Part shown: positions 1-64,000 of the stretch, piece after piece
How the letters are laid out: every line of letters starts with the position of its first letter
How positions within the stretch are numbered: position 1 is the stretch's first letter
Assembly (NCBI RefSeq): GCF_001306175.1
Contig: NZ_LGKN01000003.1
Coordinates: 1-64,000, forward strand
Direction of reading: 5' to 3'
Origin: Ardenticatena maritima
GTDB lineage: Bacteria; Chloroflexota; Anaerolineae; Ardenticatenales; Ardenticatenaceae
DNA: 64,000 nt
The notes under the pieces: model-generated
The model's input: only the letters and a program-made list of their open reading frames with translations
What the model was told of the DNA's origin: nothing
The model's database searches: none
Position numbers and translations under genes: made by a program

Positions 1-206
1 GCGAGCGTCTGGATGCGGTGGCGGGCGCGGCGGGCGCGGCGCTGGAAGGCGAGGAGGTCGTCGGGCGAGCAGGCGGGCGTTTGGATGTCGCGGACCAGGG
101 CGTTGACCTGCGCGAGGGTCTGGCGGAGAGCGGCGCGCAGGTCGGCCTGGCGGTCGGCGAGGGCGGCGCTGGTGATTTGGCTGAGATTGGTCGAGAAGGT
201 GGTCAT
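1..206 (-). CDS. N-terminal part of an unknown protein, probably SOS-controlled
   Basis: The frame starts with ATG at 204-206 on the minus strand and runs off the left edge. An AGGGGGG ribosome binding site lies just upstream. The visible 68 residues are alanine- and arginine-rich and look helical (starting MTTFSTNLSQ); no family is recognised. A LexA-type palindrome at 234-249 sits about 30 bases upstream, so DNA-damage control is inferred. The rest of the gene is outside the window. Confidence 0.6.
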   Translation of the reverse strand, partial: MTTFSTNLSQITSAALADRQADLRAALRQTLAQVNALVRDIQTPACSPDDLLAFQRRARRARHRIQTL

Positions 207-233
207 GGCACGTTCCCCCCTGGCGCTGAGAGA

Positions 234-249
234 TAGAACAGATGTTCTA
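234..249. promoter_or_regulatory. LexA (SOS) box candidate
   Basis: TAGAACAGATGTTCTA is a 7-2-7 palindrome containing GAACNNNNGTTC, the LexA/DinR operator class known from Gram-positive and several other phyla. It lies directly upstream of the minus-strand gene that starts at 206. LexA itself is not in the window. Confidence 0.6.
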
Positions 250-338
250 ACAAAGGTTGCGGGGAGTGTATCACAGGTAGGCGGATGTGTCAAGATGCGG
301 TTTTGCAATTGTGAGGGGGGATGCACGCAAAGCGGGTG

Positions 339-366
339 TTGCCGAGTGTAGGCTTTTGTTTATACT
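339..366 (+). promoter_or_regulatory. sigma70-like promoter of the small membrane protein gene
   Basis: TTGCCG (339-344) and TATACT (361-366) are 16 bases apart, and the gene starts 43 bases downstream. Confidence 0.45.
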
Positions 367-408
367 GCTCGCTTTTGGAAACAACGAGTGCAAAGAGGAG
401 GCGATACG

Positions 409-783
409 GTGCAAACGCTCATTTTGCTTCACGACCGCCTGGCGACCACGATGACGCTCTACGCGCTCTTTTTGGGGCTGTGGGGCTTGTACAAGTACGT
501 GCGCGGTGAGGGGCTGGATGGCAACTATTTGGGCGCCATTATCGTGGCGGAAGTGCTGATCATCGTGCAGGCGCTGTTGGGCTTTGCGTTGTTTGGCGGT
601 GGGTTGCGGCCTGCGCGGCTGGTGCACATTTTGTACGGCATTATGGCGGTGATTTCCTTTCCCGCGACGTATGCCTACACCCGCGGCGACGACAGCCGCC
701 GGGTGATGCTCATCTGGGGGCTGGTGGGGTTGTTCGTCTTTGGGTTGGCGGTACGCGCGCAGATGGTGCAAGGGGCGTTGTAA
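409..783 (+). CDS. small four-helix membrane protein of unknown function
   Basis: A 124-residue protein with about four hydrophobic segments (roughly residues 12-28, 37-60, 66-85, 98-116). Single histidines near the start of helix 1 (LLHDR) and helix 3 (LVHILYG) could be ligands, but this is only a guess. GTG at 409 is preferred over GTG at 388 because AGGAGG ends seven bases before it. It has its own promoter and ends at a bidirectional terminator, so it is monocistronic. I do not recognise the family. Confidence 0.7.
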   Translation: MQTLILLHDRLATTMTLYALFLGLWGLYKYVRGEGLDGNYLGAIIVAEVLIIVQALLGFALFGGGLRPARLVHILYGIMAVISFPATYAYTRGDDSRRVMLIWGLVGLFVFGLAVRAQMVQGAL

Positions 784-803
784 AAGCGGTTTGGCACGCA
801 AGC

Positions 804-833
804 AAAAACGGCGGCAGAAAGCCGCCGTTTTTT
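804..833. terminator. bidirectional intrinsic terminator
   Basis: A perfect stem of ACGGCGGC with GCCGCCGT and an AGAAA loop, flanked by A5 and T6, lies between the convergent membrane protein gene and tatC. Confidence 0.85.
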
Positions 834-848
834 GTGTTCAACACCATT

Positions 849-1577
849 TCAGGCGAAGCGCGCCAGAAAAACACCGAACACATAGAGGAAAAAGAGCGGT
901 ATCGCCACAATCATCATGTTGAAGGGGTCGGGTGTGGGCGTAATCATGGCGGCCAGAATCGCCGCAATCAGGAACGCCCAGCGAATGTTCTTTTTCAGCG
1001 TCTCATAGCGCACAATGTTGAGTTTGGCTAGCGTGAAAATGACCAGCGGCGTTTGGAAGCCCAGCCCCAGCCAGAGCAAGAAGGTGGTGACAAACGAGAT
1101 ATAACTGTCGAGCGTCCACTGGATTTCAGCAAAACTTTTCCCGAATTGTTGGAGGAACCCAAGTGCGGCGGGTAAGGCAACGAACGCACCGAACGCCACA
1201 CCACTGATGAAGAGCAACGCCGCCGCCGGCAGGAAGAAGAAGAGATAGCGCTTTTCCTTGCGCGTCAGCCCCGGCGTCACGAATGCAATGATTTCGTACA
1301 GAATTTCGGGCATGGCAATCGCCAGCCCCATGATGAGCGCCACTTTGAAATAGACAATGATCGTTTCGGTTGGGCGAATGGCTTGGGGCGGCAGAAGCAA
1401 CGGCTTGGTGAGGATTTGCAAAAAGCGGTCAGCCGCAAAAACGGAAGCCAATGTTGTCACCAGCAAAAACGCCACCGCGCGGAACAACCGCGTGCGGAGT
1501 TCGCGCAGGTGTTCTATCAATGGTTTGGCTTCGCCGTCATACGTTTCTTCGATGTCAGCGTGTGGTTTCGTGGTCAT
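849..1577 (-). CDS. tatC: Sec-independent translocase subunit TatC
   Basis: Multi-spanning core of the twin-arginine protein exporter in the cytoplasmic membrane, where it recognises RR signal peptides. The N-terminal HLRELRTRLF motif and the P-x-P pair in the last loop (MITPTPDPFN) are typical, and six hydrophobic segments are visible. The 242-residue length fits the family. ATG at 1577 is preferred over the open frame up to 1613; it overlaps the end of the TatA/B gene by 23 bases, which suggests coupling. It is the last gene of the lepB-to-tatC block and ends at the terminator at 804-833. Confidence 0.95.
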   Translation of the reverse strand: MTTKPHADIEETYDGEAKPLIEHLRELRTRLFRAVAFLLVTTLASVFAADRFLQILTKPLLLPPQAIRPTETIIVYFKVALIMGLAIAMPEILYEIIAFVTPGLTRKEKRYLFFFLPAAALLFISGVAFGAFVALPAALGFLQQFGKSFAEIQWTLDSYISFVTTFLLWLGLGFQTPLVIFTLAKLNIVRYETLKKNIRWAFLIAAILAAMITPTPDPFNMMIVAIPLFFLYVFGVFLARFA

Positions 1578-1962
1578 GGGTTTCTGGTGTCTCTGTTGGC
1601 GGCGGCGTCTCATCCGGGCTGGTTGCTGGTGGCGTTTCCATCAAATCAGTGCCCAAGATGCTCGCCAATTCACCCGCCAGTTCATTCTCGGTATTTTTGA
1701 TGTGTTGTTCGGTTTCGGTGATGGTCGCGCGCGCTTCTTCCAGATTGCGCTTGACAATTTCGCGTGTTTCGTTGACGGGCGATTCAATCTCTTGCAGTGA
1801 TTCTTGCAGCGCCTTGTTGAATTCGCTGGAAAGCGCCTGAATCTGCTTGGTCACTTTCGCCACCTGGCGCATGACCTCGGGCAACCGTTCAGGCCCGAAG
1901 ACCAGCAAGCCAATGATGGCGATGACGATCATTTCACCGACGCCGATGTTGAAAATTTCCAT
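1555..1962 (-). CDS. TatA/TatB family translocase subunit
   Basis: A 135-residue single-span protein. The N-terminal hydrophobic helix (residues 4-20) is followed by the FGPERLPE hinge motif and a long amphipathic helix (to about residue 95), then a Pro/Thr/Glu-rich tail. It works with TatC to export folded proteins. The length and long helix are more TatB-like than TatA-like, but with one copy visible the subtype is uncertain. It starts one base after the nusB stop, with AGGAA as binding site. Confidence 0.9.
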   Translation of the reverse strand: MEIFNIGVGEMIVIAIIGLLVFGPERLPEVMRQVAKVTKQIQALSSEFNKALQESLQEIESPVNETREIVKRNLEEARATITETEQHIKNTENELAGELASILGTDLMETPPATSPDETPPPTETPETHDHETTR

Positions 1963-1963
1963 G

Positions 1964-2395
1964 CTATTCCTGACTCGATGCGCGATTCAGATACATACTC
2001 ACGAATGTGCCCAACGCGCCGTTGATAAAGCGCGGCGAGTTCGGACCGCCAAACTCTTTTGCCAGTTCCACCGCTTCATTGATGACGACCTTGTACGGTG
2101 TTTCGGGCGTGTAAAGCAGTTCGTAGAGCGCCAGGCGCAAGATGTTGCGGTCCACCACCGCCATTTGTTCGATGGGCCATTCCGGCGCGATTTGCGCGAC
2201 GTAAGGGTCAATCTCGTCGCGGTGTTCAACAACGCCGCGCACGAGTTGGCGCATAAAGGGCTCCGCCTCGGGGAGCAGGTCTTCGGTTTCGCGCAAGCGC
2301 GTTTCGATGACCTCTCCCACCGGGTGGCGTGTCATATCCAGTTCGTAGAGTGCTTGTAAGGCTAACTCACGGGCTTGACGGCGTGCTGCAATCAC
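1964..2395 (-). CDS. nusB: transcription antitermination factor NusB
   Basis: An all-helical RNA-binding protein that acts with NusE at boxA of rRNA operons. The N-terminal ARRQARELALQALYELD, the central AVVDRNILRLALYEL and the C-terminal YKVVINEAVELAKEFG are family signatures. The frame opens at 2428, but GTG at 2395 gives the usual N-terminus (143 residues), follows the asp23 stop by one base and has AAGAGGA eight bases upstream, so it is preferred. Confidence 0.93.
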   Translation of the reverse strand: MIAARRQARELALQALYELDMTRHPVGEVIETRLRETEDLLPEAEPFMRQLVRGVVEHRDEIDPYVAQIAPEWPIEQMAVVDRNILRLALYELLYTPETPYKVVINEAVELAKEFGGPNSPRFINGALGTFVSMYLNRASSQE

Positions 2396-2396
2396 C

Positions 2397-2750
2397 TTAG
2401 GCGTCCTCTTCCTGGTTGTCGGTATCATAGGCGATGTCTTCGATAAACACGTCTATCGAACCGACACGCATACCGACAATGTCTTCAATGGCGCGCTGAA
2501 TCGCTTTTTGTACATTTTCGCCCAATGTGCGCAAATTGACGTTGGGCGCGGCCACAATGTTCAGTTCGACGTTGACACTGTCATCTTCGTCAATGGTGAT
2601 GTACACGTCGTGCTGGCGCGAAGCAAACACACGCGCCGCACGTGGCGAGCGCAGGCGTGCCACACCGGGCACGCCCTGCGCCGCGCGGGTTGCAATCGTT
2701 GTAATCACTTCGGGTGCGACACGCACCGAATCGCCTTCGTACTCGCTCAT
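2397..2750 (-). CDS. Asp23/Gls24 family envelope stress response protein
   Basis: A 117-residue protein with the family core: VAPEVITTIATRAAQGVPGV near the start and the VNVELNIVAAPNVNL/IDVFIEDI strands. In Gram-positive bacteria Asp23 is membrane-anchored and linked to envelope stress; the gene next to nusB is a common arrangement. The C-terminus is acidic (NQEEDA). It lies between fabG and nusB in the same operon. Confidence 0.9.
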   Translation of the reverse strand: MSEYEGDSVRVAPEVITTIATRAAQGVPGVARLRSPRAARVFASRQHDVYITIDEDDSVNVELNIVAAPNVNLRTLGENVQKAIQRAIEDIVGMRVGSIDVFIEDIAYDTDNQEEDA

Positions 2751-2806
2751 TGTCTGGTTGCCTCTGCTCGCAATCGTTGCTCCTATTCTACTCTGTTTGG
2801 CGAAGT

Positions 2807-3553
2807 TCAGAAAATCATGCCCCCGTCAACGCGCAGAACCTCGCCGGTCACAAATTCGGCGGCGTCGCTGGCAAAGAACGCAACCACTTTGGCGACGTCT
2901 TCCACCGTGCCGAGCCGCCCCAACGGGGTGAGTTTGCGGGCTTGCTCGACAAACTCTTCGGGCAGGTCGGCGGTCAGGTCGGTGGGGATGTAGCCCGGCG
3001 CAACCGCGTTGCACGTAATGTTGCGCGAACCGAGTTCTTTGGCAACGCTCTTCGTCAGCCCGATGAGGCCGGCTTTGGCGGAGGCGTAGTTGGCTTGCCC
3101 CGCGTTGCCGCCGATACCGGCGATCGAGATGATGTTGACGATGCGCCCATAGCGGTTCTTGATCATGGTGCGTTGCACGGCTTTGATACAGTTGAATGCG
3201 CCTTTGAGATTGGTGTCAATCACAATGTCCCAATCTTCTTCTTTCATGCGCATCATCACATTGTCGCGCGTCAGCCCGGCGTTGTTCACCAAAATGTGGA
3301 TTGTGCCCAATTCCTTGACCACGGTTTTGACCATGGCTTCGACTTCATTATAGAAGCGCACGTCGGCTTGCACGGCGATGGCGCGCCGCCCTTTAGCCTG
3401 GATGGCGTCCACCACTTCTTGGGCGGCTTCGGCGTTGCCGCGATAGTTCACTGCCACGTCTGCGCCGAGGTCGGCGAGTTGCAAGCAGATGGCGCGGCCA
3501 ATGCCACGCGACCCACCAGTGACGAGTGCGACTTTGCCTGTCAAATCAATCAT
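2807..3553 (-). CDS. fabG: 3-oxoacyl-[acyl-carrier-protein] reductase
   Basis: SDR-family NADPH-dependent reductase of the fatty acid elongation cycle. Visible are the cofactor loop TGGSRGIG (residues 12-19), NNAG near 88, the catalytic Ser in IISIAG and the YASAK pair (Tyr/Lys), and the ending VLRVDGGM. The 248-residue length is normal. AAGGAG lies nine bases before the ATG. It follows fabD by 35 bases. The acyl carrier protein gene that often sits next to it is not in this block. Confidence 0.96.
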   Translation of the reverse strand: MIDLTGKVALVTGGSRGIGRAICLQLADLGADVAVNYRGNAEAAQEVVDAIQAKGRRAIAVQADVRFYNEVEAMVKTVVKELGTIHILVNNAGLTRDNVMMRMKEEDWDIVIDTNLKGAFNCIKAVQRTMIKNRYGRIVNIISIAGIGGNAGQANYASAKAGLIGLTKSVAKELGSRNITCNAVAPGYIPTDLTADLPEEFVEQARKLTPLGRLGTVEDVAKVVAFFASDAAEFVTGEVLRVDGGMIF

Positions 3554-3588
3554 GGATGACGCTCCTTCTGTTGGTTGTGTTGGTTGGT

Positions 3589-4524
3589 TCAGGCTTGTAC
3601 CTGTTGCAAATCCTCAATGCTTGCCAGCGCAAGCCGCCCCGCCTGGCGGTCAATGCGCTTGATGAGCCCGCTCAACACGCCCCCCGGCCCAAATTCGATG
3701 AAGGTCTGCACGCCGGCGGCGCGCATGGCTTGCACGCTCTCCGTCCAGCGCACGGAGCCGGTGAGTTGTTCGATGAGTTCATGGCGAATGGCGTCCACGT
3801 CGGTGGTGGGTTGGGCGGTGAGGTTGAGCACGACGGGCACGTCGGGCGTTTGCAAGGGGGCGGCTTCCACGGCGCGGCGGAATTCATCTTTGATGGGCGC
3901 CATGAGCGCCGAATGTGCGGCGATGCTGACGTCGAGCACGACGCATTTGCGGGCGCGTTGGGCTTGGGCGAGGTCAACGGCGCGTTGAATGGCGGCTTTG
4001 GCGCCGCTGATGACCACCTGACCGGGGCAGTTGTAGTTGGCGACTTGCACGGTTTCGCCCGGTTGCGAGGCTTTTTCGCAGATGGCGGCGACAGTTTCAT
4101 CGTCCAGCCCGAGGATGGCGGCCATTGCGCCGGGGTTTTGGTCGCCGGCTTGTTTCATCAGGCGACCACGTTCCCGCACCAGTTGCACGCCGGCTTCAAA
4201 CGGCAGGGCGCCGGCGGCTGTGAGCGCGCTGTATTCGCCCAGGCTATGCCCCGCGACCATGAGCGGGGCGGGCACCAGCCCCTCACTCATCGCTACGCGC
4301 CAGATGGCGACGCTGGTGACGTAGAGCGCCGGTTGGGTGTTGATGGTTTCGTCCAATTCTTCTTTGGGTCCTTCAAAGCAGAGGCGCGAGAGGGGGATGC
4401 CGAGAATCTCATCGGCTTGCGCGAAGGTGTCACGGGCGATGGGATACGTCTCGAAAAAATCTTTGCCCATGCCGACGCTTTGCGCGCCCTGACCGGGGAA
4501 AACAAACGCAACGGGTGTTTGCAC
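3589..4524 (-). CDS. fabD: malonyl-CoA:ACP transacylase
   Basis: Transfers malonyl groups from CoA to ACP for fatty acid synthesis. The FPGQGAQ motif near the start, the nucleophile elbow GHSLGEYSAL and the C-terminal EFGPGGVLSGL are present. The frame opens at 4581, but GTG at 4524 places the FVFPGQGAQ motif at the usual distance, gives 311 residues, and has an AAGGAGGGA binding site just upstream. Confidence 0.96.
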   Translation of the reverse strand: MQTPVAFVFPGQGAQSVGMGKDFFETYPIARDTFAQADEILGIPLSRLCFEGPKEELDETINTQPALYVTSVAIWRVAMSEGLVPAPLMVAGHSLGEYSALTAAGALPFEAGVQLVRERGRLMKQAGDQNPGAMAAILGLDDETVAAICEKASQPGETVQVANYNCPGQVVISGAKAAIQRAVDLAQAQRARKCVVLDVSIAAHSALMAPIKDEFRRAVEAAPLQTPDVPVVLNLTAQPTTDVDAIRHELIEQLTGSVRWTESVQAMRAAGVQTFIEFGPGGVLSGLIKRIDRQAGRLALASIEDLQQVQA

Positions 4525-4624
4525 GAGCGTTCCCTCCTTCCTGGTTGCAGTCTCTGGTACAGCGGCGCGGATTATACGCAATGCAGGACAGGACTACAAG
4601 GCGGAAGAATGGACGCCCGGCGGG

Positions 4625-5599
4625 CTAGGGACCCGGATAGGGCGACGGGTAGGCGTCGGCGGGGGGCGGCGGGGGCGACGCGGGAAGGCTTTGCACGGGC
4701 GACGGGTAGGCTTCGGGCGCAGGGGCGCTGTTGGTGGCGGGAGCGGCTTCGATGGCGTTCACCGGTTCCTGTTGAGCGTTTGATGGAGTGCCCAGTGGGT
4801 CGGCAAAGGTGGGCACGATGCCCCAATGGGGGGAAGGCGTGTAGAAGAGGGCATGTATGCCCCAGCGGTTCAACAGGTTGGACAGTATGGGTCCCACAAT
4901 GGGAATATCGCTGATGGCAAAGGGGGGCGGCCAGTAGATGAACCACGCTTTGCCGATGATGCGGTTGCGGTGAATGGGACCCCACAAATGGGAGTCGCTC
5001 GAATTGTTGCGGTTGTCGCCCAGGACGTAGTACTCGTCTGGTCCCAGGGTGATGGGCGTTTTGGTGTACGAACCGGGGTTGGGTTTCCACGGTTCTTCAA
5101 GCGGCTGCCCGTTGATGTAGACCTGCCCCTGACGCACTTCCACCGTTTCGCCCGGCAACCCGATGACGCGCTTGATGTAATCTTTGCGGGGGTTGTCGCT
5201 AAAACGGAAGACGATGACTTCCCCACGCTGTGGCTCACGGAACCAATAGACGGCTTTGTTGACAATCAGGAATTGCCCGTTGTGAAAGTTGGGCAACATG
5301 CTCGACCCTTCGATGCGGAATGTTTGGGTGGGAATGCGCACGAGCGCAAAAATGAGCAGGGTCAGGATGACGGTTTCCAGCAGTTCGCGGAGAAAGCCCC
5401 AAAGCGGGTGGGGGCTGGAAAGCGGTTGCGGCGGCGTGTCGAGCATTGGCGTTGATTCCAACGCGGCTGGGGGCGAGCTTTCGGTGTGCTCGGTGGACGG
5501 TTCAAGTTGCCAGTAGTTCCACAAATCGCTTTCTGGCGTTTCGTTTTCGTCGTCGAAGAGGGGTGTGTTGGGTTCGTTGTATTCTGCCCGATTGCTCAT
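4625..5599 (-). CDS. lepB: signal peptidase I with extended N- and C-termini
   Basis: Cleaves signal peptides of exported proteins. The catalytic Ser is in GSSMLPN (about residue 99), the Lys in DYIKRVIGLPG (about 141), and GDNRNNSSDS (box E) is present. One transmembrane segment (about 70-88) precedes the Ser. Two oddities: about 65 acidic, polar residues come before the membrane segment, and a Pro/Ala/Ser-rich tail of about 60 residues ends the 324-residue protein. First gene of the minus-strand block, 100 bases before fabD. Confidence 0.95.
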   Translation of the reverse strand: MSNRAEYNEPNTPLFDDENETPESDLWNYWQLEPSTEHTESSPPAALESTPMLDTPPQPLSSPHPLWGFLRELLETVILTLLIFALVRIPTQTFRIEGSSMLPNFHNGQFLIVNKAVYWFREPQRGEVIVFRFSDNPRKDYIKRVIGLPGETVEVRQGQVYINGQPLEEPWKPNPGSYTKTPITLGPDEYYVLGDNRNNSSDSHLWGPIHRNRIIGKAWFIYWPPPFAISDIPIVGPILSNLLNRWGIHALFYTPSPHWGIVPTFADPLGTPSNAQQEPVNAIEAAPATNSAPAPEAYPSPVQSLPASPPPPPADAYPSPYPGP

Positions 5600-5633
5600 A
5601 CACGCTTACTCCGCCTGGTGTTGTCGGCATGAG

Positions 5634-5661
5634 ATAGTAGCATAAGGAAAGATGGCGGCAA
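5634..5661 (-). promoter_or_regulatory. candidate promoter of the lepB operon
   Basis: Read on the minus strand, TTGCCG and TACTAT are 16 bases apart, about 35 bases upstream of the lepB start. Confidence 0.4.
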
Positions 5662-5717
5662 AGCCGCATGCCGTGATTTTGGGGATGGCGGATTTTTTCA
5701 ACGTGAGTAGCCCTCTG

Positions 5718-5745
5718 TTGTAAAAGGTCTTACAATAAATATGCT
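5718..5745 (+). promoter_or_regulatory. gdh promoter with overlapping dyad operator
   Basis: TTGTAA (5718-5723) and TATGCT (5740-5745), spaced by 16, form a promoter. The -35 box is the left arm of an inverted repeat TTGTAA-N6-TTACAA (5718-5735), so a regulator bound there would block the promoter. It resembles, but does not match, the GlnR/TnrA site, which has seven central bases rather than six. Confidence 0.55.
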
Positions 5746-5789
5746 ATTTTGAACAAACAAATGTGTGTGCCTCAAAGGGGAGGTTTGCC

Positions 5790-7055
5790 ATGCTTCACGT
5801 TTCACCTGACGTTGTCCGCTCACCGTTTGTGATCGCACAGCAGCAATTCGACGCTGCCGCTGATGTCCTCAACCTTGACCCGGCTATGCGCGAATTTTTG
5901 CGTTGGCCGCTCCGTGAGTTCCATTTCCGTATCCCCGTGAAGATGGATGATGGTTCGGTGCGTATCTTCCAGGCGTTTCGCGTGCAGTATAACGACGCAC
6001 GCGGTCCCACGAAAGGGGGCATTCGTTTTCATCCTGAAGAAACCATTGACACCGTGCGTGCGCTGGCTGCCTGGATGACTTGGAAGACGGCGGTGATGGA
6101 TTTGCCGCTGGGGGGCGGCAAAGGTGGTGTGGTGTGCAATCCCAAAGAACTCTCGGAAGGGGAGTTGGAGCGCCTCAGCCGTGGCTACATGCGGCAAGTG
6201 GCGCGGCTTGTTGGACCTGAGTTGGATGTGCCCGCGCCGGATGTCTACACCAACCCGCAAATCATGGCATGGATGATGGACGAGTACAACGTGATTGTGG
6301 GACGGCACGAGCCTGGCGTGATTACGGGAAAACCGCCGGCGTTGGGCGGATCGAAAGGACGCCATGATGCAACGGCGCGCGGTGGTATCTATGCCGTGCG
6401 CGAGGCCGCCAAAGTGCTGGGAATTGACCTGCGTGGGCAACCGGCAGCCATTCAGGGGTATGGCAATGCCGGTTCGTATGCGCACAAATTGGCTGTCGAG
6501 TTGCTGGGCATGAAAGTGGTGGCGGTCTCGGATTCGCGCGGCGGGATTTACAATCCCGATGGGTTGGACTACGAGGCGGTGCTGGCGCACAAGCGTGAAA
6601 CGGGTTCGGTTGTGGGCTTTTCCGGGGCGCAGCCGCTAGGGTCCAATGATGTGTTGGAAGTGCCGGTGACGGTGCTCTTCCCCGCTGCGTTGGAGAACGT
6701 CATCACGTCTGAAAACGCGCCACGCATTCAGGCGCGCATTGTAGCCGAATTGGCGAATGGCCCCACTACCCCTGAAGCCGATGAGATTTTGCATGCGCGG
6801 GACATCTTTGTCATTCCCGATTTTCTGTGCAATGCGGGCGGCGTCACGGTTTCCTATTTCGAGCAGGTGCAAGACGCCATGAATTACTTCTGGACGGAGG
6901 AAGAGGTGTATCAGCGCCTGGATGAAAAGATGACGCGCGCATTCCACGATGTGCATGAAGCCGCACAGGAATGGAAGGTGCACAATCGTCTGGCAGCCTA
7001 CATTGTGGCAGTTTCGCGCGTGGCGGAAGCGGTGCGTTTGCGTGGATGGGTGTAG
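5790..7055 (+). CDS. gdhA: Glu/Leu/Phe/Val-type dehydrogenase, probably glutamate dehydrogenase
   Basis: Oxidative deamination of glutamate to 2-oxoglutarate (or the reverse), linking nitrogen and carbon metabolism. The substrate domain has [11 protein letters not shown] and the catalytic lysine in PLGGGKGGV (about residue 113). The Rossmann domain has [10 protein letters not shown] (about 230) and a conserved [16 protein letters not shown]-like segment (Q for W here). The 421-residue length fits the hexameric class. ATG at 5790 is chosen over an upstream GTG because GGGGAGG lies six bases before it. Monocistronic with its own terminator. Confidence 0.93.
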
Positions 7056-7076
7056 CGAGACTACCCACAAGCACGA

Positions 7077-7104
7077 AGGCGCGGGATGCTTCCCGCGCCT
7101 TTTT
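7077..7104 (+). terminator. intrinsic terminator after gdhA
   Basis: Perfect 10-bp stem AGGCGCGGGA/TCCCGCGCCT with a TGCT loop, followed by a short T-run. Confidence 0.8.
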
Positions 7105-7126
7105 GCTCCGCTGCTGTTTTGAACGC

Positions 7127-7342
7127 TTATGCCGCACGGTTGGGGCGGTAGCGGTCGGTGCTTACCGGTTGCCCGGCGGCGAGTTCGCGGCGATGGCGGT
7201 CCCACAAGATGGGCAATTGCCGGTTGATTTCTTGCAGACGCTGGCGCTGTTCGGGTGTGAGCCGATGTTGCGACGCCAAGCGGTAGAGTTCCTGGCGTTC
7301 ATTCGACAACTTTTGGATGAGGTCCAGCGTGGATTGTTGCAT
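7127..7342 (-). CDS. small coiled protein, DUF2630-like
   Basis: A 71-residue, charged, probably helical-hairpin protein. The pattern ERQELYRLASQ...RLQEINRQLPILWDRHR matches the short DUF2630-type proteins as I remember them; no function is known. ATG at 7342 is preferred to the GTG one codon earlier because of its spacing to AGGGGGTG. Convergent with gdhA. Confidence 0.6.
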   Translation of the reverse strand: MQQSTLDLIQKLSNERQELYRLASQHRLTPEQRQRLQEINRQLPILWDRHRRELAAGQPVSTDRYRPNRAA

Positions 7343-7452
7343 CACCGTTCACCCCCTTTTGCTCCTCTTTCTTCCCTGCACAGCAATTGTTTTCGTATAG
7401 ACAACGGGTATTAGAATGGCGTTAGAGCCATGTTGGAAAGATGTTGCACAGC

Positions 7453-7480
7453 AAAAAACCGCGTCGTCAGATGCTGACGG
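7453..7480 (-). terminator. weak terminator after the PEP-utilising enzyme gene
   Basis: On the minus strand a 6-bp stem CGTCAG/CTGACG is followed by a GC-rich stretch and then T6, just beyond the stop at 7487. Confidence 0.4.
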
Positions 7481-7486
7481 CTTCGC

Positions 7487-10171
7487 TTACGCTTCGGATT
7501 TTTCCTCTGGTGTCTCCAGAATTTCAATGATGCCGCGATTGCCGTCCAGCCGCACACGTTGCCCCGTGCGGAGTTTTTTGGTTGCGTCGCGCACGCCGAC
7601 GACGGCGGGAATACCGTATTCGCGCGCGACGATGGAACCGTGATTCATCGCCCCGCCAACTTCCAGAATAAGCCCGGCGGCGTTGATGAACAGCGGCGTC
7701 CAGCCGGGGTCTGTGAAGCGCGCCACCAGAATTTCGCCCGGTTGCAGGGTTTCGGTGTGCGGGTCGTGCACGATATGCACGACGCCTTCCACCACGCCGG
7801 GCGAAACCGGATTGCCCACCAGCGCGCCGGGGGGCGCGTCTTCGACGCGGTAGTGCACCACGGGCGTTTCGCCGTCGCTGGTGATGATGAGCGGCGGCGA
7901 GAGTTTTTGGAACCGCGCCAACGCCTTGCGGCGGCGCTCAATTTCTTCTTGCGGGAAGGGGGGCGATTGGTCCCAAATGGCGTCAAGTTCGCGCCATGTC
8001 AGGAACCAGATGTCATCGGGATGGGCGAGGTAGCCCTGTTCAGTGAGGGTGGCGGCGATGGCTTTGATGCGTTGTTTGAGCACCCAGAACGCGCGAATGG
8101 CGGCGTATTTGTGGTGTTCGCGCATGCCGCCGGTGTGCAGCATGACGTAGACCAGCCGCTGAATGAACCGCCGCCGTATGGGTCCCAGCACCCCACGCCC
8201 GGCGTGCTCCATGAGTTTGCGCAGGGCGGCTTCGCGGCGTTGCACCAGCGCCGCATGTTGTCGGCGATGATGCCCTTCAGGCTGTTGCAGGGCGGCGGCG
8301 ATGACGTGCAGGAGCGGGAGCGGGTCTTCCCACCAGCGGGGCATGGCGAGGTCAATCTCGGCGGGTCCACGCGCCCCATAACGCTGCATGAACGCATGCC
8401 ACGCTTGCAGAAACTCGGCGCTGTCGGGGTATTGCGCCACCTGCGCCAGCCAGGCGTTGCCGTCATCCCCCAGGTGGGCGAACGCATTGCGGACGCTGGG
8501 GATGCGCCGCGCGATATCGGCGAGGTCGCCAATGGCGAGGTTCATCTCGTTGACGACGTTGCCGGGAATGGCGAGCGACAGGTCGTGCGCTTCTTGCGGC
8601 GAGAGCCAGCGTTGCCCCAGGTGTGTGAGTATGCGTTTGGCGGCTTCCCCCGCCATGAATTGCGGAATCCAGTGCATGAAGAACGCAAACAGGGTGGCGA
8701 AGCGGTCTATGCAGGCTTCCACCAGGGCTTTGCCGGGGGGGATGGCGCGCAAATCGGCGTCCAAATCGGCGATAAAGCGCTCGATGCGTGCGTTCGTCTG
8801 TTCGACAAAGCCGTCCAGGTTTTCACGCCAGAGCGCGTATTGCACGCGCGCCATGAGCCGCACCAGAAAGAGCACCCCCCGCCGTGAAAAGCGGATGCCA
8901 TGCGGACCCTGAAATTCTGGGCGTTGCATGACCATGCGCAACGCTTCGGGCGCCAGGGCGTCGAATTGCGCGGTGACGGCGAACACAACGCGGCGGAAGA
9001 CGCGATGCCGCAAGGGGTCGGTGATGTCGGCGAAAAGCCGCCCGCCGGCTGAGCGGATGTAGCGGTTCTCAAAGCGGTTGATGCGCCCAATGGGCGCCAG
9101 CACGGGAAACATGGAGAGACTGAACGGGGGCATGGCGCGGGTCATGTTTTGCTGGTGTCCCATGCTGAAATAGACATGCAGCGTACCGTCGGGGGATTCC
9201 AGCCCCTCGATGGGATAGAGCGAGGTGATGGGGCGCGCTTGAAGGATGTACATACGCCCTGCGGCGATAGCCCATTCGATATCCTGCGGCCGACCATAGT
9301 GGGCTTCAATCCGACAGCCCAGGTCGGCAAGCGCCAAAATCTCTTCGTCAGTGAGAACGGGGGCGCGGCGTTGCTCGGGCGGCAAAGGGCGTTGCTCCGT
9401 TCCCCCGTCGGGGCGCGCCCAGATGGCGATTTCTTTCTCGGCGATGCGGCGTTCGATAATCGTGCGCGTGCGCTTGTCCACGCGGTAGGTGTCGGGCGTG
9501 ACCAACCCGCTTACGAGCGCTTCCCCCAGCCCAAAACTGGCGTCAATTGCCAGCGTGTGGCGGTGCCCTGTCAATGGGTCGGCGGTGAACATGATGCCCG
9601 ACACGTCGGCGGCAATCATCCGCTGGACGACAACCGCCAACGCCACGTCGCGGTGGGCGAAGTTGTTTTGTGCGCGGTAGAGGATGGCGCGGTCGGTGAA
9701 GAGCGACGCCCAGCAGTTGCGCACGGCGTCGAGCAGGGCGGTTTCGCCGCGCACATTGAGGTAGGTTTCCTGCTGGCCGGCGAAAGAGGCTTCGGGCAGG
9801 TCTTCGGCGGTGGCGCTGGAACGCACGGCGTAGGCTTCATCCGTGCCGACGCGACGCCAGGCGGCAAGGATGGCGTCGGCGATGTCGGCGGGGATGGGCG
9901 TGGCGCGGATGGTCTGGCGGATGTGCTGACCGGTGCGGCGTACCGCTTCAAGGTCGGTGGGGTCGAGCGTTTCCAGCATGGTGTAGAGCGCGTCGGCGTT
10001 GGGGACGTGTTGCATGAAATAGCGGAAGGCGTGCGCCGTCACGCAAAAGCCTTCGGGCACCGGGAACCCCGCATGCGCGAGTTCACCCAGGTTTGCACCT
10101 TTTCCCCCCACAAGCGGGATGTCGGTCGCGCGGATGTCCTCAAAGAAACGTACAAAGTCTTGTGTGGTCAT
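7487..10171 (-). CDS. PEP-utilising enzyme with rifampicin phosphotransferase architecture
   Basis: 894 residues in three parts. Residues 1-330 are an ATP-grasp (PEP synthase N-terminal) domain with VGGKGANLGEL and AVRSSATAEDLPEASFAGQQ. Residues 330-770 form a helical middle region. The C-terminal swivelling domain carries the phospho-histidine in GGAMNHGSIVAREYGIP (about residue 844). The PEP synthase TIM barrel is missing. This ATP-grasp/middle/His order and length (Listeria Rph is about 870 residues) match rifampicin phosphotransferases, which inactivate rifamycins by ATP-dependent phosphorylation. Many such proteins have untested substrates, so resistance is inferred. Its ATG overlaps the upstream stop by four bases (ATGA). 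Confidence 0.75.
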   Translation of the reverse strand: MTTQDFVRFFEDIRATDIPLVGGKGANLGELAHAGFPVPEGFCVTAHAFRYFMQHVPNADALYTMLETLDPTDLEAVRRTGQHIRQTIRATPIPADIADAILAAWRRVGTDEAYAVRSSATAEDLPEASFAGQQETYLNVRGETALLDAVRNCWASLFTDRAILYRAQNNFAHRDVALAVVVQRMIAADVSGIMFTADPLTGHRHTLAIDASFGLGEALVSGLVTPDTYRVDKRTRTIIERRIAEKEIAIWARPDGGTEQRPLPPEQRRAPVLTDEEILALADLGCRIEAHYGRPQDIEWAIAAGRMYILQARPITSLYPIEGLESPDGTLHVYFSMGHQQNMTRAMPPFSLSMFPVLAPIGRINRFENRYIRSAGGRLFADITDPLRHRVFRRVVFAVTAQFDALAPEALRMVMQRPEFQGPHGIRFSRRGVLFLVRLMARVQYALWRENLDGFVEQTNARIERFIADLDADLRAIPPGKALVEACIDRFATLFAFFMHWIPQFMAGEAAKRILTHLGQRWLSPQEAHDLSLAIPGNVVNEMNLAIGDLADIARRIPSVRNAFAHLGDDGNAWLAQVAQYPDSAEFLQAWHAFMQRYGARGPAEIDLAMPRWWEDPLPLLHVIAAALQQPEGHHRRQHAALVQRREAALRKLMEHAGRGVLGPIRRRFIQRLVYVMLHTGGMREHHKYAAIRAFWVLKQRIKAIAATLTEQGYLAHPDDIWFLTWRELDAIWDQSPPFPQEEIERRRKALARFQKLSPPLIITSDGETPVVHYRVEDAPPGALVGNPVSPGVVEGVVHIVHDPHTETLQPGEILVARFTDPGWTPLFINAAGLILEVGGAMNHGSIVAREYGIPAVVGVRDATKKLRTGQRVRLDGNRGIIEILETPEEKSEA

Positions 10172-10836
10172 AGGAGTGTTCTCCCCCCTTTGATGAGAAA
10201 GATGATACCGAACAGCAGCGGCAACCAGATACCGAGTGCGCGGCTATGGGTTTCGAGCCAGGTTTTGATGCGGACGATGGTTGTTTCCGCCTGTTGCGGT
10301 GAGAGCGCGTAGAGAACCAGCGGAATCCAGACGGCGCTGGAAAAGACCGCCGCGACGGCGACGGTGAGCGCGACTTGCGCCGTGAGAGAGAGGGGGCTAA
10401 AAACGACGACCGATTGCGCGGAAAGGAAGAGCCCCAGGTTTTTGATGTTGATGATGCTGACCAGCAGCCCCAGCCCACAGGCGCGCCGTGGCGTGATGCG
10501 TTCCACAGCCTGAAAAAAGCGCGGTGGTTCGGGCTTTGCTGTGGCTGGGCGGCGTGCATTGCGCCAGGCAAGCCAGAGCAAGAGAACGCCCAGCAGCCCC
10601 CACAAAACGCCCAGCCAGCGCGGGGGTGTGCCGACGCCGCCCAGCGTGGCGCACGCCCCGATGAAGAGCGTGAGCAGTCCGAGGAGCAGGTAGCCGCCGC
10701 TGTACCCCAGGGCGTAGGCGACGCCACTGCGCCAGCGCCATGGCGACATGAGCAACAAAATCACCAGCAACATAGACCCGAAAGCCACCGAGCCGGATGC
10801 GGCGAGGACGAGGGCTTCGAGAATGGTTGTTTCCAT
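10168..10836 (-). CDS. GAP-family (SfLAP-like) six-helix membrane protein
   Basis: A 222-residue membrane protein with six hydrophobic segments and the central ITPRRACGLGLLVSIINIKNLGLFLSA region typical of the GAP/Sap (LysE-related) family, which includes a mycobacterial sulfolipid exporter-associated protein. A transport role is inferred. It is translationally coupled to the PEP-utilising enzyme gene downstream and diverges from the tetR-type gene, which probably controls both. Confidence 0.65.
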   Translation of the reverse strand: METTILEALVLAASGSVAFGSMLLVILLLMSPWRWRSGVAYALGYSGGYLLLGLLTLFIGACATLGGVGTPPRWLGVLWGLLGVLLLWLAWRNARRPATAKPEPPRFFQAVERITPRRACGLGLLVSIINIKNLGLFLSAQSVVVFSPLSLTAQVALTVAVAAVFSSAVWIPLVLYALSPQQAETTIVRIKTWLETHSRALGIWLPLLFGIIFLIKGGRTLL

Positions 10837-10860
10837 GCTTCGCCCCTTTTGTTAGGCAGC

Positions 10861-10897
10861 ACTTTCAAAAACAGTGTATCCTATTTCTTTTGAAAGT
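10861..10897. promoter_or_regulatory. TetR-type operator straddling the GAP-operon promoter
   Basis: A perfect 10-bp inverted repeat, ACTTTCAAAA (10861-10870) and TTTTGAAAGT (10888-10897), with a 17-base spacer. The right arm overlaps the minus-strand -35 box TTGACT (10895-10900) and the left arm begins just past the -10 box TACACT (10873-10878; spacing 16). This is the expected place for a repressor made by the divergent gene. Confidence 0.65.
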
Positions 10898-10903
10898 CAA
10901 GGC

Positions 10904-10931
10904 TTGCAAAAAAGCGCAAATGTGGCATGAT
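10904..10931 (+). promoter_or_regulatory. candidate promoter of the TetR gene
   Basis: TTGCAA (10904-10909) and CATGAT (10926-10931) are 16 bases apart, 40 bases before the tetR-type start. Confidence 0.4.
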
Positions 10932-10970
10932 GCTCACACACGCCAACTTGATTGGTGAGGAGTGGAAGAG

Positions 10971-11537
10971 ATGCCCAAAATCGTGCGAGACGAGCACATC
11001 TTTCAGACGGTGATTGCCGTGCTCACCCAACGAGGGTATGACGGTGCGACCATGCGTGCCATTGCCGAGGCGGCGGGCGTGAGCGAGGTGACCTTGTTTC
11101 GGCGGTATGGGAGCAAATCTGAATTGGTGCGGCAGGCTGTCGCGTGGCTGGCGTCCACGCTGGATTTTGAGGCGGCGGTGCAGGCGACCGGGGATGTGTA
11201 CGCCGATTTGGTGCGCGTGGTGCAACGTTACCAGCAATTGACGGAGCGGCATGGGGTGTTTCTGACCGCCTTCATGGCGGAGTTGGCGCGCCACCCAGAC
11301 CTGGCTGAGGCGATGGATGCCCCGCGGGCGGTTTTGTGGGCGATTGGCGGGCTTTTCCTGCACTACCAGCAAGCGGGGGTTTTGGTGAGCGAGCCGCCGT
11401 TGCAAAGTGCGGCGGCGCTGTTGGGGCCGCTCGCCTATTCGGCGTTGATGCGGCGCGTGTGGCAGATGGACGCTCCCGCGCTGGATGTGGAAGCACACGT
11501 GCAGCGTTTTCTGGAAGGGCGCTTGCAGAAGGCGTGA
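10971..11537 (+). CDS. TetR/AcrR family transcriptional regulator
   Basis: 188 residues. The N-terminal helix-turn-helix reads ATMRAIAEAAGVSEVTLFRRYGSKSELV (residues about 25-52, given here as one motif in two halves: the recognition helix is VSEVTLFRRYG). The ligand-binding C-terminal domain is typical in length. ATG at 10971 is preferred over GTG at 10962; GAGGAG lies eight bases upstream. It diverges from the GAP/PEP-enzyme operon across a perfect inverted repeat, so local repression is likely. Confidence 0.9.
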   Translation: MPKIVRDEHIFQTVIAVLTQRGYDGATMRAIAEAAGVSEVTLFRRYGSKSELVRQAVAWLASTLDFEAAVQATGDVYADLVRVVQRYQQLTERHGVFLTAFMAELARHPDLAEAMDAPRAVLWAIGGLFLHYQQAGVLVSEPPLQSAAALLGPLAYSALMRRVWQMDAPALDVEAHVQRFLEGRLQKA

Positions 11538-11544
11538 AAAGAGT

Positions 11545-11573
11545 TTGCTCTTGCGTTCTGCTCTGCCTATACT
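11545..11573 (+). promoter_or_regulatory. promoter of the aldehyde dehydrogenase gene
   Basis: TTGCTC (11545-11550), 17-base spacer, TATACT (11568-11573), directly after the tetR-type stop, so the dehydrogenase is transcribed independently of it. Confidence 0.65.
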
Positions 11574-11621
11574 GGGCTTGCCCTGAACCAAATACAAATT
11601 CAGAGAGAAGGAGCAAGGCCT

Positions 11622-13193
11622 ATGGCAGTCCTGGTTTCGCAAAAGCGTGTGCAGTCCATTCTCCAGAAGTTAGGGCTTTCGGACGTCAACCCCGGCGCAT
11701 GTATCGGCCCCGATGAGTGGATCGAAGACCCCAACGGCGAGAAACTGATTTCGTACAACCCCACCACGAACGAACCCATCGCCAGCGTCATCACAGCAAC
11801 CGCCGCGACATACGACCGCGTGGTGGAAGCCGCCGCCGAGGCGTTTTTGGAGTGGCGCATGGTGCCCGCCCCCAAGCGTGGGCAGATGATTCGCGATTTT
11901 GGCGATGCGTTGCGCGAGTACAAAGAGCCGCTGGGCGAACTGGTGACGCTCGAAGTCGGCAAAATTCGCGCTGAGGGGCTGGGCGAAGTCCAGGAGATGA
12001 TTGACATTTGCGATTTCGCGGTCGGGCTTTCGCGCCAGTTGTATGGCTTGACGATGGCGTCGGAGCGCCCGCGCCACCGCATGTACGAACAGTGGCACCC
12101 CCTGGGACCGATTGGTATCATCACCGCCTTCAACTTCCCCGTGGCGGTCTGGTCGTGGAACTCGGCGATTGCGGCTGTGGCGGGCGACACCATGATTTGG
12201 AAGCCTTCGCCGCTTGCCCCGTTGACGGCGGTTGCCGTCCAGCACATTGCCAACCGCGTGCTGGCCGACCACGGCTACAAGGGCGTTTTCAACCTGGTGA
12301 TTGGCTCGAATGAAGAAGTCGGCGAGCGCATGATCAACGACCATCGCCTGCCGCTCATCTCCTTCACCGGCTCCATTCGCGTGGGGCGGCACGTGGCGCA
12401 AACCGTCGCCCAGCGCCTGGGGCGCACGATTTTGGAACTGGGCGGCAACAACGCCGTGATTGTGACCCCCAGCGCGGACATGGACCTGGTGGTGCGCGCC
12501 GTGCTGTTCGCCGCAGTGGGGACGGCGGGGCAACGCTGTACCACGTTGCGCCGTCTCATCGTCCACAAGTCGGTGGTGGATACGCTCTTGCCGCGGCTCA
12601 TTGACGCCTACAAGCAGGTGCGCATTGGCGACCCCATGGACGACAACACGCTGATGGGACCGCTGATTACGCCCAAGGCGGTGGAAAACATGATGGCGGC
12701 GATTGAGACCGCCAAGGCGATTGGCGGCGAGGTGCTCTACGGCGGCAAGGCGCGCCCCGACATTGGCCCCAACTTTGTTGAACCGACGATTATCAAGATG
12801 CCCGAGCAATTGCCGCTGGTGTGCGAAGAAACCTTTGCGCCGATTCTCTACGTGATGGAATACGAAACCCTGGAAGAAGCCATTGCGCTGAACAACGGTG
12901 TGCCGCAAGGCTTGTCGAGCGCGATCTTCACCAACGACTTGCGCGAAGCCGAAACCTTCCTCTCACCCGAAGGCTCCGACTGCGGTATCGCCAACGTCAA
13001 CATTGGGACGAGCGGCGCGGAAATTGGCGGGGCGTTTGGCGGCGAGAAAGATACCGGCGGCGGGCGCGAAGCCGGTTCGGATGCGTGGAAGGCGTACATG
13101 CGCCGCCAGACCGTCACCATCAACTACTCGCGCGAATTGCCGCTGGCGCAGGGAATCAAGTTCGGCGATTTTTCGGATACCGACGACGCCTAA
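11622..13193 (+). CDS. aldehyde dehydrogenase, ALDH7 (2-aminoadipate-semialdehyde) type
   Basis: A 523-residue NAD(P)-dependent aldehyde dehydrogenase. Seen: AFNFPVAVWSWN (oxyanion Asn), the general base in LELGGNNA, the catalytic Cys in GTAGQRCTTLRR (about residue 307) and EETFAPILYV. The extended N-terminus and the GTSGAEIGGAFGGEKDTGGG segment near the end are characteristic of ALDH7/AmaB enzymes of lysine catabolism. No other lysine-pathway gene is adjacent, so the substrate stays inferred. GAGAAGGAG binding site; terminator follows. Confidence 0.88.
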   Translation: MAVLVSQKRVQSILQKLGLSDVNPGACIGPDEWIEDPNGEKLISYNPTTNEPIASVITATAATYDRVVEAAAEAFLEWRMVPAPKRGQMIRDFGDALREYKEPLGELVTLEVGKIRAEGLGEVQEMIDICDFAVGLSRQLYGLTMASERPRHRMYEQWHPLGPIGIITAFNFPVAVWSWNSAIAAVAGDTMIWKPSPLAPLTAVAVQHIANRVLADHGYKGVFNLVIGSNEEVGERMINDHRLPLISFTGSIRVGRHVAQTVAQRLGRTILELGGNNAVIVTPSADMDLVVRAVLFAAVGTAGQRCTTLRRLIVHKSVVDTLLPRLIDAYKQVRIGDPMDDNTLMGPLITPKAVENMMAAIETAKAIGGEVLYGGKARPDIGPNFVEPTIIKMPEQLPLVCEETFAPILYVMEYETLEEAIALNNGVPQGLSSAIFTNDLREAETFLSPEGSDCGIANVNIGTSGAEIGGAFGGEKDTGGGREAGSDAWKAYMRRQTVTINYSRELPLAQGIKFGDFSDTDDA

Positions 13194-13214
13194 GCGCACG
13201 GTTTGCCATCAGCG

Positions 13215-13257
13215 GGCGGCCTGTCAGGTGCGAAACCTGGCAGGCTGCTTTGTTTTT
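13215..13257 (+). terminator. intrinsic terminator after the aldehyde dehydrogenase gene
   Basis: A 14-15 bp stem with G-U pairs (GCGGCCTGTCAGGT opposite AACCTGGCAGGCTGC) followed by TTTGTTTTT. Confidence 0.75.
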
Positions 13258-13345
13258 GGGACTTTTTTCCCTTTGAAAAGACTTTGTGCTGGTAATATTG
13301 CTGTCGGATTTGACGAATGTCCTCTTTTTACTACTATGAGCAACG

Positions 13346-13382
13346 GCCTTGTGACAGATTCTACAAAGTCACAGGCTTTTTT
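13346..13382 (+). terminator. terminator-like hairpin in the leader of the 3D-domain gene
   Basis: GCCTTGTGAC pairs with GTCACAGGC (one bulged T) and is followed by T6, 36 bases before the start at 13419. A -10-like TAATAT lies upstream at 13293-13298. If transcription starts there the hairpin is an attenuator; if not, it is a second terminator. Confidence 0.5.
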
Positions 13383-13418
13383 GTTTGCACTTTGAAAAAT
13401 TCATAGAGAGGTGGTTGT

Positions 13419-14174
13419 ATGAACACCAGGTATTGGCAGGTTCTCGCCATCATCGGCATGGTGTTGGTGCTGATGAGCGCAGTCGTTTCGACGGCTGACG
13501 CGGCGGGACCTGGAACGGTCGAGGTGCTGGCGACAGCCTACACCTGCGACGCGCATCCACGCAACCCGATGTACCCATGTGGTCCTTTGCGATGGGGAGG
13601 CGATGTGTGGGACCCGGGCATGGCTTGTCCGCCTGAATGGCGCGACACCCTCTGGCGCGTGCCCGGTTTTGGAGTCCTCCGTTGTGATGACACGCCTCGC
13701 GATAGTTATCTGTATGGATTACCCCACATTGATATTCGACTCCCCACGTACCGCGAAGCCATCTTGTTTGGCATGCAACGGTTGACGATCCAGTCGGCCG
13801 ACACACAGCCGCTCCCATCGCACGAAGAGGCTGTTGCGTGGGTGCATTCACACGCACCACACGGCGACCCCAATACGGCGCTGGCGCGTCTGTTCTGGGG
13901 CGCACGTGCACAGCGTGAGTTTGCGCAGGTGATTGGCGATTGGGCGCTTCCGCCCGATGCGCCGGTGTGGGTGGTGACGATTTGGATTCCACCCCAGTTC
14001 TTGCCTGAAGAGGCCAAGGCTGCGCCAGACCCCAGCGCACCCATCGCCGCCCAGTTGTACGTGGTGGACGCCACGACGGGCGAACTCTACGGCTCAACGT
14101 TCGTTTCATTCGACGTTGTCGAAAAAATGGGATGGGTCGCGGAAGACCACATTGACATCTCAACAATCGAATAA
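13419..14174 (+). CDS. secreted protein with 3D/RlpA-like double-psi barrel domain
   Basis: 251 residues. A signal peptide (residues 1-28, ending TADAA) precedes VLATAYTCDAHPRNPMYPCG and, later, PHIDIRLPTYREAILFGMQRLTI; the latter resembles the end of 3D (Asp-Asp-Asp) domains of cell-wall lytic enzymes, including the aspartate and the PT-EA-FG pattern. The C-terminal 100 residues are not recognised. A cell-wall role is inferred. GAGAGGTGG binding site. Confidence 0.6.
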   Translation: MNTRYWQVLAIIGMVLVLMSAVVSTADAAGPGTVEVLATAYTCDAHPRNPMYPCGPLRWGGDVWDPGMACPPEWRDTLWRVPGFGVLRCDDTPRDSYLYGLPHIDIRLPTYREAILFGMQRLTIQSADTQPLPSHEEAVAWVHSHAPHGDPNTALARLFWGARAQREFAQVIGDWALPPDAPVWVVTIWIPPQFLPEEAKAAPDPSAPIAAQLYVVDATTGELYGSTFVSFDVVEKMGWVAEDHIDISTIE

Positions 14175-14198
14175 TCGGCTGCTGTGAAGCAGTGAGCA

Positions 14199-14228
14199 AA
14201 CCCCCGTCCTTGAGGCGGGGGTTTTTTG
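14199..14228 (+). terminator. intrinsic terminator after the 3D-domain gene
   Basis: A CCCCCG/CGGGGG stem with a short loop followed by T6. Confidence 0.8.
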
Positions 14229-14252
14229 ATGCTCGCCCTGCTGGAAAGACCA

Positions 14253-14284
14253 AAAAGCCCCCTACCGCGCGGGTAGGGGGCTTG
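14253..14284 (-). terminator. intrinsic terminator after the RND permease gene
   Basis: On the minus strand AAGCCCCCTACC and GGTAGGGGGCTT pair around CGCG, followed by T5. Confidence 0.85.
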
Positions 14285-14307
14285 CTTTGTTGGGTGAACC
14301 GTGCTGA

Positions 14308-17300
14308 TTACTGCTCAGGCAAGGATGCCGGCACCGGAGAGGGTTTGCCGATGCCCGCTTGGGCGACTTCTTCCGCTTTCATGCGGTTGACCAGGCTGTA
14401 CACCACCGGCACTACAACCAGCGTCAGGAAGGTGGAGGAGAAGAGCCCCCCGATGACCACCGTCGCCAGTTCGGCGGCGATGATGGCGCCTTCCTCGACG
14501 CCGAGCGCCAGCGGCACGAGCGCCAGCATGGCGGCAATCGCCGTCATCAGGATGGGGCGCAAGCGCGTGCGACCGCCTTCCATCAGCGCTTCATACACGT
14601 TCATGCCGCGCACAAAGCGGTTCTTGCGTACACGGTCAATCAGCACGATGGCGTTCGTCACCACAATCCCGACGAGCATCATCATGCCGACGAGCGCCGA
14701 CATACCCAGCACGCGGTCGGTCAGCCAGAGCGCCACCGCCGCGCCAATGGTTGCCAGCGGCAGGCTGAAGAGGATGACGAAGGGATCCACCAGCGAGTGG
14801 AAGGTGAGCACCATCACGAAGTAAACGATGACGATGGAAATCAGCACCGCTTGCCCCGCTTGCTGGAAGCCTTCTTTTTGCTGGCGGCTGTCGAACCCTT
14901 CGGTGACGGTCACGCCTTCGGGCACGATGGCGCGCACCGCCTCAATCGCCTTTTCGGTCACGCCGATGGCGTCGTCGGTTTCAATTTCACCCGTGAAACT
15001 GGCGGCGGGCTGCCCATCCACACGCAGGATGGTGTCGCCCGTGCTCAGGTTGCTGCTGACGTTCGCCAGCCCGTCAATGTCTTCGAGCGTGGCGATGACC
15101 TCATCGTTGATGTCCGCCAGCACTTCCGGATCGCCGTAGAGCACCAGCGAGAAGCCGCCAAACCCACTGGACGCCGTGCCCAGCGAGACACGCACGTTCT
15201 CTTCGCCAAAGACCTCGTTGGCAATGGCGCGCACCTGCGCTGTGAGTTCGTCGGCGCGTTCCGTATCTTCCACGCCGATTTGCACGTTGGCGCGGGTCTG
15301 GTCTACACCGCCGCCGAACATGATGGACTCAAAACCACCCATGCCGACGGTGGAGCGGACAATCCCCAAGCCTTCGATGTCGGCGATGCGTTCCTCGAAC
15401 GTTTCAACCAGTTCGAGCGTGTCCACCATCTGGTAGTCGCTGGGCAGGTCAACCACCACCGAGATTTCCGGTTCGCCCATTTCGGGCACAAACGTGCGTG
15501 GGCGGTGGCTGAAGAGCCACATGCTCACCACGAAGAGAACGAACGCCGTCACCAGCACGATGGCGCGGTGGGTCAGCGCCCAGTGCAGTGCCCGCGAGTA
15601 GAGGCGTTGCAGGGTTGTTTCCTGCTCAACAGGCAGGTGCTCCTTGCGGATGAACATGTACGTGAGCACGGGAATGGTCGTGACGGCGACTACGAAACTT
15701 GACATAAGCGCGTAGGTCACAGCCACGCCGAAGGGCAGGAAGAATTCGCCCAGCAAGCCGCCAATCAGGCCGATGGGTAGGAAGACCACCACGGTGGTGA
15801 CCGTCGAGGCGAAAATGGCGACGGCGACGTCGCGCGTGCCGGTGAGCACGGCTTCGAGTTGGTCTTCGCCCCGCTGGATGTGGCGGTAGATGTTTTCGAG
15901 CACCACGATGGAGTCGTCCACCACGCGCCCAATGGCGACCGTCATCCCCGAGAGGGTCATGATGTTCAGTGTGAGGTTGGTGGGGAAGAGGCGCGCGATG
16001 CCGTGCATGAGACTGCCCAACAGCGGCACGCCGCGCGTGGCGTCCACCAGCGGGTTGAGCACGACATGCGCGGCGGGCGGCAGCCACTTCATCAGGGCGA
16101 ACGCCATCATCACCGAGAGCGGAATGCTCACTCCGGTGACGAGCGTACTGCGCCAGGAGATGATGCGGCGACCGTCGCGCCCGTGCCCGCTCAGGAAGAC
16201 GAGGATGACGAAGATGGCGAAGAGCGCCCCAAGCAAGCCTTCGCGGGTGACGCCGCTGATGCTTTCTTCGATGAACGAGGCTTGCTCAAACGCGACGTCG
16301 AATTGCAAGGCGTCGTATTCGGCTTCCAGTTCGTCGAGTTTGTCGAACACCAGGTGCGAGACGGCGACGGTGTTGGCGTCGTTTTCCTTGTAGATGGTGA
16401 GCACAACCGCCGGTTGCCCGTTGACGCGAGCGATGGTGTCTTCGGGGATGAAGACTTCGCGCTCGCCGCTGGCAATCGCTTGCAATTCCTCGCGCAAAGC
16501 GGGGTCGAGGCTCGCCATGAAGTCTTCCGGCAGGGCTTGCAGCACCTCAGGCGAGAGCATGCGCAGGACAGCCGGGCTCAGGTTTTGCAGGAAGTTTTCT
16601 TCGTGCTCCGCCAGCCACAGGATGACGTCGGGCGTCAGGTCGGCGAGCAGTTGCGGCGCGTTGGGCGGACCGTTTTCCACCAGCAGGTTGAGGAAGTCGG
16701 CTGCGGTGGGCGCAAAGCCGTTGTTGATGAGGTCGGCGGCGGTGGTAAAGCGTGGTCCTTGCGCCGGCTCACCATCTTCCGGCGGTGTCACCCACGCCCC
16801 GCTGAGCGGCGGCGCTTCCTTAGCCATTTCTTCGGCGGCTTGTTGCGCGGCAATCCAGGCGGCGCTCAGCCCGCCGGCGGGTGCGGCGCGTTCATCGAGT
16901 TCGGCGCGCACGTCGTCGGGCAGGGTGGCGGTGTAGGTCTCCGGCAGCCACGCCAGCGCCTCGGGCGACATGCGGCGCAGGTGGTCGGGTGTGAGTGTTT
17001 CAAAGAGTTGTGGCGCAAAGTTCGCCACCGCCTGCACGATTTCGGGGGTCAGGTCTTCAGGGCGTTGCAGTTCGATGCCCTGGGCTTGCCCCACGGCTTG
17101 CCATTCGAGCGGCAAGGTTTCGCCCGGTTCGCCTTGTTCGGCGGGCGCGGCGGCTTGCGCCTTTTGGGCGAGTTGGGCTTGCAGGTCTGGGTCGAGCGAG
17201 GCGAGGAAGTCTTGCGGCAGGGCGGCGACCGCCTCGGGCGACATGGCGAGCAAGTGCTCAGGCGTGAGGTCGGCGAGCAGTTGCGGCGCGAACGAGGCGA

Positions 17301-18405
17301 TGCCGGCGACGATTTCGGGCGTGAGGTCGGCGGTGGTTTCGAGCGTCATGCCCTGCGCTTGTGCGGCGGCGACCCACGATTCGGGCAGGGGCACCGCGGC
17401 GGTTTCGCCTTGCTCGGCGGGTGCGGCGGCTTCTTCGTCGGTGGGTGCTTCGCCTGTGTCGGCGCTCATGTCGCCCGCCTGTTCGCCTTCGCCTTCAGCC
17501 GAGGGCGCTTCGGCAAGCGCGCCCGCTTCCGCCAGGCGTGCTTCCAGCGCGGCGCGTGCGTCCGCGGGAATGCGGTCGTACAGGTCGGCGGGAACGGCTT
17601 GCAGAACGTCAAGCGGTGTCGCTTCGACGATTTCGGGTGTGAGTTCGTCCAGCAGTTGGGGGGCGGCTTCCAGCGCCGACGCCACAATTTCGGGCGTGAG
17701 GTCGGCGGTGGTTTTCAGTTCCACACCCTGCATTTGCGCGGCGCGCACCCACAGGTCGGGCAGGTCCACAGGGGCGGGCGTCGCTTCTTCGGCGGGTTGT
17801 GCGGTGGCTTCGCCGCTCTCTGTATCGCGGCTGAAGATTTCTTCGGGCAGTTCTTGCCCCCCGCTCACTTCCACGCGCGCCACGCCGTCCAGCGCTTCCA
17901 GTTGCGGCACGATTTCGCTTTGGATGAGCGCTTTGAGTTCACTGCGCGAGAGTTCCGATGACGAGGCGCTGGCGGCGACGACCGGCAGGTCGGAGAAGTT
18001 GAAGTTGAGCAGTTGCGGCGTTTCTACGCCTTCGGGCAATTGCACCTGTTCGATGGCGTTCGCCAGCTCTTCGCGCAGGGCTTCTTGGTCAAGCCCGAAT
18101 TCGTTGCGCACGATGATGACGGCGACGCCGCGCGAAGAGGTGGATTCGATATTGACCACGCCGTCAACGGTGCGGACGGCTTCTTCCAGCGGAATGGTGA
18201 TCGTATCACGGACTTCTTCGGGTGAGAGACCGGGCGCTTGAACAAAGACCACGGTCTGCGGAAATTCGATGGGTGGCAGCAACTCCTGGTTGAGCTGCGA
18301 CCACGCAACTCCCCCCGCGATAATGAAGAGGAACGATAAGGCAATCGTGATCCACTTGAACCGCAAGGAGAGGCGGGTTGTTTTGTCAACAAGTCGTTCA
18401 AACAT
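14308..18405 (-). CDS. RND-family (HAE1-like) efflux permease with a large repeat-bearing insertion
   Basis: 1,365 residues; typical HAE1 permeases have about 1,000-1,050. The first membrane helix is at about residues 17-36, helix 2 follows the porter domain (GLLGALFAIFVILVFLSG), and the helix-4 proton-relay motif VVDDSIVVLENIYRH is intact. Between residue 184 and about 650 the first porter domain is interrupted by about 460 residues holding four degenerate repeats around DLTPEIV...APQLL.DLTPE..L.MSPE.L.ALP. ATG at 18405 is chosen (AGAGGTG upstream) over the open frame to 18540. No adaptor or outer-membrane partner is adjacent, as expected for a monoderm. Substrate unknown. Confidence 0.9.
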   Translation of the reverse strand: MFERLVDKTTRLSLRFKWITIALSFLFIIAGGVAWSQLNQELLPPIEFPQTVVFVQAPGLSPEEVRDTITIPLEEAVRTVDGVVNIESTSSRGVAVIIVRNEFGLDQEALREELANAIEQVQLPEGVETPQLLNFNFSDLPVVAASASSSELSRSELKALIQSEIVPQLEALDGVARVEVSGGQELPEEIFSRDTESGEATAQPAEEATPAPVDLPDLWVRAAQMQGVELKTTADLTPEIVASALEAAPQLLDELTPEIVEATPLDVLQAVPADLYDRIPADARAALEARLAEAGALAEAPSAEGEGEQAGDMSADTGEAPTDEEAAAPAEQGETAAVPLPESWVAAAQAQGMTLETTADLTPEIVAGIASFAPQLLADLTPEHLLAMSPEAVAALPQDFLASLDPDLQAQLAQKAQAAAPAEQGEPGETLPLEWQAVGQAQGIELQRPEDLTPEIVQAVANFAPQLFETLTPDHLRRMSPEALAWLPETYTATLPDDVRAELDERAAPAGGLSAAWIAAQQAAEEMAKEAPPLSGAWVTPPEDGEPAQGPRFTTAADLINNGFAPTAADFLNLLVENGPPNAPQLLADLTPDVILWLAEHEENFLQNLSPAVLRMLSPEVLQALPEDFMASLDPALREELQAIASGEREVFIPEDTIARVNGQPAVVLTIYKENDANTVAVSHLVFDKLDELEAEYDALQFDVAFEQASFIEESISGVTREGLLGALFAIFVILVFLSGHGRDGRRIISWRSTLVTGVSIPLSVMMAFALMKWLPPAAHVVLNPLVDATRGVPLLGSLMHGIARLFPTNLTLNIMTLSGMTVAIGRVVDDSIVVLENIYRHIQRGEDQLEAVLTGTRDVAVAIFASTVTTVVVFLPIGLIGGLLGEFFLPFGVAVTYALMSSFVVAVTTIPVLTYMFIRKEHLPVEQETTLQRLYSRALHWALTHRAIVLVTAFVLFVVSMWLFSHRPRTFVPEMGEPEISVVVDLPSDYQMVDTLELVETFEERIADIEGLGIVRSTVGMGGFESIMFGGGVDQTRANVQIGVEDTERADELTAQVRAIANEVFGEENVRVSLGTASSGFGGFSLVLYGDPEVLADINDEVIATLEDIDGLANVSSNLSTGDTILRVDGQPAASFTGEIETDDAIGVTEKAIEAVRAIVPEGVTVTEGFDSRQQKEGFQQAGQAVLISIVIVYFVMVLTFHSLVDPFVILFSLPLATIGAAVALWLTDRVLGMSALVGMMMLVGIVVTNAIVLIDRVRKNRFVRGMNVYEALMEGGRTRLRPILMTAIAAMLALVPLALGVEEGAIIAAELATVVIGGLFSSTFLTLVVVPVVYSLVNRMKAEEVAQAGIGKPSPVPASLPEQ
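16456..17850 (-). repeat. four degenerate ~85-residue repeats inside the RND permease
   Basis: Repeat cores begin near residues 214, 339, 431 and 533 of the permease. The shared order is a W..A.QAQG.EL.T start, DLTPEIV, APQLL.DLTPE, M.SPE.L.ALP..., then DLDP...L. The first three are about 90-125 residues apart and are joined by Ala/Glu/Pro-rich linkers. Confidence 0.8.
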
Positions 18406-18558
18406 CGTCTTGCACCTCTCTGCAAAGAATTTTTGAGCGTTTGTGATGTGGCGCACAAAGTGCCGGGGGAAATCATAGCGAGCCAGGCGGGGGAAGACAA
18501 TCCCGCAAATGGGGGATTTTGTGAGGGAGATGGGACGCAAAAAGCGGGGCGGCGGGGT

Positions 18559-19422
18559 TTACCAGCCGAGCCGCACGACGCGCACGAGCGAGGGGTCGAG
18601 CGGGGCGCTCTGCGCGAGCAGGAAATGCCCCGCGGGACCATGTCCACGCCCGAGCTGGTAGTCGGCGGCGGCGCGGAGCGCGTGGGTGATGAAGGTTTTG
18701 GCGTGCTGGGCGGCGGTGAGCAGGGGAAGCCCTTGCGCGAGAGAGGCGGCGAGCGCGGCGGAGAAGGTGCAGCCGGTGCCGTGGGTGTTGGTGGTGGTGA
18801 TGCGTTCGGCGGCGAGCAGGTACATGTCCGTGCCGTCAAAGAAGAGGTCCACGGCGTGCCCGCGCCATTCGGGGTCTTCGATGTGCCCCCCCGTCAGAAT
18901 GACGGCGGCGCCCCCGATGCCGTGCAGGATGCGGGCGGCGGCGCGCATTTCGTCCAGCGAGGTGATGAGCAAGCCGGTGAGGGCTTCGGCTTCGGCGCGG
19001 TTGGGGGTGATGACGGTGGCGCGCGGGAGCAATCGGTGGATGAGGGCGTGGTGGGCGTCCTCTTCCAGCAGGGCGTCGCCGCTGGTGGCGACCATGACGG
19101 GGTCGAGGACGAGGTGGGGGATGGCGTACTCGGCGGCGGCGTGCGCTACGGTTTCGATGATGTCGGTGGTGGCGAGCATGCCGGTTTTCCAGACGGTGGG
19201 GTGGATGTCTTGCATGACGGCGTCAATTTGCGCCCGCACGAAGGGGGCGGGCACGGTGTGTGTGGCGAGGACGCCGAGGGTGTTTTGCGCGGTTAGCGCG
19301 GTGATGGCGCTGGCGCCCCACACGCCGCAGGCGGCGAAGGTGTGCAGGTCGGCTTGAATGCCGGCGCCGCCCCCGGAGTCGGAGCCGGCGATGGTGAGCA
19401 CGGCGGGGCATGTGCGGCTCAT
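18559..19422 (-). CDS. thiD: hydroxymethylpyrimidine/phosphomethylpyrimidine kinase
   Basis: Phosphorylates HMP and HMP-P for thiamine synthesis. Ribokinase-fold signatures are TIAGSDSGGGAGIQAD at the start, WKTGML, LDPVMVATSGD, TPNRAEAEALTG and the C-terminal THGTGCTFSAA anion hole. 287 residues is slightly longer than usual. Its ATG overlaps the thiE stop by four bases, indicating coupling. Confidence 0.96.
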   Translation of the reverse strand: MSRTCPAVLTIAGSDSGGGAGIQADLHTFAACGVWGASAITALTAQNTLGVLATHTVPAPFVRAQIDAVMQDIHPTVWKTGMLATTDIIETVAHAAAEYAIPHLVLDPVMVATSGDALLEEDAHHALIHRLLPRATVITPNRAEAEALTGLLITSLDEMRAAARILHGIGGAAVILTGGHIEDPEWRGHAVDLFFDGTDMYLLAAERITTTNTHGTGCTFSAALAASLAQGLPLLTAAQHAKTFITHALRAAADYQLGRGHGPAGHFLLAQSAPLDPSLVRVVRLGW

Positions 19423-20060
19423 GCTTCCACCTCCGAGCGTGTGCGGTCAATGATGTGGCGCAGGGTTTGCGCGGCGGCGGCGGGGTCTTCCGCGCCCATT
19501 ACCGCGGAGACGACGGCGATGCCGCTGGCGCCGGCGCGAATGACGTCGGCGGCGTTGGCGGGTGTGATGCCGCCGATGCCGATGACGGGGATGTCCACCA
19601 GGGCGATGATGCGTTGCAAGCCGGCGATGCCGATGGGCGCGCCGGCGTCGGGTTTGGTGGGGGTGCCGAACACGTCGCCCACGCCGAGGTAGGTAGCGCC
19701 TTCGCGCTGCATGCGCAGGGCGTCTTCGGGGGTTTCGGGTGAGCCGCCGATGATGGCGTGGGGACCGAGCAGGCGGCGGGCGTCGGCGATGGGCATGTCG
19801 TCCACGCCAAGGTGGACGCCGTCGGCGCCGACGGCGAGCGCCACGTCCACGCGGTCGTTGATGATGAGCGGCACGCCGGCGGCGCGGGTGATGGTGAGGA
19901 GCGCGCGCGCCTGTTCGATGAGGGCGCGGGTGGTGGCGGTTTTGTCGCGCAGTTGCACGATAGTAGCACCGCCACGGATGGCGGCGGCGACACGGTCGCG
20001 CAAGGCGTCGCCGTGGCCATAACGCGGGTCGGTGATGACGTAGAGTCGCCAGTCGGGCAT
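19419..20060 (-). CDS. thiE: thiamine phosphate synthase
   Basis: Joins HMP-PP and thiazole phosphate to make thiamine phosphate. Family marks: LYVITDPRY, QLRDKTATTRALIEQA, NDRVDVALAVGADGVHLG and GIGGITPANAADVI. ATG at 20060 (213 residues) fits; the upstream ATG at 20111 lies before the promoter's -10 box. No clear ribosome binding site is seen, so the transcript leader is short and weakly loaded. thiD follows with a four-base overlap. Confidence 0.95.
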   Translation of the reverse strand: MPDWRLYVITDPRYGHGDALRDRVAAAIRGGATIVQLRDKTATTRALIEQARALLTITRAAGVPLIINDRVDVALAVGADGVHLGVDDMPIADARRLLGPHAIIGGSPETPEDALRMQREGATYLGVGDVFGTPTKPDAGAPIGIAGLQRIIALVDIPVIGIGGITPANAADVIRAGASGIAVVSAVMGAEDPAAAAQTLRHIIDRTRSEVEA

Positions 20061-20099
20061 AGGCGTTTGTGTGGGTTGGTTGATGGGTTGCTGGGAGAG

Positions 20100-20128
20100 G
20101 CTATACCACAAGATGACGTGGGAGGCAA
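20100..20128 (-). promoter_or_regulatory. extended -10 promoter of thiE-thiD
   Basis: On the minus strand TTGCCT, a 17-base spacer and TGG-TATAGC. The predicted 5' leader is only about 35 bases, too short for a TPP riboswitch. Confidence 0.6.
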
Positions 20129-20198
20129 GCGGGGGGATTCACGCCGTATTCCCTTCGGGTGCGTGTAAGGTTGGCCTGAGGATGGATGACGCACCTAT

Positions 20199-20228
20199 TT
20201 GACAAAGCAAATGGCTCCATGGCATATT
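20199..20228 (+). promoter_or_regulatory. candidate promoter of the methyltransferase/helicase island
   Basis: TTGACA (20199-20204), 18-base spacer, CATATT (20223-20228). About 150 bases of untranslated leader follow before the methyltransferase ATG at 20384. I see no other gene in 20112-20383. Confidence 0.5.
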
Positions 20229-20383
20229 CATACAATTGAAAGTGAAGTTGGCCGTACTGCTTGTCTTTCCACCCCAAACCTCAATAGACGGGCAACAATC
20301 AGCCTTGATACACAGATTGCTTCAACCAGTTGATGAACCACTCTTATTTTTTGCAGACTACAGAACCATTGTAAAGGGGGCGT

Positions 20384-23300
20384 ATGGACAACCGAGACCG
20401 TATCCAATCACTCATTCGCGATTTTTCACCAGAGAGTCTGACGGCTTTATTCCGTCAAATTGCGCCAACGTTTCGTCCAAGACATGAAACGTTTAACAGC
20501 CTGATCAAACAAGGATGGCCGTTTGATGATGTTCAGCAGCTGGGTGTTATCGAACTCCCAGGGCAGCAAACGGTGCTCATCGGTGCGATTCGCGTTAGTG
20601 GCGAACTGACAGCGCGTTCAAGTAAGAAAAAGCAGTATGAATTGGGAAAACGTATCCTCAAGGCAGGCAACCACAACGCCGGCATCTTCGCCTTTTACGA
20701 CGACCGTGGTCGATTTCGTCTCTCCCTCATCACGGTGACCTATTCCGGCACGCACCGCCAATTTAGCACGTTCCGGCGCTACACCTTTTTTGTTGATCCA
20801 GATCTGCCCAACAAGACCTTTGTCAACCAGATTGGACGTGCGAATTTCTCTAGCCTGGAAGGTATTCTGGATGCGTTTGCCCTGGAAGCGGTCTCCGATG
20901 CTTTCTATCAGGAGTTCAAACCCAAGTATGATGCGATTGCTGCTGATGTTCAGGGAACGAGCGACGAGCAATTGAAGCAAGATTTCGCGCTCCTCTTCGT
21001 TATCCGCACGATTTTTCTGGGGTTTGTGCAGAAGAAAGGCTGGCTGGGGGACAAGCAGCGCTTCCTACAGGATTTCTGGCAGGAATACCAGAGCAGCGGG
21101 CGTCCACGGGATACGTTCTACAAGGAGTGGTTGGAACCGTTGTTCTTTGAGGCCCTCAACAACCCGCCAGGGTACAAGGTGGCGTATGGTCGTGCACCGT
21201 TTTCGGAAGAAACCCAAAATACCCTGCAGATGGCGCCTTACCTCAACGGTGAACTTTTTAAACGCAAGAAGGGCATCGACGACCAGGGTCTGTGGATTCC
21301 CGACGAGCTCATCCGCGATTTCTTCGACTTTCTCTTCCAGTACAACTTCACCGTGGAGGAGAATGAGCTCTACGACGAGGAACTGGAACTCAACCCTGAA
21401 TTCTTGGGCATCATCTTTGAGCGTTTGACGAATAAGGACCAGGGCGCGGTTTACACCCCGCGTGTGGAAGTCGATCTGATGTGTCGCCTGGCGCTGGTGA
21501 AATGGTTGGAAAAGACCACAGGGATTGAAAAAGAGGACCTGTACCATCTCTTTTTCCGCGAGGCCGGCACGGGCGAGGAATTTGATGAATATCAGAAGCA
21601 GGGAGATTTCTCCCCGGCTGAGATCCGCACCTTGATCGAGAAGCTGGAAAGCGTGACCGTCTGCGATCCGGCTGCCGGTTCGGGTGCATTCGAAGTGGGC
21701 ATGTTGCAGGTGCTGGATCAGACGCTGGAGAACCTGTACAGTCGCAACAACACACCGGCAGATTTGAAAGCGAAAGCCCCCACGCCTTTTGAACGCAAGA
21801 AAGCCATCATCGAGCGTTCGCTCTACGGCGTGGAGGTCAAACGTTGGGCGGTCTGGATCAACCACCTGCGCCTCTGGCTGACTTTGTTCGTGGATATGCC
21901 GGACGATTACAAGACGTTGCCCACCCCGCTGCTGCCCAACCTGACCTTCAAGGTGCGGACCGGCGACTCGTTGGTGCAGCGCCTCGGCGACAAGACATTT
22001 CCGGTGCAGGGCCACGCGAACCTGTCGCCGGCCATCAAGCGCCAGATCACCGATCTCAAGAAAAAGAAACGTGAATTCTTCTACAACCAGAACCACGATG
22101 CGCACTTGATTGAGCAGGCGGAATTGGCGGTCTTCCGCGCTATTCTGGATGAGCAGATTGAAGAGCGCCGGAAGGAAATCAACCGGTTACAGCAGCCGCC
22201 TGCAAAAAATCTCTCATTTTTGGAGGATGTGGCCGCCGATGAGGCTGCCCGGCAGGCTGAGGAACGAAAAAAGCGAAAAGCAGAGATCGCTGCTTTGGAG
22301 GCTGAAATCGCCGAGCTGGAAGCCCAGAAGCGCAGCCTGAAGGACGAGCGCCCCTTCATCTGGAGTATCGAGTTCGCCGAGATCTTCTTCGACCGGGGCG
22401 GCTTCGATATTATCATCGGCAACCCGCCCTACTTGGCTGCTCATAGCAAGGATGAGAAGAAAAAAATTAGGGATCCAAATGGTCTGATGCCGCCCAAAGA
22501 ATATAAGAACGCCCTAGACGAAATGATGCGGTTGGACTTCCCGGATTACTTTGCCAAATCCCGTGCCCAGACCGACAAGTTCAAGAAAGAGCGCAAACCG
22601 AGCGGCCGTTCCGACCTCTATACCTACTTCTACATTCGCTCCCTGCGCCTTCTGAACCCCCAGGGTGTGCACGTCTTTATCTGCTCCAATTCCTGGCTGG
22701 ACGCGAGCTACGGCGCCTGGTTGCAGGAGTTCTTCCTGCGGAAAACGCCGATGTGCTTTGTCATCGATAACCACGCCAAGCGCTCCTTTGCCCGGGCCGA
22801 TGTGAACACGGTCATCACCGTGGCCGGCGCACCGCTCGAGCGAGGTGCAGTGCCGGGAGAGCATGTGGTGCGCTTCGTGGCCTTCAAACAGCCCTTCGAG
22901 GATGCGGTGCTCAGCGAGAACCTGCTGGCGATTGAGAACGCAACCGACATTCTCAAAACCGACGCCTTCCGTGTTTTCCCCATCACCGTTGCCGACCTGC
23001 TGGCCGAAGGCAGCGACGACGGCAGGTACATGGGCGACAAGTGGGGTGGCAAATACCTGCGTGCGCCGAATGTATTTTTAAAAATACTAAAGTCGAGAAA
23101 TTATTTTCGCGTAAAAGATGTCGCACGTGTATTGGGATATGTTCACGATAATAATGTTTCTGATCGATATCCTTCAGCGCCATTTATCAAGTCGATCAGG
23201 GATATCCGCAAAATTACAATTGCTCCTGAAGATGTCACTTGGCAGGGAGTTTCAACTAAAGGGGAAACTAGAGTTAAAGGCGATTTGCTATTTGCGAGAA

Positions 23301-23782
23301 CTTTTGACAATGTTCATTTAATTTTATGGAACAAGAATCGTTTTGTGATAGGAAAGGAATTTTATAGGATTTTAGCCGAAAGAATAGAGCCCAAAACCTT
23401 GGCTTTACTTTTGAATTCGACTTTGGCTATACTTCAAAGAGAACTTTTCGGGCTTCATAACCTAGGTGGAGGTGCTATTAAATTTAATAAAAATGATGTC
23501 GAGCTGTTCATTTTACCAAAAACACTTAATCGGTCATTTGAAAATCAAATTTTTGATAAGTTTTTGAATAGAGAAATATATGATGTCTTCACCGAATGCG
23601 GCATCGACCCCAAATCTGACATCCCCATCGCCAAGCAAGAGCCCAACCCGCTGCCCGACCGCAAGGCGCTTGATGACATTGTCTTCGACGCCCTGGGGTT
23701 GACCGAAGAGGAGCGCAAAGAAGTCTATCGCGCCGTCTGCCAGTTGGTCTGGGAGCGCATCAGCAAGGCGCGGAGCGTGTAG
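20384..23782 (+). CDS. Eco57I-type DNA adenine methyltransferase (type IIG-like or PglX/DrmMI-like)
   Basis: 1,132 residues. The SAM motif DPAAGSGAF is at about residue 428 and the catalytic NPPY at about 680, as in N6-adenine methyltransferases. Between them is a charged coiled-coil stretch (about 555-655). The N-terminal 360 residues contain no nuclease motif I can state with confidence. The target-recognition part (residues about 895-1065) is encoded by DNA far more AT-rich than its flanks. It most likely methylates host DNA at sites checked by the nuclease-helicase encoded next door. GGGGG sits three bases before the ATG, after a long leader. Confidence 0.85.
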   Translation: MDNRDRIQSLIRDFSPESLTALFRQIAPTFRPRHETFNSLIKQGWPFDDVQQLGVIELPGQQTVLIGAIRVSGELTARSSKKKQYELGKRILKAGNHNAGIFAFYDDRGRFRLSLITVTYSGTHRQFSTFRRYTFFVDPDLPNKTFVNQIGRANFSSLEGILDAFALEAVSDAFYQEFKPKYDAIAADVQGTSDEQLKQDFALLFVIRTIFLGFVQKKGWLGDKQRFLQDFWQEYQSSGRPRDTFYKEWLEPLFFEALNNPPGYKVAYGRAPFSEETQNTLQMAPYLNGELFKRKKGIDDQGLWIPDELIRDFFDFLFQYNFTVEENELYDEELELNPEFLGIIFERLTNKDQGAVYTPRVEVDLMCRLALVKWLEKTTGIEKEDLYHLFFREAGTGEEFDEYQKQGDFSPAEIRTLIEKLESVTVCDPAAGSGAFEVGMLQVLDQTLENLYSRNNTPADLKAKAPTPFERKKAIIERSLYGVEVKRWAVWINHLRLWLTLFVDMPDDYKTLPTPLLPNLTFKVRTGDSLVQRLGDKTFPVQGHANLSPAIKRQITDLKKKKREFFYNQNHDAHLIEQAELAVFRAILDEQIEERRKEINRLQQPPAKNLSFLEDVAADEAARQAEERKKRKAEIAALEAEIAELEAQKRSLKDERPFIWSIEFAEIFFDRGGFDIIIGNPPYLAAHSKDEKKKIRDPNGLMPPKEYKNALDEMMRLDFPDYFAKSRAQTDKFKKERKPSGRSDLYTYFYIRSLRLLNPQGVHVFICSNSWLDASYGAWLQEFFLRKTPMCFVIDNHAKRSFARADVNTVITVAGAPLERGAVPGEHVVRFVAFKQPFEDAVLSENLLAIENATDILKTDAFRVFPITVADLLAEGSDDGRYMGDKWGGKYLRAPNVFLKILKSRNYFRVKDVARVLGYVHDNNVSDRYPSAPFIKSIRDIRKITIAPEDVTWQGVSTKGETRVKGDLLFARTFDNVHLILWNKNRFVIGKEFYRILAERIEPKTLALLLNSTLAILQRELFGLHNLGGGAIKFNKNDVELFILPKTLNRSFENQIFDKFLNREIYDVFTECGIDPKSDIPIAKQEPNPLPDRKALDDIVFDALGLTEEERKEVYRAVCQLVWERISKARSV
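23070..23580 (+). other. AT-rich target-recognition segment in the methyltransferase gene
   Basis: Counted by line: 23281-23340 has 32% GC, 23341-23400 33%, 23461-23520 33%, against 63% at 22681-22740 and 65% at 23641-23700. The frame stays open throughout. This fits replacement of the specificity domain by recombination. Confidence 0.75.
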
Positions 23783-23784
23783 CC

Positions 23785-24495
23785 ATGCCATACAACCCGG
23801 AAAAACACAACCGGCGCAGTATCCGCCTGAAGGGGTACGATTATGCCGGGCCGGGCGCCTATTTTGTCACCATCGTCACCCAAAACCGGGCCTGCCTGTT
23901 CGGCCAGGTGGTGGACGACGTCATGCAGATGAACGACGCGGGATGCATGGTGCAACGGTGGTGGGACGAATTGAATCGGAAATTCCCCCATGTCCGCACG
24001 GATGCGTTTGTGGTCATGCCCAACCACATTCACGGTATCATTGTCATTCAATCCACGGATGAAATGGATCAATCCGCCGGGACGGACCAACCCGCCGGGG
24101 CGGACCAATCCGCCGGGGCGGACCAATCCGCCGGGGCGGACCAATCCGTAGGGGCGGACCAACCCGTAGGGGCGGACCTGCGTGTCCGCCCTGATGGGGG
24201 TGGTGGCGCACACACAAATGGGGGCGCACACACAGGTGCGCCCCTACGTGCGCCGCAACGTGCGCCCCTATCGGAAATTGTCCAATGGTTCAAAACGATG
24301 ACCACGAACGAATATATCCGCCATGTGAAAAACGATGGTTGGGCGCCGTTTAACAAACGCCTGTGGCAACGGAATTATTACGAACACATCATCCGCAATG
24401 ATGAATCCCTGAATCGTATTCGTCAATACATTGCTGAAAACCCATTACGCTGGCATCTGGATCGGGACAATCCAATGTCAGATCGGTGTCAATGA
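23785..24495 (+). CDS. REP-associated tyrosine transposase (RAYT), copy 1
   Basis: 236 residues of the TnpA-REP (Y1, HUH) family. The start NRRSIRLKGYDY, the FVTIVTQNR strand, the metal-binding MPNHIHGII and the C-terminal RNYYEHIIRNDESLNRIRQYI with the candidate catalytic Tyr are all present. Such proteins cut and join single-stranded REP hairpins and are usually single-copy and domesticated. Between the HUH motif and the last helices is a linker of six DQ(S/P)(A/V)GA hexapeptides and a REP-like palindrome. It starts two bases after the methyltransferase stop and so looks inserted into the island transcript. Confidence 0.85.
   Translation: MPYNPEKHNRRSIRLKGYDYAGPGAYFVTIVTQNRACLFGQVVDDVMQMNDAGCMVQRWWDELNRKFPHVRTDAFVVMPNHIHGIIVIQSTDEMDQSAGTDQPAGADQSAGADQSAGADQSVGADQPVGADLRVRPDGGGGAHTNGGAHTGAPLRAPQRAPLSEIVQWFKTMTTNEYIRHVKNDGWAPFNKRLWQRNYYEHIIRNDESLNRIRQYIAENPLRWHLDRDNPMSDRCQ
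24067..24174 (+). repeat. six 18-bp tandem repeats inside RAYT copy 1
   Basis: Six copies of gaccaatccgccggggcg with few changes, each coding for DQSAGA or DQPVGA. The repeats keep the reading frame. Confidence 0.9.
24170..24191. repeat. REP-like palindrome in RAYT copy 1
   Basis: GGGCGGAC and GTCCGCCC form a perfect 8-bp stem around CTGCGT, preceded by GTAG as in REP guide-type elements. More GC-rich inverted pieces (GGTGCGCCCCT, CGTGCGCCCCT) follow up to about 24271. Confidence 0.7.
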
Positions 24496-24592
24496 CAATG
24501 GGCGGTTGCCAAATCGGGGGTATTCGCGGCGGACGGATGATGGTGTGGAAAAAATTCATGTGTAAAAACAAAAAGAAAGAGGAACGTGTCAT

Positions 24593-27500
24593 ATGGCTCG
24601 AAACTTCATCACCAACGCCAAAGAGCAAACACTGCGGTCTCGGATCGAGAAGTTGATTCAGCACAGCCAAGAACTCAAGTTTCTGGTTGGTTTTTTTTAT
24701 TTCTCCGGTTGGCGTGAACTCTATAAGGCGCTCAAAGACCGGGATGACCTTACCATCAAAATCCTGGTTGGGCTGGACACCAATCTGCATTTGGGGCAGG
24801 TATTGGAAGTGGCCGACCCCAATGCCTCTGCCATGAGCCAGGAGGAACTGGTGGGGCGGTTCCATGCGTCCCTGCGCACTGCATTGCAGGATGAATCTCT
24901 GGATACGCAGGAGTTCTACGAGCAGGTGACCTTCTTTCTGCGTCTGTTGGATAAAGGGCGGTTGCAAATTCGCAAGACCTTCGATCCCAATCACGCTAAG
25001 CTTTATCTTTTCAAGCTCAAGGAAGAGGGGCAAGCACTCATCAACGCGCCGGGACGTTTTATCACCGGCTCCAGCAACCTGACCCGGGCCGGCCTGCTGG
25101 GTCAGCACGAGTTCAACGTGGAGATTGGCGACTACGGGTGGGAGGACGCGGAGGCCTATTTCGACGAACTCTGGCAGAGCGCCATCCCCTTGAGTGAACT
25201 GTCCGAACGCAAAGAGCAGATCATCCGCATCATCCGCCGCCAGACCCAAGTGGCCGAGATCACCCCTTTCGAAGCCTACGCACTGGTGCTCAAAACCTAT
25301 ATCGACCTCATGGAGCAAAAGACGTTGCGACCTCAGGTCAAACGACTGATGCAAGAGCGGGGCTACACCGTGTACCGCTACCAGGAAGACGCCGTGCAAC
25401 AGGCGTTAACTGTACTAGAGGAATATGGCGGTGTTATTTTGGCTGATGTGGTTGGGTTGGGAAAATCGGTTATTGCCAGCTGGTTGGCACGGGAGGTCAA
25501 CGGGCGTGGATTGGTGATTTGCCCACCGGCACTGGTAGGCGATCCCAAAACACGTGATAGCGGATGGTACAAGTACTTGAGTGATTTTGGTCTCCATGAT
25601 TGGGATGTCTATTCTCTTGGTGTCCTGGATAAGGTGCAGGAGTACTTAGCGAATTACGGAGATGATGTGACGACCATCATCGTGGATGAAGCTCACCGCT
25701 TCCGCAACGAAGATACTGAGGCCTACGAGCGCCTTAGCCAGATTTGCGCGAACCGCAAGGTCATTTTGCTTACCGCTACGCCTTTCAACAACGCTCCTTC
25801 AGACATTTTTGCCCTGCTTAAACTTTTTATTCCACCGGGCAAATCTACCCTGACTTTAGATGAAAAGCTGGCTGCACGTTTTGCACGTTATAACAGCGAG
25901 TTCCGAAAACTCTCCTACATTCTACGTTATGCCGACGCTGGGGGGGAAAAGCAGGCGCGTGCTGAAAAGTATTACGTCGAACTTTTTGAAACTCGCCCTC
26001 CTATTGATAAGGCTCGCGTACAACGTCGCACCCGCACTCTGGCGAATGAAATCCGTGCTGTCATCGAGCCTGTAGTCATTCGCCGTAATCGTCTTGATTT
26101 GAAGCGTGATCCCATCTATCGGGAAGAAGTTACCGCTCTTTCTGAAGTGGCTGATCCAATAGAACTCTTCTACGAGTTAACGCCGGCACAATCGGCTTTT
26201 TACGATCAAGTGATTAACGATTACTTTGGCGAAAGTGGACGATTCCGAGGCGCTATTTACCAACCTTATGCCTATGAACAGCGCAAGCGGGGAGAGGAAT
26301 TGGAAGAAGAATTCACCTATCAGCAGCAGCGCAACCTGTATGAGTTTATGCGCCGGTTGCTCGTGAAACGTTTTGAAAGTTCCTTTGGTGCTTTTGCCCA
26401 GAGTATTCAGAATTTCATTCGAGTGCACGAACAGGTGTTGGCCTTTATCAAAAACAGTAACGGCCGTTATATCTTGGATCGCCAACTTTTGGAGAAGATT
26501 TATGAAGCCGATCCCGAGGAAATTGATGCAGCGTTAGTGGTTTTCATCGAGCGTCTAGCGAAAAAAGAGAATTTGGATCCACGTCATGATCGCATCTATG
26601 AAATTAAAACATTCGATGATCCAGAAGGCTTTTTACAGGATATCCAGTCTGACCTTGAACTCCTGAAAGAAATTGCTGCTCGTATTGACGAGCTTCAACT
26701 GGTTGCACAGGACCCCAAAGCTGAGCGTTTAATCGAAGCGCTTCGAGATATTATTGAGACGCCACCTGCTCCTGGTGAGCCGAAACGGAAAATTATCATC
26801 TTCAGTGAATATTTGGATACAGTAAAACATGTTGCCCCAGTTCTCAAGCGAGCATTTCCTGGGCGTGTGTTAGTTGCTGAAGGTAACTTTAGCAAGAAAT
26901 TCTATGATGATCTCTTGGCAAATTTCGATGCGAGCTACCCACGTGATAAACAGCGGGATGACTATGATATTCTATTAGCCACCGACAAACTTTCTGAAGG
27001 CGTCAACTTGAATAGAGCGGGAGCCGTTATTAACTACGATATTCCTTGGAATCCTACGCGGGTTATTCAGCGTCTGGGACGTATTAATCGCATTGGGCGC
27101 AAGGTTTTTGCACAATTGTACATTTATAACTTTTTCCCGACGGAGCAAGGTGCTGATGTCGTCAAGAGCCGTGAGGTGGCTGCCCAAAAGATGTTTCTTA
27201 TCCATAATACCTTAGGTGAAGATGCGAAGATCTTTGCCCCTGATGAAACTCCCTCTCCGGCTGAGCTTTTCAAACGCATCAATCGCAATCCTGAAGAGGA
27301 AGAAGAAGAGAGTCTGTTGACTAGAGTTAGACAGGCTTTCTTTGCCATACAGCAGCAATACCCTGAATTGGTAGCTCAATTAAATGATTTCCCTGCTCGC
27401 GTCAAGACATCGAAACCTTTTTCTCAGAATGAGTTGCTTGTCTTTCGCCGCAAAGGCTTGCAACTCTTCATTCATGGCGTTCTTGATACGACGACAGAGA

Positions 27501-27973
27501 AACACAGTGTAAGTGCATTGACATTAGAGGACGCATTACCTCATATTCAATGCAAACCAGAAACACCGCGCTTGCCGCTCAGCCCACGCTTTTGGCTTGC
27601 TTATGAGACCATCAAACGATATCGAGAGCATACACCCATGCCTCATAGTGAACAATCCCTTTTAGTCAAGGCTGAGAACAACCTTCGAAGCGCATTAGAA
27701 AAGCATGCAAAAGACTTGCAAGAGTACTTACCATTTATTCAAACACTGTTGCGGGATCTCAAAGAGTTCCAGACCTTGCCCAAGTATACGCTTCGCCGAT
27801 TGACTGTGGTAGAAATGAATAGCAAGGTTTCTGCAAGAGGCATTAGACGCTTTAAGAATGAATTAGAGACCTTACGTCGTTCTCTTGGTGAGAATTATTT
27901 GGATCGCATTGAACAGAAAACAAAGGGTTTTCGGAGTGAAATTATTATTGCTATAGAAAATGTAAAAACATAA
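24593..27973 (+). CDS. PLD-family nuclease domain fused to a SNF2-type helicase
   Basis: 1,126 residues. Residues 1-190 hold a phospholipase-D-like domain with HAKLYLF (His at about 134) and the following ITGSSNLTRAG, as in PLD-type restriction nucleases. The helicase core has Walker A VGLGKS (about 287), VDEAH (about 365), LLTATPFNN and the motif VI region QRLGRINRIGR (about 827). A 250-residue C-terminal extension follows. It probably translocates on DNA and cleaves unmodified targets, with the methyltransferase upstream protecting the host. ATG at 24593 has AAAGAGGAA nine bases upstream. GC is 67% at 25081-25140 but 40-42% in several later lines, suggesting mosaic origin. Confidence 0.85.
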   Translation: MARNFITNAKEQTLRSRIEKLIQHSQELKFLVGFFYFSGWRELYKALKDRDDLTIKILVGLDTNLHLGQVLEVADPNASAMSQEELVGRFHASLRTALQDESLDTQEFYEQVTFFLRLLDKGRLQIRKTFDPNHAKLYLFKLKEEGQALINAPGRFITGSSNLTRAGLLGQHEFNVEIGDYGWEDAEAYFDELWQSAIPLSELSERKEQIIRIIRRQTQVAEITPFEAYALVLKTYIDLMEQKTLRPQVKRLMQERGYTVYRYQEDAVQQALTVLEEYGGVILADVVGLGKSVIASWLAREVNGRGLVICPPALVGDPKTRDSGWYKYLSDFGLHDWDVYSLGVLDKVQEYLANYGDDVTTIIVDEAHRFRNEDTEAYERLSQICANRKVILLTATPFNNAPSDIFALLKLFIPPGKSTLTLDEKLAARFARYNSEFRKLSYILRYADAGGEKQARAEKYYVELFETRPPIDKARVQRRTRTLANEIRAVIEPVVIRRNRLDLKRDPIYREEVTALSEVADPIELFYELTPAQSAFYDQVINDYFGESGRFRGAIYQPYAYEQRKRGEELEEEFTYQQQRNLYEFMRRLLVKRFESSFGAFAQSIQNFIRVHEQVLAFIKNSNGRYILDRQLLEKIYEADPEEIDAALVVFIERLAKKENLDPRHDRIYEIKTFDDPEGFLQDIQSDLELLKEIAARIDELQLVAQDPKAERLIEALRDIIETPPAPGEPKRKIIIFSEYLDTVKHVAPVLKRAFPGRVLVAEGNFSKKFYDDLLANFDASYPRDKQRDDYDILLATDKLSEGVNLNRAGAVINYDIPWNPTRVIQRLGRINRIGRKVFAQLYIYNFFPTEQGADVVKSREVAAQKMFLIHNTLGEDAKIFAPDETPSPAELFKRINRNPEEEEEESLLTRVRQAFFAIQQQYPELVAQLNDFPARVKTSKPFSQNELLVFRRKGLQLFIHGVLDTTTEKHSVSALTLEDALPHIQCKPETPRLPLSPRFWLAYETIKRYREHTPMPHSEQSLLVKAENNLRSALEKHAKDLQEYLPFIQTLLRDLKEFQTLPKYTLRRLTVVEMNSKVSARGIRRFKNELETLRRSLGENYLDRIEQKTKGFRSEIIIAIENVKT

Positions 27974-28030
27974 CTAAGGCTTGGTAGACGTTGATAGGTT
28001 CTCTGCTTGGGAAAAAGAGAAACAGCACCC

Positions 28031-28126
28031 ATGACGAACAAACTTGACATTGCCCCCCTGGAAATCTAGCTGTGGAACGCCACCTGCCCCATTCGCGGGC
28101 AGGTGGACGCGTCTCCGTTCAAAGCG
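28031..28126 (+). pseudogene. decayed start of a type I methyltransferase gene (hsdM remnant)
   Basis: The frame from ATG at 28031 reads MTNKLDIAPLEI, a TAG stop at 28067, then LWNATCPIRGQVDASPFK. The second part closely resembles the conserved HsdM N-terminus (LWDAACxIRGxxDAPKFK, from family knowledge). After about 28126 the match is lost and RAYT copy 2 begins. So an HsdM gene once stood here; the rest is gone. Confidence 0.6.
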
Positions 28127-28163
28127 TGTATCGCGTGTGTGTTGGGGATAGATGGGAGGCATC

Positions 28164-28820
<657 letters not shown>

Positions 28821-28982
28821 CCCCTTTCCAGCGAACATCGGCGGACAGTTGGGGCTGCCTTACGTCGTATAGCGCCTACTCCGGCGTACTGTGCTCGCGG
28901 TACTGGTAGGGGAGTCGTGCACTGGCTATTGTGAGCATAGAGAATCTTGTTCAAAAGCGTTGACTTTAGAGGGAGGCATAAG

Positions 28983-29447
28983 GTGAGTCAGATTGTAGAA
29001 GACGTCATCAAGGCCGCTGAATGGGCATCGCAGGCTCTTCAACAGTCCGGTTATCCAGCGGATTTCTCTCCTTCCAGCCTGTGGTATGTTGATTTTTTCT
29101 TCGACGACCATAGCCGCAATGGGGAGCCAATTCCAGGTGGACTGCTCTCACAGGATATTGGTGTGCGATTGTTCGCCATAGGCGCGTATGTGGGGGAGGT
29201 GCTGCGTCGTCATCTGGGTGGAGAGTGGTATGGAGATGACAATGATCCGCAAGCAGAAATCAACGTCGCATTGCGCCTCAACACAGGGGCCACATGTTGG
29301 CCGGTTCAACGGGTCATAAAGCGATTTGAGAATGGATGGGAGGAGAGTGTGGCTGCTTACGGGGCAGGAATGGGTTTACAGGTGGGGCCACGCCCTCTCC
29401 GTTCACCGCGTACCTCTCCCAAGAAGCCCTGGTGGAAATTTTGGTAG
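28983..29447 (+). CDS. unrecognised 154-residue cytosolic protein
   Basis: Acidic N-terminal half with DFFFDDHSRNGE, then IGAYVGEVLRRHLGGEW, INVALRL, WPVQRVIKRFENG and a basic Pro/Trp-rich C-terminus (KKPWWKFW). The GAY.GEVLRR..GGEW...WP..RV.KRF pattern recurs in small bacterial hypotheticals as I remember them, but I cannot name a function. GTG at 28983 is chosen because GAGGGAGG lies six bases upstream. It follows the RAYT by 162 bases that show no other gene. Confidence 0.6.
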   Translation: MSQIVEDVIKAAEWASQALQQSGYPADFSPSSLWYVDFFFDDHSRNGEPIPGGLLSQDIGVRLFAIGAYVGEVLRRHLGGEWYGDDNDPQAEINVALRLNTGATCWPVQRVIKRFENGWEESVAAYGAGMGLQVGPRPLRSPRTSPKKPWWKFW

Positions 29448-29501
29448 ATAGGCACCTCTTCTCATGTGAATTGAACAATGCCAACGCATGGAGTGGGCGG
29501 A

Positions 29502-29702
29502 ATGTTGCAATTATCGAATCACGACCATTTTCTTGTTATAAAACCAACCTGGGCCAGAGCCCTTAGTTGGGCAGGAATCATCCTTTTTGCCTTTTTTAGC
29601 GTTATGTCGTGGCAAGCGGGTGATCGTAAAGCTGCATTCTTGTTTTTGATTTTCGTTGCTTTTAATGTTTTCACACTTTGTAGGGACGATTGCGATGAAT
29701 GA
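29502..29702 (+). CDS. two-helix membrane N-terminal part of a split PH-like protein
   Basis: 66 residues with two hydrophobic segments (ALSWAGIILFAFFSVMSW and AAFLFLIFVAFNVFTL). ATG at 29502 has GGAGTGGG just upstream. It ends at 29702, eight bases into the next frame. Membrane-anchored bacterial PH-like proteins normally have two helices then a PH domain in one chain, so this looks like the first half of such a gene, broken by a one-base shift or translated as a coupled pair. Confidence 0.5.
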   Translation: MLQLSNHDHFLVIKPTWARALSWAGIILFAFFSVMSWQAGDRKAAFLFLIFVAFNVFTLCRDDCDE

Positions 29703-29982
29703 GGATCTCATCCTATACAAGAATGCGTGGGCAACGTATGGGCTCAGATGGGATGAAGTCGAGCGGATAGCGCTCGATACGGCTTGGCAGGCCATGGCGT
29801 TTATTGGAGAAGACAAAAGGCTTGTGGTAGTGGGCCCACGTTATTGGTCAGGAAAATCAGAAGAGGTGGAAGAGATATTCAGCCTGATAGGTCGGAAAAT
29901 CAGGGAAAGACAAATACTGCTCGATAGTGTTTATGTGGTCAAAGCATGTGAAAGTTCACTGACCCAAGCGACAACCAAATAG
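29695..29982 (+). CDS. PH-like C-terminal part of the split membrane protein
   Basis: 95 residues beginning MNEDLILYKNAWATYGLRWDEV and including DKRLVVVGPRYWSGKSEEVEEIF, which matches the pattern of small PH-like membrane-linked proteins (a W.E(V/I) strand, then KRLV..GP..WSG). The overlap with the upstream frame is ATGAATGA. An AGGGA site precedes the ATG, so independent translation is possible. Function unknown. Confidence 0.5.
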   Translation: MNEDLILYKNAWATYGLRWDEVERIALDTAWQAMAFIGEDKRLVVVGPRYWSGKSEEVEEIFSLIGRKIRERQILLDSVYVVKACESSLTQATTK

Positions 29983-30034
29983 CGCATGCAGACGTCTCTT
30001 CAGTAGGAGCCGAGGCTTTGTAAAAGGGACAAAG

Positions 30035-30084
30035 GAGGCCATGCCGGCGCGGTCGTAGGTTGAGATGCTGGCATGGCCTCTTTA
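30035..30084. terminator. bidirectional terminator between the island and the lipoprotein gene
   Basis: An 11-bp perfect stem GAGGCCATGCC/GGCATGGCCTC around a 24-base loop; TTT follows on the plus strand and T-rich sequence on the minus strand. Confidence 0.6.
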
Positions 30085-30106
30085 CGCGCACTACCGCTCC
30101 CCCTGC

Positions 30107-31608
30107 TTATGGTAACGGGCGCGAGACGACCAGATTATCGAAGTGGACTTCCACGGGCTCAGGCTCCAATGTCCCAGCGACCAGCGCGATGTCGCCGGTG
30201 GCGTAGGTATCGTCGTAGACTTCGCCCAGCAATTCCCCATTCACCCAGAGCGCCAGGTACGTCTCATTGCATACGGCGTTGATCGAATTCATGGCGTTGC
30301 CCTGATAGATGGCGTCTGAATAGGTCCAGTCAATCAGAGGCACATAGTCCTGGTTCTCCACGCGTGCAATGGTGAAGTAGCCGTCGCCGCTGATGAGGAA
30401 CGAATACCCATCCCCATTCGGCTGAACGCGGCACATGACGCCATAGCCATCGTTGTTATTCGTAGGGGCTCCAACTTGTGTCGCTTCAATATAAATGTCA
30501 ACGTTGGGGACACCCAAAGGATACATGCCCCCGCGTATTTCGTTTTGCGTAAGAGCCACAACAGCGTATGCACCGTCAACGTACCCCGCCATTGAGCCGT
30601 CTTCAAATGTCACGCGGTCCCAGCCCGAATTCGGGTCGCTGAAATCATCAACGAGGAGATGGATATCTTGTGGTACGTCGGGTGGTTGTTGCGGCGTTGT
30701 ATCCATCTCGGTAATGTAAAGCGTTCCCTCGACCGCGTCATTTTCGCCGAACGTTCCCACCCAAATGTCGTACTGCCCCTCTGGTGGGTTGAGAATGTCA
30801 ACCAGCGGGTGAATGGTGCCGTTGAAATCGTCACTGCAATGCCAAACCCCGTTGGGGTCGTTCACGATGAGCGCGGTGTCTTCAAGCGCTTGGAAGAAAA
30901 TGCGCAGACGGGCTGAAGACCCTGCCCAGAACAGACGGATGTCAGGCGCTTCGGCGGCATAGCCCGTGCACTCAGCAGAGGGCAGGTTCTGCGCGGCGAC
31001 GTCAACAGCCCCACCCCCGGTGATGGAGATGGTGTACGGGTCAGGCGAAAACCCGGTCGTCAGGTGAATTTCCCCAAACGTCGGGTCCAGCGTGAAGTTG
31101 AGAGCGCCTGCAACACCGGTGACCGTCCAGGTGGCGTCTGCGGTAATGGGCGTGTTCCATTGCAAAGCAACCAAGTTGCCGTCGCAGTCATCGGCTTCGA
31201 GGTCGTATTGCCCCGGCTCGATCATGAAGGTTTGCGCGCCGCCAATGCCAATCGTCTCCGATTCGCCAAGCCAGTCTGCGCCCCATTCCTTGTTCTGCGA
31301 GGGCGAAATGTACACGTAGCAAATGACGCTGTTGGATTGATTGACGAGCGTCAGGGCGACCTGTTGCGTCTCAGGTGGGGTTGTGTGGGTGGTGGCGGCG
31401 TTGGCGGTGCCGTCGGGGGGGGCGCTGTGGGTGGAACAGCCGTCGGCGGCACGGGTGTGGGCAGCTGCTTGGTGATTGCCCCACCTGTTTTGGGCGGGAC
31501 CGCCGTCGGCGTGACGATGGTGACCGTGGGTAGGACGATTTCACACCCCAGAATGGTGATTGAAAAAAGGGCGATCGTGAGGGCAAAGAGGCGTAGGGCG
31601 GTTTTCAT
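30107..31608 (-). pseudogene. surface lipoprotein with Pro/Thr linker, frameshifted at a C8 tract
   Basis: ATG at 31608 (AGGAG upstream) starts MKTALRLFALTIALFSITILGC, a lipoprotein signal with the lipobox Cys. A Pro/Thr-rich linker follows and this frame stops at 31351. The rest of the protein is in the -1 frame, open from the linker (TTPPETQQVALTLVNQSNS) to the stop at 30107. The C-terminal 400 residues are beta-rich with a laminin-G/concanavalin-like end (DDFSDPNSGW, VHFDNLVV). One extra C in the G8/C8 run at 31415-31422 would restore a single chain of about 500 residues. It may be a real mutation, phase variation or a sequence error. Confidence 0.75.
31415..31422 (-). repeat. C8 homopolymer at the lipoprotein frameshift
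   Basis: Eight C residues on the coding strand lie inside the Pro/Thr-rich linker. A 9-C version would join the N-terminal frame to the C-terminal frame. Confidence 0.7.
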
Positions 31609-31893
31609 AAGAAACTCCTTTCGTCCGTGCAAACGTGCTTACCACTCGGTGGGCTCGTCGTGCGCCACGCAAGAGGACCGGTGTGCAAACAGACAATCAG
31701 AGGCGAGGGGCGTTGAATGTGTAGCGGTTCCCCTGAAACAGTCTTGGCTCGCTATAACAAGTGTAGGGTATTATTGCAGGAAATGGCAGGCACATTTGTC
31801 AGCCGAAAGATGTGTACATGCTCACATGCCGGCGAGTGCTTGCATGACATTTGACATAGAGCGAAGCCCCATGCTGGTGGCGCTCTCAATGTC
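31609..31893. other. intergenic region upstream of the lipoprotein gene
   Basis: About 285 bases without a supported gene. It must hold the lipoprotein promoter, but I see no convincing -35/-10 pair. Confidence 0.5.
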
Positions 31894-31917
31894 AAAAGCC
31901 CCCAAGCGGGGGCTTTT
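31894..31917 (-). terminator. intrinsic terminator after the dynamin-like gene
   Basis: AAAAGCCCCC and GGGGGCTTTT pair perfectly around AAGC. Confidence 0.85.
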
Positions 31918-31947
31918 GCGTTGGCGTGAGGTTTTCCGGGCGCGGGC

Positions 31948-33678
31948 TTATGGTATCGTTGGCGTGCCAATCTCGGCTTCGAGGCGGCGCAGCTCAGCTT
32001 CGTATTCGTGCAGCGTGGCGGCGAGTTGCTGCAAATGCTCCTGCTCCGTGCGGACAAATCGCGCGTATGGGGCGATGGCTTCGTTGAGCCGCTTCACACT
32101 CCGCTCAATTTCGTGCGCAAACGCTTCTTCCAGCACACGCACCAATTGCACTTTCAGGTGCTCAATTTTCTCGCGGAACGCTTTTTGGGCTTGCCGCCGA
32201 CGGTATGGAATGATGCCCAGCCCTAACATGCCCAGCGTGCCCGCCGCCAACAGCCCCGTGAGGTCTGCTGCGGAGGTGGTGAGCAGCGCCGTGAGAATCG
32301 TCCCCAAGCCAATCGCGCCCGCCTCGGTGAGCGCCACCTGCGCCAGAGCGCTCTGCACGTTTTCCACCAACATGCGCGCCTCAGCGGAGCGGTCGTAGCG
32401 GGCGAGCACGTCTTGCGCGGCGCGCCCCACGCGGTCCAGCAGGTGGGCGCGGTTGTACTCAAAGCCGCTGGCGGCTTCTTGCGCCGCCCCTTCCAGGTGC
32501 TCGGTGGCGCGGCGTTCGCCCAACAAGCGCGCCATCACACGCCATTGGCGCGCCTCACGGTCAACCATCCAGTCAATCAGGTCTTGCACCTGCCGCTCGA
32601 TTTGCTGCGGCGTGTCGGCAATCACATCGCGCTCAAAGGCTTGACGGAGCGCGCTGGCGTTCAACAGGCTGAAAATGCGCGCAATGCGCAAGGTTTCGTC
32701 GAAAAAGGTTTCGCCGCGCGCCTGCATTTCGTTCAGAATGGCTTGAATTTTGAGGCGGTGGTAGTCAAACTCTTGCTCCATGTCCTGGCGATAGAGCCGC
32801 AGTTGGGTTTCCACCTGCTCAATGGTCGCCAGGTCTTCGGCGAGCAGCGCCTCGCGTTCGTGCAGGCGTTCCAGCGTCTCTGCGAGAATGCGTTTGGCAA
32901 CGCCCAGTGGGCTGGCGAGTTTCAGGCGGACACGTTCCTCAGCGCTCAGCGTTTCAAAGAGGTACGTTTCCAGCGCCGCCCATTCAGGGGGCACGGGCGC
33001 GCCCGACTGTTTGGCTTTGAGCGCCTGGCGTGCGCTCACCGCGAAGATGGTGGGCGTTGTGCCCAGCAGGCGGCTGGCGTTTTCGCGCACAAACTCAACA
33101 ACCGTTGCGCGCGCGTCTTCTTCTTCCAGCAAGTCAATTTTGTTGATGACGAACACAATTTTCTTGCCCCAGTCGCGGATGGTTTGCAGAAAATCGCGCT
33201 CCGATTCGGTGAAGGGGCGGTCGGCGCTGGTGACGAAGAGCACCAGGTCGCTCCGTGGCACAAAATCGCGGCTGATGGCTTCGTGTTCGCGCAGAACGGC
33301 GTTCGTGCCGGGCGTATCCACAATGTGAATCTCGCGCAGGAAGCCGGCGGGGTAGGTGACAACCCAATAGCCTTCTTCGGTGCGGTGCGGCTCTTGTTGG
33401 AGACCGTAGCGCAGGATGTGGATGTGCGCCGTGGTGGGGGTGACGCCTTCGGTGACGTAGCGTTCCCCCAGCAAGGCGTTGATGAGCGCGGATTTGCCGC
33501 TGTTGAATTCCCCAACGATGACCAGCAAAAAGAAGTCGTCCAGGTGTTCCAGCGCTTCATGCAAGCGCTGCATGTGCTCCTCGGGCACGTCCCACGTGGA
33601 AAGCGTGGCGAGGAGATGTTGGAGCAGGCGGCGCTCCTGTTTCAAAAGTGTCGCGTAGCGTTCATTCAGTGTGTGCAT
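31948..33678 (-). CDS. bacterial dynamin-like GTPase
   Basis: 576 residues. The GTPase domain has the P-loop GEFNSGKSALINALLG, the G2 Thr in GVTPTT, DTPGTNA (G3) and NKID (G4). Long helical stalk segments follow, then a hydrophobic hairpin (GAIGLGTILTALLTTS to LGMLGLGIIPY) for membrane insertion and a final coiled coil. Bacterial dynamins remodel or repair membranes. ATG at 33678 is preferred over the frame opening at 33879, which would overlap uvrB. It lies 28 bases after uvrB. The binding site is weak (GGGC). Confidence 0.9.
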   Translation of the reverse strand: MHTLNERYATLLKQERRLLQHLLATLSTWDVPEEHMQRLHEALEHLDDFFLLVIVGEFNSGKSALINALLGERYVTEGVTPTTAHIHILRYGLQQEPHRTEEGYWVVTYPAGFLREIHIVDTPGTNAVLREHEAISRDFVPRSDLVLFVTSADRPFTESERDFLQTIRDWGKKIVFVINKIDLLEEEDARATVVEFVRENASRLLGTTPTIFAVSARQALKAKQSGAPVPPEWAALETYLFETLSAEERVRLKLASPLGVAKRILAETLERLHEREALLAEDLATIEQVETQLRLYRQDMEQEFDYHRLKIQAILNEMQARGETFFDETLRIARIFSLLNASALRQAFERDVIADTPQQIERQVQDLIDWMVDREARQWRVMARLLGERRATEHLEGAAQEAASGFEYNRAHLLDRVGRAAQDVLARYDRSAEARMLVENVQSALAQVALTEAGAIGLGTILTALLTTSAADLTGLLAAGTLGMLGLGIIPYRRRQAQKAFREKIEHLKVQLVRVLEEAFAHEIERSVKRLNEAIAPYARFVRTEQEHLQQLAATLHEYEAELRRLEAEIGTPTIP

Positions 33679-33706
33679 ACAGTGCCCATCGGTTGTCTGT
33701 TTGGGT

Positions 33707-35740
33707 TCAATCGTAGCGAATGCCTTTGCCTGGCGTGTCGCGTTCTTGCTCCCAGGCGGGGCGGTCATCCATAAGCGCCAATGTTTCGCGCAGTTCCTTG
33801 ATTTGGTCGCGCAACATGGCGGCTTTTTCAAATTCCAGTTCTTTGGCGGCGGCGTGCATTTGCTTTTCCAGCGTGGCAATCATGCGCTCGATTTCCTCGC
33901 GCGGCAAGCGGCTCACGCTGTATTCGGCTTCTTCCTCGGCAACCTGCCGCACGCGGTCGGTCAGGTCGCGCACGGCTTTGGAAATGCTCCGCGGCTCGAT
34001 GCCGTGCGCTTCATTGTAGGCTTGCTGAATGGCGCGGCGGCGGTTGGTTTCATCAATCGCGCGGCGCATGGCGTCGGTGATGCGGTCGGCGTACATGATG
34101 ACGGTGCCGTTGACGTGCCGCGCGGCGCGCCCAATCGTCTGAATGAGCGCCGATTCCGAGCGCAGAAAGCCCTCTTTGTCGGCGTCCAGTATGGCAACGA
34201 GCGAGACTTCGGGCAAGTCCAGCCCTTCACGCAATAGGTTGATGCCGACCACAACGTCATAGACACCCATGCGCAGTTCGCGCAAAATTTCCACACGCTC
34301 GATAGTGTGGATTTCGCTGTGCAGGTAGTGCACGTTGATGCCGAGTTCTGCGAGATAGTCGGCGAGGTCTTCCGCCATGCGTTTGGTGAGCGTCGTCACG
34401 AGCGTCCGTTCGCCCCGCGCCCGTCGGGCGTTGATTTCGGCGACGAGATCGTCAATTTGCCCTTGCGTGGGGCGCACATGAATGACGGGGTCGAGGATGC
34501 CTGTGGGGCGGATAATTTGCTCCACAATCTGCTCGCTCTTTTCCAATTCGTAGGGACCAGGCGTCGCCGAGACGTAGATGGCTTGATGGATGTGTTGTTC
34601 AAATTCTTCAAAGGTGAGCGGGCGGTTGTCCAGTGCGCTGGGCAAGCGGAAGCCGTATTCAACCAGTGTCTCTTTGCGGCTGCGGTCGCCGTTGTACATG
34701 CCCCGAATTTGGGGGATTGTCATGTGCGATTCATCAATGACGATGAGAAAATCATCAGGGAAGTAATCCAGCAGGGTCCAGGGGGTACTGCCGGGTTCGC
34801 GCCCTGAAAGGTGGCGGCTGTAATTTTCCACGCCTGAACAGTAGCCGATTTCGCGCAGCATTTCGATGTCGTAGCGCGTGCGCTGTTCCAGGCGTTGGGC
34901 TTCCAGCAACTTGCCTTGCGCGCGCAGTTCCGCCAGGCGTTCTTCCAATTCGGCTTCAATGCCGGCGATGGCTTGCACAAGTTTTTCCTGCGGCGTGATG
35001 AAGTGCTTGGCGGGGTAGATGTCCAGCGCCGTGTACGCCTGGATGATTTCCCCCGTGAGCGGGTTGACTTCGGTGATGCGTTCGATTTCGTCGCCCCAAA
35101 ACTCGATCCGGTAGGCGGTTTCGGCGTAAGCGGGCATGATTTCGACGGTGTCGCCGCGCACGCGGAACGTACCGCGCCGCAATTCGTAATCGTTGCGCTC
35201 GTAGTGAATGTCCACCAGATGGCGCAGCAGTTTCTCGCGGCGGCGCACTTCGCCCACCCGCAAGTTGATGACGACCTTGCCGTACTCTTCGGGCGAGCCC
35301 AGCCCGTAGATGCAGGAGACCGACGCCACGATAATCACATCGCGGCGCGAGAAGAGCGCCGAGGTCGCCGCCAGGCGCAAACGGTCAATCTCATCGTTGA
35401 TGGATGCGTCTTTTTCGATGAAGAGGTCTTGTTGCGGGACGTAGGCTTCGGGTTGGTAGTAGTCGTAATAACTCACAAAATACTCAACCGCATTGTAGGG
35501 AAAAAACTCCTTGAACTCCGCGTAGAGTTGTGCGGCGAGCGTTTTGTTGTGTGCGATGACCAGCGTCGGGCGTTGCACCCGCTCAATAACGTTCGCGATG
35601 GTGTACGTTTTTCCCGTGCCGGTCGCGCCCAGCAAGGTTTGGTGTTTGTAGCCTTTTTGCAGCCCCTCGACGAGTTTTTCGATGGCTTGCGGTTGGTCGC
35701 CGGTGGGCTGGAACTCGCTCACCAGTTTGAATTCGGGCAT
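33707..35740 (-). CDS. uvrB: excinuclease ABC subunit B
   Basis: Helicase-like damage-verification subunit of nucleotide excision repair. The start [14 protein letters not shown], Walker [11 protein letters not shown], the beta-hairpin [18 protein letters not shown], and the motif VI region [12 protein letters not shown] are present, and the C-terminal UVR domain ([23 protein letters not shown]) binds UvrC. 677 residues is normal. GAGGGACG precedes the ATG. I find no LexA-type box in its short upstream region. Confidence 0.97.
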
Positions 35741-35818
35741 ACGTCCCTCGCTTCACATTCGGTCAACGGCTCGCAAAAGTGTATTGTAAGACGGTGCCCG
35801 CCTTCCTCCAAACGTCTC

Positions 35819-36829
35819 TTAGGCGCGGCGGTAGAGCAACACCGGATTGGGCTCACGTTCGACGTCGTCCACATTCGCCAGCGTCAGATACCCGCGCTGG
35901 TAGAGATATTCCACATGCGCGCCCGCTTCGGTCAGTGCGAGGATGATGTCGTAGCCCTGGCGCTTCCCGTAATGTTCCAGCGACAACTCGGCGATGGTGC
36001 GCGGATGCGAGCAAAGGTTGTAGAAGCGCTCCAATTTGCGTTCATGCGAGCGGCGAATCTGCTCGATGCGCCCGACAAGGTCGTCCAGCGGTTCTTCATG
36101 CCCGCCCAGCACCAGCCGCACGTCGCGCGCGGCGTGCTGGATGGTCTCCAACGCGGCGAAGTAGTGCCCCAGCCCGGTGTATGGCGTGATGCTTTCGGGG
36201 GCGAGGTGGGGCGTTGTGCGCGGCAGGATGTGGTCGGCGCTGATGAGGATGTCGTCAATGCGCAAACAGACTTGCCCCGGACAATGCCCCGGCGCGTGAA
36301 TGGGGGTGATTGCCCCCAGCAGGTCGCCGGCTTCGGAAAGCCGCCGCACGCCCCGAATGGGCGTGACCAGCGATTTGACGGAGAGGTACATCTCCAGCAG
36401 GCGGGCGCGGCGTTCTTCGCTCACGCCGGCGCGTTGCAAGAAGACCGCCAGCGCTTTCGACGCCATGACAAGCCGCTCGCGGTAATCGTGCAAGATGCCA
36501 ATGTCGAGGTCGTGGACGATGATGGGCGCGCGGATTTCCTCTTGCAGCACAGAAAGCCCGCTGAAGTGGTCAATGTGCCCGTGGGTGATGAGCACCAGCG
36601 AGAGCGTCTCAAGGCTGACGGGTTCGCCGTATTCTTCGCGCACGGTTTCAACATGTTCGCGCAGGGCGTCCACCGATTGGGGCATGACCGACCCCGCGTC
36701 AATGAGCACGGTGCGCTCATCTTCCACCAGCAGGTACGCATAGCCGATGAAGTTGGGGAAGACTTCCAGCGGGAGACGGTAGAGCCGCCGCCCGGCGTTA
36801 GTCGTGTAGCGTTCGATGGTTGGTTGCAT
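35819..36829 (-). CDS. metallo-beta-lactamase-fold hydrolase with C-terminal winged-helix
   Basis: 336 residues. The metal-binding THGHIDHFSG, HAPGHCPGQVC, ISADHIL and LGGHEEP are the four MBL motifs. The C-terminal part (about 250-336) is LACTB2-like: SHPRTIAELSL and EAGAHVEYLYQRGYL. Substrate unknown; nucleic acid or thioester hydrolysis are both known in this family. GGAG lies seven bases before the ATG. It precedes uvrB by about 80 bases. Confidence 0.85.
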   Translation of the reverse strand: MQPTIERYTTNAGRRLYRLPLEVFPNFIGYAYLLVEDERTVLIDAGSVMPQSVDALREHVETVREEYGEPVSLETLSLVLITHGHIDHFSGLSVLQEEIRAPIIVHDLDIGILHDYRERLVMASKALAVFLQRAGVSEERRARLLEMYLSVKSLVTPIRGVRRLSEAGDLLGAITPIHAPGHCPGQVCLRIDDILISADHILPRTTPHLAPESITPYTGLGHYFAALETIQHAARDVRLVLGGHEEPLDDLVGRIEQIRRSHERKLERFYNLCSHPRTIAELSLEHYGKRQGYDIILALTEAGAHVEYLYQRGYLTLANVDDVEREPNPVLLYRRA

Positions 36830-36918
36830 GGCATTGCTCCGTTGTCATTTGTTGCACGAACAAGAGACCCGCAGGTGTTCGCCTGCGGGTAGTGGAGTCT
36901 GCCGATACTTTGCGTTGC

Positions 36919-39579
36919 TCAGCGTTTCTTGTCAACGCTCGTTGTTGAGCGGCGTTTTTTGCGCGTGGTGGATGTGCTGCGCTTGCTTTTCGGCGCTTTC
37001 TCCGCTTTGGGTTTGGATGCGGTTTTGGTGCGGCGTTTGCTTTTGGCGCCGCCTGTTGCGGTTGAACGCGTGCGCGCACGTGTCGGCTTGGCGGGCGTGG
37101 GCGGCGCCTCGTCTGAGGTGGGGCTGGCGAGCGGCGTCGTCTTCCAGATGGCGAGCGTCTGCACTTCGTCTTGCGCGGCGAGTTTGAAGGGCTGGCTCCC
37201 GCGGGCGGTGCGGCTGGCTTCTTCCACACGCGCGGCGGGGAGCAACACGCTTTTGCGTTTGGTGTGAAGCAGCAGGTTGTCATCGGCGCTGACCACCCCG
37301 CCGCCGATGACCGTACCGGTGCGGGCGCTTGGTTTGGCGGCGATGACCCCTTTGCCGTAGCGCCCCTGAATGGGAAACTCGTCCAGCGGGACACGCTTGG
37401 CGTAGCCTTTGGCGCTGACCACCAGCAGGTGCGTGCCTTCACTGCGCAACCCCGCCCCAACAACCAGGTCGTCTTTGCCTTGCAGTTTGACGCCCATCAC
37501 ACCGCTGGCGCCTGGTCCCATCGGGCGGACTTCCGCGAGGGCGAAGCGAATGGCTTGCCCCTGGCGTGTGAGGAGCACCAGTTCATCCTCTTCGGTGGGG
37601 GCAACCCCCGCCCAGACCACGGTATCGTTTTTGTCCAGCGTGAAGGCGTTGGCGGCGTCAATCATGCTGCTGAAATGCGACGCCGCGATGCGCATGACGC
37701 GCCCTTGAGCGCTGACCAGCACCAGCGACGCCGACGAGTGCTCATCGCTCATCCAGTCGGCGGGAAAGTCCACCATGGCGGCAAGGGTGTGGCGGCGTTC
37801 GTAGCCGGTGAGCCATTGCGCCAGCGAGGTGGTGGTTTGGGTGTTGGTGCGTTGCGGCACCAGGTGCACACTGCGCCGCCATGCCAGCCCGTCGCGGCTG
37901 ATGATGAAACATTCATGGCGGTTTTGCATGGTGCGCACAAAGCGTACATTGGTGGCTTGCCGCGGCGCTTCCGCCAGGTTCACCACCCGCTCGACGTCTT
38001 CCTTTTGCCCCACCGTGACGACGACGGGCGCGTCGGCGATGAGCGCGTCGGTGCTGACGGCGCCCGTGTAGTTGGTCTCAGTGATGATGACTGTGCGGCG
38101 TGGGTCGGCGTAGGTGCGTTTCAATTCCACCAACTCATCGCGGATGACTTGCAGGACAAGGGCGGGCGTCGCGAGCAATTGTTCCAGTTCGGCAATACGA
38201 TTGAGCAGGGCTTTGTATTCATCCTCGATTTTGCGGCGTTCCAGCGCGGCGAGACGGCGCAACTGCATGGAGAGAATGGCTTCGGCTTGCACTTCGGTCA
38301 GTTTGAAGCGCTTTTGCAGGTTCGCGCGGGCGGTCTCTTGGGTGCGCGAGCGCCGAATGGTCTCGATGACGGCGTCGAGATGGTCGAGGGCGATGCGCAA
38401 CCCTTCCAGCACGTGGGCGCGATGGCGGGCGCGTTCCAGTTCGTACGCACTGCGGCGGCGCACCACCTGGATGCGGTGTTCGATGTAGTGCAGGAGCGCC
38501 GATTTGAGCGTGAGCATGCGCGGCTGACCATCCACCAGCGCCAGCATGATGACGCCGAAGGTTTGGCGCATGGGCGTATGCTTGAAGAGGGCTTCCAGCG
38601 TCTCGGTGGGGTCGGCGTTGCGCGTCAGTTCGATGACGATGCGCATGCCGCTGCGGTCGGATTCATCGCGCAGGTCGCTGATGTTGTCGAGTTTGCCGTC
38701 GCGCACCAGCTGGGCGATGCGCTCAATGAGGTTGGCGCGGTTCACCTGGTAGGGGAGTTCAGTCACCACAATGCGGTGCCGCCCACGGCTCATTTCTTCC
38801 ACATGCGTGCGGGCTTGCACCACAATTTGCCCGCGCCCCGTGGCGTAGGCGTTCAGGATGGTGTCGGTGTTGTCGTGGTTGCGGTCGTTGCGGTAGCGGT
38901 AGATGATGCCGCCCGTTGGGAAATCCGGTCCCTGGACAAACTGCATGAGGTCTTGCGCGGTGATGTCGTCGCGTTGGTCGTAGTGGTCAATCAGGTAACA
39001 GAGTGCGTCGCAAATTTCGCCCAAATTGTGCGGCGGGATGTTCGTTGTCATCCCCACGGCGATACCGCTTGCGCCGTTGACGAGCAGGTTGGGCAACCGC
39101 GCCGGCAAAACAGAAGGTTCTTGCAACGTGCCGTCGAAGTTGTCCACGAAGTCAACGGTCTCTTTGTCAATGTCGGCGAGCATTTCCATGGCGATGGGCG
39201 CGAGCCGCGCTTCGGTGTAGCGCATGGCGGCGGCGTTGTCGCCGTCAATCGAGCCGAAGTTGCCTTGCCCATCCACCAGCGGGTAGCGCATGGAAAAATC
39301 TTGCGCGAGGCGCACCATGGCGTCGTACACGGCGCTGTCGCCGTGGGGGTGGTACTTCCCCAGCACTTCCCCGACGATGCGGGCGCTCTTCTTGTAGGGT
39401 TGGTTGGGGCGCAAGCCCATGTCGTACATGGCGTAGAGGATACGCCGATGGACGGGTTTCAGCCCGTCGCGCACGTCGGGCAGGGCGCGGCTGACAATCA
39501 CGCTCATGGCGTAGTCGAGATACGCGCCGCGCATTTCCTCGTTGATGTCAATCGTACGAATAGTTCCCAAAGTTGTCAT
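36919..39579 (-). CDS. gyrA: DNA gyrase subunit A with a basic, histone-H1-like tail
   Basis: 886 residues. The catalytic Tyr is in [11 protein letters not shown], the quinolone region reads [13 protein letters not shown] (wild-type-like Ser and Asp), and the C-terminal pinwheel has a degenerate GyrA box IQGRYGKG. The last 65-70 residues are Lys/Arg/Ser/Thr-rich ([24 protein letters not shown]). ATG at 39579 has AAGGAAGTGAAG upstream and is preferred to the open frame at 39651. Gyrase rather than topoisomerase IV is inferred from the box. gyrB is not in the window. Confidence 0.9.
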
Positions 39580-39631
39580 AAATTCTTCACTTCCTTTTGC
39601 GTGGAGTCCGTCAAAAGATACAAGTACCCAA

Positions 39632-39637
39632 AGTATA
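39632..39637 (-). promoter_or_regulatory. -10 element of gyrA
   Basis: TATACT on the minus strand, about 55 bases before the start. The matching -35 (CTGGCA with 18-base spacing) is poor, so supercoiling or an activator may matter. Confidence 0.4.
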
Positions 39638-39668
39638 GCGCAAGCAAGCATGAAGTGCCAGTTTCATA

Positions 39669-39680
39669 GAACATGCGTTC
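39669..39680. promoter_or_regulatory. second LexA-box candidate, between gyrA and the AAA ATPase gene
   Basis: GAACATGCGTTC fits GAACNNNNGTTC and is symmetric over AGAAC-N4-GTTCT. It lies upstream of both divergent genes, so it could control either. Confidence 0.4.
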
Positions 39681-39815
39681 TTTTCATTTTGCCGGTGCAA
39701 GCGCGCACAAGGGGGTGCAGTGGGAGAACCGTCCTATTGTTTGGGTGATGGTGGCGGTGTAGGGTAGAGAGTGGATGCGAGTGTGTCAGCCGAAATGATG
39801 ACGGAGGGGCGAGCC

Positions 39816-41429
39816 ATGCGTTTTTTGTTAGACCAGGCGTCGTATGAGGAGATGAAACGCCGCAAAGACCATACCCCGGATTGTTATGTGCGACCCGGTG
39901 AATATTTGCACCATTTGTATCGTGATGGCGTGAAGTATGTTGTGGCGCGCGCGTTGTTTGAGTGTATCAAGGAAGCCAAAGCCAACTTTGATAATGAAGC
40001 GCTTGCGCATTTGATGCTCCACAAGCGGCAATTGGACAAACTGGTGGCGGAGGCCAAAGCCAAGGGGGATTTGAACGGGCGCACCATGTTGGGCGACCCG
40101 CCGCCTAGTGATGAAGAAGCCTTGAAAACCCCCACCGCGACGTTCAAGCCGCCGGTTGTCAAGTCGTGGGACGATACGGGGTTGGAGCGTTCGTTCGGCT
40201 ATGAGATGATTTTGCGCGTGATTTACAACCGGGGGCGTGCCACGGGGGTGCAGATTGCTCGCGATTTGGCGCTCCCCTACAAGGTGATTGAACCCCTTTT
40301 GACGGAGATGCGGCAGGCGGAATTGATTGACGTGGTGGGGCAACGCGGGTTCAGTGATTTGAATTACGAATATGCATTGATGAAACGGGGCACTGAAGCG
40401 GTGCATGATGCCTTGAAAAAGACCGAATACAATGGACCCGCGCCGGTGCCTTTTGAGGTCTATGTGCAGGCGGTTGAGGCGCAGTCTCCGCGCTACCTGG
40501 TCGTCACGCGGCGCAACATTCGCGAAGCCTTCAAGGATTTGATTATCACCGATGCGGTTTTCAACGAAATTGGTCCCGCAATCAACTCGGCCTCTTCTAT
40601 TTTTCTCTTTGGCTATCCGGGCAACGGGAAAACGAGCATTGCCGAACGCATCACGCGCTTGATGGGAGACGCTATCTACATTCCGTATGCGGTCATTGTC
40701 GAGGGGCAAATTATCAAAATTTACGATACCGTCGTGCATGAGGCGCTTGATGACCACACTGTGACGCGCGAGTGGGATTACGATACGCGTTGGGTGCGTA
40801 TCAAGCGCCCGGTGGTGGTGACCGGGGGCGAATTGACGTTGCCAATGCTGGATTTGTCGTATAACGAAGTCGGCAAGTTTTACGAAGCCCCGTTGCAGAT
40901 GAAAGCCAACGGGGGCATTTTCATGATTGACGACTTTGGGCGGCAGCAAGTGCGCCCGATGGACTTGCTCAACCGCTGGATTGTGCCGCTGGAAAAGCGT
41001 TACGATTACCTGACGATGGTCACCGGCAAGAAATTGGAAGTCCCCTTTGAGTTGTTGCTCATCTTCTCCACAAACCTGGACCCCCACCAGTTGGCGGATG
41101 AAGCCTTTTTGCGGCGTATCAAGTTCAAAATCGAAATTCGCGACCCCGATGAGCATCAATGGCGTGAAATTTGGCGGCTGGTTTGTCGCGCTAAGGGCAT
41201 TGAGTTAGACGAAGCGGGGCTTGATTACATGTTGAAACGCTGGTTTTACCCCTACAACCGCCCCCTGCGCATGTGCCAGCCGCGCGATATTCTCAACCAG
41301 ATGATCAGCATTGCGAAGTACAACATGGAAAGCGTGACCTTCTCGCCCGATTTGATTGACGCCGCCATTCAGACCTATTTTGTGAGTGAAGAAGCGCGTG
41401 ATTTTGGGGCGGCGGTGCGGCTGGCGTAG
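39816..41429 (+). CDS. AAA+ ATPase with N-terminal helical and winged-helix parts
   Basis: 537 residues. The C-terminal AAA+ module has Walker A GYPGNGKTS (about residue 282) and a Walker B-like FMIDDFGRQ (Asp-Asp in place of Asp-Glu). Sensor-like STNLDP and an arginine in LRRIKFKI follow. The N-terminal 200 residues include a winged-helix-like segment (RGRATGVQIARDLALPYKVI). The role is unknown; similar stand-alone ATPases occur in Chloroflexota. ATG at 39816 has GGAGGGG upstream and is chosen over GTG at 39771. Confidence 0.7.
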   Translation: MRFLLDQASYEEMKRRKDHTPDCYVRPGEYLHHLYRDGVKYVVARALFECIKEAKANFDNEALAHLMLHKRQLDKLVAEAKAKGDLNGRTMLGDPPPSDEEALKTPTATFKPPVVKSWDDTGLERSFGYEMILRVIYNRGRATGVQIARDLALPYKVIEPLLTEMRQAELIDVVGQRGFSDLNYEYALMKRGTEAVHDALKKTEYNGPAPVPFEVYVQAVEAQSPRYLVVTRRNIREAFKDLIITDAVFNEIGPAINSASSIFLFGYPGNGKTSIAERITRLMGDAIYIPYAVIVEGQIIKIYDTVVHEALDDHTVTREWDYDTRWVRIKRPVVVTGGELTLPMLDLSYNEVGKFYEAPLQMKANGGIFMIDDFGRQQVRPMDLLNRWIVPLEKRYDYLTMVTGKKLEVPFELLLIFSTNLDPHQLADEAFLRRIKFKIEIRDPDEHQWREIWRLVCRAKGIELDEAGLDYMLKRWFYPYNRPLRMCQPRDILNQMISIAKYNMESVTFSPDLIDAAIQTYFVSEEARDFGAAVRLA

Positions 41430-41447
41430 CGCACGCAAGGTGCAGAA

Positions 41448-41479
41448 AAAAACGCCCCCACACACGTGGGGGCGTTTTT
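41448..41479. terminator. bidirectional terminator between the AAA ATPase gene and rpoC
   Basis: AAAAACGCCCCCAC pairs perfectly with GTGGGGGCGTTTTT around ACAC. Confidence 0.9.
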
Positions 41480-41491
41480 GGTGGGCGGGCG

Positions 41492-46282
<4,791 letters not shown>

Positions 46283-46395
46283 GCAGATTCCTCCCTACTT
46301 ACGTGAACACTTGTGCGCACTTGGCTCACGATGACTTGACGCGGTTGCGGACGGCTGAAAGACAGAGGTGAGGGGCAAAAGGTGTCTTGAACGGA

Positions 46396-46437
46396 AAACC
46401 GCATGTACCTGTGGGGGCACATGCGTCAGGGCGGTTT
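46396..46437 (-). promoter_or_regulatory. stem-loop in the rpoC leader
   Basis: GCATGTACC and GGCACATGC pair with one mismatch and are enclosed by AAACC/GGTTT. It lies between the attenuator-like hairpin and the rpoC start and could act as an anti-terminator or protein site. Confidence 0.45.
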
Positions 46438-46455
46438 CACAATGAGCAGACAAGA

Positions 46456-46486
46456 CAAAAAGGCCCGTTTGTGACAAGCGGACCTT
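46456..46486 (-). terminator. attenuator-like terminator in the rpoC leader
   Basis: On the minus strand AAGGTCCGCTTGT and ACAAACGGGCCTT pair, followed by T5. It is about 110 bases after the predicted start of transcription and 170 before rpoC, so rpoC mRNA must read through it. Confidence 0.6.
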
Positions 46487-46587
46487 GCGATTTGTCATCG
46501 TCACGGCGTTTCGTATGTCCTTTGATTGGATTTTTGGTTCAAAACGTGAAGCGCGCGCCCACATCCGCTATCTTTCAGCAAAGCGTA

Positions 46588-46616
46588 AGTATATGCAAGT
46601 GGGCGAGACGTGTCAA
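46588..46616 (-). promoter_or_regulatory. strong sigma70 promoter of rpoC
   Basis: On the minus strand a consensus TTGACA, 17-base spacer and TATACT. The 5' leader to rpoC is about 295 bases. Confidence 0.8.
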
Positions 46617-46660
46617 ATGAGCGCTTTCAGAATATGGCGGTGTGGGCATGTTGCCCAGAG

Positions 46661-47167
46661 TTATGCTTCTGTTTCGCCAAGGGCGTCGCGCCAAGCGTCA
46701 ACCATGGCATCGCCAATATCCATGAGGATGACTTGCTCGATGACGGGCGAATCGGCAAACTCGCGCAAGGCGCTGACCATGGCGCGCGCGGCGTCGTGCG
46801 GGGAGACACCGCCCACCCCCGTGCCCATGCCGGGAATAGCGACCGAGCGGCACCCGCATTCTTCCGCCACGCGCAGGGCGGCGCGTGTGGCGGCGCGGAT
46901 TTTCTCCGGCGATGAGGGCATGGCGGGGCGCTCCATGGTGGGCGCGTGGATGACGTAGCGGGCGTTGAGCCGCCCGGCGGTTGTGGCGACGGCTTCGCCC
47001 ACGGGAATGGGGGCTTTGGCGCGGGCTTCGCGGTCAATCTCATCACCACCAGCGCGGCGCAAAGCGCCGGCAACACCACCGCCCATTATGCCGAGGCTGT
47101 TGGCGGCGTTCACAATGCAGTCGGCTTCAACCTTTGTAATGTCGCCTTTCCGCACGTCAATGCGCAT
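46661..47167 (-). CDS. macro-domain protein (ADP-ribose/O-acetyl-ADP-ribose hydrolase type)
   Basis: 168 residues, a single macro domain: the GDITKVEADCIVNAANSLG start, GGGVAGALRRAGG loop and IPGMGTGVGGVSPHDAA are the ADP-ribose-binding motifs. It may remove ADP-ribose from proteins, nucleic acids or O-acetyl-ADP-ribose. It lies just upstream of the rpoC promoter on the same strand and diverges from mrp. No ADP-ribosyltransferase is adjacent, so no toxin-antitoxin role can be claimed. Confidence 0.88.
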   Translation of the reverse strand: MRIDVRKGDITKVEADCIVNAANSLGIMGGGVAGALRRAGGDEIDREARAKAPIPVGEAVATTAGRLNARYVIHAPTMERPAMPSSPEKIRAATRAALRVAEECGCRSVAIPGMGTGVGGVSPHDAARAMVSALREFADSPVIEQVILMDIGDAMVDAWRDALGETEA

Positions 47168-47275
47168 GGCTCGCCTCCATCTCGTCCGGTTGGCGTTGGT
47201 GGGTATATGGTGTGGAAGAAAAAAGGTGTTGTCAAAGAGGGTGGCGATGTTGGGACGGGGTTCTTCGTCTCGGCT

Positions 47276-47303
47276 TTGTCCTATCCGAACACTCTTCTAT
47301 AAT
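47276..47303 (+). promoter_or_regulatory. promoter of the Mrp gene
   Basis: TTGTCC, 16-base spacer, TATAAT (47298-47303), about 55 bases before the start. Confidence 0.6.
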
Positions 47304-47359
47304 CCTGATACGTTTTTGTGATTTTTGGCACATATACGTCAACAGAAAGGATGGCGCTC

Positions 47360-48481
47360 ATGTTTGGATTAGGAAAGAAGTCTTCTGGCACTGTGACACC
47401 GGAGCAAGTGCTTGACGCATTGCGCACGGTGCAAGAACCGGAGTTGCACCGCGACCTGGTCACGCTCAACATGGTGCGTGATATCAAGGTGGATGGCGGG
47501 AATGTCGAGTTTACGGTTGTGCTGACGACGCCCGCATGTCCGCTCCGCTCGCATATCGAGCAAGATTGTATCCGCGCCGTGCAGGCGATCCCCGGCGTTG
47601 AAAATGTGCGCGTGCATTTTGATTCCAACGTGCCGCAAGACCACCGCATGAAGGGGAACGTGATGACGGGCATTCGCAACGTCATCGCCGTGGCGTCTGG
47701 CAAGGGGGGCGTTGGGAAGAGCACCGTCGCGACCAACATTGCCGTCTCGTTGGCGTTGGAAGGCGCGCGTGTGGGCTTGCTGGACGCCGACATTTACGGT
47801 CCCAACATTCCGCTGATGATGGGCGTGAAGCAACTGCCCCCACCGCAAAACAACCGCATCATGCCCGCCGAAGCCTACGGCGTCAAACTGATGAGCATCG
47901 GCTTCATGGTGCCGCCTGACCAGCCCATTGTCTGGCGGGGTCCCATGCTCCACACGGCATTGCGGCAATTCCTGGGCGATGTTGAGTGGGGTGAATTGGA
48001 CTACCTGATTGTGGATATGCCGCCCGGCACGGGGGATGTGCAGTTGTCGCTGGCGCAAAGCGCCGCGCTTTCGGGCGGTGTCGTGGTCACCACACCGCAG
48101 GATGTGGCGCTGGCGGATGTGCGCAAAGGGTTAGTCGCGTTCCAAAAATTGAATGTGCCCGTGCTGGGTATCATCGAAAACATGAGTTATTTCGTCTGCC
48201 CGAATTGCGATACGCGCCATTACATTTTTGGGCAGGGCGGCGGTCGCAAGTATGCCGAAGAGGTGGGCGTGCCCCTGTTGGGCGAAATTCCGCTGGATAC
48301 GCGCGTGGTTGAGGGTGGCGATACCGGCAAGCCGATTGTCATCGCCGCGCCGGAAAGCCCGGTGGCGCAAGCCTTGCGTGACATTGCGCGCCAACTGGCG
48401 GCGGCGGTCAGCGTCTCCGCGATGCAGACGCAACCCGAAGGGGTCATTGGCTTGGGGGATATTCCCGTTATGAATGACTGA
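47360..48481 (+). CDS. mrp: Mrp/ApbC-type iron-sulfur cluster carrier ATPase
   Basis: 373 residues. An N-terminal MIP18/DUF59 domain (residues 10-85, VQEPELHRDLVTLNMV) precedes the deviant Walker A ASGKGGVGKST, LDADIYGPNIP, DMPPGTGD and the cluster-binding FVCPNCD (CxxC). It carries Fe-S clusters to target proteins. ATG at 47360 is chosen because AAGGA lies eight bases upstream; ATG at 47351 is possible. Ends at a strong terminator. Confidence 0.95.
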   Translation: MFGLGKKSSGTVTPEQVLDALRTVQEPELHRDLVTLNMVRDIKVDGGNVEFTVVLTTPACPLRSHIEQDCIRAVQAIPGVENVRVHFDSNVPQDHRMKGNVMTGIRNVIAVASGKGGVGKSTVATNIAVSLALEGARVGLLDADIYGPNIPLMMGVKQLPPPQNNRIMPAEAYGVKLMSIGFMVPPDQPIVWRGPMLHTALRQFLGDVEWGELDYLIVDMPPGTGDVQLSLAQSAALSGGVVVTTPQDVALADVRKGLVAFQKLNVPVLGIIENMSYFVCPNCDTRHYIFGQGGGRKYAEEVGVPLLGEIPLDTRVVEGGDTGKPIVIAAPESPVAQALRDIARQLAAAVSVSAMQTQPEGVIGLGDIPVMND

Positions 48482-48501
48482 ACGGGCAACATGAGGAAGA
48501 C

Positions 48502-48530
48502 AAAACGCGCCCCACGCGGGGCGCGTTTTT
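48502..48530. terminator. bidirectional terminator between mrp and the glycan operon
   Basis: AAAACGCGCCCC pairs perfectly with GGGGCGCGTTTT around ACGC, followed by T. Confidence 0.9.
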
Positions 48531-48549
48531 GCTTGTGCGGCGGCGGTCG

Positions 48550-50385
48550 TCAGCGGGAGACGGTGGGGGCGTGTTCTGCACAGACGCGGCGACCGGCTTC
48601 CCCACGCACCATGACGACAAATTCTTTCCCCGGCGTGCGGCTGGCGACCGTGTAGCGGCAAACGTCGTTGTTCCAGAGCGTTTCGACCGACAGGATATGC
48701 ACGCGGTCGTTCGGGTTGAAGATGATGGCGCGCACTTCGTCGGGGGCGTTTTCGATGTCGGCGATGGTGAAGAGGACGCGGTTCCAGTCGGGGTTTTTCA
48801 TGTTGAAGGCGACGTTGCGGGTGTCAACCCAGTGGGGGTAGGAGAAAATGTACACGTGCTCGACGCCGCCCACATAAGAGGCGACGGTGAGAATCTCTTG
48901 GGCGATTTCGCTGGAATTCCACGAGGATTGGGCATATTGGGCGCGGTACGTCACGAAGTAGGTTTGCCAGTTGAGCACAGCCGCCCAGAGAATGAGAATG
49001 GTTGTTCCGGCAAGCGCCAGCAAGTGCCAATGGCGGGCGTGGCGGTTGGCGCGTTGAAGCAGGGTGTCGAGTGGGAGCGCGGAAAGCAGCATGACGATGG
49101 GAAGTGCGCCCCCCATGCGGACAACGCTGGGGTTTTCGTTGGGCCAGGCGAGCGCCAGCACGCTTGGCAAGATAAGGATAGGCAATCCCAGGAGCGCCAC
49201 CGCCCATTCGATGCGTGGGCGCTGAATCAGATTGACAAGCACCAGGGCAATGCCGATGACAAACAGCACGCCGGTGATGCGGTCCAGGAAGGGGTCGCCC
49301 AGAACGGCGTTGGGCCAGGCGGAATCGCCATGCAGATGGAATGCGAGCGCCGCGTTTTTCAGGTTCAACAGGAAGACGTTCACCCCCGGCTCCGCTATGC
49401 CGGATGCCATGCGGCTGGCGCTCCGATACCAGAACAGGTCGGGGTGTTCAAGGCTGAATCGTAGCAGCGGCACAAAGGCAATCACGGTTGAAAGGGGTGC
49501 GAGGGCGGCGCGCAAGAACCAATCAGGCCAGGCGGTGCGCGGTGGGCGCGCCCAGAGAAACGCAACGGCAAAGGCGACGGCGACCAGGAGCGGCACGATG
49601 CGCGTGGCGGTGTAGCCGTGTAGCCCAAGCCCAAGCGCCAGACCCGTGAGCACCCAGTCGCGTGTGTGGTTGAAGCGCACAGCACGCCATAAGAACCCCA
49701 ACACTAGCGCCGTGGCGAGGGGTGTGTAGGGAAAGCGCAATCCGACGCGCGAGATGGCGATGTGCCATTTGCTTATCGCCAGCAGTAAGCCGGTCAGCAG
49801 TGCGAGGCGGCGCGAACCGCCCAGCCCCCAACGCACCGCCCACATGGTGAGGGCGACTGTGAGCCAACTCACCAGCGCCGTGCCGACTTTGAGCGCCATG
49901 TAGGAGAGCCCCAGCCCCAGTGGACCGGCCAACAATGCTGTCACGTAGAATTGCGCCGGTTCGCGCCCGGTGTTGCGCGGGAAGAAGATGGGGCGCATGC
50001 CGTTGAGCACGTCGCGCACGTCCAGGAGTTTTTCGGCGTGGTCGCTGGTCATTTCCGGCGGAAGGTTGGGCAAGTCGTAAAAGCGGAAGAGTGCGGCAAC
50101 GAGCAGGACGCCGGTAGCGGCAAGCACGTACACATGCACCCCCGCACGCCCTCGGGCAAACAGGCGTGGGCGAGGTGTATCCCACCAGGCGGCGAGCCAG
50201 CAGGCCATGCTGCCCACCCAGGCGAGTACACCGGGAGCGCGATAGGTGTTATCGGCGGCTTGCCACCAGGCAATCAGGCTCAACACGAGTGCGAGCGCGA
50301 CCCAGAGGGCGCGAGTGCGTAGGCGCTCATGCCATGCGATGTCAACATGTGTTGTTTCGCGCGGCATGTTATTCGCTTGCTGCAT
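48550..50385 (-). CDS. GT39/ArnT-like membrane glycosyltransferase
   Basis: 611 residues with about twelve hydrophobic segments. The first extracytoplasmic loop has an acidic PPEMTSDHAEKLLDV segment, the position of the catalytic acidic pair in GT-C enzymes; a polyprenyl-phosphate sugar donor is inferred. The C-terminal 130 residues form a soluble domain. ATG at 50385 is chosen because GGAGG lies eight bases upstream; it overlaps the end of the GGDEF gene by 17 bases, so the two are coupled. Confidence 0.75.
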   Translation of the reverse strand: MQQANNMPRETTHVDIAWHERLRTRALWVALALVLSLIAWWQAADNTYRAPGVLAWVGSMACWLAAWWDTPRPRLFARGRAGVHVYVLAATGVLLVAALFRFYDLPNLPPEMTSDHAEKLLDVRDVLNGMRPIFFPRNTGREPAQFYVTALLAGPLGLGLSYMALKVGTALVSWLTVALTMWAVRWGLGGSRRLALLTGLLLAISKWHIAISRVGLRFPYTPLATALVLGFLWRAVRFNHTRDWVLTGLALGLGLHGYTATRIVPLLVAVAFAVAFLWARPPRTAWPDWFLRAALAPLSTVIAFVPLLRFSLEHPDLFWYRSASRMASGIAEPGVNVFLLNLKNAALAFHLHGDSAWPNAVLGDPFLDRITGVLFVIGIALVLVNLIQRPRIEWAVALLGLPILILPSVLALAWPNENPSVVRMGGALPIVMLLSALPLDTLLQRANRHARHWHLLALAGTTILILWAAVLNWQTYFVTYRAQYAQSSWNSSEIAQEILTVASYVGGVEHVYIFSYPHWVDTRNVAFNMKNPDWNRVLFTIADIENAPDEVRAIIFNPNDRVHILSVETLWNNDVCRYTVASRTPGKEFVVMVRGEAGRRVCAEHAPTVSR

Positions 50386-52408
50386 GGGTATCGTCCTCCA
50401 ATGCGAGGGTTTCGATGCGGTCACGTCCATGCTCTTTGGCGCGGTAGAGCAAATCGTCGGCTACTTCGAGCAACGCCGAAAACGTCTGCATGGAAGGCAA
50501 AAGCGTGGCAACGCCAAAACTGCCGGTGACATGGACCTGGTGCTTGTCGGTTTTGCATGGGGTCGAACGCATCCAGGTGTGAATGCGTGCAGCGACGGTA
50601 AGCGCACGGTCAAGCGGCAAGCCCGGCAACAAAATGGCAAACTCTTCGCCGCCATAGCGCGCCAAAATGTCGCTAGAACGCAAGAGGCGCTGTACCCCGC
50701 GCGCAACATGCACCAGCACACGGTCACCGACCAGGTGGCCGTATGTGTCGTTGATGCGTTTGAAGTGGTCCAAGTCGAACAGGATGACGGAGAGGGGGAG
50801 ATTGAGACGCTGAGAACGGGCGACTTCACGCTCGCCCACTTCAAACAGATAGCGGCGGTTGTACACGCCTGTCAGCGGGTCGGTTTTGGCTTGACGTTGC
50901 AGGGCGATATAGAGTTGATGGTTTTGGAGTGCAACCGCCATTTGCGTGGCGATCGTTGCTAGCACTTCGCGGTCGCTTTCGTCGAAATCATCTTTGTGCA
51001 GGTCGCGAATTGCGGTTATCGTGCCAACAACACGCCCTTCAAACATCATGGGTGCCACCAGAGTAGAACCGCCTTGCGTCTGCTGGCGGTGGTGTGCGAC
51101 GGCGTCGCTTTCACGGGGGTCGCGTTTACCTTTGGGCGAGACAGCCGTTTTGCGGTGGCGGATTGCCCAGCCTGTGAGACCCTGCATCAATTCTTCAAAC
51201 GAGACTTGGGGGGAAAGATGCTGGCTTGGGCCACCACTGGCAAAGCCGAGTATCTGACGCGCTTCCATATCCAGCCAGTAAATCAGCACGCGGTCGGCGT
51301 CGAGTACATGTGCGGTAGAGTGGGCGATTTCTTCAAGCAGCGGTTGTACGTCATCGGTGAGATGCGCCATGCGTTGCCCAAGCGCGTTCAGCAGACGCCA
51401 GCGGCGTGCCGCGTGTTTTGACGCTTCGACCATTTGGTGCAAGCGTCTCAGCAAGCGCACATTGGTAATGGCAATGCCGGCCTGGTCGGCGAGCATCAGG
51501 GCAATGCGTGCGTGTTCTTCGGTGTACATGTAGGGGCGTACATTGTCAATCGTGAGCATGCCTACAATCTGCTCGCCGGCTCGGATAGGGACGCCAATCC
51601 AACTCCGAATGTGGGTTGTGCCGCCGTAGGCGCGAAAACGCGCATCTTGCTGGGCGTCTCCCAGGACAATTGGCGTTTTACGGCGCACAATTTCTTGAAA
51701 AAGTGCATCGTTTTGAGCGTCAATACGAATATCTTTGATGCGTTCGTTTTCAAATCCAACCGCCGCGGCAACGCGGAATGTGGTTTGGTCTTCTTCCAGG
51801 AGCAGGATCGAAGCCGAGTCGTAAGGGACCAGAAGGGCAAGCCCTGAAAGCACCTGCGAGAAGATGCTGTCAAGTTGATGTTTGGAGACAATCATCAATG
51901 TGGTGGCGTGCAACGTGTGCATGAGATGACGGTAGCGGTCTGTGGTGTCGGCGTGAAGAAGGGCGCGGTAGGCGAGAATGGTCAAAGCGGCCAACAGTTC
52001 TAGGTAGCGTTCAAACAAGGGCGACCATTGGTCGGACTTGATGAGGACGCCGCCCCATAAGGGGGGCGCTTCCGCATCGAAGAGCGTTAGCCAGAGAACG
52101 CCCTCAGGAGTTTGAATGTGTCCCGCTTCCAGCGTGGAAAGAGTGTTCAGGCTACTCAGAAGACGGCGCACACGGCCGCCTTGCGCCACAACCTGGTGGC
52201 CGTGTGCCTCTTCATGCTCAAATACAACGGCGGCTTCAATCGCGTCGAATGCGCGTGGAAGCGAGGTCGCCCAATGGTGCATGAGTTGCTTGGGGGTACG
52301 CAAGGTCATGACACGGCGAGCGAAAGCCTGCATTGGTTGGAGCCACACCAATGCAGACTCTTCGGCCGATGCACCTGACGCCTGGGGGGGAAGTTCGGGA
52401 AGCGTCAT
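50369..52408 (-). CDS. GAF-GAF-GGDEF diguanylate cyclase
   Basis: 679 residues. Two GAF-like sensor domains (about 165-325 and 345-500) precede a catalytic GGDEF domain. The active site is GGEEF in RYGGEEFAIL and the inhibitory site RSSD lies five residues before it, so both catalysis and product feedback look intact. It makes c-di-GMP. It lies in the surface-glycan operon and is coupled to the GT39-like gene, which suggests c-di-GMP control of the same surface polymer. Confidence 0.93.
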   Translation of the reverse strand: MTLPELPPQASGASAEESALVWLQPMQAFARRVMTLRTPKQLMHHWATSLPRAFDAIEAAVVFEHEEAHGHQVVAQGGRVRRLLSSLNTLSTLEAGHIQTPEGVLWLTLFDAEAPPLWGGVLIKSDQWSPLFERYLELLAALTILAYRALLHADTTDRYRHLMHTLHATTLMIVSKHQLDSIFSQVLSGLALLVPYDSASILLLEEDQTTFRVAAAVGFENERIKDIRIDAQNDALFQEIVRRKTPIVLGDAQQDARFRAYGGTTHIRSWIGVPIRAGEQIVGMLTIDNVRPYMYTEEHARIALMLADQAGIAITNVRLLRRLHQMVEASKHAARRWRLLNALGQRMAHLTDDVQPLLEEIAHSTAHVLDADRVLIYWLDMEARQILGFASGGPSQHLSPQVSFEELMQGLTGWAIRHRKTAVSPKGKRDPRESDAVAHHRQQTQGGSTLVAPMMFEGRVVGTITAIRDLHKDDFDESDREVLATIATQMAVALQNHQLYIALQRQAKTDPLTGVYNRRYLFEVGEREVARSQRLNLPLSVILFDLDHFKRINDTYGHLVGDRVLVHVARGVQRLLRSSDILARYGGEEFAILLPGLPLDRALTVAARIHTWMRSTPCKTDKHQVHVTGSFGVATLLPSMQTFSALLEVADDLLYRAKEHGRDRIETLALEDDTHAASE

Positions 52409-52436
52409 ACCAAAATCCTGTCATGTGATTCTCTGC

Positions 52437-54464
52437 TCAATCGGCCGGTTTGCGCGCATGGAAAAAGATGTACGGACCTTCACCACGTGGGCGTGCTTCA
52501 TAATGTGGGCGCAGCCACGCCTCGAAAAGCGCCGTGCTCACCGGATTGGGGAACGCCACCCATTTGCCGGTCAGAATGCGGCTGAGAAGGCGTGGAACGC
52601 CCACGTAGTGCCCAAGGTCAAAGGCCTTGTGCCCCTCCGGCGTGATGTAGTATTCCCAATGGTCTACTTCAAACCCGTGCATGTTGAGCAAGTCTTGCCA
52701 GGTTTGCGGGTCGTAGGTGTGGAAGTGCGCCGAATGGCGGTTGAACCAATCGCCGTAGGCGCGGGCGAGTGTTGAGAGCCCCAGTTTCTGGAAGAGGGTT
52801 GACCCCAGCAACATATCCGCAAAGCGGTGGCTGGGTACGCCAAAGATGAAACGCCCACCCGGTTGCAGAACGCGGTAGGTTTCGCGCAACACGGCTTCCA
52901 GGTCGGGGATGTGTTCAACCACGCAGTTGGCTACAACCGTCTTGAAGAAGGCGTCCGGGAAGGGCATGTGCGTGGCGCTGGCGACAAGCGGAAAACGGTA
53001 CACGCCGCGTTGGGCGGCTTCGCGAACAATCTGTTCGTCTGGGTCTATGCCGGCAAAGAGTGGTCGCCCAAACGCCATTTGGGCAAAGTGCCCATCGCCG
53101 CACCCCAAATCGAGCACGGGGTTTTCAATGGGACCCGCCTCCGCGAAGAGTTTGCATTCCACGCTGCGCAAGAGCGCCCGAAACGGCGGCACGCTTTCCA
53201 GATGGTCGCGCAGGTAGTCGCGTTCGGCGGGGGGCACAATGCCATTGGTGGCATCATCGTTCACGTAGGATGGTGTGCCGTGGACTTCGTCCAGCAGTTT
53301 GCGGAAGAGCGCTTCGTAGCGTTCGACCGTTGTTTGAAGCGAAAAATGTTGCTCGATGACCTCACGCGGTTGAACGTATTCAGCACGATGGCGGATGACT
53401 TCCACAATGGCGTCAGCAAGGGCGCGTGCATCGCGCGGGGGCACAATGCGCCCCATTTGCGTTGTGCGAATGGGGACCCGCACGCCGGGCAAATCGCTGG
53501 CGACAACGGGCGTGCCGCACAACATGCTTTCCACCTGCACCAGCCCAAAACTTTCGGTGCTGTTGATACTGGGCAGAATGGTCACATCACACGCTTTGTA
53601 GAACACCGCCATTTGTTGGGGGTCCAGCACGCCCAAAAACTCCCAGTGCTCGCCGGCGGCTTGCACCAGCGGCCACAATCGCTCGCGGTAGGCTTCTTCG
53701 CCAATCACGTTCTGATATTCGCCGGCGAACAGCACTTTGACGTTGGGCAGTTCCTGGCGAATAAGCGGCAACGCTTCCAGCACGTACTCAACGCCCTTTT
53801 CGGTGGCGAAACGGGCGGCAAAGCCAATCAGGTGTTCGCCGTTGGGGGCGTGTTGCGCTTTGAACGCCTCCACCGCTTCATCGTCAGCATCGGCAACAAC
53901 CACCGGCGGCGGAATGATTTCACGCTTGTGGGGGAAGCGCCGCAGCACACGGCTAAAGTTGGCGTAGTCGTCGGTGTAGGCGACGAAGCGGTCAACCATC
54001 AGCCCCGCCACAACGTTGCTGATGAAGACGGCTTCATCCACTAGGCGGTTGAAGAGGCTGGGCGGCAAATTCACATCGCAGTGGTAGGTGGCAATCACCG
54101 GGCGACGGTACACGTAGCGCGCCAGAAAGGGCAGGGTGAAGGCTTCCACAAACGTGTTGGGCAGGTTGATGGCGGCGACATCATGCTCGCGCAAGAGGCG
54201 GGCGGCGGTGCGGAAGTAGCCCGGCATGATAGCCCCTTTGCTGATCCAGAAGGCGACCGGTTCGCGCACGACGCGCACGCCGTTGATAACTTCTTCTTGC
54301 GGCAGGTGCTTATCGTATTGCGAGGTGAGTACGGTCACGGTATGACCGCGGGCGGCAAGGGCTTCGGCAAGCCGCTGGACATAGATGGTCAGCCCCGATA
54401 CGTGGGGGCGGTAGTAGGTCAGCGAAAGTAAAATGCGCAGTTTTTTTTCAGACGGCTTCATCAC
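52437..54464 (-). CDS. GT4 glycosyltransferase fused to a SAM-dependent methyltransferase
   Basis: 675 residues. Residues 1-390 are a GT-B glycosyltransferase of family 4 (SLTYYRPHVSGLTIYVQRLA, FAARFATEKGVEYVLEAL, the donor-site ESFGLVQVESMLCGTPVVAS). Residues 440-675 are a class I methyltransferase with LDLGCGDGHFAQMAFG, DAFFKTVVANCVVEHI and YRVLQPGGRFIF. A lipid-linked sugar is probably added and then methylated, capping or marking the glycan. GTG at 54464 has GGAGGC eight bases upstream; the ATG one codon on is possible. Confidence 0.88.
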   Translation of the reverse strand: MMKPSEKKLRILLSLTYYRPHVSGLTIYVQRLAEALAARGHTVTVLTSQYDKHLPQEEVINGVRVVREPVAFWISKGAIMPGYFRTAARLLREHDVAAINLPNTFVEAFTLPFLARYVYRRPVIATYHCDVNLPPSLFNRLVDEAVFISNVVAGLMVDRFVAYTDDYANFSRVLRRFPHKREIIPPPVVVADADDEAVEAFKAQHAPNGEHLIGFAARFATEKGVEYVLEALPLIRQELPNVKVLFAGEYQNVIGEEAYRERLWPLVQAAGEHWEFLGVLDPQQMAVFYKACDVTILPSINSTESFGLVQVESMLCGTPVVASDLPGVRVPIRTTQMGRIVPPRDARALADAIVEVIRHRAEYVQPREVIEQHFSLQTTVERYEALFRKLLDEVHGTPSYVNDDATNGIVPPAERDYLRDHLESVPPFRALLRSVECKLFAEAGPIENPVLDLGCGDGHFAQMAFGRPLFAGIDPDEQIVREAAQRGVYRFPLVASATHMPFPDAFFKTVVANCVVEHIPDLEAVLRETYRVLQPGGRFIFGVPSHRFADMLLGSTLFQKLGLSTLARAYGDWFNRHSAHFHTYDPQTWQDLLNMHGFEVDHWEYYITPEGHKAFDLGHYVGVPRLLSRILTGKWVAFPNPVSTALFEAWLRPHYEARPRGEGPYIFFHARKPAD

Positions 54465-54488
54465 GGGTCTTTGCCTCCACGGTGTTGA

Positions 54489-55526
54489 TTACAGATGAGC
54501 GAACAGGTGCATATTGTCGCGCACCCAGTGGAACAAGCGTGTCACGCCTTCTTCCACACCAATTTTCGGTCGCCAGCCAAAATCACGTTCGGCTTTGCGG
54601 ATATCGCTGATATAGACACGCTGGTCGCCGGGGCGCCAATCGGCATAGGTGACAGGAATGGTGCGCCCAAGCAAGCGTTCCAGCAAGGGACCAAACTCCG
54701 CCCAGATGCTCATGGTGTTCTCGGGCCCACCCCCAATGTTGTACACATTCCCCGCGGTGCGGTCAATATGCGCTATCGCTGCATCATATGCATCGAGCAA
54801 ATCATCAATGAAGAGCACATCGCGGACTTGCTTCCCGTCGCCGTAGATGGTAATCGGGCGACTTTTCAACGCGGCGATGATGAACCACGCCACCCATCCC
54901 TGGTCTTCGATACCAAACTGGCGATAGCCGTAGATGCAACTTTGCCGCATCACCACGGAACGGATGCCGTAAATGCGGTGGTAGTCGCGCACGTATTGGT
55001 CGCCTGCCCCTTTGGAGCAACCATATGGGGAGTGAAAGTCGAGCGGTTGCGTTTCAGGCACGCCAAAAGGCAAATGTGCGTAGCGGTAGCGTGTGGCTTC
55101 TTCCACCACCCCTACGTCTTCCATACCACCATACACCTTGTTTGTGCTACTGTACAACACAATCGGATTATCGGCGACGAGCCGCGCGGCTTCCAGCACG
55201 TTGAACGTGCCCAGCGCGTTGGCTTCAAAATCGGCGCGCGGGTCTTTGACCGAGGTCGTCACCGCCACTTGCCCCGCCAGGTGGTAGATGCGTTGCGCCC
55301 CTTCCGCCGCGCGTTGCAGGCTTTCAAAATCGGCGACATCGCCGCGCACCAGATGCAGTGTGCCCGCGCTCGTGGCGGCAATCTCGTTGAGCCAGGCGAC
55401 GTTGGCGTCGCATCCTGAGCGTGAAAGATTGTCGTACACCACCACATCATGCCCCTGTTGGAGCAAGCGCGCGACCAGGTTTGAACCGATGAAACCAGCG
55501 CCCCCTGTCACCAAAATACGAGCCAT
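54489..55526 (-). CDS. NAD-dependent sugar epimerase/dehydratase, CDP-paratose 2-epimerase-like
   Basis: 345 residues, extended SDR. TGGAGFIGSNL binds NAD; the catalytic Tyr/Lys pair is YGCSK (about residue 175) and the SSTNKVYGG strand precedes it. DNLSRSGCDANVAWL and AVTTSVKDPRADFEANALGT resemble CDP-paratose 2-epimerases more than GalE or RmlB. Makes a nucleotide sugar for the glycan operon. It precedes the GT4-methyltransferase by 24 bases. Confidence 0.82.
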   Translation of the reverse strand: MARILVTGGAGFIGSNLVARLLQQGHDVVVYDNLSRSGCDANVAWLNEIAATSAGTLHLVRGDVADFESLQRAAEGAQRIYHLAGQVAVTTSVKDPRADFEANALGTFNVLEAARLVADNPIVLYSSTNKVYGGMEDVGVVEEATRYRYAHLPFGVPETQPLDFHSPYGCSKGAGDQYVRDYHRIYGIRSVVMRQSCIYGYRQFGIEDQGWVAWFIIAALKSRPITIYGDGKQVRDVLFIDDLLDAYDAAIAHIDRTAGNVYNIGGGPENTMSIWAEFGPLLERLLGRTIPVTYADWRPGDQRVYISDIRKAERDFGWRPKIGVEEGVTRLFHWVRDNMHLFAHL

Positions 55527-55559
55527 GTTTCCCCTCTCAGTTTGAAATTGATTGCAACG

Positions 55560-56558
55560 TCAGCGTTCATCGGCGCTTTGCATGGCGGCGAGCATTTGCC
55601 TGTATCCCATGCCGCGCCGTGCCAATCCCAGCAGACCGGCGGCAATCAGCCCAAAGAAGTTGACGCCATGCAGGGCGAGCGCCACTCCCCGCGCCAGGTT
55701 TTCTTCAATCCCGACCAAAAGCAGGGCGGCGGTCACAGCCCCCTCGAAAGGACCTAACCCGCCCGGCGAGGGAAGCGCCAGACCAAACGCCGCCGCAACA
55801 ATCGTCAATGCGGCCACGGTGGGCGGCACATCAACACCGAACGCGAGGATGACGACCCAGTACGTCAAAATCGTCAAGCCCCATGTCGGCACAGACCAGA
55901 AGAGAATCCGCGCGAGCACCCCAGGCGCATGCATGACGGCGAAACTGTCAAGCAGTGAGAAGAGCCGCTGCGCCCATGTGTCGGCGTGAAGGCGCGGTAC
56001 ACGTCTCAGCACGCGCGTCAATTGCCGCCGCCCCCATTCAGGGTGGATGGTGAGCAGGCTGGCAATGATGATGACCGCAACGGTTCCCACGCCAATCAGC
56101 AGGCCGGCGCGTATGAGCGTCGCCGGCAGCGGCAGAAAGGGCAGAAGACCTATCACAATGACGACGATAATCAACATGTCCACCAACCGCTCAAAGACCG
56201 TCGCCGAAAGGGCTTGCGGCAAAGTGGGTTCGCCGTCGTGCCAGCCGGAAAGCAGATAACTGCGTACAACATCGCCCGCACGCGCCGGAAACAGCATGTT
56301 GATGAGGTAGCCAATACCCACTACGTCAAACAATGTGCCGATGCGCAGGCGTTCATGTTGCGGCCAGAAGAACCAGCGCCACCGAATGGCGCGAAAATAG
56401 ACGCCGGCGATGGTGAGGATGAACCCCAAAGCAATGAGGAAGCCGTTTGCGTTGCGGAATGCGTCCCACAATACCGCCCAATCCGTGTTCCAGAAGACAG
56501 CGGCGAAAATAAGCAGACCAATTGTCAAACTGAGTAAAAATCGTCGCATACTCTTCAC
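55560..56558 (-). CDS. lysylphosphatidylglycerol synthase TM-family (UPF0104) membrane protein
   Basis: 332 residues with about eight hydrophobic segments. The FRAIRWRWFFWP, LFPARAGDVVRSYLL and ATVFERLVDMLII motifs and the late SPGGLGPFEGAVTAALLLVG are the LPG_synthase_TM signature. Related proteins flip or support lipid-linked glycans. The ATG overlaps the upstream GT39 stop by four bases. The aminoacyl-transferase domain of true MprF is absent. Confidence 0.88.
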   Translation of the reverse strand: MKSMRRFLLSLTIGLLIFAAVFWNTDWAVLWDAFRNANGFLIALGFILTIAGVYFRAIRWRWFFWPQHERLRIGTLFDVVGIGYLINMLFPARAGDVVRSYLLSGWHDGEPTLPQALSATVFERLVDMLIIVVIVIGLLPFLPLPATLIRAGLLIGVGTVAVIIIASLLTIHPEWGRRQLTRVLRRVPRLHADTWAQRLFSLLDSFAVMHAPGVLARILFWSVPTWGLTILTYWVVILAFGVDVPPTVAALTIVAAAFGLALPSPGGLGPFEGAVTAALLLVGIEENLARGVALALHGVNFFGLIAAGLLGLARRGMGYRQMLAAMQSADER

Positions 56559-58234
56559 CGACGTGTCAGAATGAGCACGACTGGATGGTCATAAACGGCA
56601 AAACTTTCATCATAGCGCCCCATCTGAATACGCCGGCGTGGTGCTGAGGCTTCCCACGCCGACGGTGTGGGCACGTGCGCTGCTGTGAACAGGTTGGCGC
56701 TGAGCGCGACGCCGCCCAACGATGGCTCTGGCCGCCAAACGGCGGCGACCTCAAACTGGTCGCCTGCGAAAAGCGAGCGATAGAATGCCGCGGCTTCGGG
56801 AAAATGCGCGCTTTGGCGTGCGTGTGTCTGCCAACTGCGCGGCGAACTCAGTACAATAGCATCGGCTTGCTCCGCCAGGCGAGGCAACGCCGCGACACCC
56901 TCAGGCGTGTACGGGTCGCCTGTGATGATGACAAAACGGCCATCGCAAGCCCCCGCTACGGGTAAGGGCTGGTCCCACGTTTCCACCAGCAGAACCGCGC
57001 CTGGTGGTATGTTTTCACACAGCCATTCTGACGCCAACCACCAGGGATGGGCGTCTTTATAGAGGCTTACGAACGCCAAAGCATACAACAAGGTTGGCGT
57101 GATTCCAAACATCGCGGCGCCTGGCTGCCAATGGCGTGGTACCGCGCGCACCAGCCAACCGCTCCCGAAGAGGGCCATGAGTGGGAAGAGCGGAAGCCAA
57201 TAGCGCGGAAACTGGGCAAACGCCGAGAGAATGACGCCCATGGCGGGTAACAGCGCCGCCAGCACAATCACTTCACCAATCGCCAAGCGGCGGCGTACCG
57301 CACGCCAGAGCGCCCAAAGCGTGCCGCCCCATGCCAGCAGAGCGGCGGTGGGTCCCAAAAACCATTGCACTTGTTGGGTGATGGGGTAGAGAATGGGGGT
57401 GGCGTCCAGAAACTGGCGTGTGTAGGGCGGTACAATGTGCCCCCATACCATCGCGGCTTCGGCGTGCCAGGCGGCGCGTACCGCCGGGAACGCTTGCCAG
57501 ACCGACGGATTGACCAGCGCGAACACGCCCAATGCTGTGCCCAGCGACGGCGCGAACCAGCCCCAGGCGTCGTCTGTCCAGGCGGAACGCCAACGTGTGC
57601 GCCATGTGCCGGTGCTGTTTTGCCAGCCCGGCGCAAGGTGCGCGATGACGAGCGCCGGCAACAGCAGCGCGCCCGTGATTTTTGCGCTCATCGCCAGCCC
57701 AATCAGGGCGCCGGCGGTCAGGGCGTAGCGGGCGCGCGTGCCGGCTGGTGAGCGAGCGAGGCATACCAGCGCCCATGTGGCGGCGACCCAGAGCGGCGCC
57801 AGCAGAATATCGGCGGTGTAGAAGTGGGCTTGCTGAATGTGCAGCACCGCCAATCCCACACACGCCATGGCCAGCAAGGCGGATGGTGCGCCGTAGAGCG
57901 TGAACGCCAACCCCCCGACGAGTACCACGGTTGCCGTATCGGCAAGCGCGGCGAGCACGCGGGCGGTGGCTAGGAACGTATCGCCGGCGAAAGGGCGCGC
58001 CAGCCCTTCGGGAAGGAGCGGGGCAAGCCCTGCAAGCAACCAGAGCGGTAGTTGCCCATACGGGTAGCGGATGTCGGTGCGGGTGTAGGGGGTGGCGGGT
58101 CTAGTTTCGGCGACCGAGAGGATGAGCCGCTCATCTGGGTGAAAACGGCCGCCGGCGTCCCAATCCAGCCCATACACGCGGAGTGTGATGGCAAGGAGCA
58201 GAATCAGCGCCCCCCACACCCGTACCTGACGCAT
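56555..58234 (-). CDS. GT39-like (PMT/ArnT) membrane glycosyltransferase
   Basis: 559 residues with ten or more hydrophobic segments. The first loop contains GRFHPDERLIL, the HPDE motif of PMT/ArnT-type GT-C enzymes, then AHFYTADILLAPLW. A soluble C-terminal part of about 160 residues is on the outside. The acceptor is unknown. It begins the glycan operon and is followed without a gap by the LPG-synthase-TM gene. Paralogous in kind to the enzyme at 48550-50385 but clearly divergent. Confidence 0.85.
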   Translation of the reverse strand: MRQVRVWGALILLLAITLRVYGLDWDAGGRFHPDERLILSVAETRPATPYTRTDIRYPYGQLPLWLLAGLAPLLPEGLARPFAGDTFLATARVLAALADTATVVLVGGLAFTLYGAPSALLAMACVGLAVLHIQQAHFYTADILLAPLWVAATWALVCLARSPAGTRARYALTAGALIGLAMSAKITGALLLPALVIAHLAPGWQNSTGTWRTRWRSAWTDDAWGWFAPSLGTALGVFALVNPSVWQAFPAVRAAWHAEAAMVWGHIVPPYTRQFLDATPILYPITQQVQWFLGPTAALLAWGGTLWALWRAVRRRLAIGEVIVLAALLPAMGVILSAFAQFPRYWLPLFPLMALFGSGWLVRAVPRHWQPGAAMFGITPTLLYALAFVSLYKDAHPWWLASEWLCENIPPGAVLLVETWDQPLPVAGACDGRFVIITGDPYTPEGVAALPRLAEQADAIVLSSPRSWQTHARQSAHFPEAAAFYRSLFAGDQFEVAAVWRPEPSLGGVALSANLFTAAHVPTPSAWEASAPRRRIQMGRYDESFAVYDHPVVLILTRR

Positions 58235-58240
58235 GACGAC

Positions 58241-59026
58241 TTACCGTCGGCGGCGTTGACGTGGTCGGCGTGCCGTTTTGGTTTTGCGCGTTTGTTCGCG
58301 CACAAGTTGTTGCAGTGCCTTGACTTCTTTGGGCGTCAGTTCGCGCCATGCGCCGCGGGGCAAATTCCCCAGTGTGATGGGGCCAATGCGCACGCGCTTC
58401 AATTTGCGCACCGGGTGCCCCAAAATGCCAAACATGCGGCGAATCTGGCGCTTGCGCCCTTCGCGCAAAATCACACGCAAGATGGTGGTGTCATCGGTTT
58501 TGCGTTCCACGCGCACTTTGGCGGGGAGTGTCCGCGTGCCGTCTTCCAGCACAACGCCATGCTTGACCGCTTCAAAGAAATCTTCATTGGGGTGCCCGTA
58601 CACTTCGACAACGTACTCTTTTTCGTGCTGATAGCGTGGGTGCGTCAGCACATTCACAAGGTCGCCGTCATTGGTGAGCAGAATCAGCCCCTCGCTTTCA
58701 GCGTCCAGCCGCCCGACGGGCACTAAATGCTCCTCGGCGGCAAAGGGCACCAGGTCAACCACCGTTTTGCGGCCAAATTGGTCGCGCATGGTGGTGATGT
58801 AGTGGCGCGGCTTGTGCAGAGCGATGTAGCGCTTGCGCACCTGGTCGAGTCGCACACGTACCCCGTCCACGCGGATTTCATCTTGTTCGGGGTCAACTTT
58901 GGTGCCAAGTTCGGTGACCATGCGACCATTGACATCCACGCGCCCCTGGCGAATCATCTCTTCGGCTTCACGGCGCGAGGCGACGCCCGCGCGCGCCAAC
59001 ACTTTTTGCAAACGTTCTTTGGCCAT
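58241..59026 (-). CDS. rluB: ribosomal large-subunit pseudouridine synthase (RluB/RsuA family)
   Basis: 261 residues. N-terminal S4 domain (RLQKVLARAGVASRREAEEM) followed by the catalytic domain with Asp in GRLDAESEGLILLTNDG and the final REGRKRQIRRMF. The C-terminal tail is very basic (RPRQRRRR). Modifies 23S rRNA (site probably U2605). ATG at 59026 (AGAGGGA upstream) is preferred to the frame opening at 59206. Confidence 0.93.
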   Translation of the reverse strand: MAKERLQKVLARAGVASRREAEEMIRQGRVDVNGRMVTELGTKVDPEQDEIRVDGVRVRLDQVRKRYIALHKPRHYITTMRDQFGRKTVVDLVPFAAEEHLVPVGRLDAESEGLILLTNDGDLVNVLTHPRYQHEKEYVVEVYGHPNEDFFEAVKHGVVLEDGTRTLPAKVRVERKTDDTTILRVILREGRKRQIRRMFGILGHPVRKLKRVRIGPITLGNLPRGAWRELTPKEVKALQQLVREQTRKTKTARRPRQRRRR

Positions 59027-59095
59027 GGGAATCCCTCTTTTCCGTGCGACACAATGCGATATGTGCCGTTCTTTATTCAAAGATAGCAAGATTGT

Positions 59096-59101
59096 ATTAT
59101 A
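59096..59101 (-). promoter_or_regulatory. -10 element of rluB
   Basis: TATAAT on the minus strand, about 70 bases before the rluB start; no good -35 box is seen. Confidence 0.45.
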
Positions 59102-59168
59102 GCCTAAAAAGCAAGACATGCGAGAAGTGGAGAAGAAAAACGCGCACGATGTGCACCTTGGCGGGTAT

Positions 59169-59197
59169 TTGCCAGAGCATGCAGAACGCCGTACACT
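59169..59197 (+). promoter_or_regulatory. promoter of the fabF operon
   Basis: TTGCCA (59169-59174), 17-base spacer, TACACT (59192-59197), about 50 bases before the fabF start. Confidence 0.6.
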
Positions 59198-59245
59198 TGT
59201 CGGCACGACGGCCCAAAATCAACCAGTGAGTGCAAGGAGGTTTCC

Positions 59246-60499
59246 TTGGCGTCGAACGAATTGCCACGCGTTGTTGTCACCGGAATAGGCGTCATCACTT
59301 CACTTGGCCAGAACGTCGAAACATTTTGGGATGGTCTCATCCATGGGCGTTCTGGCATTCACCGCTTCAACCATTTCGATGCCAGTGAGTGGCCTGTGCA
59401 GATTGGCGGCTATATTGATGATTTTGACCCCACGCGATACATTCCTGAAAAAGAAGCCCGCCGCATGGCGCGTTTCACGCAGTTGGCGCTGGCGGCAACC
59501 GAAGAAGCCCTGGCTGATTCGGGGATTGATTTGTCGCAATATGACCCGACCCGCATTGGGATTGAGATGGGGAATGCGGTCGGCGACCTGGATACGATTA
59601 CCAAAGAGTACGATGTGATGAAAGAGAAGGGGCCGCGTCGTATCAAGCCGCACGCGGGTCCCAGCGTGCTCATCAACATGGGGGCGTGCCAGTTGGCGAT
59701 TCGGTATGGCATCCAGGGACCGGCCGGTGCGCCGGTGGCGGCTTGCGCCACCGGGCTGTATGCGGTGGGGGACGCCATGCGCCGCATTCAGCGTGGTGAA
59801 GCCGATATCGTCATTGCCGGTTCAAGCGAAGCCTTGCTGACGCCGTTGGCGGTGGCGGCGTTCTGGCGCATTCAGGCGCTGAGCACGCGCAACGATGAGC
59901 CTGAGAAAGCCTGCCGCCCCTTCGACAAGGACCGCGATGGGACGGTGATGTCCGAAGGCGCCGCCACCTTGATTTTGGAGCGCGAAGATATCGCCCGCGC
60001 ACGTGGGGCGCGCATTTATGCCGAAGTGGTGGGGTACGGTATCTCGGTAGATGGGTTCCACCTCATCGCCCCCGACCCACAGGGGCGCGGTGCGGCGCGC
60101 GCCATGACGTATGCCCTGCGCGAAGCGGGCATTTCACCGGAAGAAGTGGACTGGATTTCGGCGCACGGTACCGGCACGCCGCTCAACGATTTGTCCGAGA
60201 CACTGGCTATCAAGAGTGTGTTTGGCGATGCGGCGTACAAAGTGCCTGTCAGCAGTATCAAAAGCATGATTGGGCACACGTTGGGTGCAGCCGGCACGGT
60301 CAGCCTGGTGGCGAATATCAAAGCCATCGAGACGGGCATCATTCCGCCAACCATCAATCTCGACCAGCCCGACCCGCAGTGTGACCTGGACTATGTGCCC
60401 AACGAAGCCCGCGAAGCCCGCGTGGACGTTGCGATGAGCAATGCGTTTGGCTTTGGCGGTCAAAACGCGTGCGTGATTGTGCGACGCTACGAAGGCTGA
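59246..60499 (+). CDS. fabF: 3-oxoacyl-[acyl-carrier-protein] synthase II
   Basis: 417 residues. Cys-His-His triad: VAACATGLYA, AHGTGTPLND and SMIGHTLGAAG. Also VVVTGIGVITSLG at the start and NAFGFGGQNA at the end. Condenses malonyl-ACP with acyl-ACP, completing the fatty-acid set started by fabD/fabG at the other end of the window. It uses a TTG start, supported by AAGGAGG five bases upstream; no ATG lies near. Confidence 0.96.
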   Translation: MASNELPRVVVTGIGVITSLGQNVETFWDGLIHGRSGIHRFNHFDASEWPVQIGGYIDDFDPTRYIPEKEARRMARFTQLALAATEEALADSGIDLSQYDPTRIGIEMGNAVGDLDTITKEYDVMKEKGPRRIKPHAGPSVLINMGACQLAIRYGIQGPAGAPVAACATGLYAVGDAMRRIQRGEADIVIAGSSEALLTPLAVAAFWRIQALSTRNDEPEKACRPFDKDRDGTVMSEGAATLILEREDIARARGARIYAEVVGYGISVDGFHLIAPDPQGRGAARAMTYALREAGISPEEVDWISAHGTGTPLNDLSETLAIKSVFGDAAYKVPVSSIKSMIGHTLGAAGTVSLVANIKAIETGIIPPTINLDQPDPQCDLDYVPNEAREARVDVAMSNAFGFGGQNACVIVRRYEG

Positions 60500-60526
60500 T
60501 GCAAAATCGCGAGGAGAGAGCAGAGC

Positions 60527-60922
60527 ATGCCGATTGAAACTCGCCCACTTACCACCGGTGAACAGTTGCGCCGTCTGGCGCGCCGTTTGTTGGGGCAACC
60601 CGATTTGCATTGGGTTGTTCTCCCATCCTATGAACTCCCTGGTCTGGCGGTTGTTGGTGGGGTGTTGGTGCAAAATCTGGGGAACGTCCCGGCGCACAAT
60701 GTGAAGATTGACCTGAGCTTTCCGCGCGGGGCGCAAGACATCATGCGCGAAGTGCAGGTGCATAGTGATGATGAGTACATTGTGCGCGGGGGTGGAGAAG
60801 GGCGTTCTTTCACCACCTTGCGCTTGCGCACATTGCGACCGGGGGGGACCGTTGTGGTGTACTATTCCAGCCATGCGCCGTTGCAACCGGTTGTGCGCGT
60901 TTCGCATTACGAGCCAGAATAA
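60527..60922 (+). CDS. unrecognised small beta-rich protein
   Basis: 131 residues. After a basic, helical start (GEQLRRLARRLLG) comes a pattern of alternating hydrophobic strands (LAVVGGVLVQNLG, AHNVKIDLSF, GGTVVVYYSSH) that looks like an Ig/CARDB-type sandwich (the N-G-NVPAHNVKI phrase is typical of such domains). No signal peptide. GAGGAGAG binding site. Lies between fabF and the TadZ-like gene in one operon. Confidence 0.55.
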   Translation: MPIETRPLTTGEQLRRLARRLLGQPDLHWVVLPSYELPGLAVVGGVLVQNLGNVPAHNVKIDLSFPRGAQDIMREVQVHSDDEYIVRGGGEGRSFTTLRLRTLRPGGTVVVYYSSHAPLQPVVRVSHYEPE

Positions 60923-60953
60923 ATGTTGTGATTGATCGTGAAGGAGGCTGTGA

Positions 60954-62129
60954 GTGAGCCGCACCTATCGCATTCTTGTTGTGGATGATGATTGGGTCTC
61001 CGCTGAGCTTGTTCGGCGGGTCTTGGAGCGCGTCGGCTATGAGGCGTTTGTTGTCCATTCGCCCGAAGATGCACTCAATGCGTTAGAAAAAGAGACGTTC
61101 GACGCCGCCATCCTCGATGTCATGCTTCCGGGCATGGATGGGTTTACGCTGGCGCGCCGTATTCGCCAAGACCCGAAAACACGCCTCATGCCGATTCTCA
61201 TGTTGACCTCAATGGGCGACCTGTCGGATAAAATCGCCGGTTTTGAGGCGGGGGTGGACGATTACGTCACCAAGCCCTTCGATTCAAACGAGCTAGTATA
61301 TCGGCTGAGGGCGTTGCTCTTGCGTGCTGAAGAATCGCGCGGCGCCGGTTTGGTGCAGGTTGACCGGTCTGCAGCACCGCGAGGCAAGGTGATTGCCGTC
61401 TTTGGGACGAAAGGCGGCGTTGGGAAAACGCTCATCTCGGTCAATCTGGCGATTGCGTTGCAGCAGAAGACGCAAAAGCGCGTGGCTATTTTCGATGCGG
61501 ATTTGTTGTTTGGCGACGTTGGCGTGCATTTGAACCTGCCCACGGTGCGCAGTATCGTTGACCTGATTGACCAGATTGATTCACTCGACGAGTACGCTGA
61601 GCAAGTGTTGGTGCCGCATTCGTCGGGCGTGTACGCCTTGCTTAGCCCCTTCCGCCCCGAGGAAGCCGAATTGGTGACCGCCGAGCATATTGGCAAAGTG
61701 TTGGAGTGGTTGCAGACCCGCTTCGACTATGTGGTGGTTGACTGTCCGCCGGCTTACGATGACCGCGTGCTGGTGGTCTTGGAGAAGGCTGACATCATCC
61801 TCATTGTGGTGACGCCGGAAATTGGACCGTTGAAGAATATGAGCGTCTTCCTGGATTTGGCGGAGCAGTTGGGGCTTTCGTATGACAAAATCCATCTCAT
61901 TTTGAACCGCGCCAACTCCAACGTGGGCATCAATGTGCAAACAATCGAACGCACATTGCGACATCGGGTTGCCTTGCAGGTGGTGAGTGGTGGGCGTGCT
62001 GTGGTGCTCAGCGTCAACCGGGGGGTTCCCATTGTGCTCGACCATCCCAATGCGCTGATTTCGCAACAGATTCGCCAGATTGCCGACTTTGTTTTGGAGC
62101 AAATTCGCCAGCCCCATTCCACGCGCTGA
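60954..62129 (+). CDS. response-regulator receiver fused to a TadZ/CpaE-like MinD ATPase
   Basis: 391 residues. Residues 1-120 are an intact REC domain (VVDDDW, phospho-acceptor in LDVMLPGMDG, VTKPFD Lys). Residues 145-391 are a ParA/MinD ATPase with FGTKGGVGKT (deviant Walker A), DADLLFGDVGVHL and VVDCPPAYDD. TadZ proteins place Tad/Flp pilus machines, but no other tad gene is in the window. GTG start with AAGGAGG six bases upstream. Confidence 0.85.
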   Translation: MSRTYRILVVDDDWVSAELVRRVLERVGYEAFVVHSPEDALNALEKETFDAAILDVMLPGMDGFTLARRIRQDPKTRLMPILMLTSMGDLSDKIAGFEAGVDDYVTKPFDSNELVYRLRALLLRAEESRGAGLVQVDRSAAPRGKVIAVFGTKGGVGKTLISVNLAIALQQKTQKRVAIFDADLLFGDVGVHLNLPTVRSIVDLIDQIDSLDEYAEQVLVPHSSGVYALLSPFRPEEAELVTAEHIGKVLEWLQTRFDYVVVDCPPAYDDRVLVVLEKADIILIVVTPEIGPLKNMSVFLDLAEQLGLSYDKIHLILNRANSNVGINVQTIERTLRHRVALQVVSGGRAVVLSVNRGVPIVLDHPNALISQQIRQIADFVLEQIRQPHSTR

Positions 62130-62165
62130 GCGCAAGATGTGAACAAGCAGCCACACGCAAGAAAA

Positions 62166-62193
62166 ACAGGGCGGACCAGACGGTTCGCCCTGT
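62166..62193. terminator. bidirectional terminator after the TadZ-like gene
   Basis: ACAGGGCG-G-ACC and GGT-T-CGCCCTGT pair around AGAC; T-rich on one side and A-rich on the other. Confidence 0.75.
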
Positions 62194-62212
62194 TGCTTTG
62201 CGCGCGGAAGGT

Positions 62213-63121
62213 TCAGGGAGCGACGGCCACGGGCATCATCAGGTGTGGCATGGGCACATACATTTGAATGCGTACACGCCGCGATTCCGCCAAAATCACG
62301 AATTCTTCTTCTTCGTCTTCCACATGCGTGTGGGGGAAGACGAGAGCATGCCGCAATCGCGAGCGGCGAACATGTGCGCCATGTCCAATCGTCACATACA
62401 GCCCAAGGCTGCTCTCTTCGACAACGGCATCGCGCGCTTTCCACGACAGCATCATGGGATCGTAGAGCAGGTTGGCGTATGGTGGATGCACCATGCTTGA
62501 CCAGTCGCGCAGCATCAGGTGGGTGATGTGCAACAGGTCGGAAGGTTCATTGACGTTGAAGCGGCAAATGTTGGTGGGAAGAATCTGCATGGGCGCGTTG
62601 CGCGCAACGATTTCATAGGTGAGGGCTTGCAGGGAATCATGTTCGACAAGCATGCGCGCCCAGCGGAAAATCTCTGGTTGCAGAATGTACGCGCCGGTTT
62701 GCGCCATGCGTGCCGCCGTATCGCCAAAAGCCGCGTCCTGGGAGACGAAGAAGGTGTTTCGCCCAGGTGTGGCACGGCGCACATAGGGCTCAAGCCACTG
62801 ACCAAAGTAGTTGTCGCCGTGCAAAACCAATGTCGGACCCTGTACCCAGTCGGCGGCGCTTGCCAATGCCGCCATAAAGGTGGCGGGGCCTTTTTGCTGA
62901 ATGAGGCGAATATGACGGCGTTTGCGGATATGGCGGGCAATCGCGTCGGCTTTGTAGTTGACGACAATGGCAATGTCTGTGATTGCGAGGCGTTCCAGTT
63001 GGTTCAAAAGGTGGTCGAGTAGCGTTCCACCGGGGAGATACAGCAAGGGCTTCGGATACAAATCTGTCAACGGGCGTAAACGTGTCCCACGTCCTCCTGC
63101 CAGAATCAATGCTTGCACCAT
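62213..63121 (-). CDS. sugar-1-phosphate nucleotidyltransferase
   Basis: 302 residues. LILAGGRGTRLRPLTDLYPKPLLYLPG is the nucleotidyltransferase signature (positions about 5-30); LHGDNYFG holds the metal-binding Asp. The C-terminal part has left-handed-helix-like strands (GLYVTIGHGAHVRRSRL). Makes an NDP-sugar; substrate unknown. ATG at 63121 has AAGGAG upstream and is preferred to the frame opening at 63169. Convergent with the TadZ-like gene. Confidence 0.85.
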   Translation of the reverse strand: MVQALILAGGRGTRLRPLTDLYPKPLLYLPGGTLLDHLLNQLERLAITDIAIVVNYKADAIARHIRKRRHIRLIQQKGPATFMAALASAADWVQGPTLVLHGDNYFGQWLEPYVRRATPGRNTFFVSQDAAFGDTAARMAQTGAYILQPEIFRWARMLVEHDSLQALTYEIVARNAPMQILPTNICRFNVNEPSDLLHITHLMLRDWSSMVHPPYANLLYDPMMLSWKARDAVVEESSLGLYVTIGHGAHVRRSRLRHALVFPHTHVEDEEEEFVILAESRRVRIQMYVPMPHLMMPVAVAP

Positions 63122-63204
63122 TGAACTCCTTTGTCTCTTTTGTGCACTCGCCATTGAATGCACCGCCATATATTGTAGTATTCGACTGTTTGTTTTACAA
63201 ACGC

Positions 63205-63237
63205 GTTTTCTCTACGTTTTCTCTACGTTCTATACAC
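63205..63237. repeat. 11-bp direct repeats upstream of the nucleotidyltransferase gene
   Basis: GTTTTCTCTAC occurs twice head-to-tail, followed by the related GTTCTATACAC. Possibly a regulator array. Confidence 0.5.
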
Positions 63238-63286
63238 GTTTTTCCGCATGCAGACAATGGGCTTTTGGTCATAGTTTTTTCATGTG

Positions 63287-63306
63287 TTGACATAGCATGT
63301 TGTCAA
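63287..63306. promoter_or_regulatory. inverted repeat upstream of the Nudix gene
   Basis: TTGACA-N8-TGTCAA. No -10 box follows at a useful distance, so it is more likely an operator than a promoter. Confidence 0.35.
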
Positions 63307-63392
63307 TGAGCAAGTGATATGTTGCCGCTCGTCTTATTTTGTTAGATGATATGGCTATCGCATATCTTTCCTTGCATAACAGGAGGCGTTTT

Positions 63393-63932
63393 ATGGTGGA
63401 AAAGTGGCATGTTGAACGTGAAGAAATCGCCTATGCTGACCGTTGGGTGCGTGTGGTGCGTGCTCACGTGCGGCTTCCGAATGGACGTGCGTATGTCTAT
63501 ACCACGTTGTGGCGCGTGCCGGGGGCGGCGGTTGTCGCCCTCAACGAAAAGGGGCATGTGTTGTTGGTGCGAGAGTATCGCCATCCGTTGGGGCAGGTGA
63601 TTGACCAATTGCCGGGCGGTCTGGTTGATGAAGGCGAAACCCCGCTCGTGACGGCGCAACGCGAATTGCGCGAAGAGACGGGGCTGGAAGCCCGCGAGTG
63701 GGAGTGGTTGGGCGAGGTTGAGGATAACCCTGGATTGATTGCCGGGACAACAACGCTCTTTCTCGCGCGTGATGTCCACCCGGTCGCTGAACCTGCGCGC
63801 GAGTGGACCGAGTTTTTGGAGATGCGTTGGGAAGCCCCCGACGTGTTGCAGGCGCGTATTGCGCGCGGCGAGATTCGCGACCGGGTGGTGTTGGCGGCGT
63901 GGGCGTTTCTTACGGCGCGCGGGGTGTTGTAA
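63393..63932 (+). CDS. Nudix hydrolase, ADP-ribose pyrophosphatase type
   Basis: 179 residues. The Nudix box reads GGLVDEGE, then TPLVTAQ and RELREETGL (G-x5-E-x7-REUxEExGU) and is complete. Context VREYRHPLGQVIDQLPGG and the following acidic EVEDNPGLIAGTT are typical of ADP-ribose/sugar-nucleotide pyrophosphatases. ATG at 63393 has AGGAGG six bases upstream; the open frame begins at 63339. Confidence 0.9.
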   Translation: MVEKWHVEREEIAYADRWVRVVRAHVRLPNGRAYVYTTLWRVPGAAVVALNEKGHVLLVREYRHPLGQVIDQLPGGLVDEGETPLVTAQRELREETGLEAREWEWLGEVEDNPGLIAGTTTLFLARDVHPVAEPAREWTEFLEMRWEAPDVLQARIARGEIRDRVVLAAWAFLTARGVL

Positions 63933-64000
63933 GTTGGGCGAGCAGGTGGCGTAGTTCATCGGCTGAAACGTCGAACACGTCCCATGCGGCGTTCTTGGGC
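63910..64000 (-). CDS. C-terminal end of a further minus-strand gene
   Basis: A frame entering from the right edge reads PKNAAWDVFDVSADELRHLL, then AQLTTPRAP and a TAA stop at 63910-63912. It overlaps the end of the Nudix gene by 23 bases (convergent). Too short to name. Confidence 0.4.
   Translation of the reverse strand, partial: PKNAAWDVFDVSADELRHLLAQLTTPRAP

Follow-up and report, generated by a model that had tools for sequence, protein, structure and literature searches.

An AcrB-type RND permease of Ardenticatena maritima with a chain of short-helix repeats in place of a docking subdomain

Introduction

To our knowledge, nearly all that is understood of AcrB-type pumps concerns their part in three-component, two-membrane machines. 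How such pumps work in one-membrane cells is a question on which a gene of Ardenticatena maritima, and the family of pumps to which it belongs, has a bearing. The gene lies in a 64,000-nucleotide stretch of contig NZ_LGKN01000003.1 (the window), and the two genome papers on strain 110S both make a case for one membrane only (PMC4591325, PMC4653789). Its product joins the core of an AcrB-type permease to a long insertion built of repeats, which raises the questions of what the insertion has replaced, how the arrangement arose, and what the repeats might do.

Results

An AcrB-type permease with a long insertion

The gene is one stop-free frame (ATG at 18405), and its product has the 1,365 residues first predicted. 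It scores 527.6 bits against PF00873 (ACR_tran; curated cut-off 28), which identifies it as an RND permease of the AcrB/HAE1 type, and only 21.2 bits against the MmpL family (MMPL, PF03176). It is the sole PF00873 AcrB-type permease of its genome (3.56 Mb, 98.6% complete), where it comes after thiD/thiE. The insertion, originally placed at 16456-17850, was recovered at residues 185-655 (16441-17853). The features of the gene, all on the minus strand, are as follows:

14308-18405, minus strand: RND permease gene, AcrB/HAE1-type core plus repeat insertion, 1,365 residues
17854-18405, minus strand: TM1 and first porter beta-alpha-beta unit pair, residues 1-184 (PF00873 positions 3-181; AlphaFold2 strands and helices at 50-182)
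16441-17853, minus strand: insertion in place of the DN docking subdomain, residues 185-655 (PF00873, subdomain profiles, AlphaFold2)
17536-17763, minus strand: repeat 1, residues 215-290 (repeat profile)
17407-17514, minus strand: Glu/Ala/Pro-rich linker between repeats 1 and 2, residues 298-333, predicted disordered (pLDDT <50 in both models)
17161-17388, minus strand: repeat 2, residues 340-415, nearest to the family consensus (repeat profile)
16885-17115, minus strand: repeat 3, residues 431-507 (repeat profile)
16471-16653, minus strand: repeat 4, residues 585-645, divergent C-terminal type (repeat profile)
15481-16440, minus strand: third porter unit and TM2-TM6, residues 656-975 (PF00873 from position 269; AlphaFold2)
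15913-15924, minus strand: VVDD proton-relay motif in TM4, residues 828-831, preceded by Gly-Arg (alignment)
15031-15045, minus strand: junction without a DC docking subdomain, approximately residue 1122 (PF00873 positions 713 and 802 abut at 15034/15039; no DC match)
14653-14664, minus strand: VVTN in TM10, residues 1248-1251, with Thr for the Lys of the adaptor-linked RNDs of the class (alignment)

A long frame of this kind might come from an assembly or frame artefact that fused unrelated genes. The probability of this is negligible: a separate Ardenticatena genome (a MAG) carries a full-length gene that is 88-89% identical, and the same arrangement occurs in 33 further genomes.

Docking subdomains and porter

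The adaptor-facing funnel of AcrB is made up of two docking subdomains, DN and DC. The window protein matches PF00873 at profile positions 3-181, 269-379, 365-713 and 802-1020, so that approximately 182-268 (DN) and 714-801 (DC) are unmatched. The DN site is filled by the 471-residue insertion, while DC is missing without any substitute, the 365-713 and 802-1020 matches standing back to back. Subdomain profiles built from ordinary RNDs of the same class match neither DN nor DC in the window protein, which confirms that both are absent. The AlphaFold2 model of residues 1-1200 (pLDDT 80.8; all predictions described here are of single chains) contains the beta-alpha-beta units of the porter and lacks the docking elements, and its best matches among solved structures (chain 1-888) are AcrD/AdeJ, with Z values of ∼29 over only ∼667 aligned residues.

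Judged by the profile matches and the model, then, the porter is intact, DN has been replaced by the insertion and DC has been lost. The original prediction had the insertion interrupting the first porter domain, and this has to be corrected, since the PF00873 match pattern leaves the porter subdomain unsplit.

Sequence, fold and selection of the repeats

The insertion contains four units with a consensus of ∼77 residues, LPxSW...ADLTPEIV...APQLLxxLTPExLxxMSPExxAALPxxxLxxLDPxL. A repeat profile trained only on the repeats of other families, with Ardenticatena excluded, matches residues 216-289, 341-414, 433-505 and 584-644 with 60.9, 99.5, 76.6 and 70.8 bits, respectively, whereas the best of 1,000 shuffled insertions scores 9.4 bits; the four degenerate repeats seen at the outset are therefore real. 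In the AlphaFold2 model of the insertion alone, which the original prediction had proposed to compute, each repeat is a compact all-helical domain of short helices (pLDDT mostly 85-97), and residues 1-27 and 120-155 of the model are disordered linkers. The pTM of this model is 0.45, and so the placement of the units with respect to each other is undefined.

Comparison of the two Ardenticatena genomes gives an omega of 0.062 for the repeats, 0.054 and 0.075 for the core, and 0.12 for the linkers. The repeats are therefore constrained as strongly as the transporter itself, and their motif residues are conserved across families. Thus, they are neither disordered nor unconserved, and their pLDDT and their profile scores relative to shuffles rule out low complexity. 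The insertion has a net charge of -69 in 471 residues and the porter one of -54 in 396; both are strongly acidic, so the charge is not specific to the insertion.

The selection on the repeats bears on whether they bind nothing in particular and are just a spacer or ornament that is tolerated, and kept because the porter would be destabilized by its removal. Wide drift in copy number and variable linkers are what such a spacer would show, but an omega equal to that of the core and motif residues conserved across families are not, and we consider a neutral spacer very doubtful.

No Pfam family for the repeat was matched in the Pfam scan, and a Foldseek search with the insertion gave no match below 1e-3 (best E-value, 8e-3). 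The best match by VIA is mesothelin (Z 6.0, RMSD 7.9-11.3 Å), at a Z that is common among helical repeats. The repeat profile also matches HeliScrew4 (PDB 9zem; 7.6e-14), another chain of LTPE-type units; we found no literature that names HeliScrew. The likeness to HeliScrew4 and to the superhelical repeats of mesothelin and stereocilin lies in short-helix repeats of the LTPE..L.AL type, and is not evidence of common origin or function.

Adaptors and outer channels

Ordinary RNDs of the class retain both docking subdomains (according to the subdomain profiles), and an adaptor gene adjoins 12 of 12 of their loci, comprising all six that were fetched and six located by coordinates (two in G056, and one each in G169, G255, G277 and G324). 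No adaptor gene is seen beside the RND gene of the window, and an adaptor-like frame is found beside the repeat-bearing RND in none of the 33 further genomes, some of whose contigs end near the gene. With 12/12 on one side and 0/33 on the other, an adjoining adaptor and the repeats are therefore mutually exclusive in the class sample. We found no paper on Chloroflexi RNDs and their docking domains.

The genome encodes neither a TolC-type OEP protein (PF02321) nor Omp85, in searches that were positive in E. coli and other diderm controls. It does encode an HlyD-type adaptor elsewhere, the best copy of which adjoins a MacB-type ABC transporter. The earlier picture of a cell without adaptor or outer channel thus holds for the channel, but not for adaptors altogether, as one of the MacA/MacB type is present.

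The proton relay

The VVDD motif is present at residues 828-831, with the adjacent Asp pair D830-D831 in TM4. The TM10 lysine (K940 of AcrB) is absent, its place being taken by the Thr of VVTN. The same is true of nearly the whole adaptor-free clade, whereas all readable adaptor-linked RNDs have Lys in TM10. The expectation of an intact membrane core and VVDD motif is therefore correct for VVDD, but the relay as a whole is not fully intact. Gly-Arg before VVDD is a further feature of the adaptor-free clade, and because of this and the TM10 Thr, the coupling network may differ from that of AcrB, as far as the sequence can tell.

Distribution of the repeat-bearing pumps

Of 396 class genomes, 35 contain a long, repeat-bearing RND; they fall into seven family-level groups (f1, f6, f17, f21, f36, f38 and f57). 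The complete proteins have 1,365-1,821 residues, with 1-8 detected repeats and uneven linkers. Within f1, the family of the window's genome, the insertion is confined to the genus Ardenticatena.

The original prediction had also proposed a profile search for the spread of the repeat. Such a search of the 396 class genomes returns the same 35 genomes, every match listed lying inside an RND frame. Among the candidates scored (at most 14 per genome), the repeat is found in no other protein of the 396 class genomes (E 1e-5) or of 400 phylum genomes (E 1e-6), and a mobile domain common to other proteins was rejected on that basis. This strict confinement to the pump is also compatible with a role in transport itself. 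The repeats are absent from the sampled ordinary RNDs (∼1,030-1,131 residues), and for other phyla no match to the insertion appears in the plasmid records searched. Across these class and phylum genomes and plasmid records, no diderm RND with the insertion was found. No neighbouring gene that might encode a partner or a substrate, or form an operon, is conserved across families. A MarR gene adjoins the repeat-bearing RND in f36.

Phylogeny and the LysM-bearing form

In a tree based on the core only, all of the long RNDs form one clade (96 SH-aLRT). Together with RNDs of Bacillota and Actinomycetota they make up a larger group (97 SH-aLRT) that stands apart from the adaptor-linked RNDs; those Bacillota and Actinomycetota relatives with annotated surroundings, which are plasmid-borne, are free of adaptors. 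This is a quick tree with some open forks, and gain and loss are not separable by the tree alone.

Within the clade, f38 branches off first. Both of its members retain DN and DC, and the insertion, with one or two repeats, lies inside DN. In one of them (L090), a LysM domain, which is a peptidoglycan-binding domain, occurs between two repeats (3.1e-9, above the Pfam cut-off), and the other (L089) has a weak LysM match under the cut-off. The next branch (L085, cut by a contig end) has two repeats and no docking subdomains. It is followed by the Ardenticatena, f36, f21 and f57 forms, most of which have more repeats.

By sequence, f38 is an extant intermediate, in which docking subdomains, repeats and LysM are found together. 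The most direct reading of these sequences is that repeats and a wall-binding domain would have entered DN in an adaptor-free ancestor, after which DN and DC were lost and the chain expanded. We hold the architecture of the repeat-bearing pump and these evolutionary steps with high confidence. Species alive today preserve the record of how the adaptor interface was lost and replaced, and one intermediate has both. Comparing such natural variants makes it possible to test what docking subdomains, adaptors and contact with the wall each contribute to RND transport.

Discussion

Relation to other RND pumps

The nearest branch outside Chloroflexota is that of the SwrC-type pumps (97 SH-aLRT), a placement that comes from relatives in Priestia, Planococcus and Paenibacillus and not from SwrC itself. 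SwrC (YerP) is an RND pump of Bacillota that exports surfactin (PMC12096827). Its relatives share GR-VVDD in TM4 and Thr in TM10 with the window pump, and the plasmid-borne ones likewise have no adaptor gene beside them. They differ in retaining DN and DC, in their length (∼1,010-1,054 residues), and in having no repeats. The docking subdomains are retained in L109, L110, L114, L112 and the f38 relatives, and lost in the window pump. With the HAE1 pumps of the AcrB/AcrD/MexB type, the window pump shares the fold of the membrane core and the porter; unlike them, it has no docking subdomains, adjoining adaptor or outer channel, and carries the repeat chain instead.

A proposed stand-alone exporter with a wall-binding arm

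The reading that we put forward, to which we give just short of an even chance, is that of a stand-alone RND exporter that has lost its adaptor interface and carries instead a flexible, wall- or envelope-binding chain of repeats. The pump would be driven by the proton motive force and, as a member of a SwrC-like adaptor-free branch, would export alone; the adaptor interface would have been useless in a single-membrane cell, and so was lost. RND topology would place the repeats outside the membrane, where they might serve as a flexible arm of extendable length, with peptidoglycan, a wall polymer or a protein bound to the wall as its ligand. Such an arm would hold the exit of the pump against the wall and aid release of the substrate there. 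By analogy with SwrC, we would guess at an amphiphilic substrate, for instance a lipid or lipopeptide.

Tethering to the wall or envelope as the main role of the repeats is plausible, although we propose it tentatively. Contact with the wall is suggested by the LysM domain that the deepest relatives carry at this site and by the flexible linkers rich in Pro, Ala and Glu. The earlier idea of wall binding thus gains indirect backing from the insertion of those relatives, while the Pfam scan finds neither LysM nor any other known wall-binding domain in the insertion of the window pump itself.

The main rival is that the repeats would work on the exported lipid, lipopeptide or protein by capturing it, or would bring in a partner, either soluble or a lipoprotein, and so be an extracytoplasmic chaperone that is part of the pump, not a tether. 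Solenoids of short helices commonly bind partners, and mesothelin and armadillo proteins, the weak best fold matches of the insertion, bind other proteins; in addition, the repeat is found only in this pump and is selected like the core. No partner or substrate gene is conserved nearby across families, however, and LysM at the same site in relatives suggests the wall, so that we regard substrate handling as rather unlikely.

Possible replacement of the adaptor

The original prediction also offered the insertion as a replacement for the adaptor. In an evolutionary sense this is supported, as the subdomains that hold an adaptor are gone, and the adaptor gene that adjoins all 12 of the ordinary RND loci is missing here; as a statement about a conduit it is not supported. 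A conduit would require a tube of three chains on top of the porter, like the one suggested for the mycobacterial MmpS5L5 pump, whose MmpL5 subunit has no docking domain and needs an extracytoplasmic coiled coil for efflux (PMC12501195). That precedent, the missing adaptor interface, and an insertion that begins where the funnel stood all speak for a tube. However, the repeats are separate beads on disordered linkers, with a mutual placement of low confidence (pTM 0.45) and no heptad hairpin, coiled coil or barrel; their number drifts from one to eight on uneven linkers; and in a cell bounded by one membrane there is no outer channel to connect to. Because of the separate beads, the disordered linkers and the drifting copy number, a conduit is decidedly unlikely.

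A broader proposal is that these pumps are a new RND class for single-membrane bacteria, in which a modular, length-variable chain of extracytoplasmic domains would do the adaptor's job, taking substrate across the wall from the exit of the porter. In this view, the pumps would have evolved in steps from an intermediate anchored to the wall by LysM, with docking lost afterwards. We consider this improbable in its full form.

Like the window pump, MmpL5 is an RND that has no docking domain and bears a large helical insertion, extracytoplasmic in position, in one half of the porter domain. It belongs to the MmpL family, however, and its insertion of 196 residues lies in periplasmic domain 2 and forms one antiparallel coiled coil, whereas that of the window pump lies in periplasmic domain 1 and forms several separate short-helix domains.

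Variation within the docking and porter regions

A different kind of insertion is found in Vescimonas fastidiosa (Clostridia), where a plasmid encodes a 1,304-aa RND permease (locus L111, positions 4019-7933) with no adaptor gene beside it. Here the DN subdomain holds approximately 240 residues of coiled-coil-like sequence (residues about 185-425), and the docking subdomains are retained. A single-membrane lineage thus has a second, independent type of insertion at this site. Two groups of the class Anaerolineae carry further elaborations. In f38, the docking insertion of the L090 permease includes a LysM domain (L090:2719-2847, residues 450-492) that is flanked by repeats on both sides; a LysM match also occurs in the docking insertion of L089, but it is weak and below the cut-off. 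In f21, the permeases (L075-L092) have an additional repeat at a second site, residues about 134-203, earlier within the first porter half.

Proton relay residues

In the window's permease, the proton-relay lysine of TM10 is replaced by threonine (window 14653-14664). The same substitution is present in the adaptor-free clade (loci L063-L093, L109, L110, L112 and L114), with alanine instead in L087; the adaptor-linked RND proteins that could be read have the lysine. Throughout the adaptor-free clade, GR precedes the VVDD motif.

Gene neighbours

At 12 f21 loci, the RND gene is closely followed downstream, in the opposite orientation, by a gene resembling serine palmitoyltransferase (L092:12603-13877 and equivalents) and then by genes for a PgaB-like deacetylase and HMG-CoA reductase; a connection with the metabolism of sphingolipids or envelope lipids is possible. 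At nine loci of f36, another Anaerolineae group, a MarR-type regulator gene is directly upstream of the long RND gene on the same strand (L070:11035-11607 and equivalents). In the window, a 251-aa protein (13419-14174) with a signal-like N terminus and no Pfam match adjoins the RND gene on the opposite strand. Elsewhere, a 236-aa ORF (window 23785-24495), transposase-like by eye, contains a mid-protein run of near-identical GADQSA/GADQPA units.
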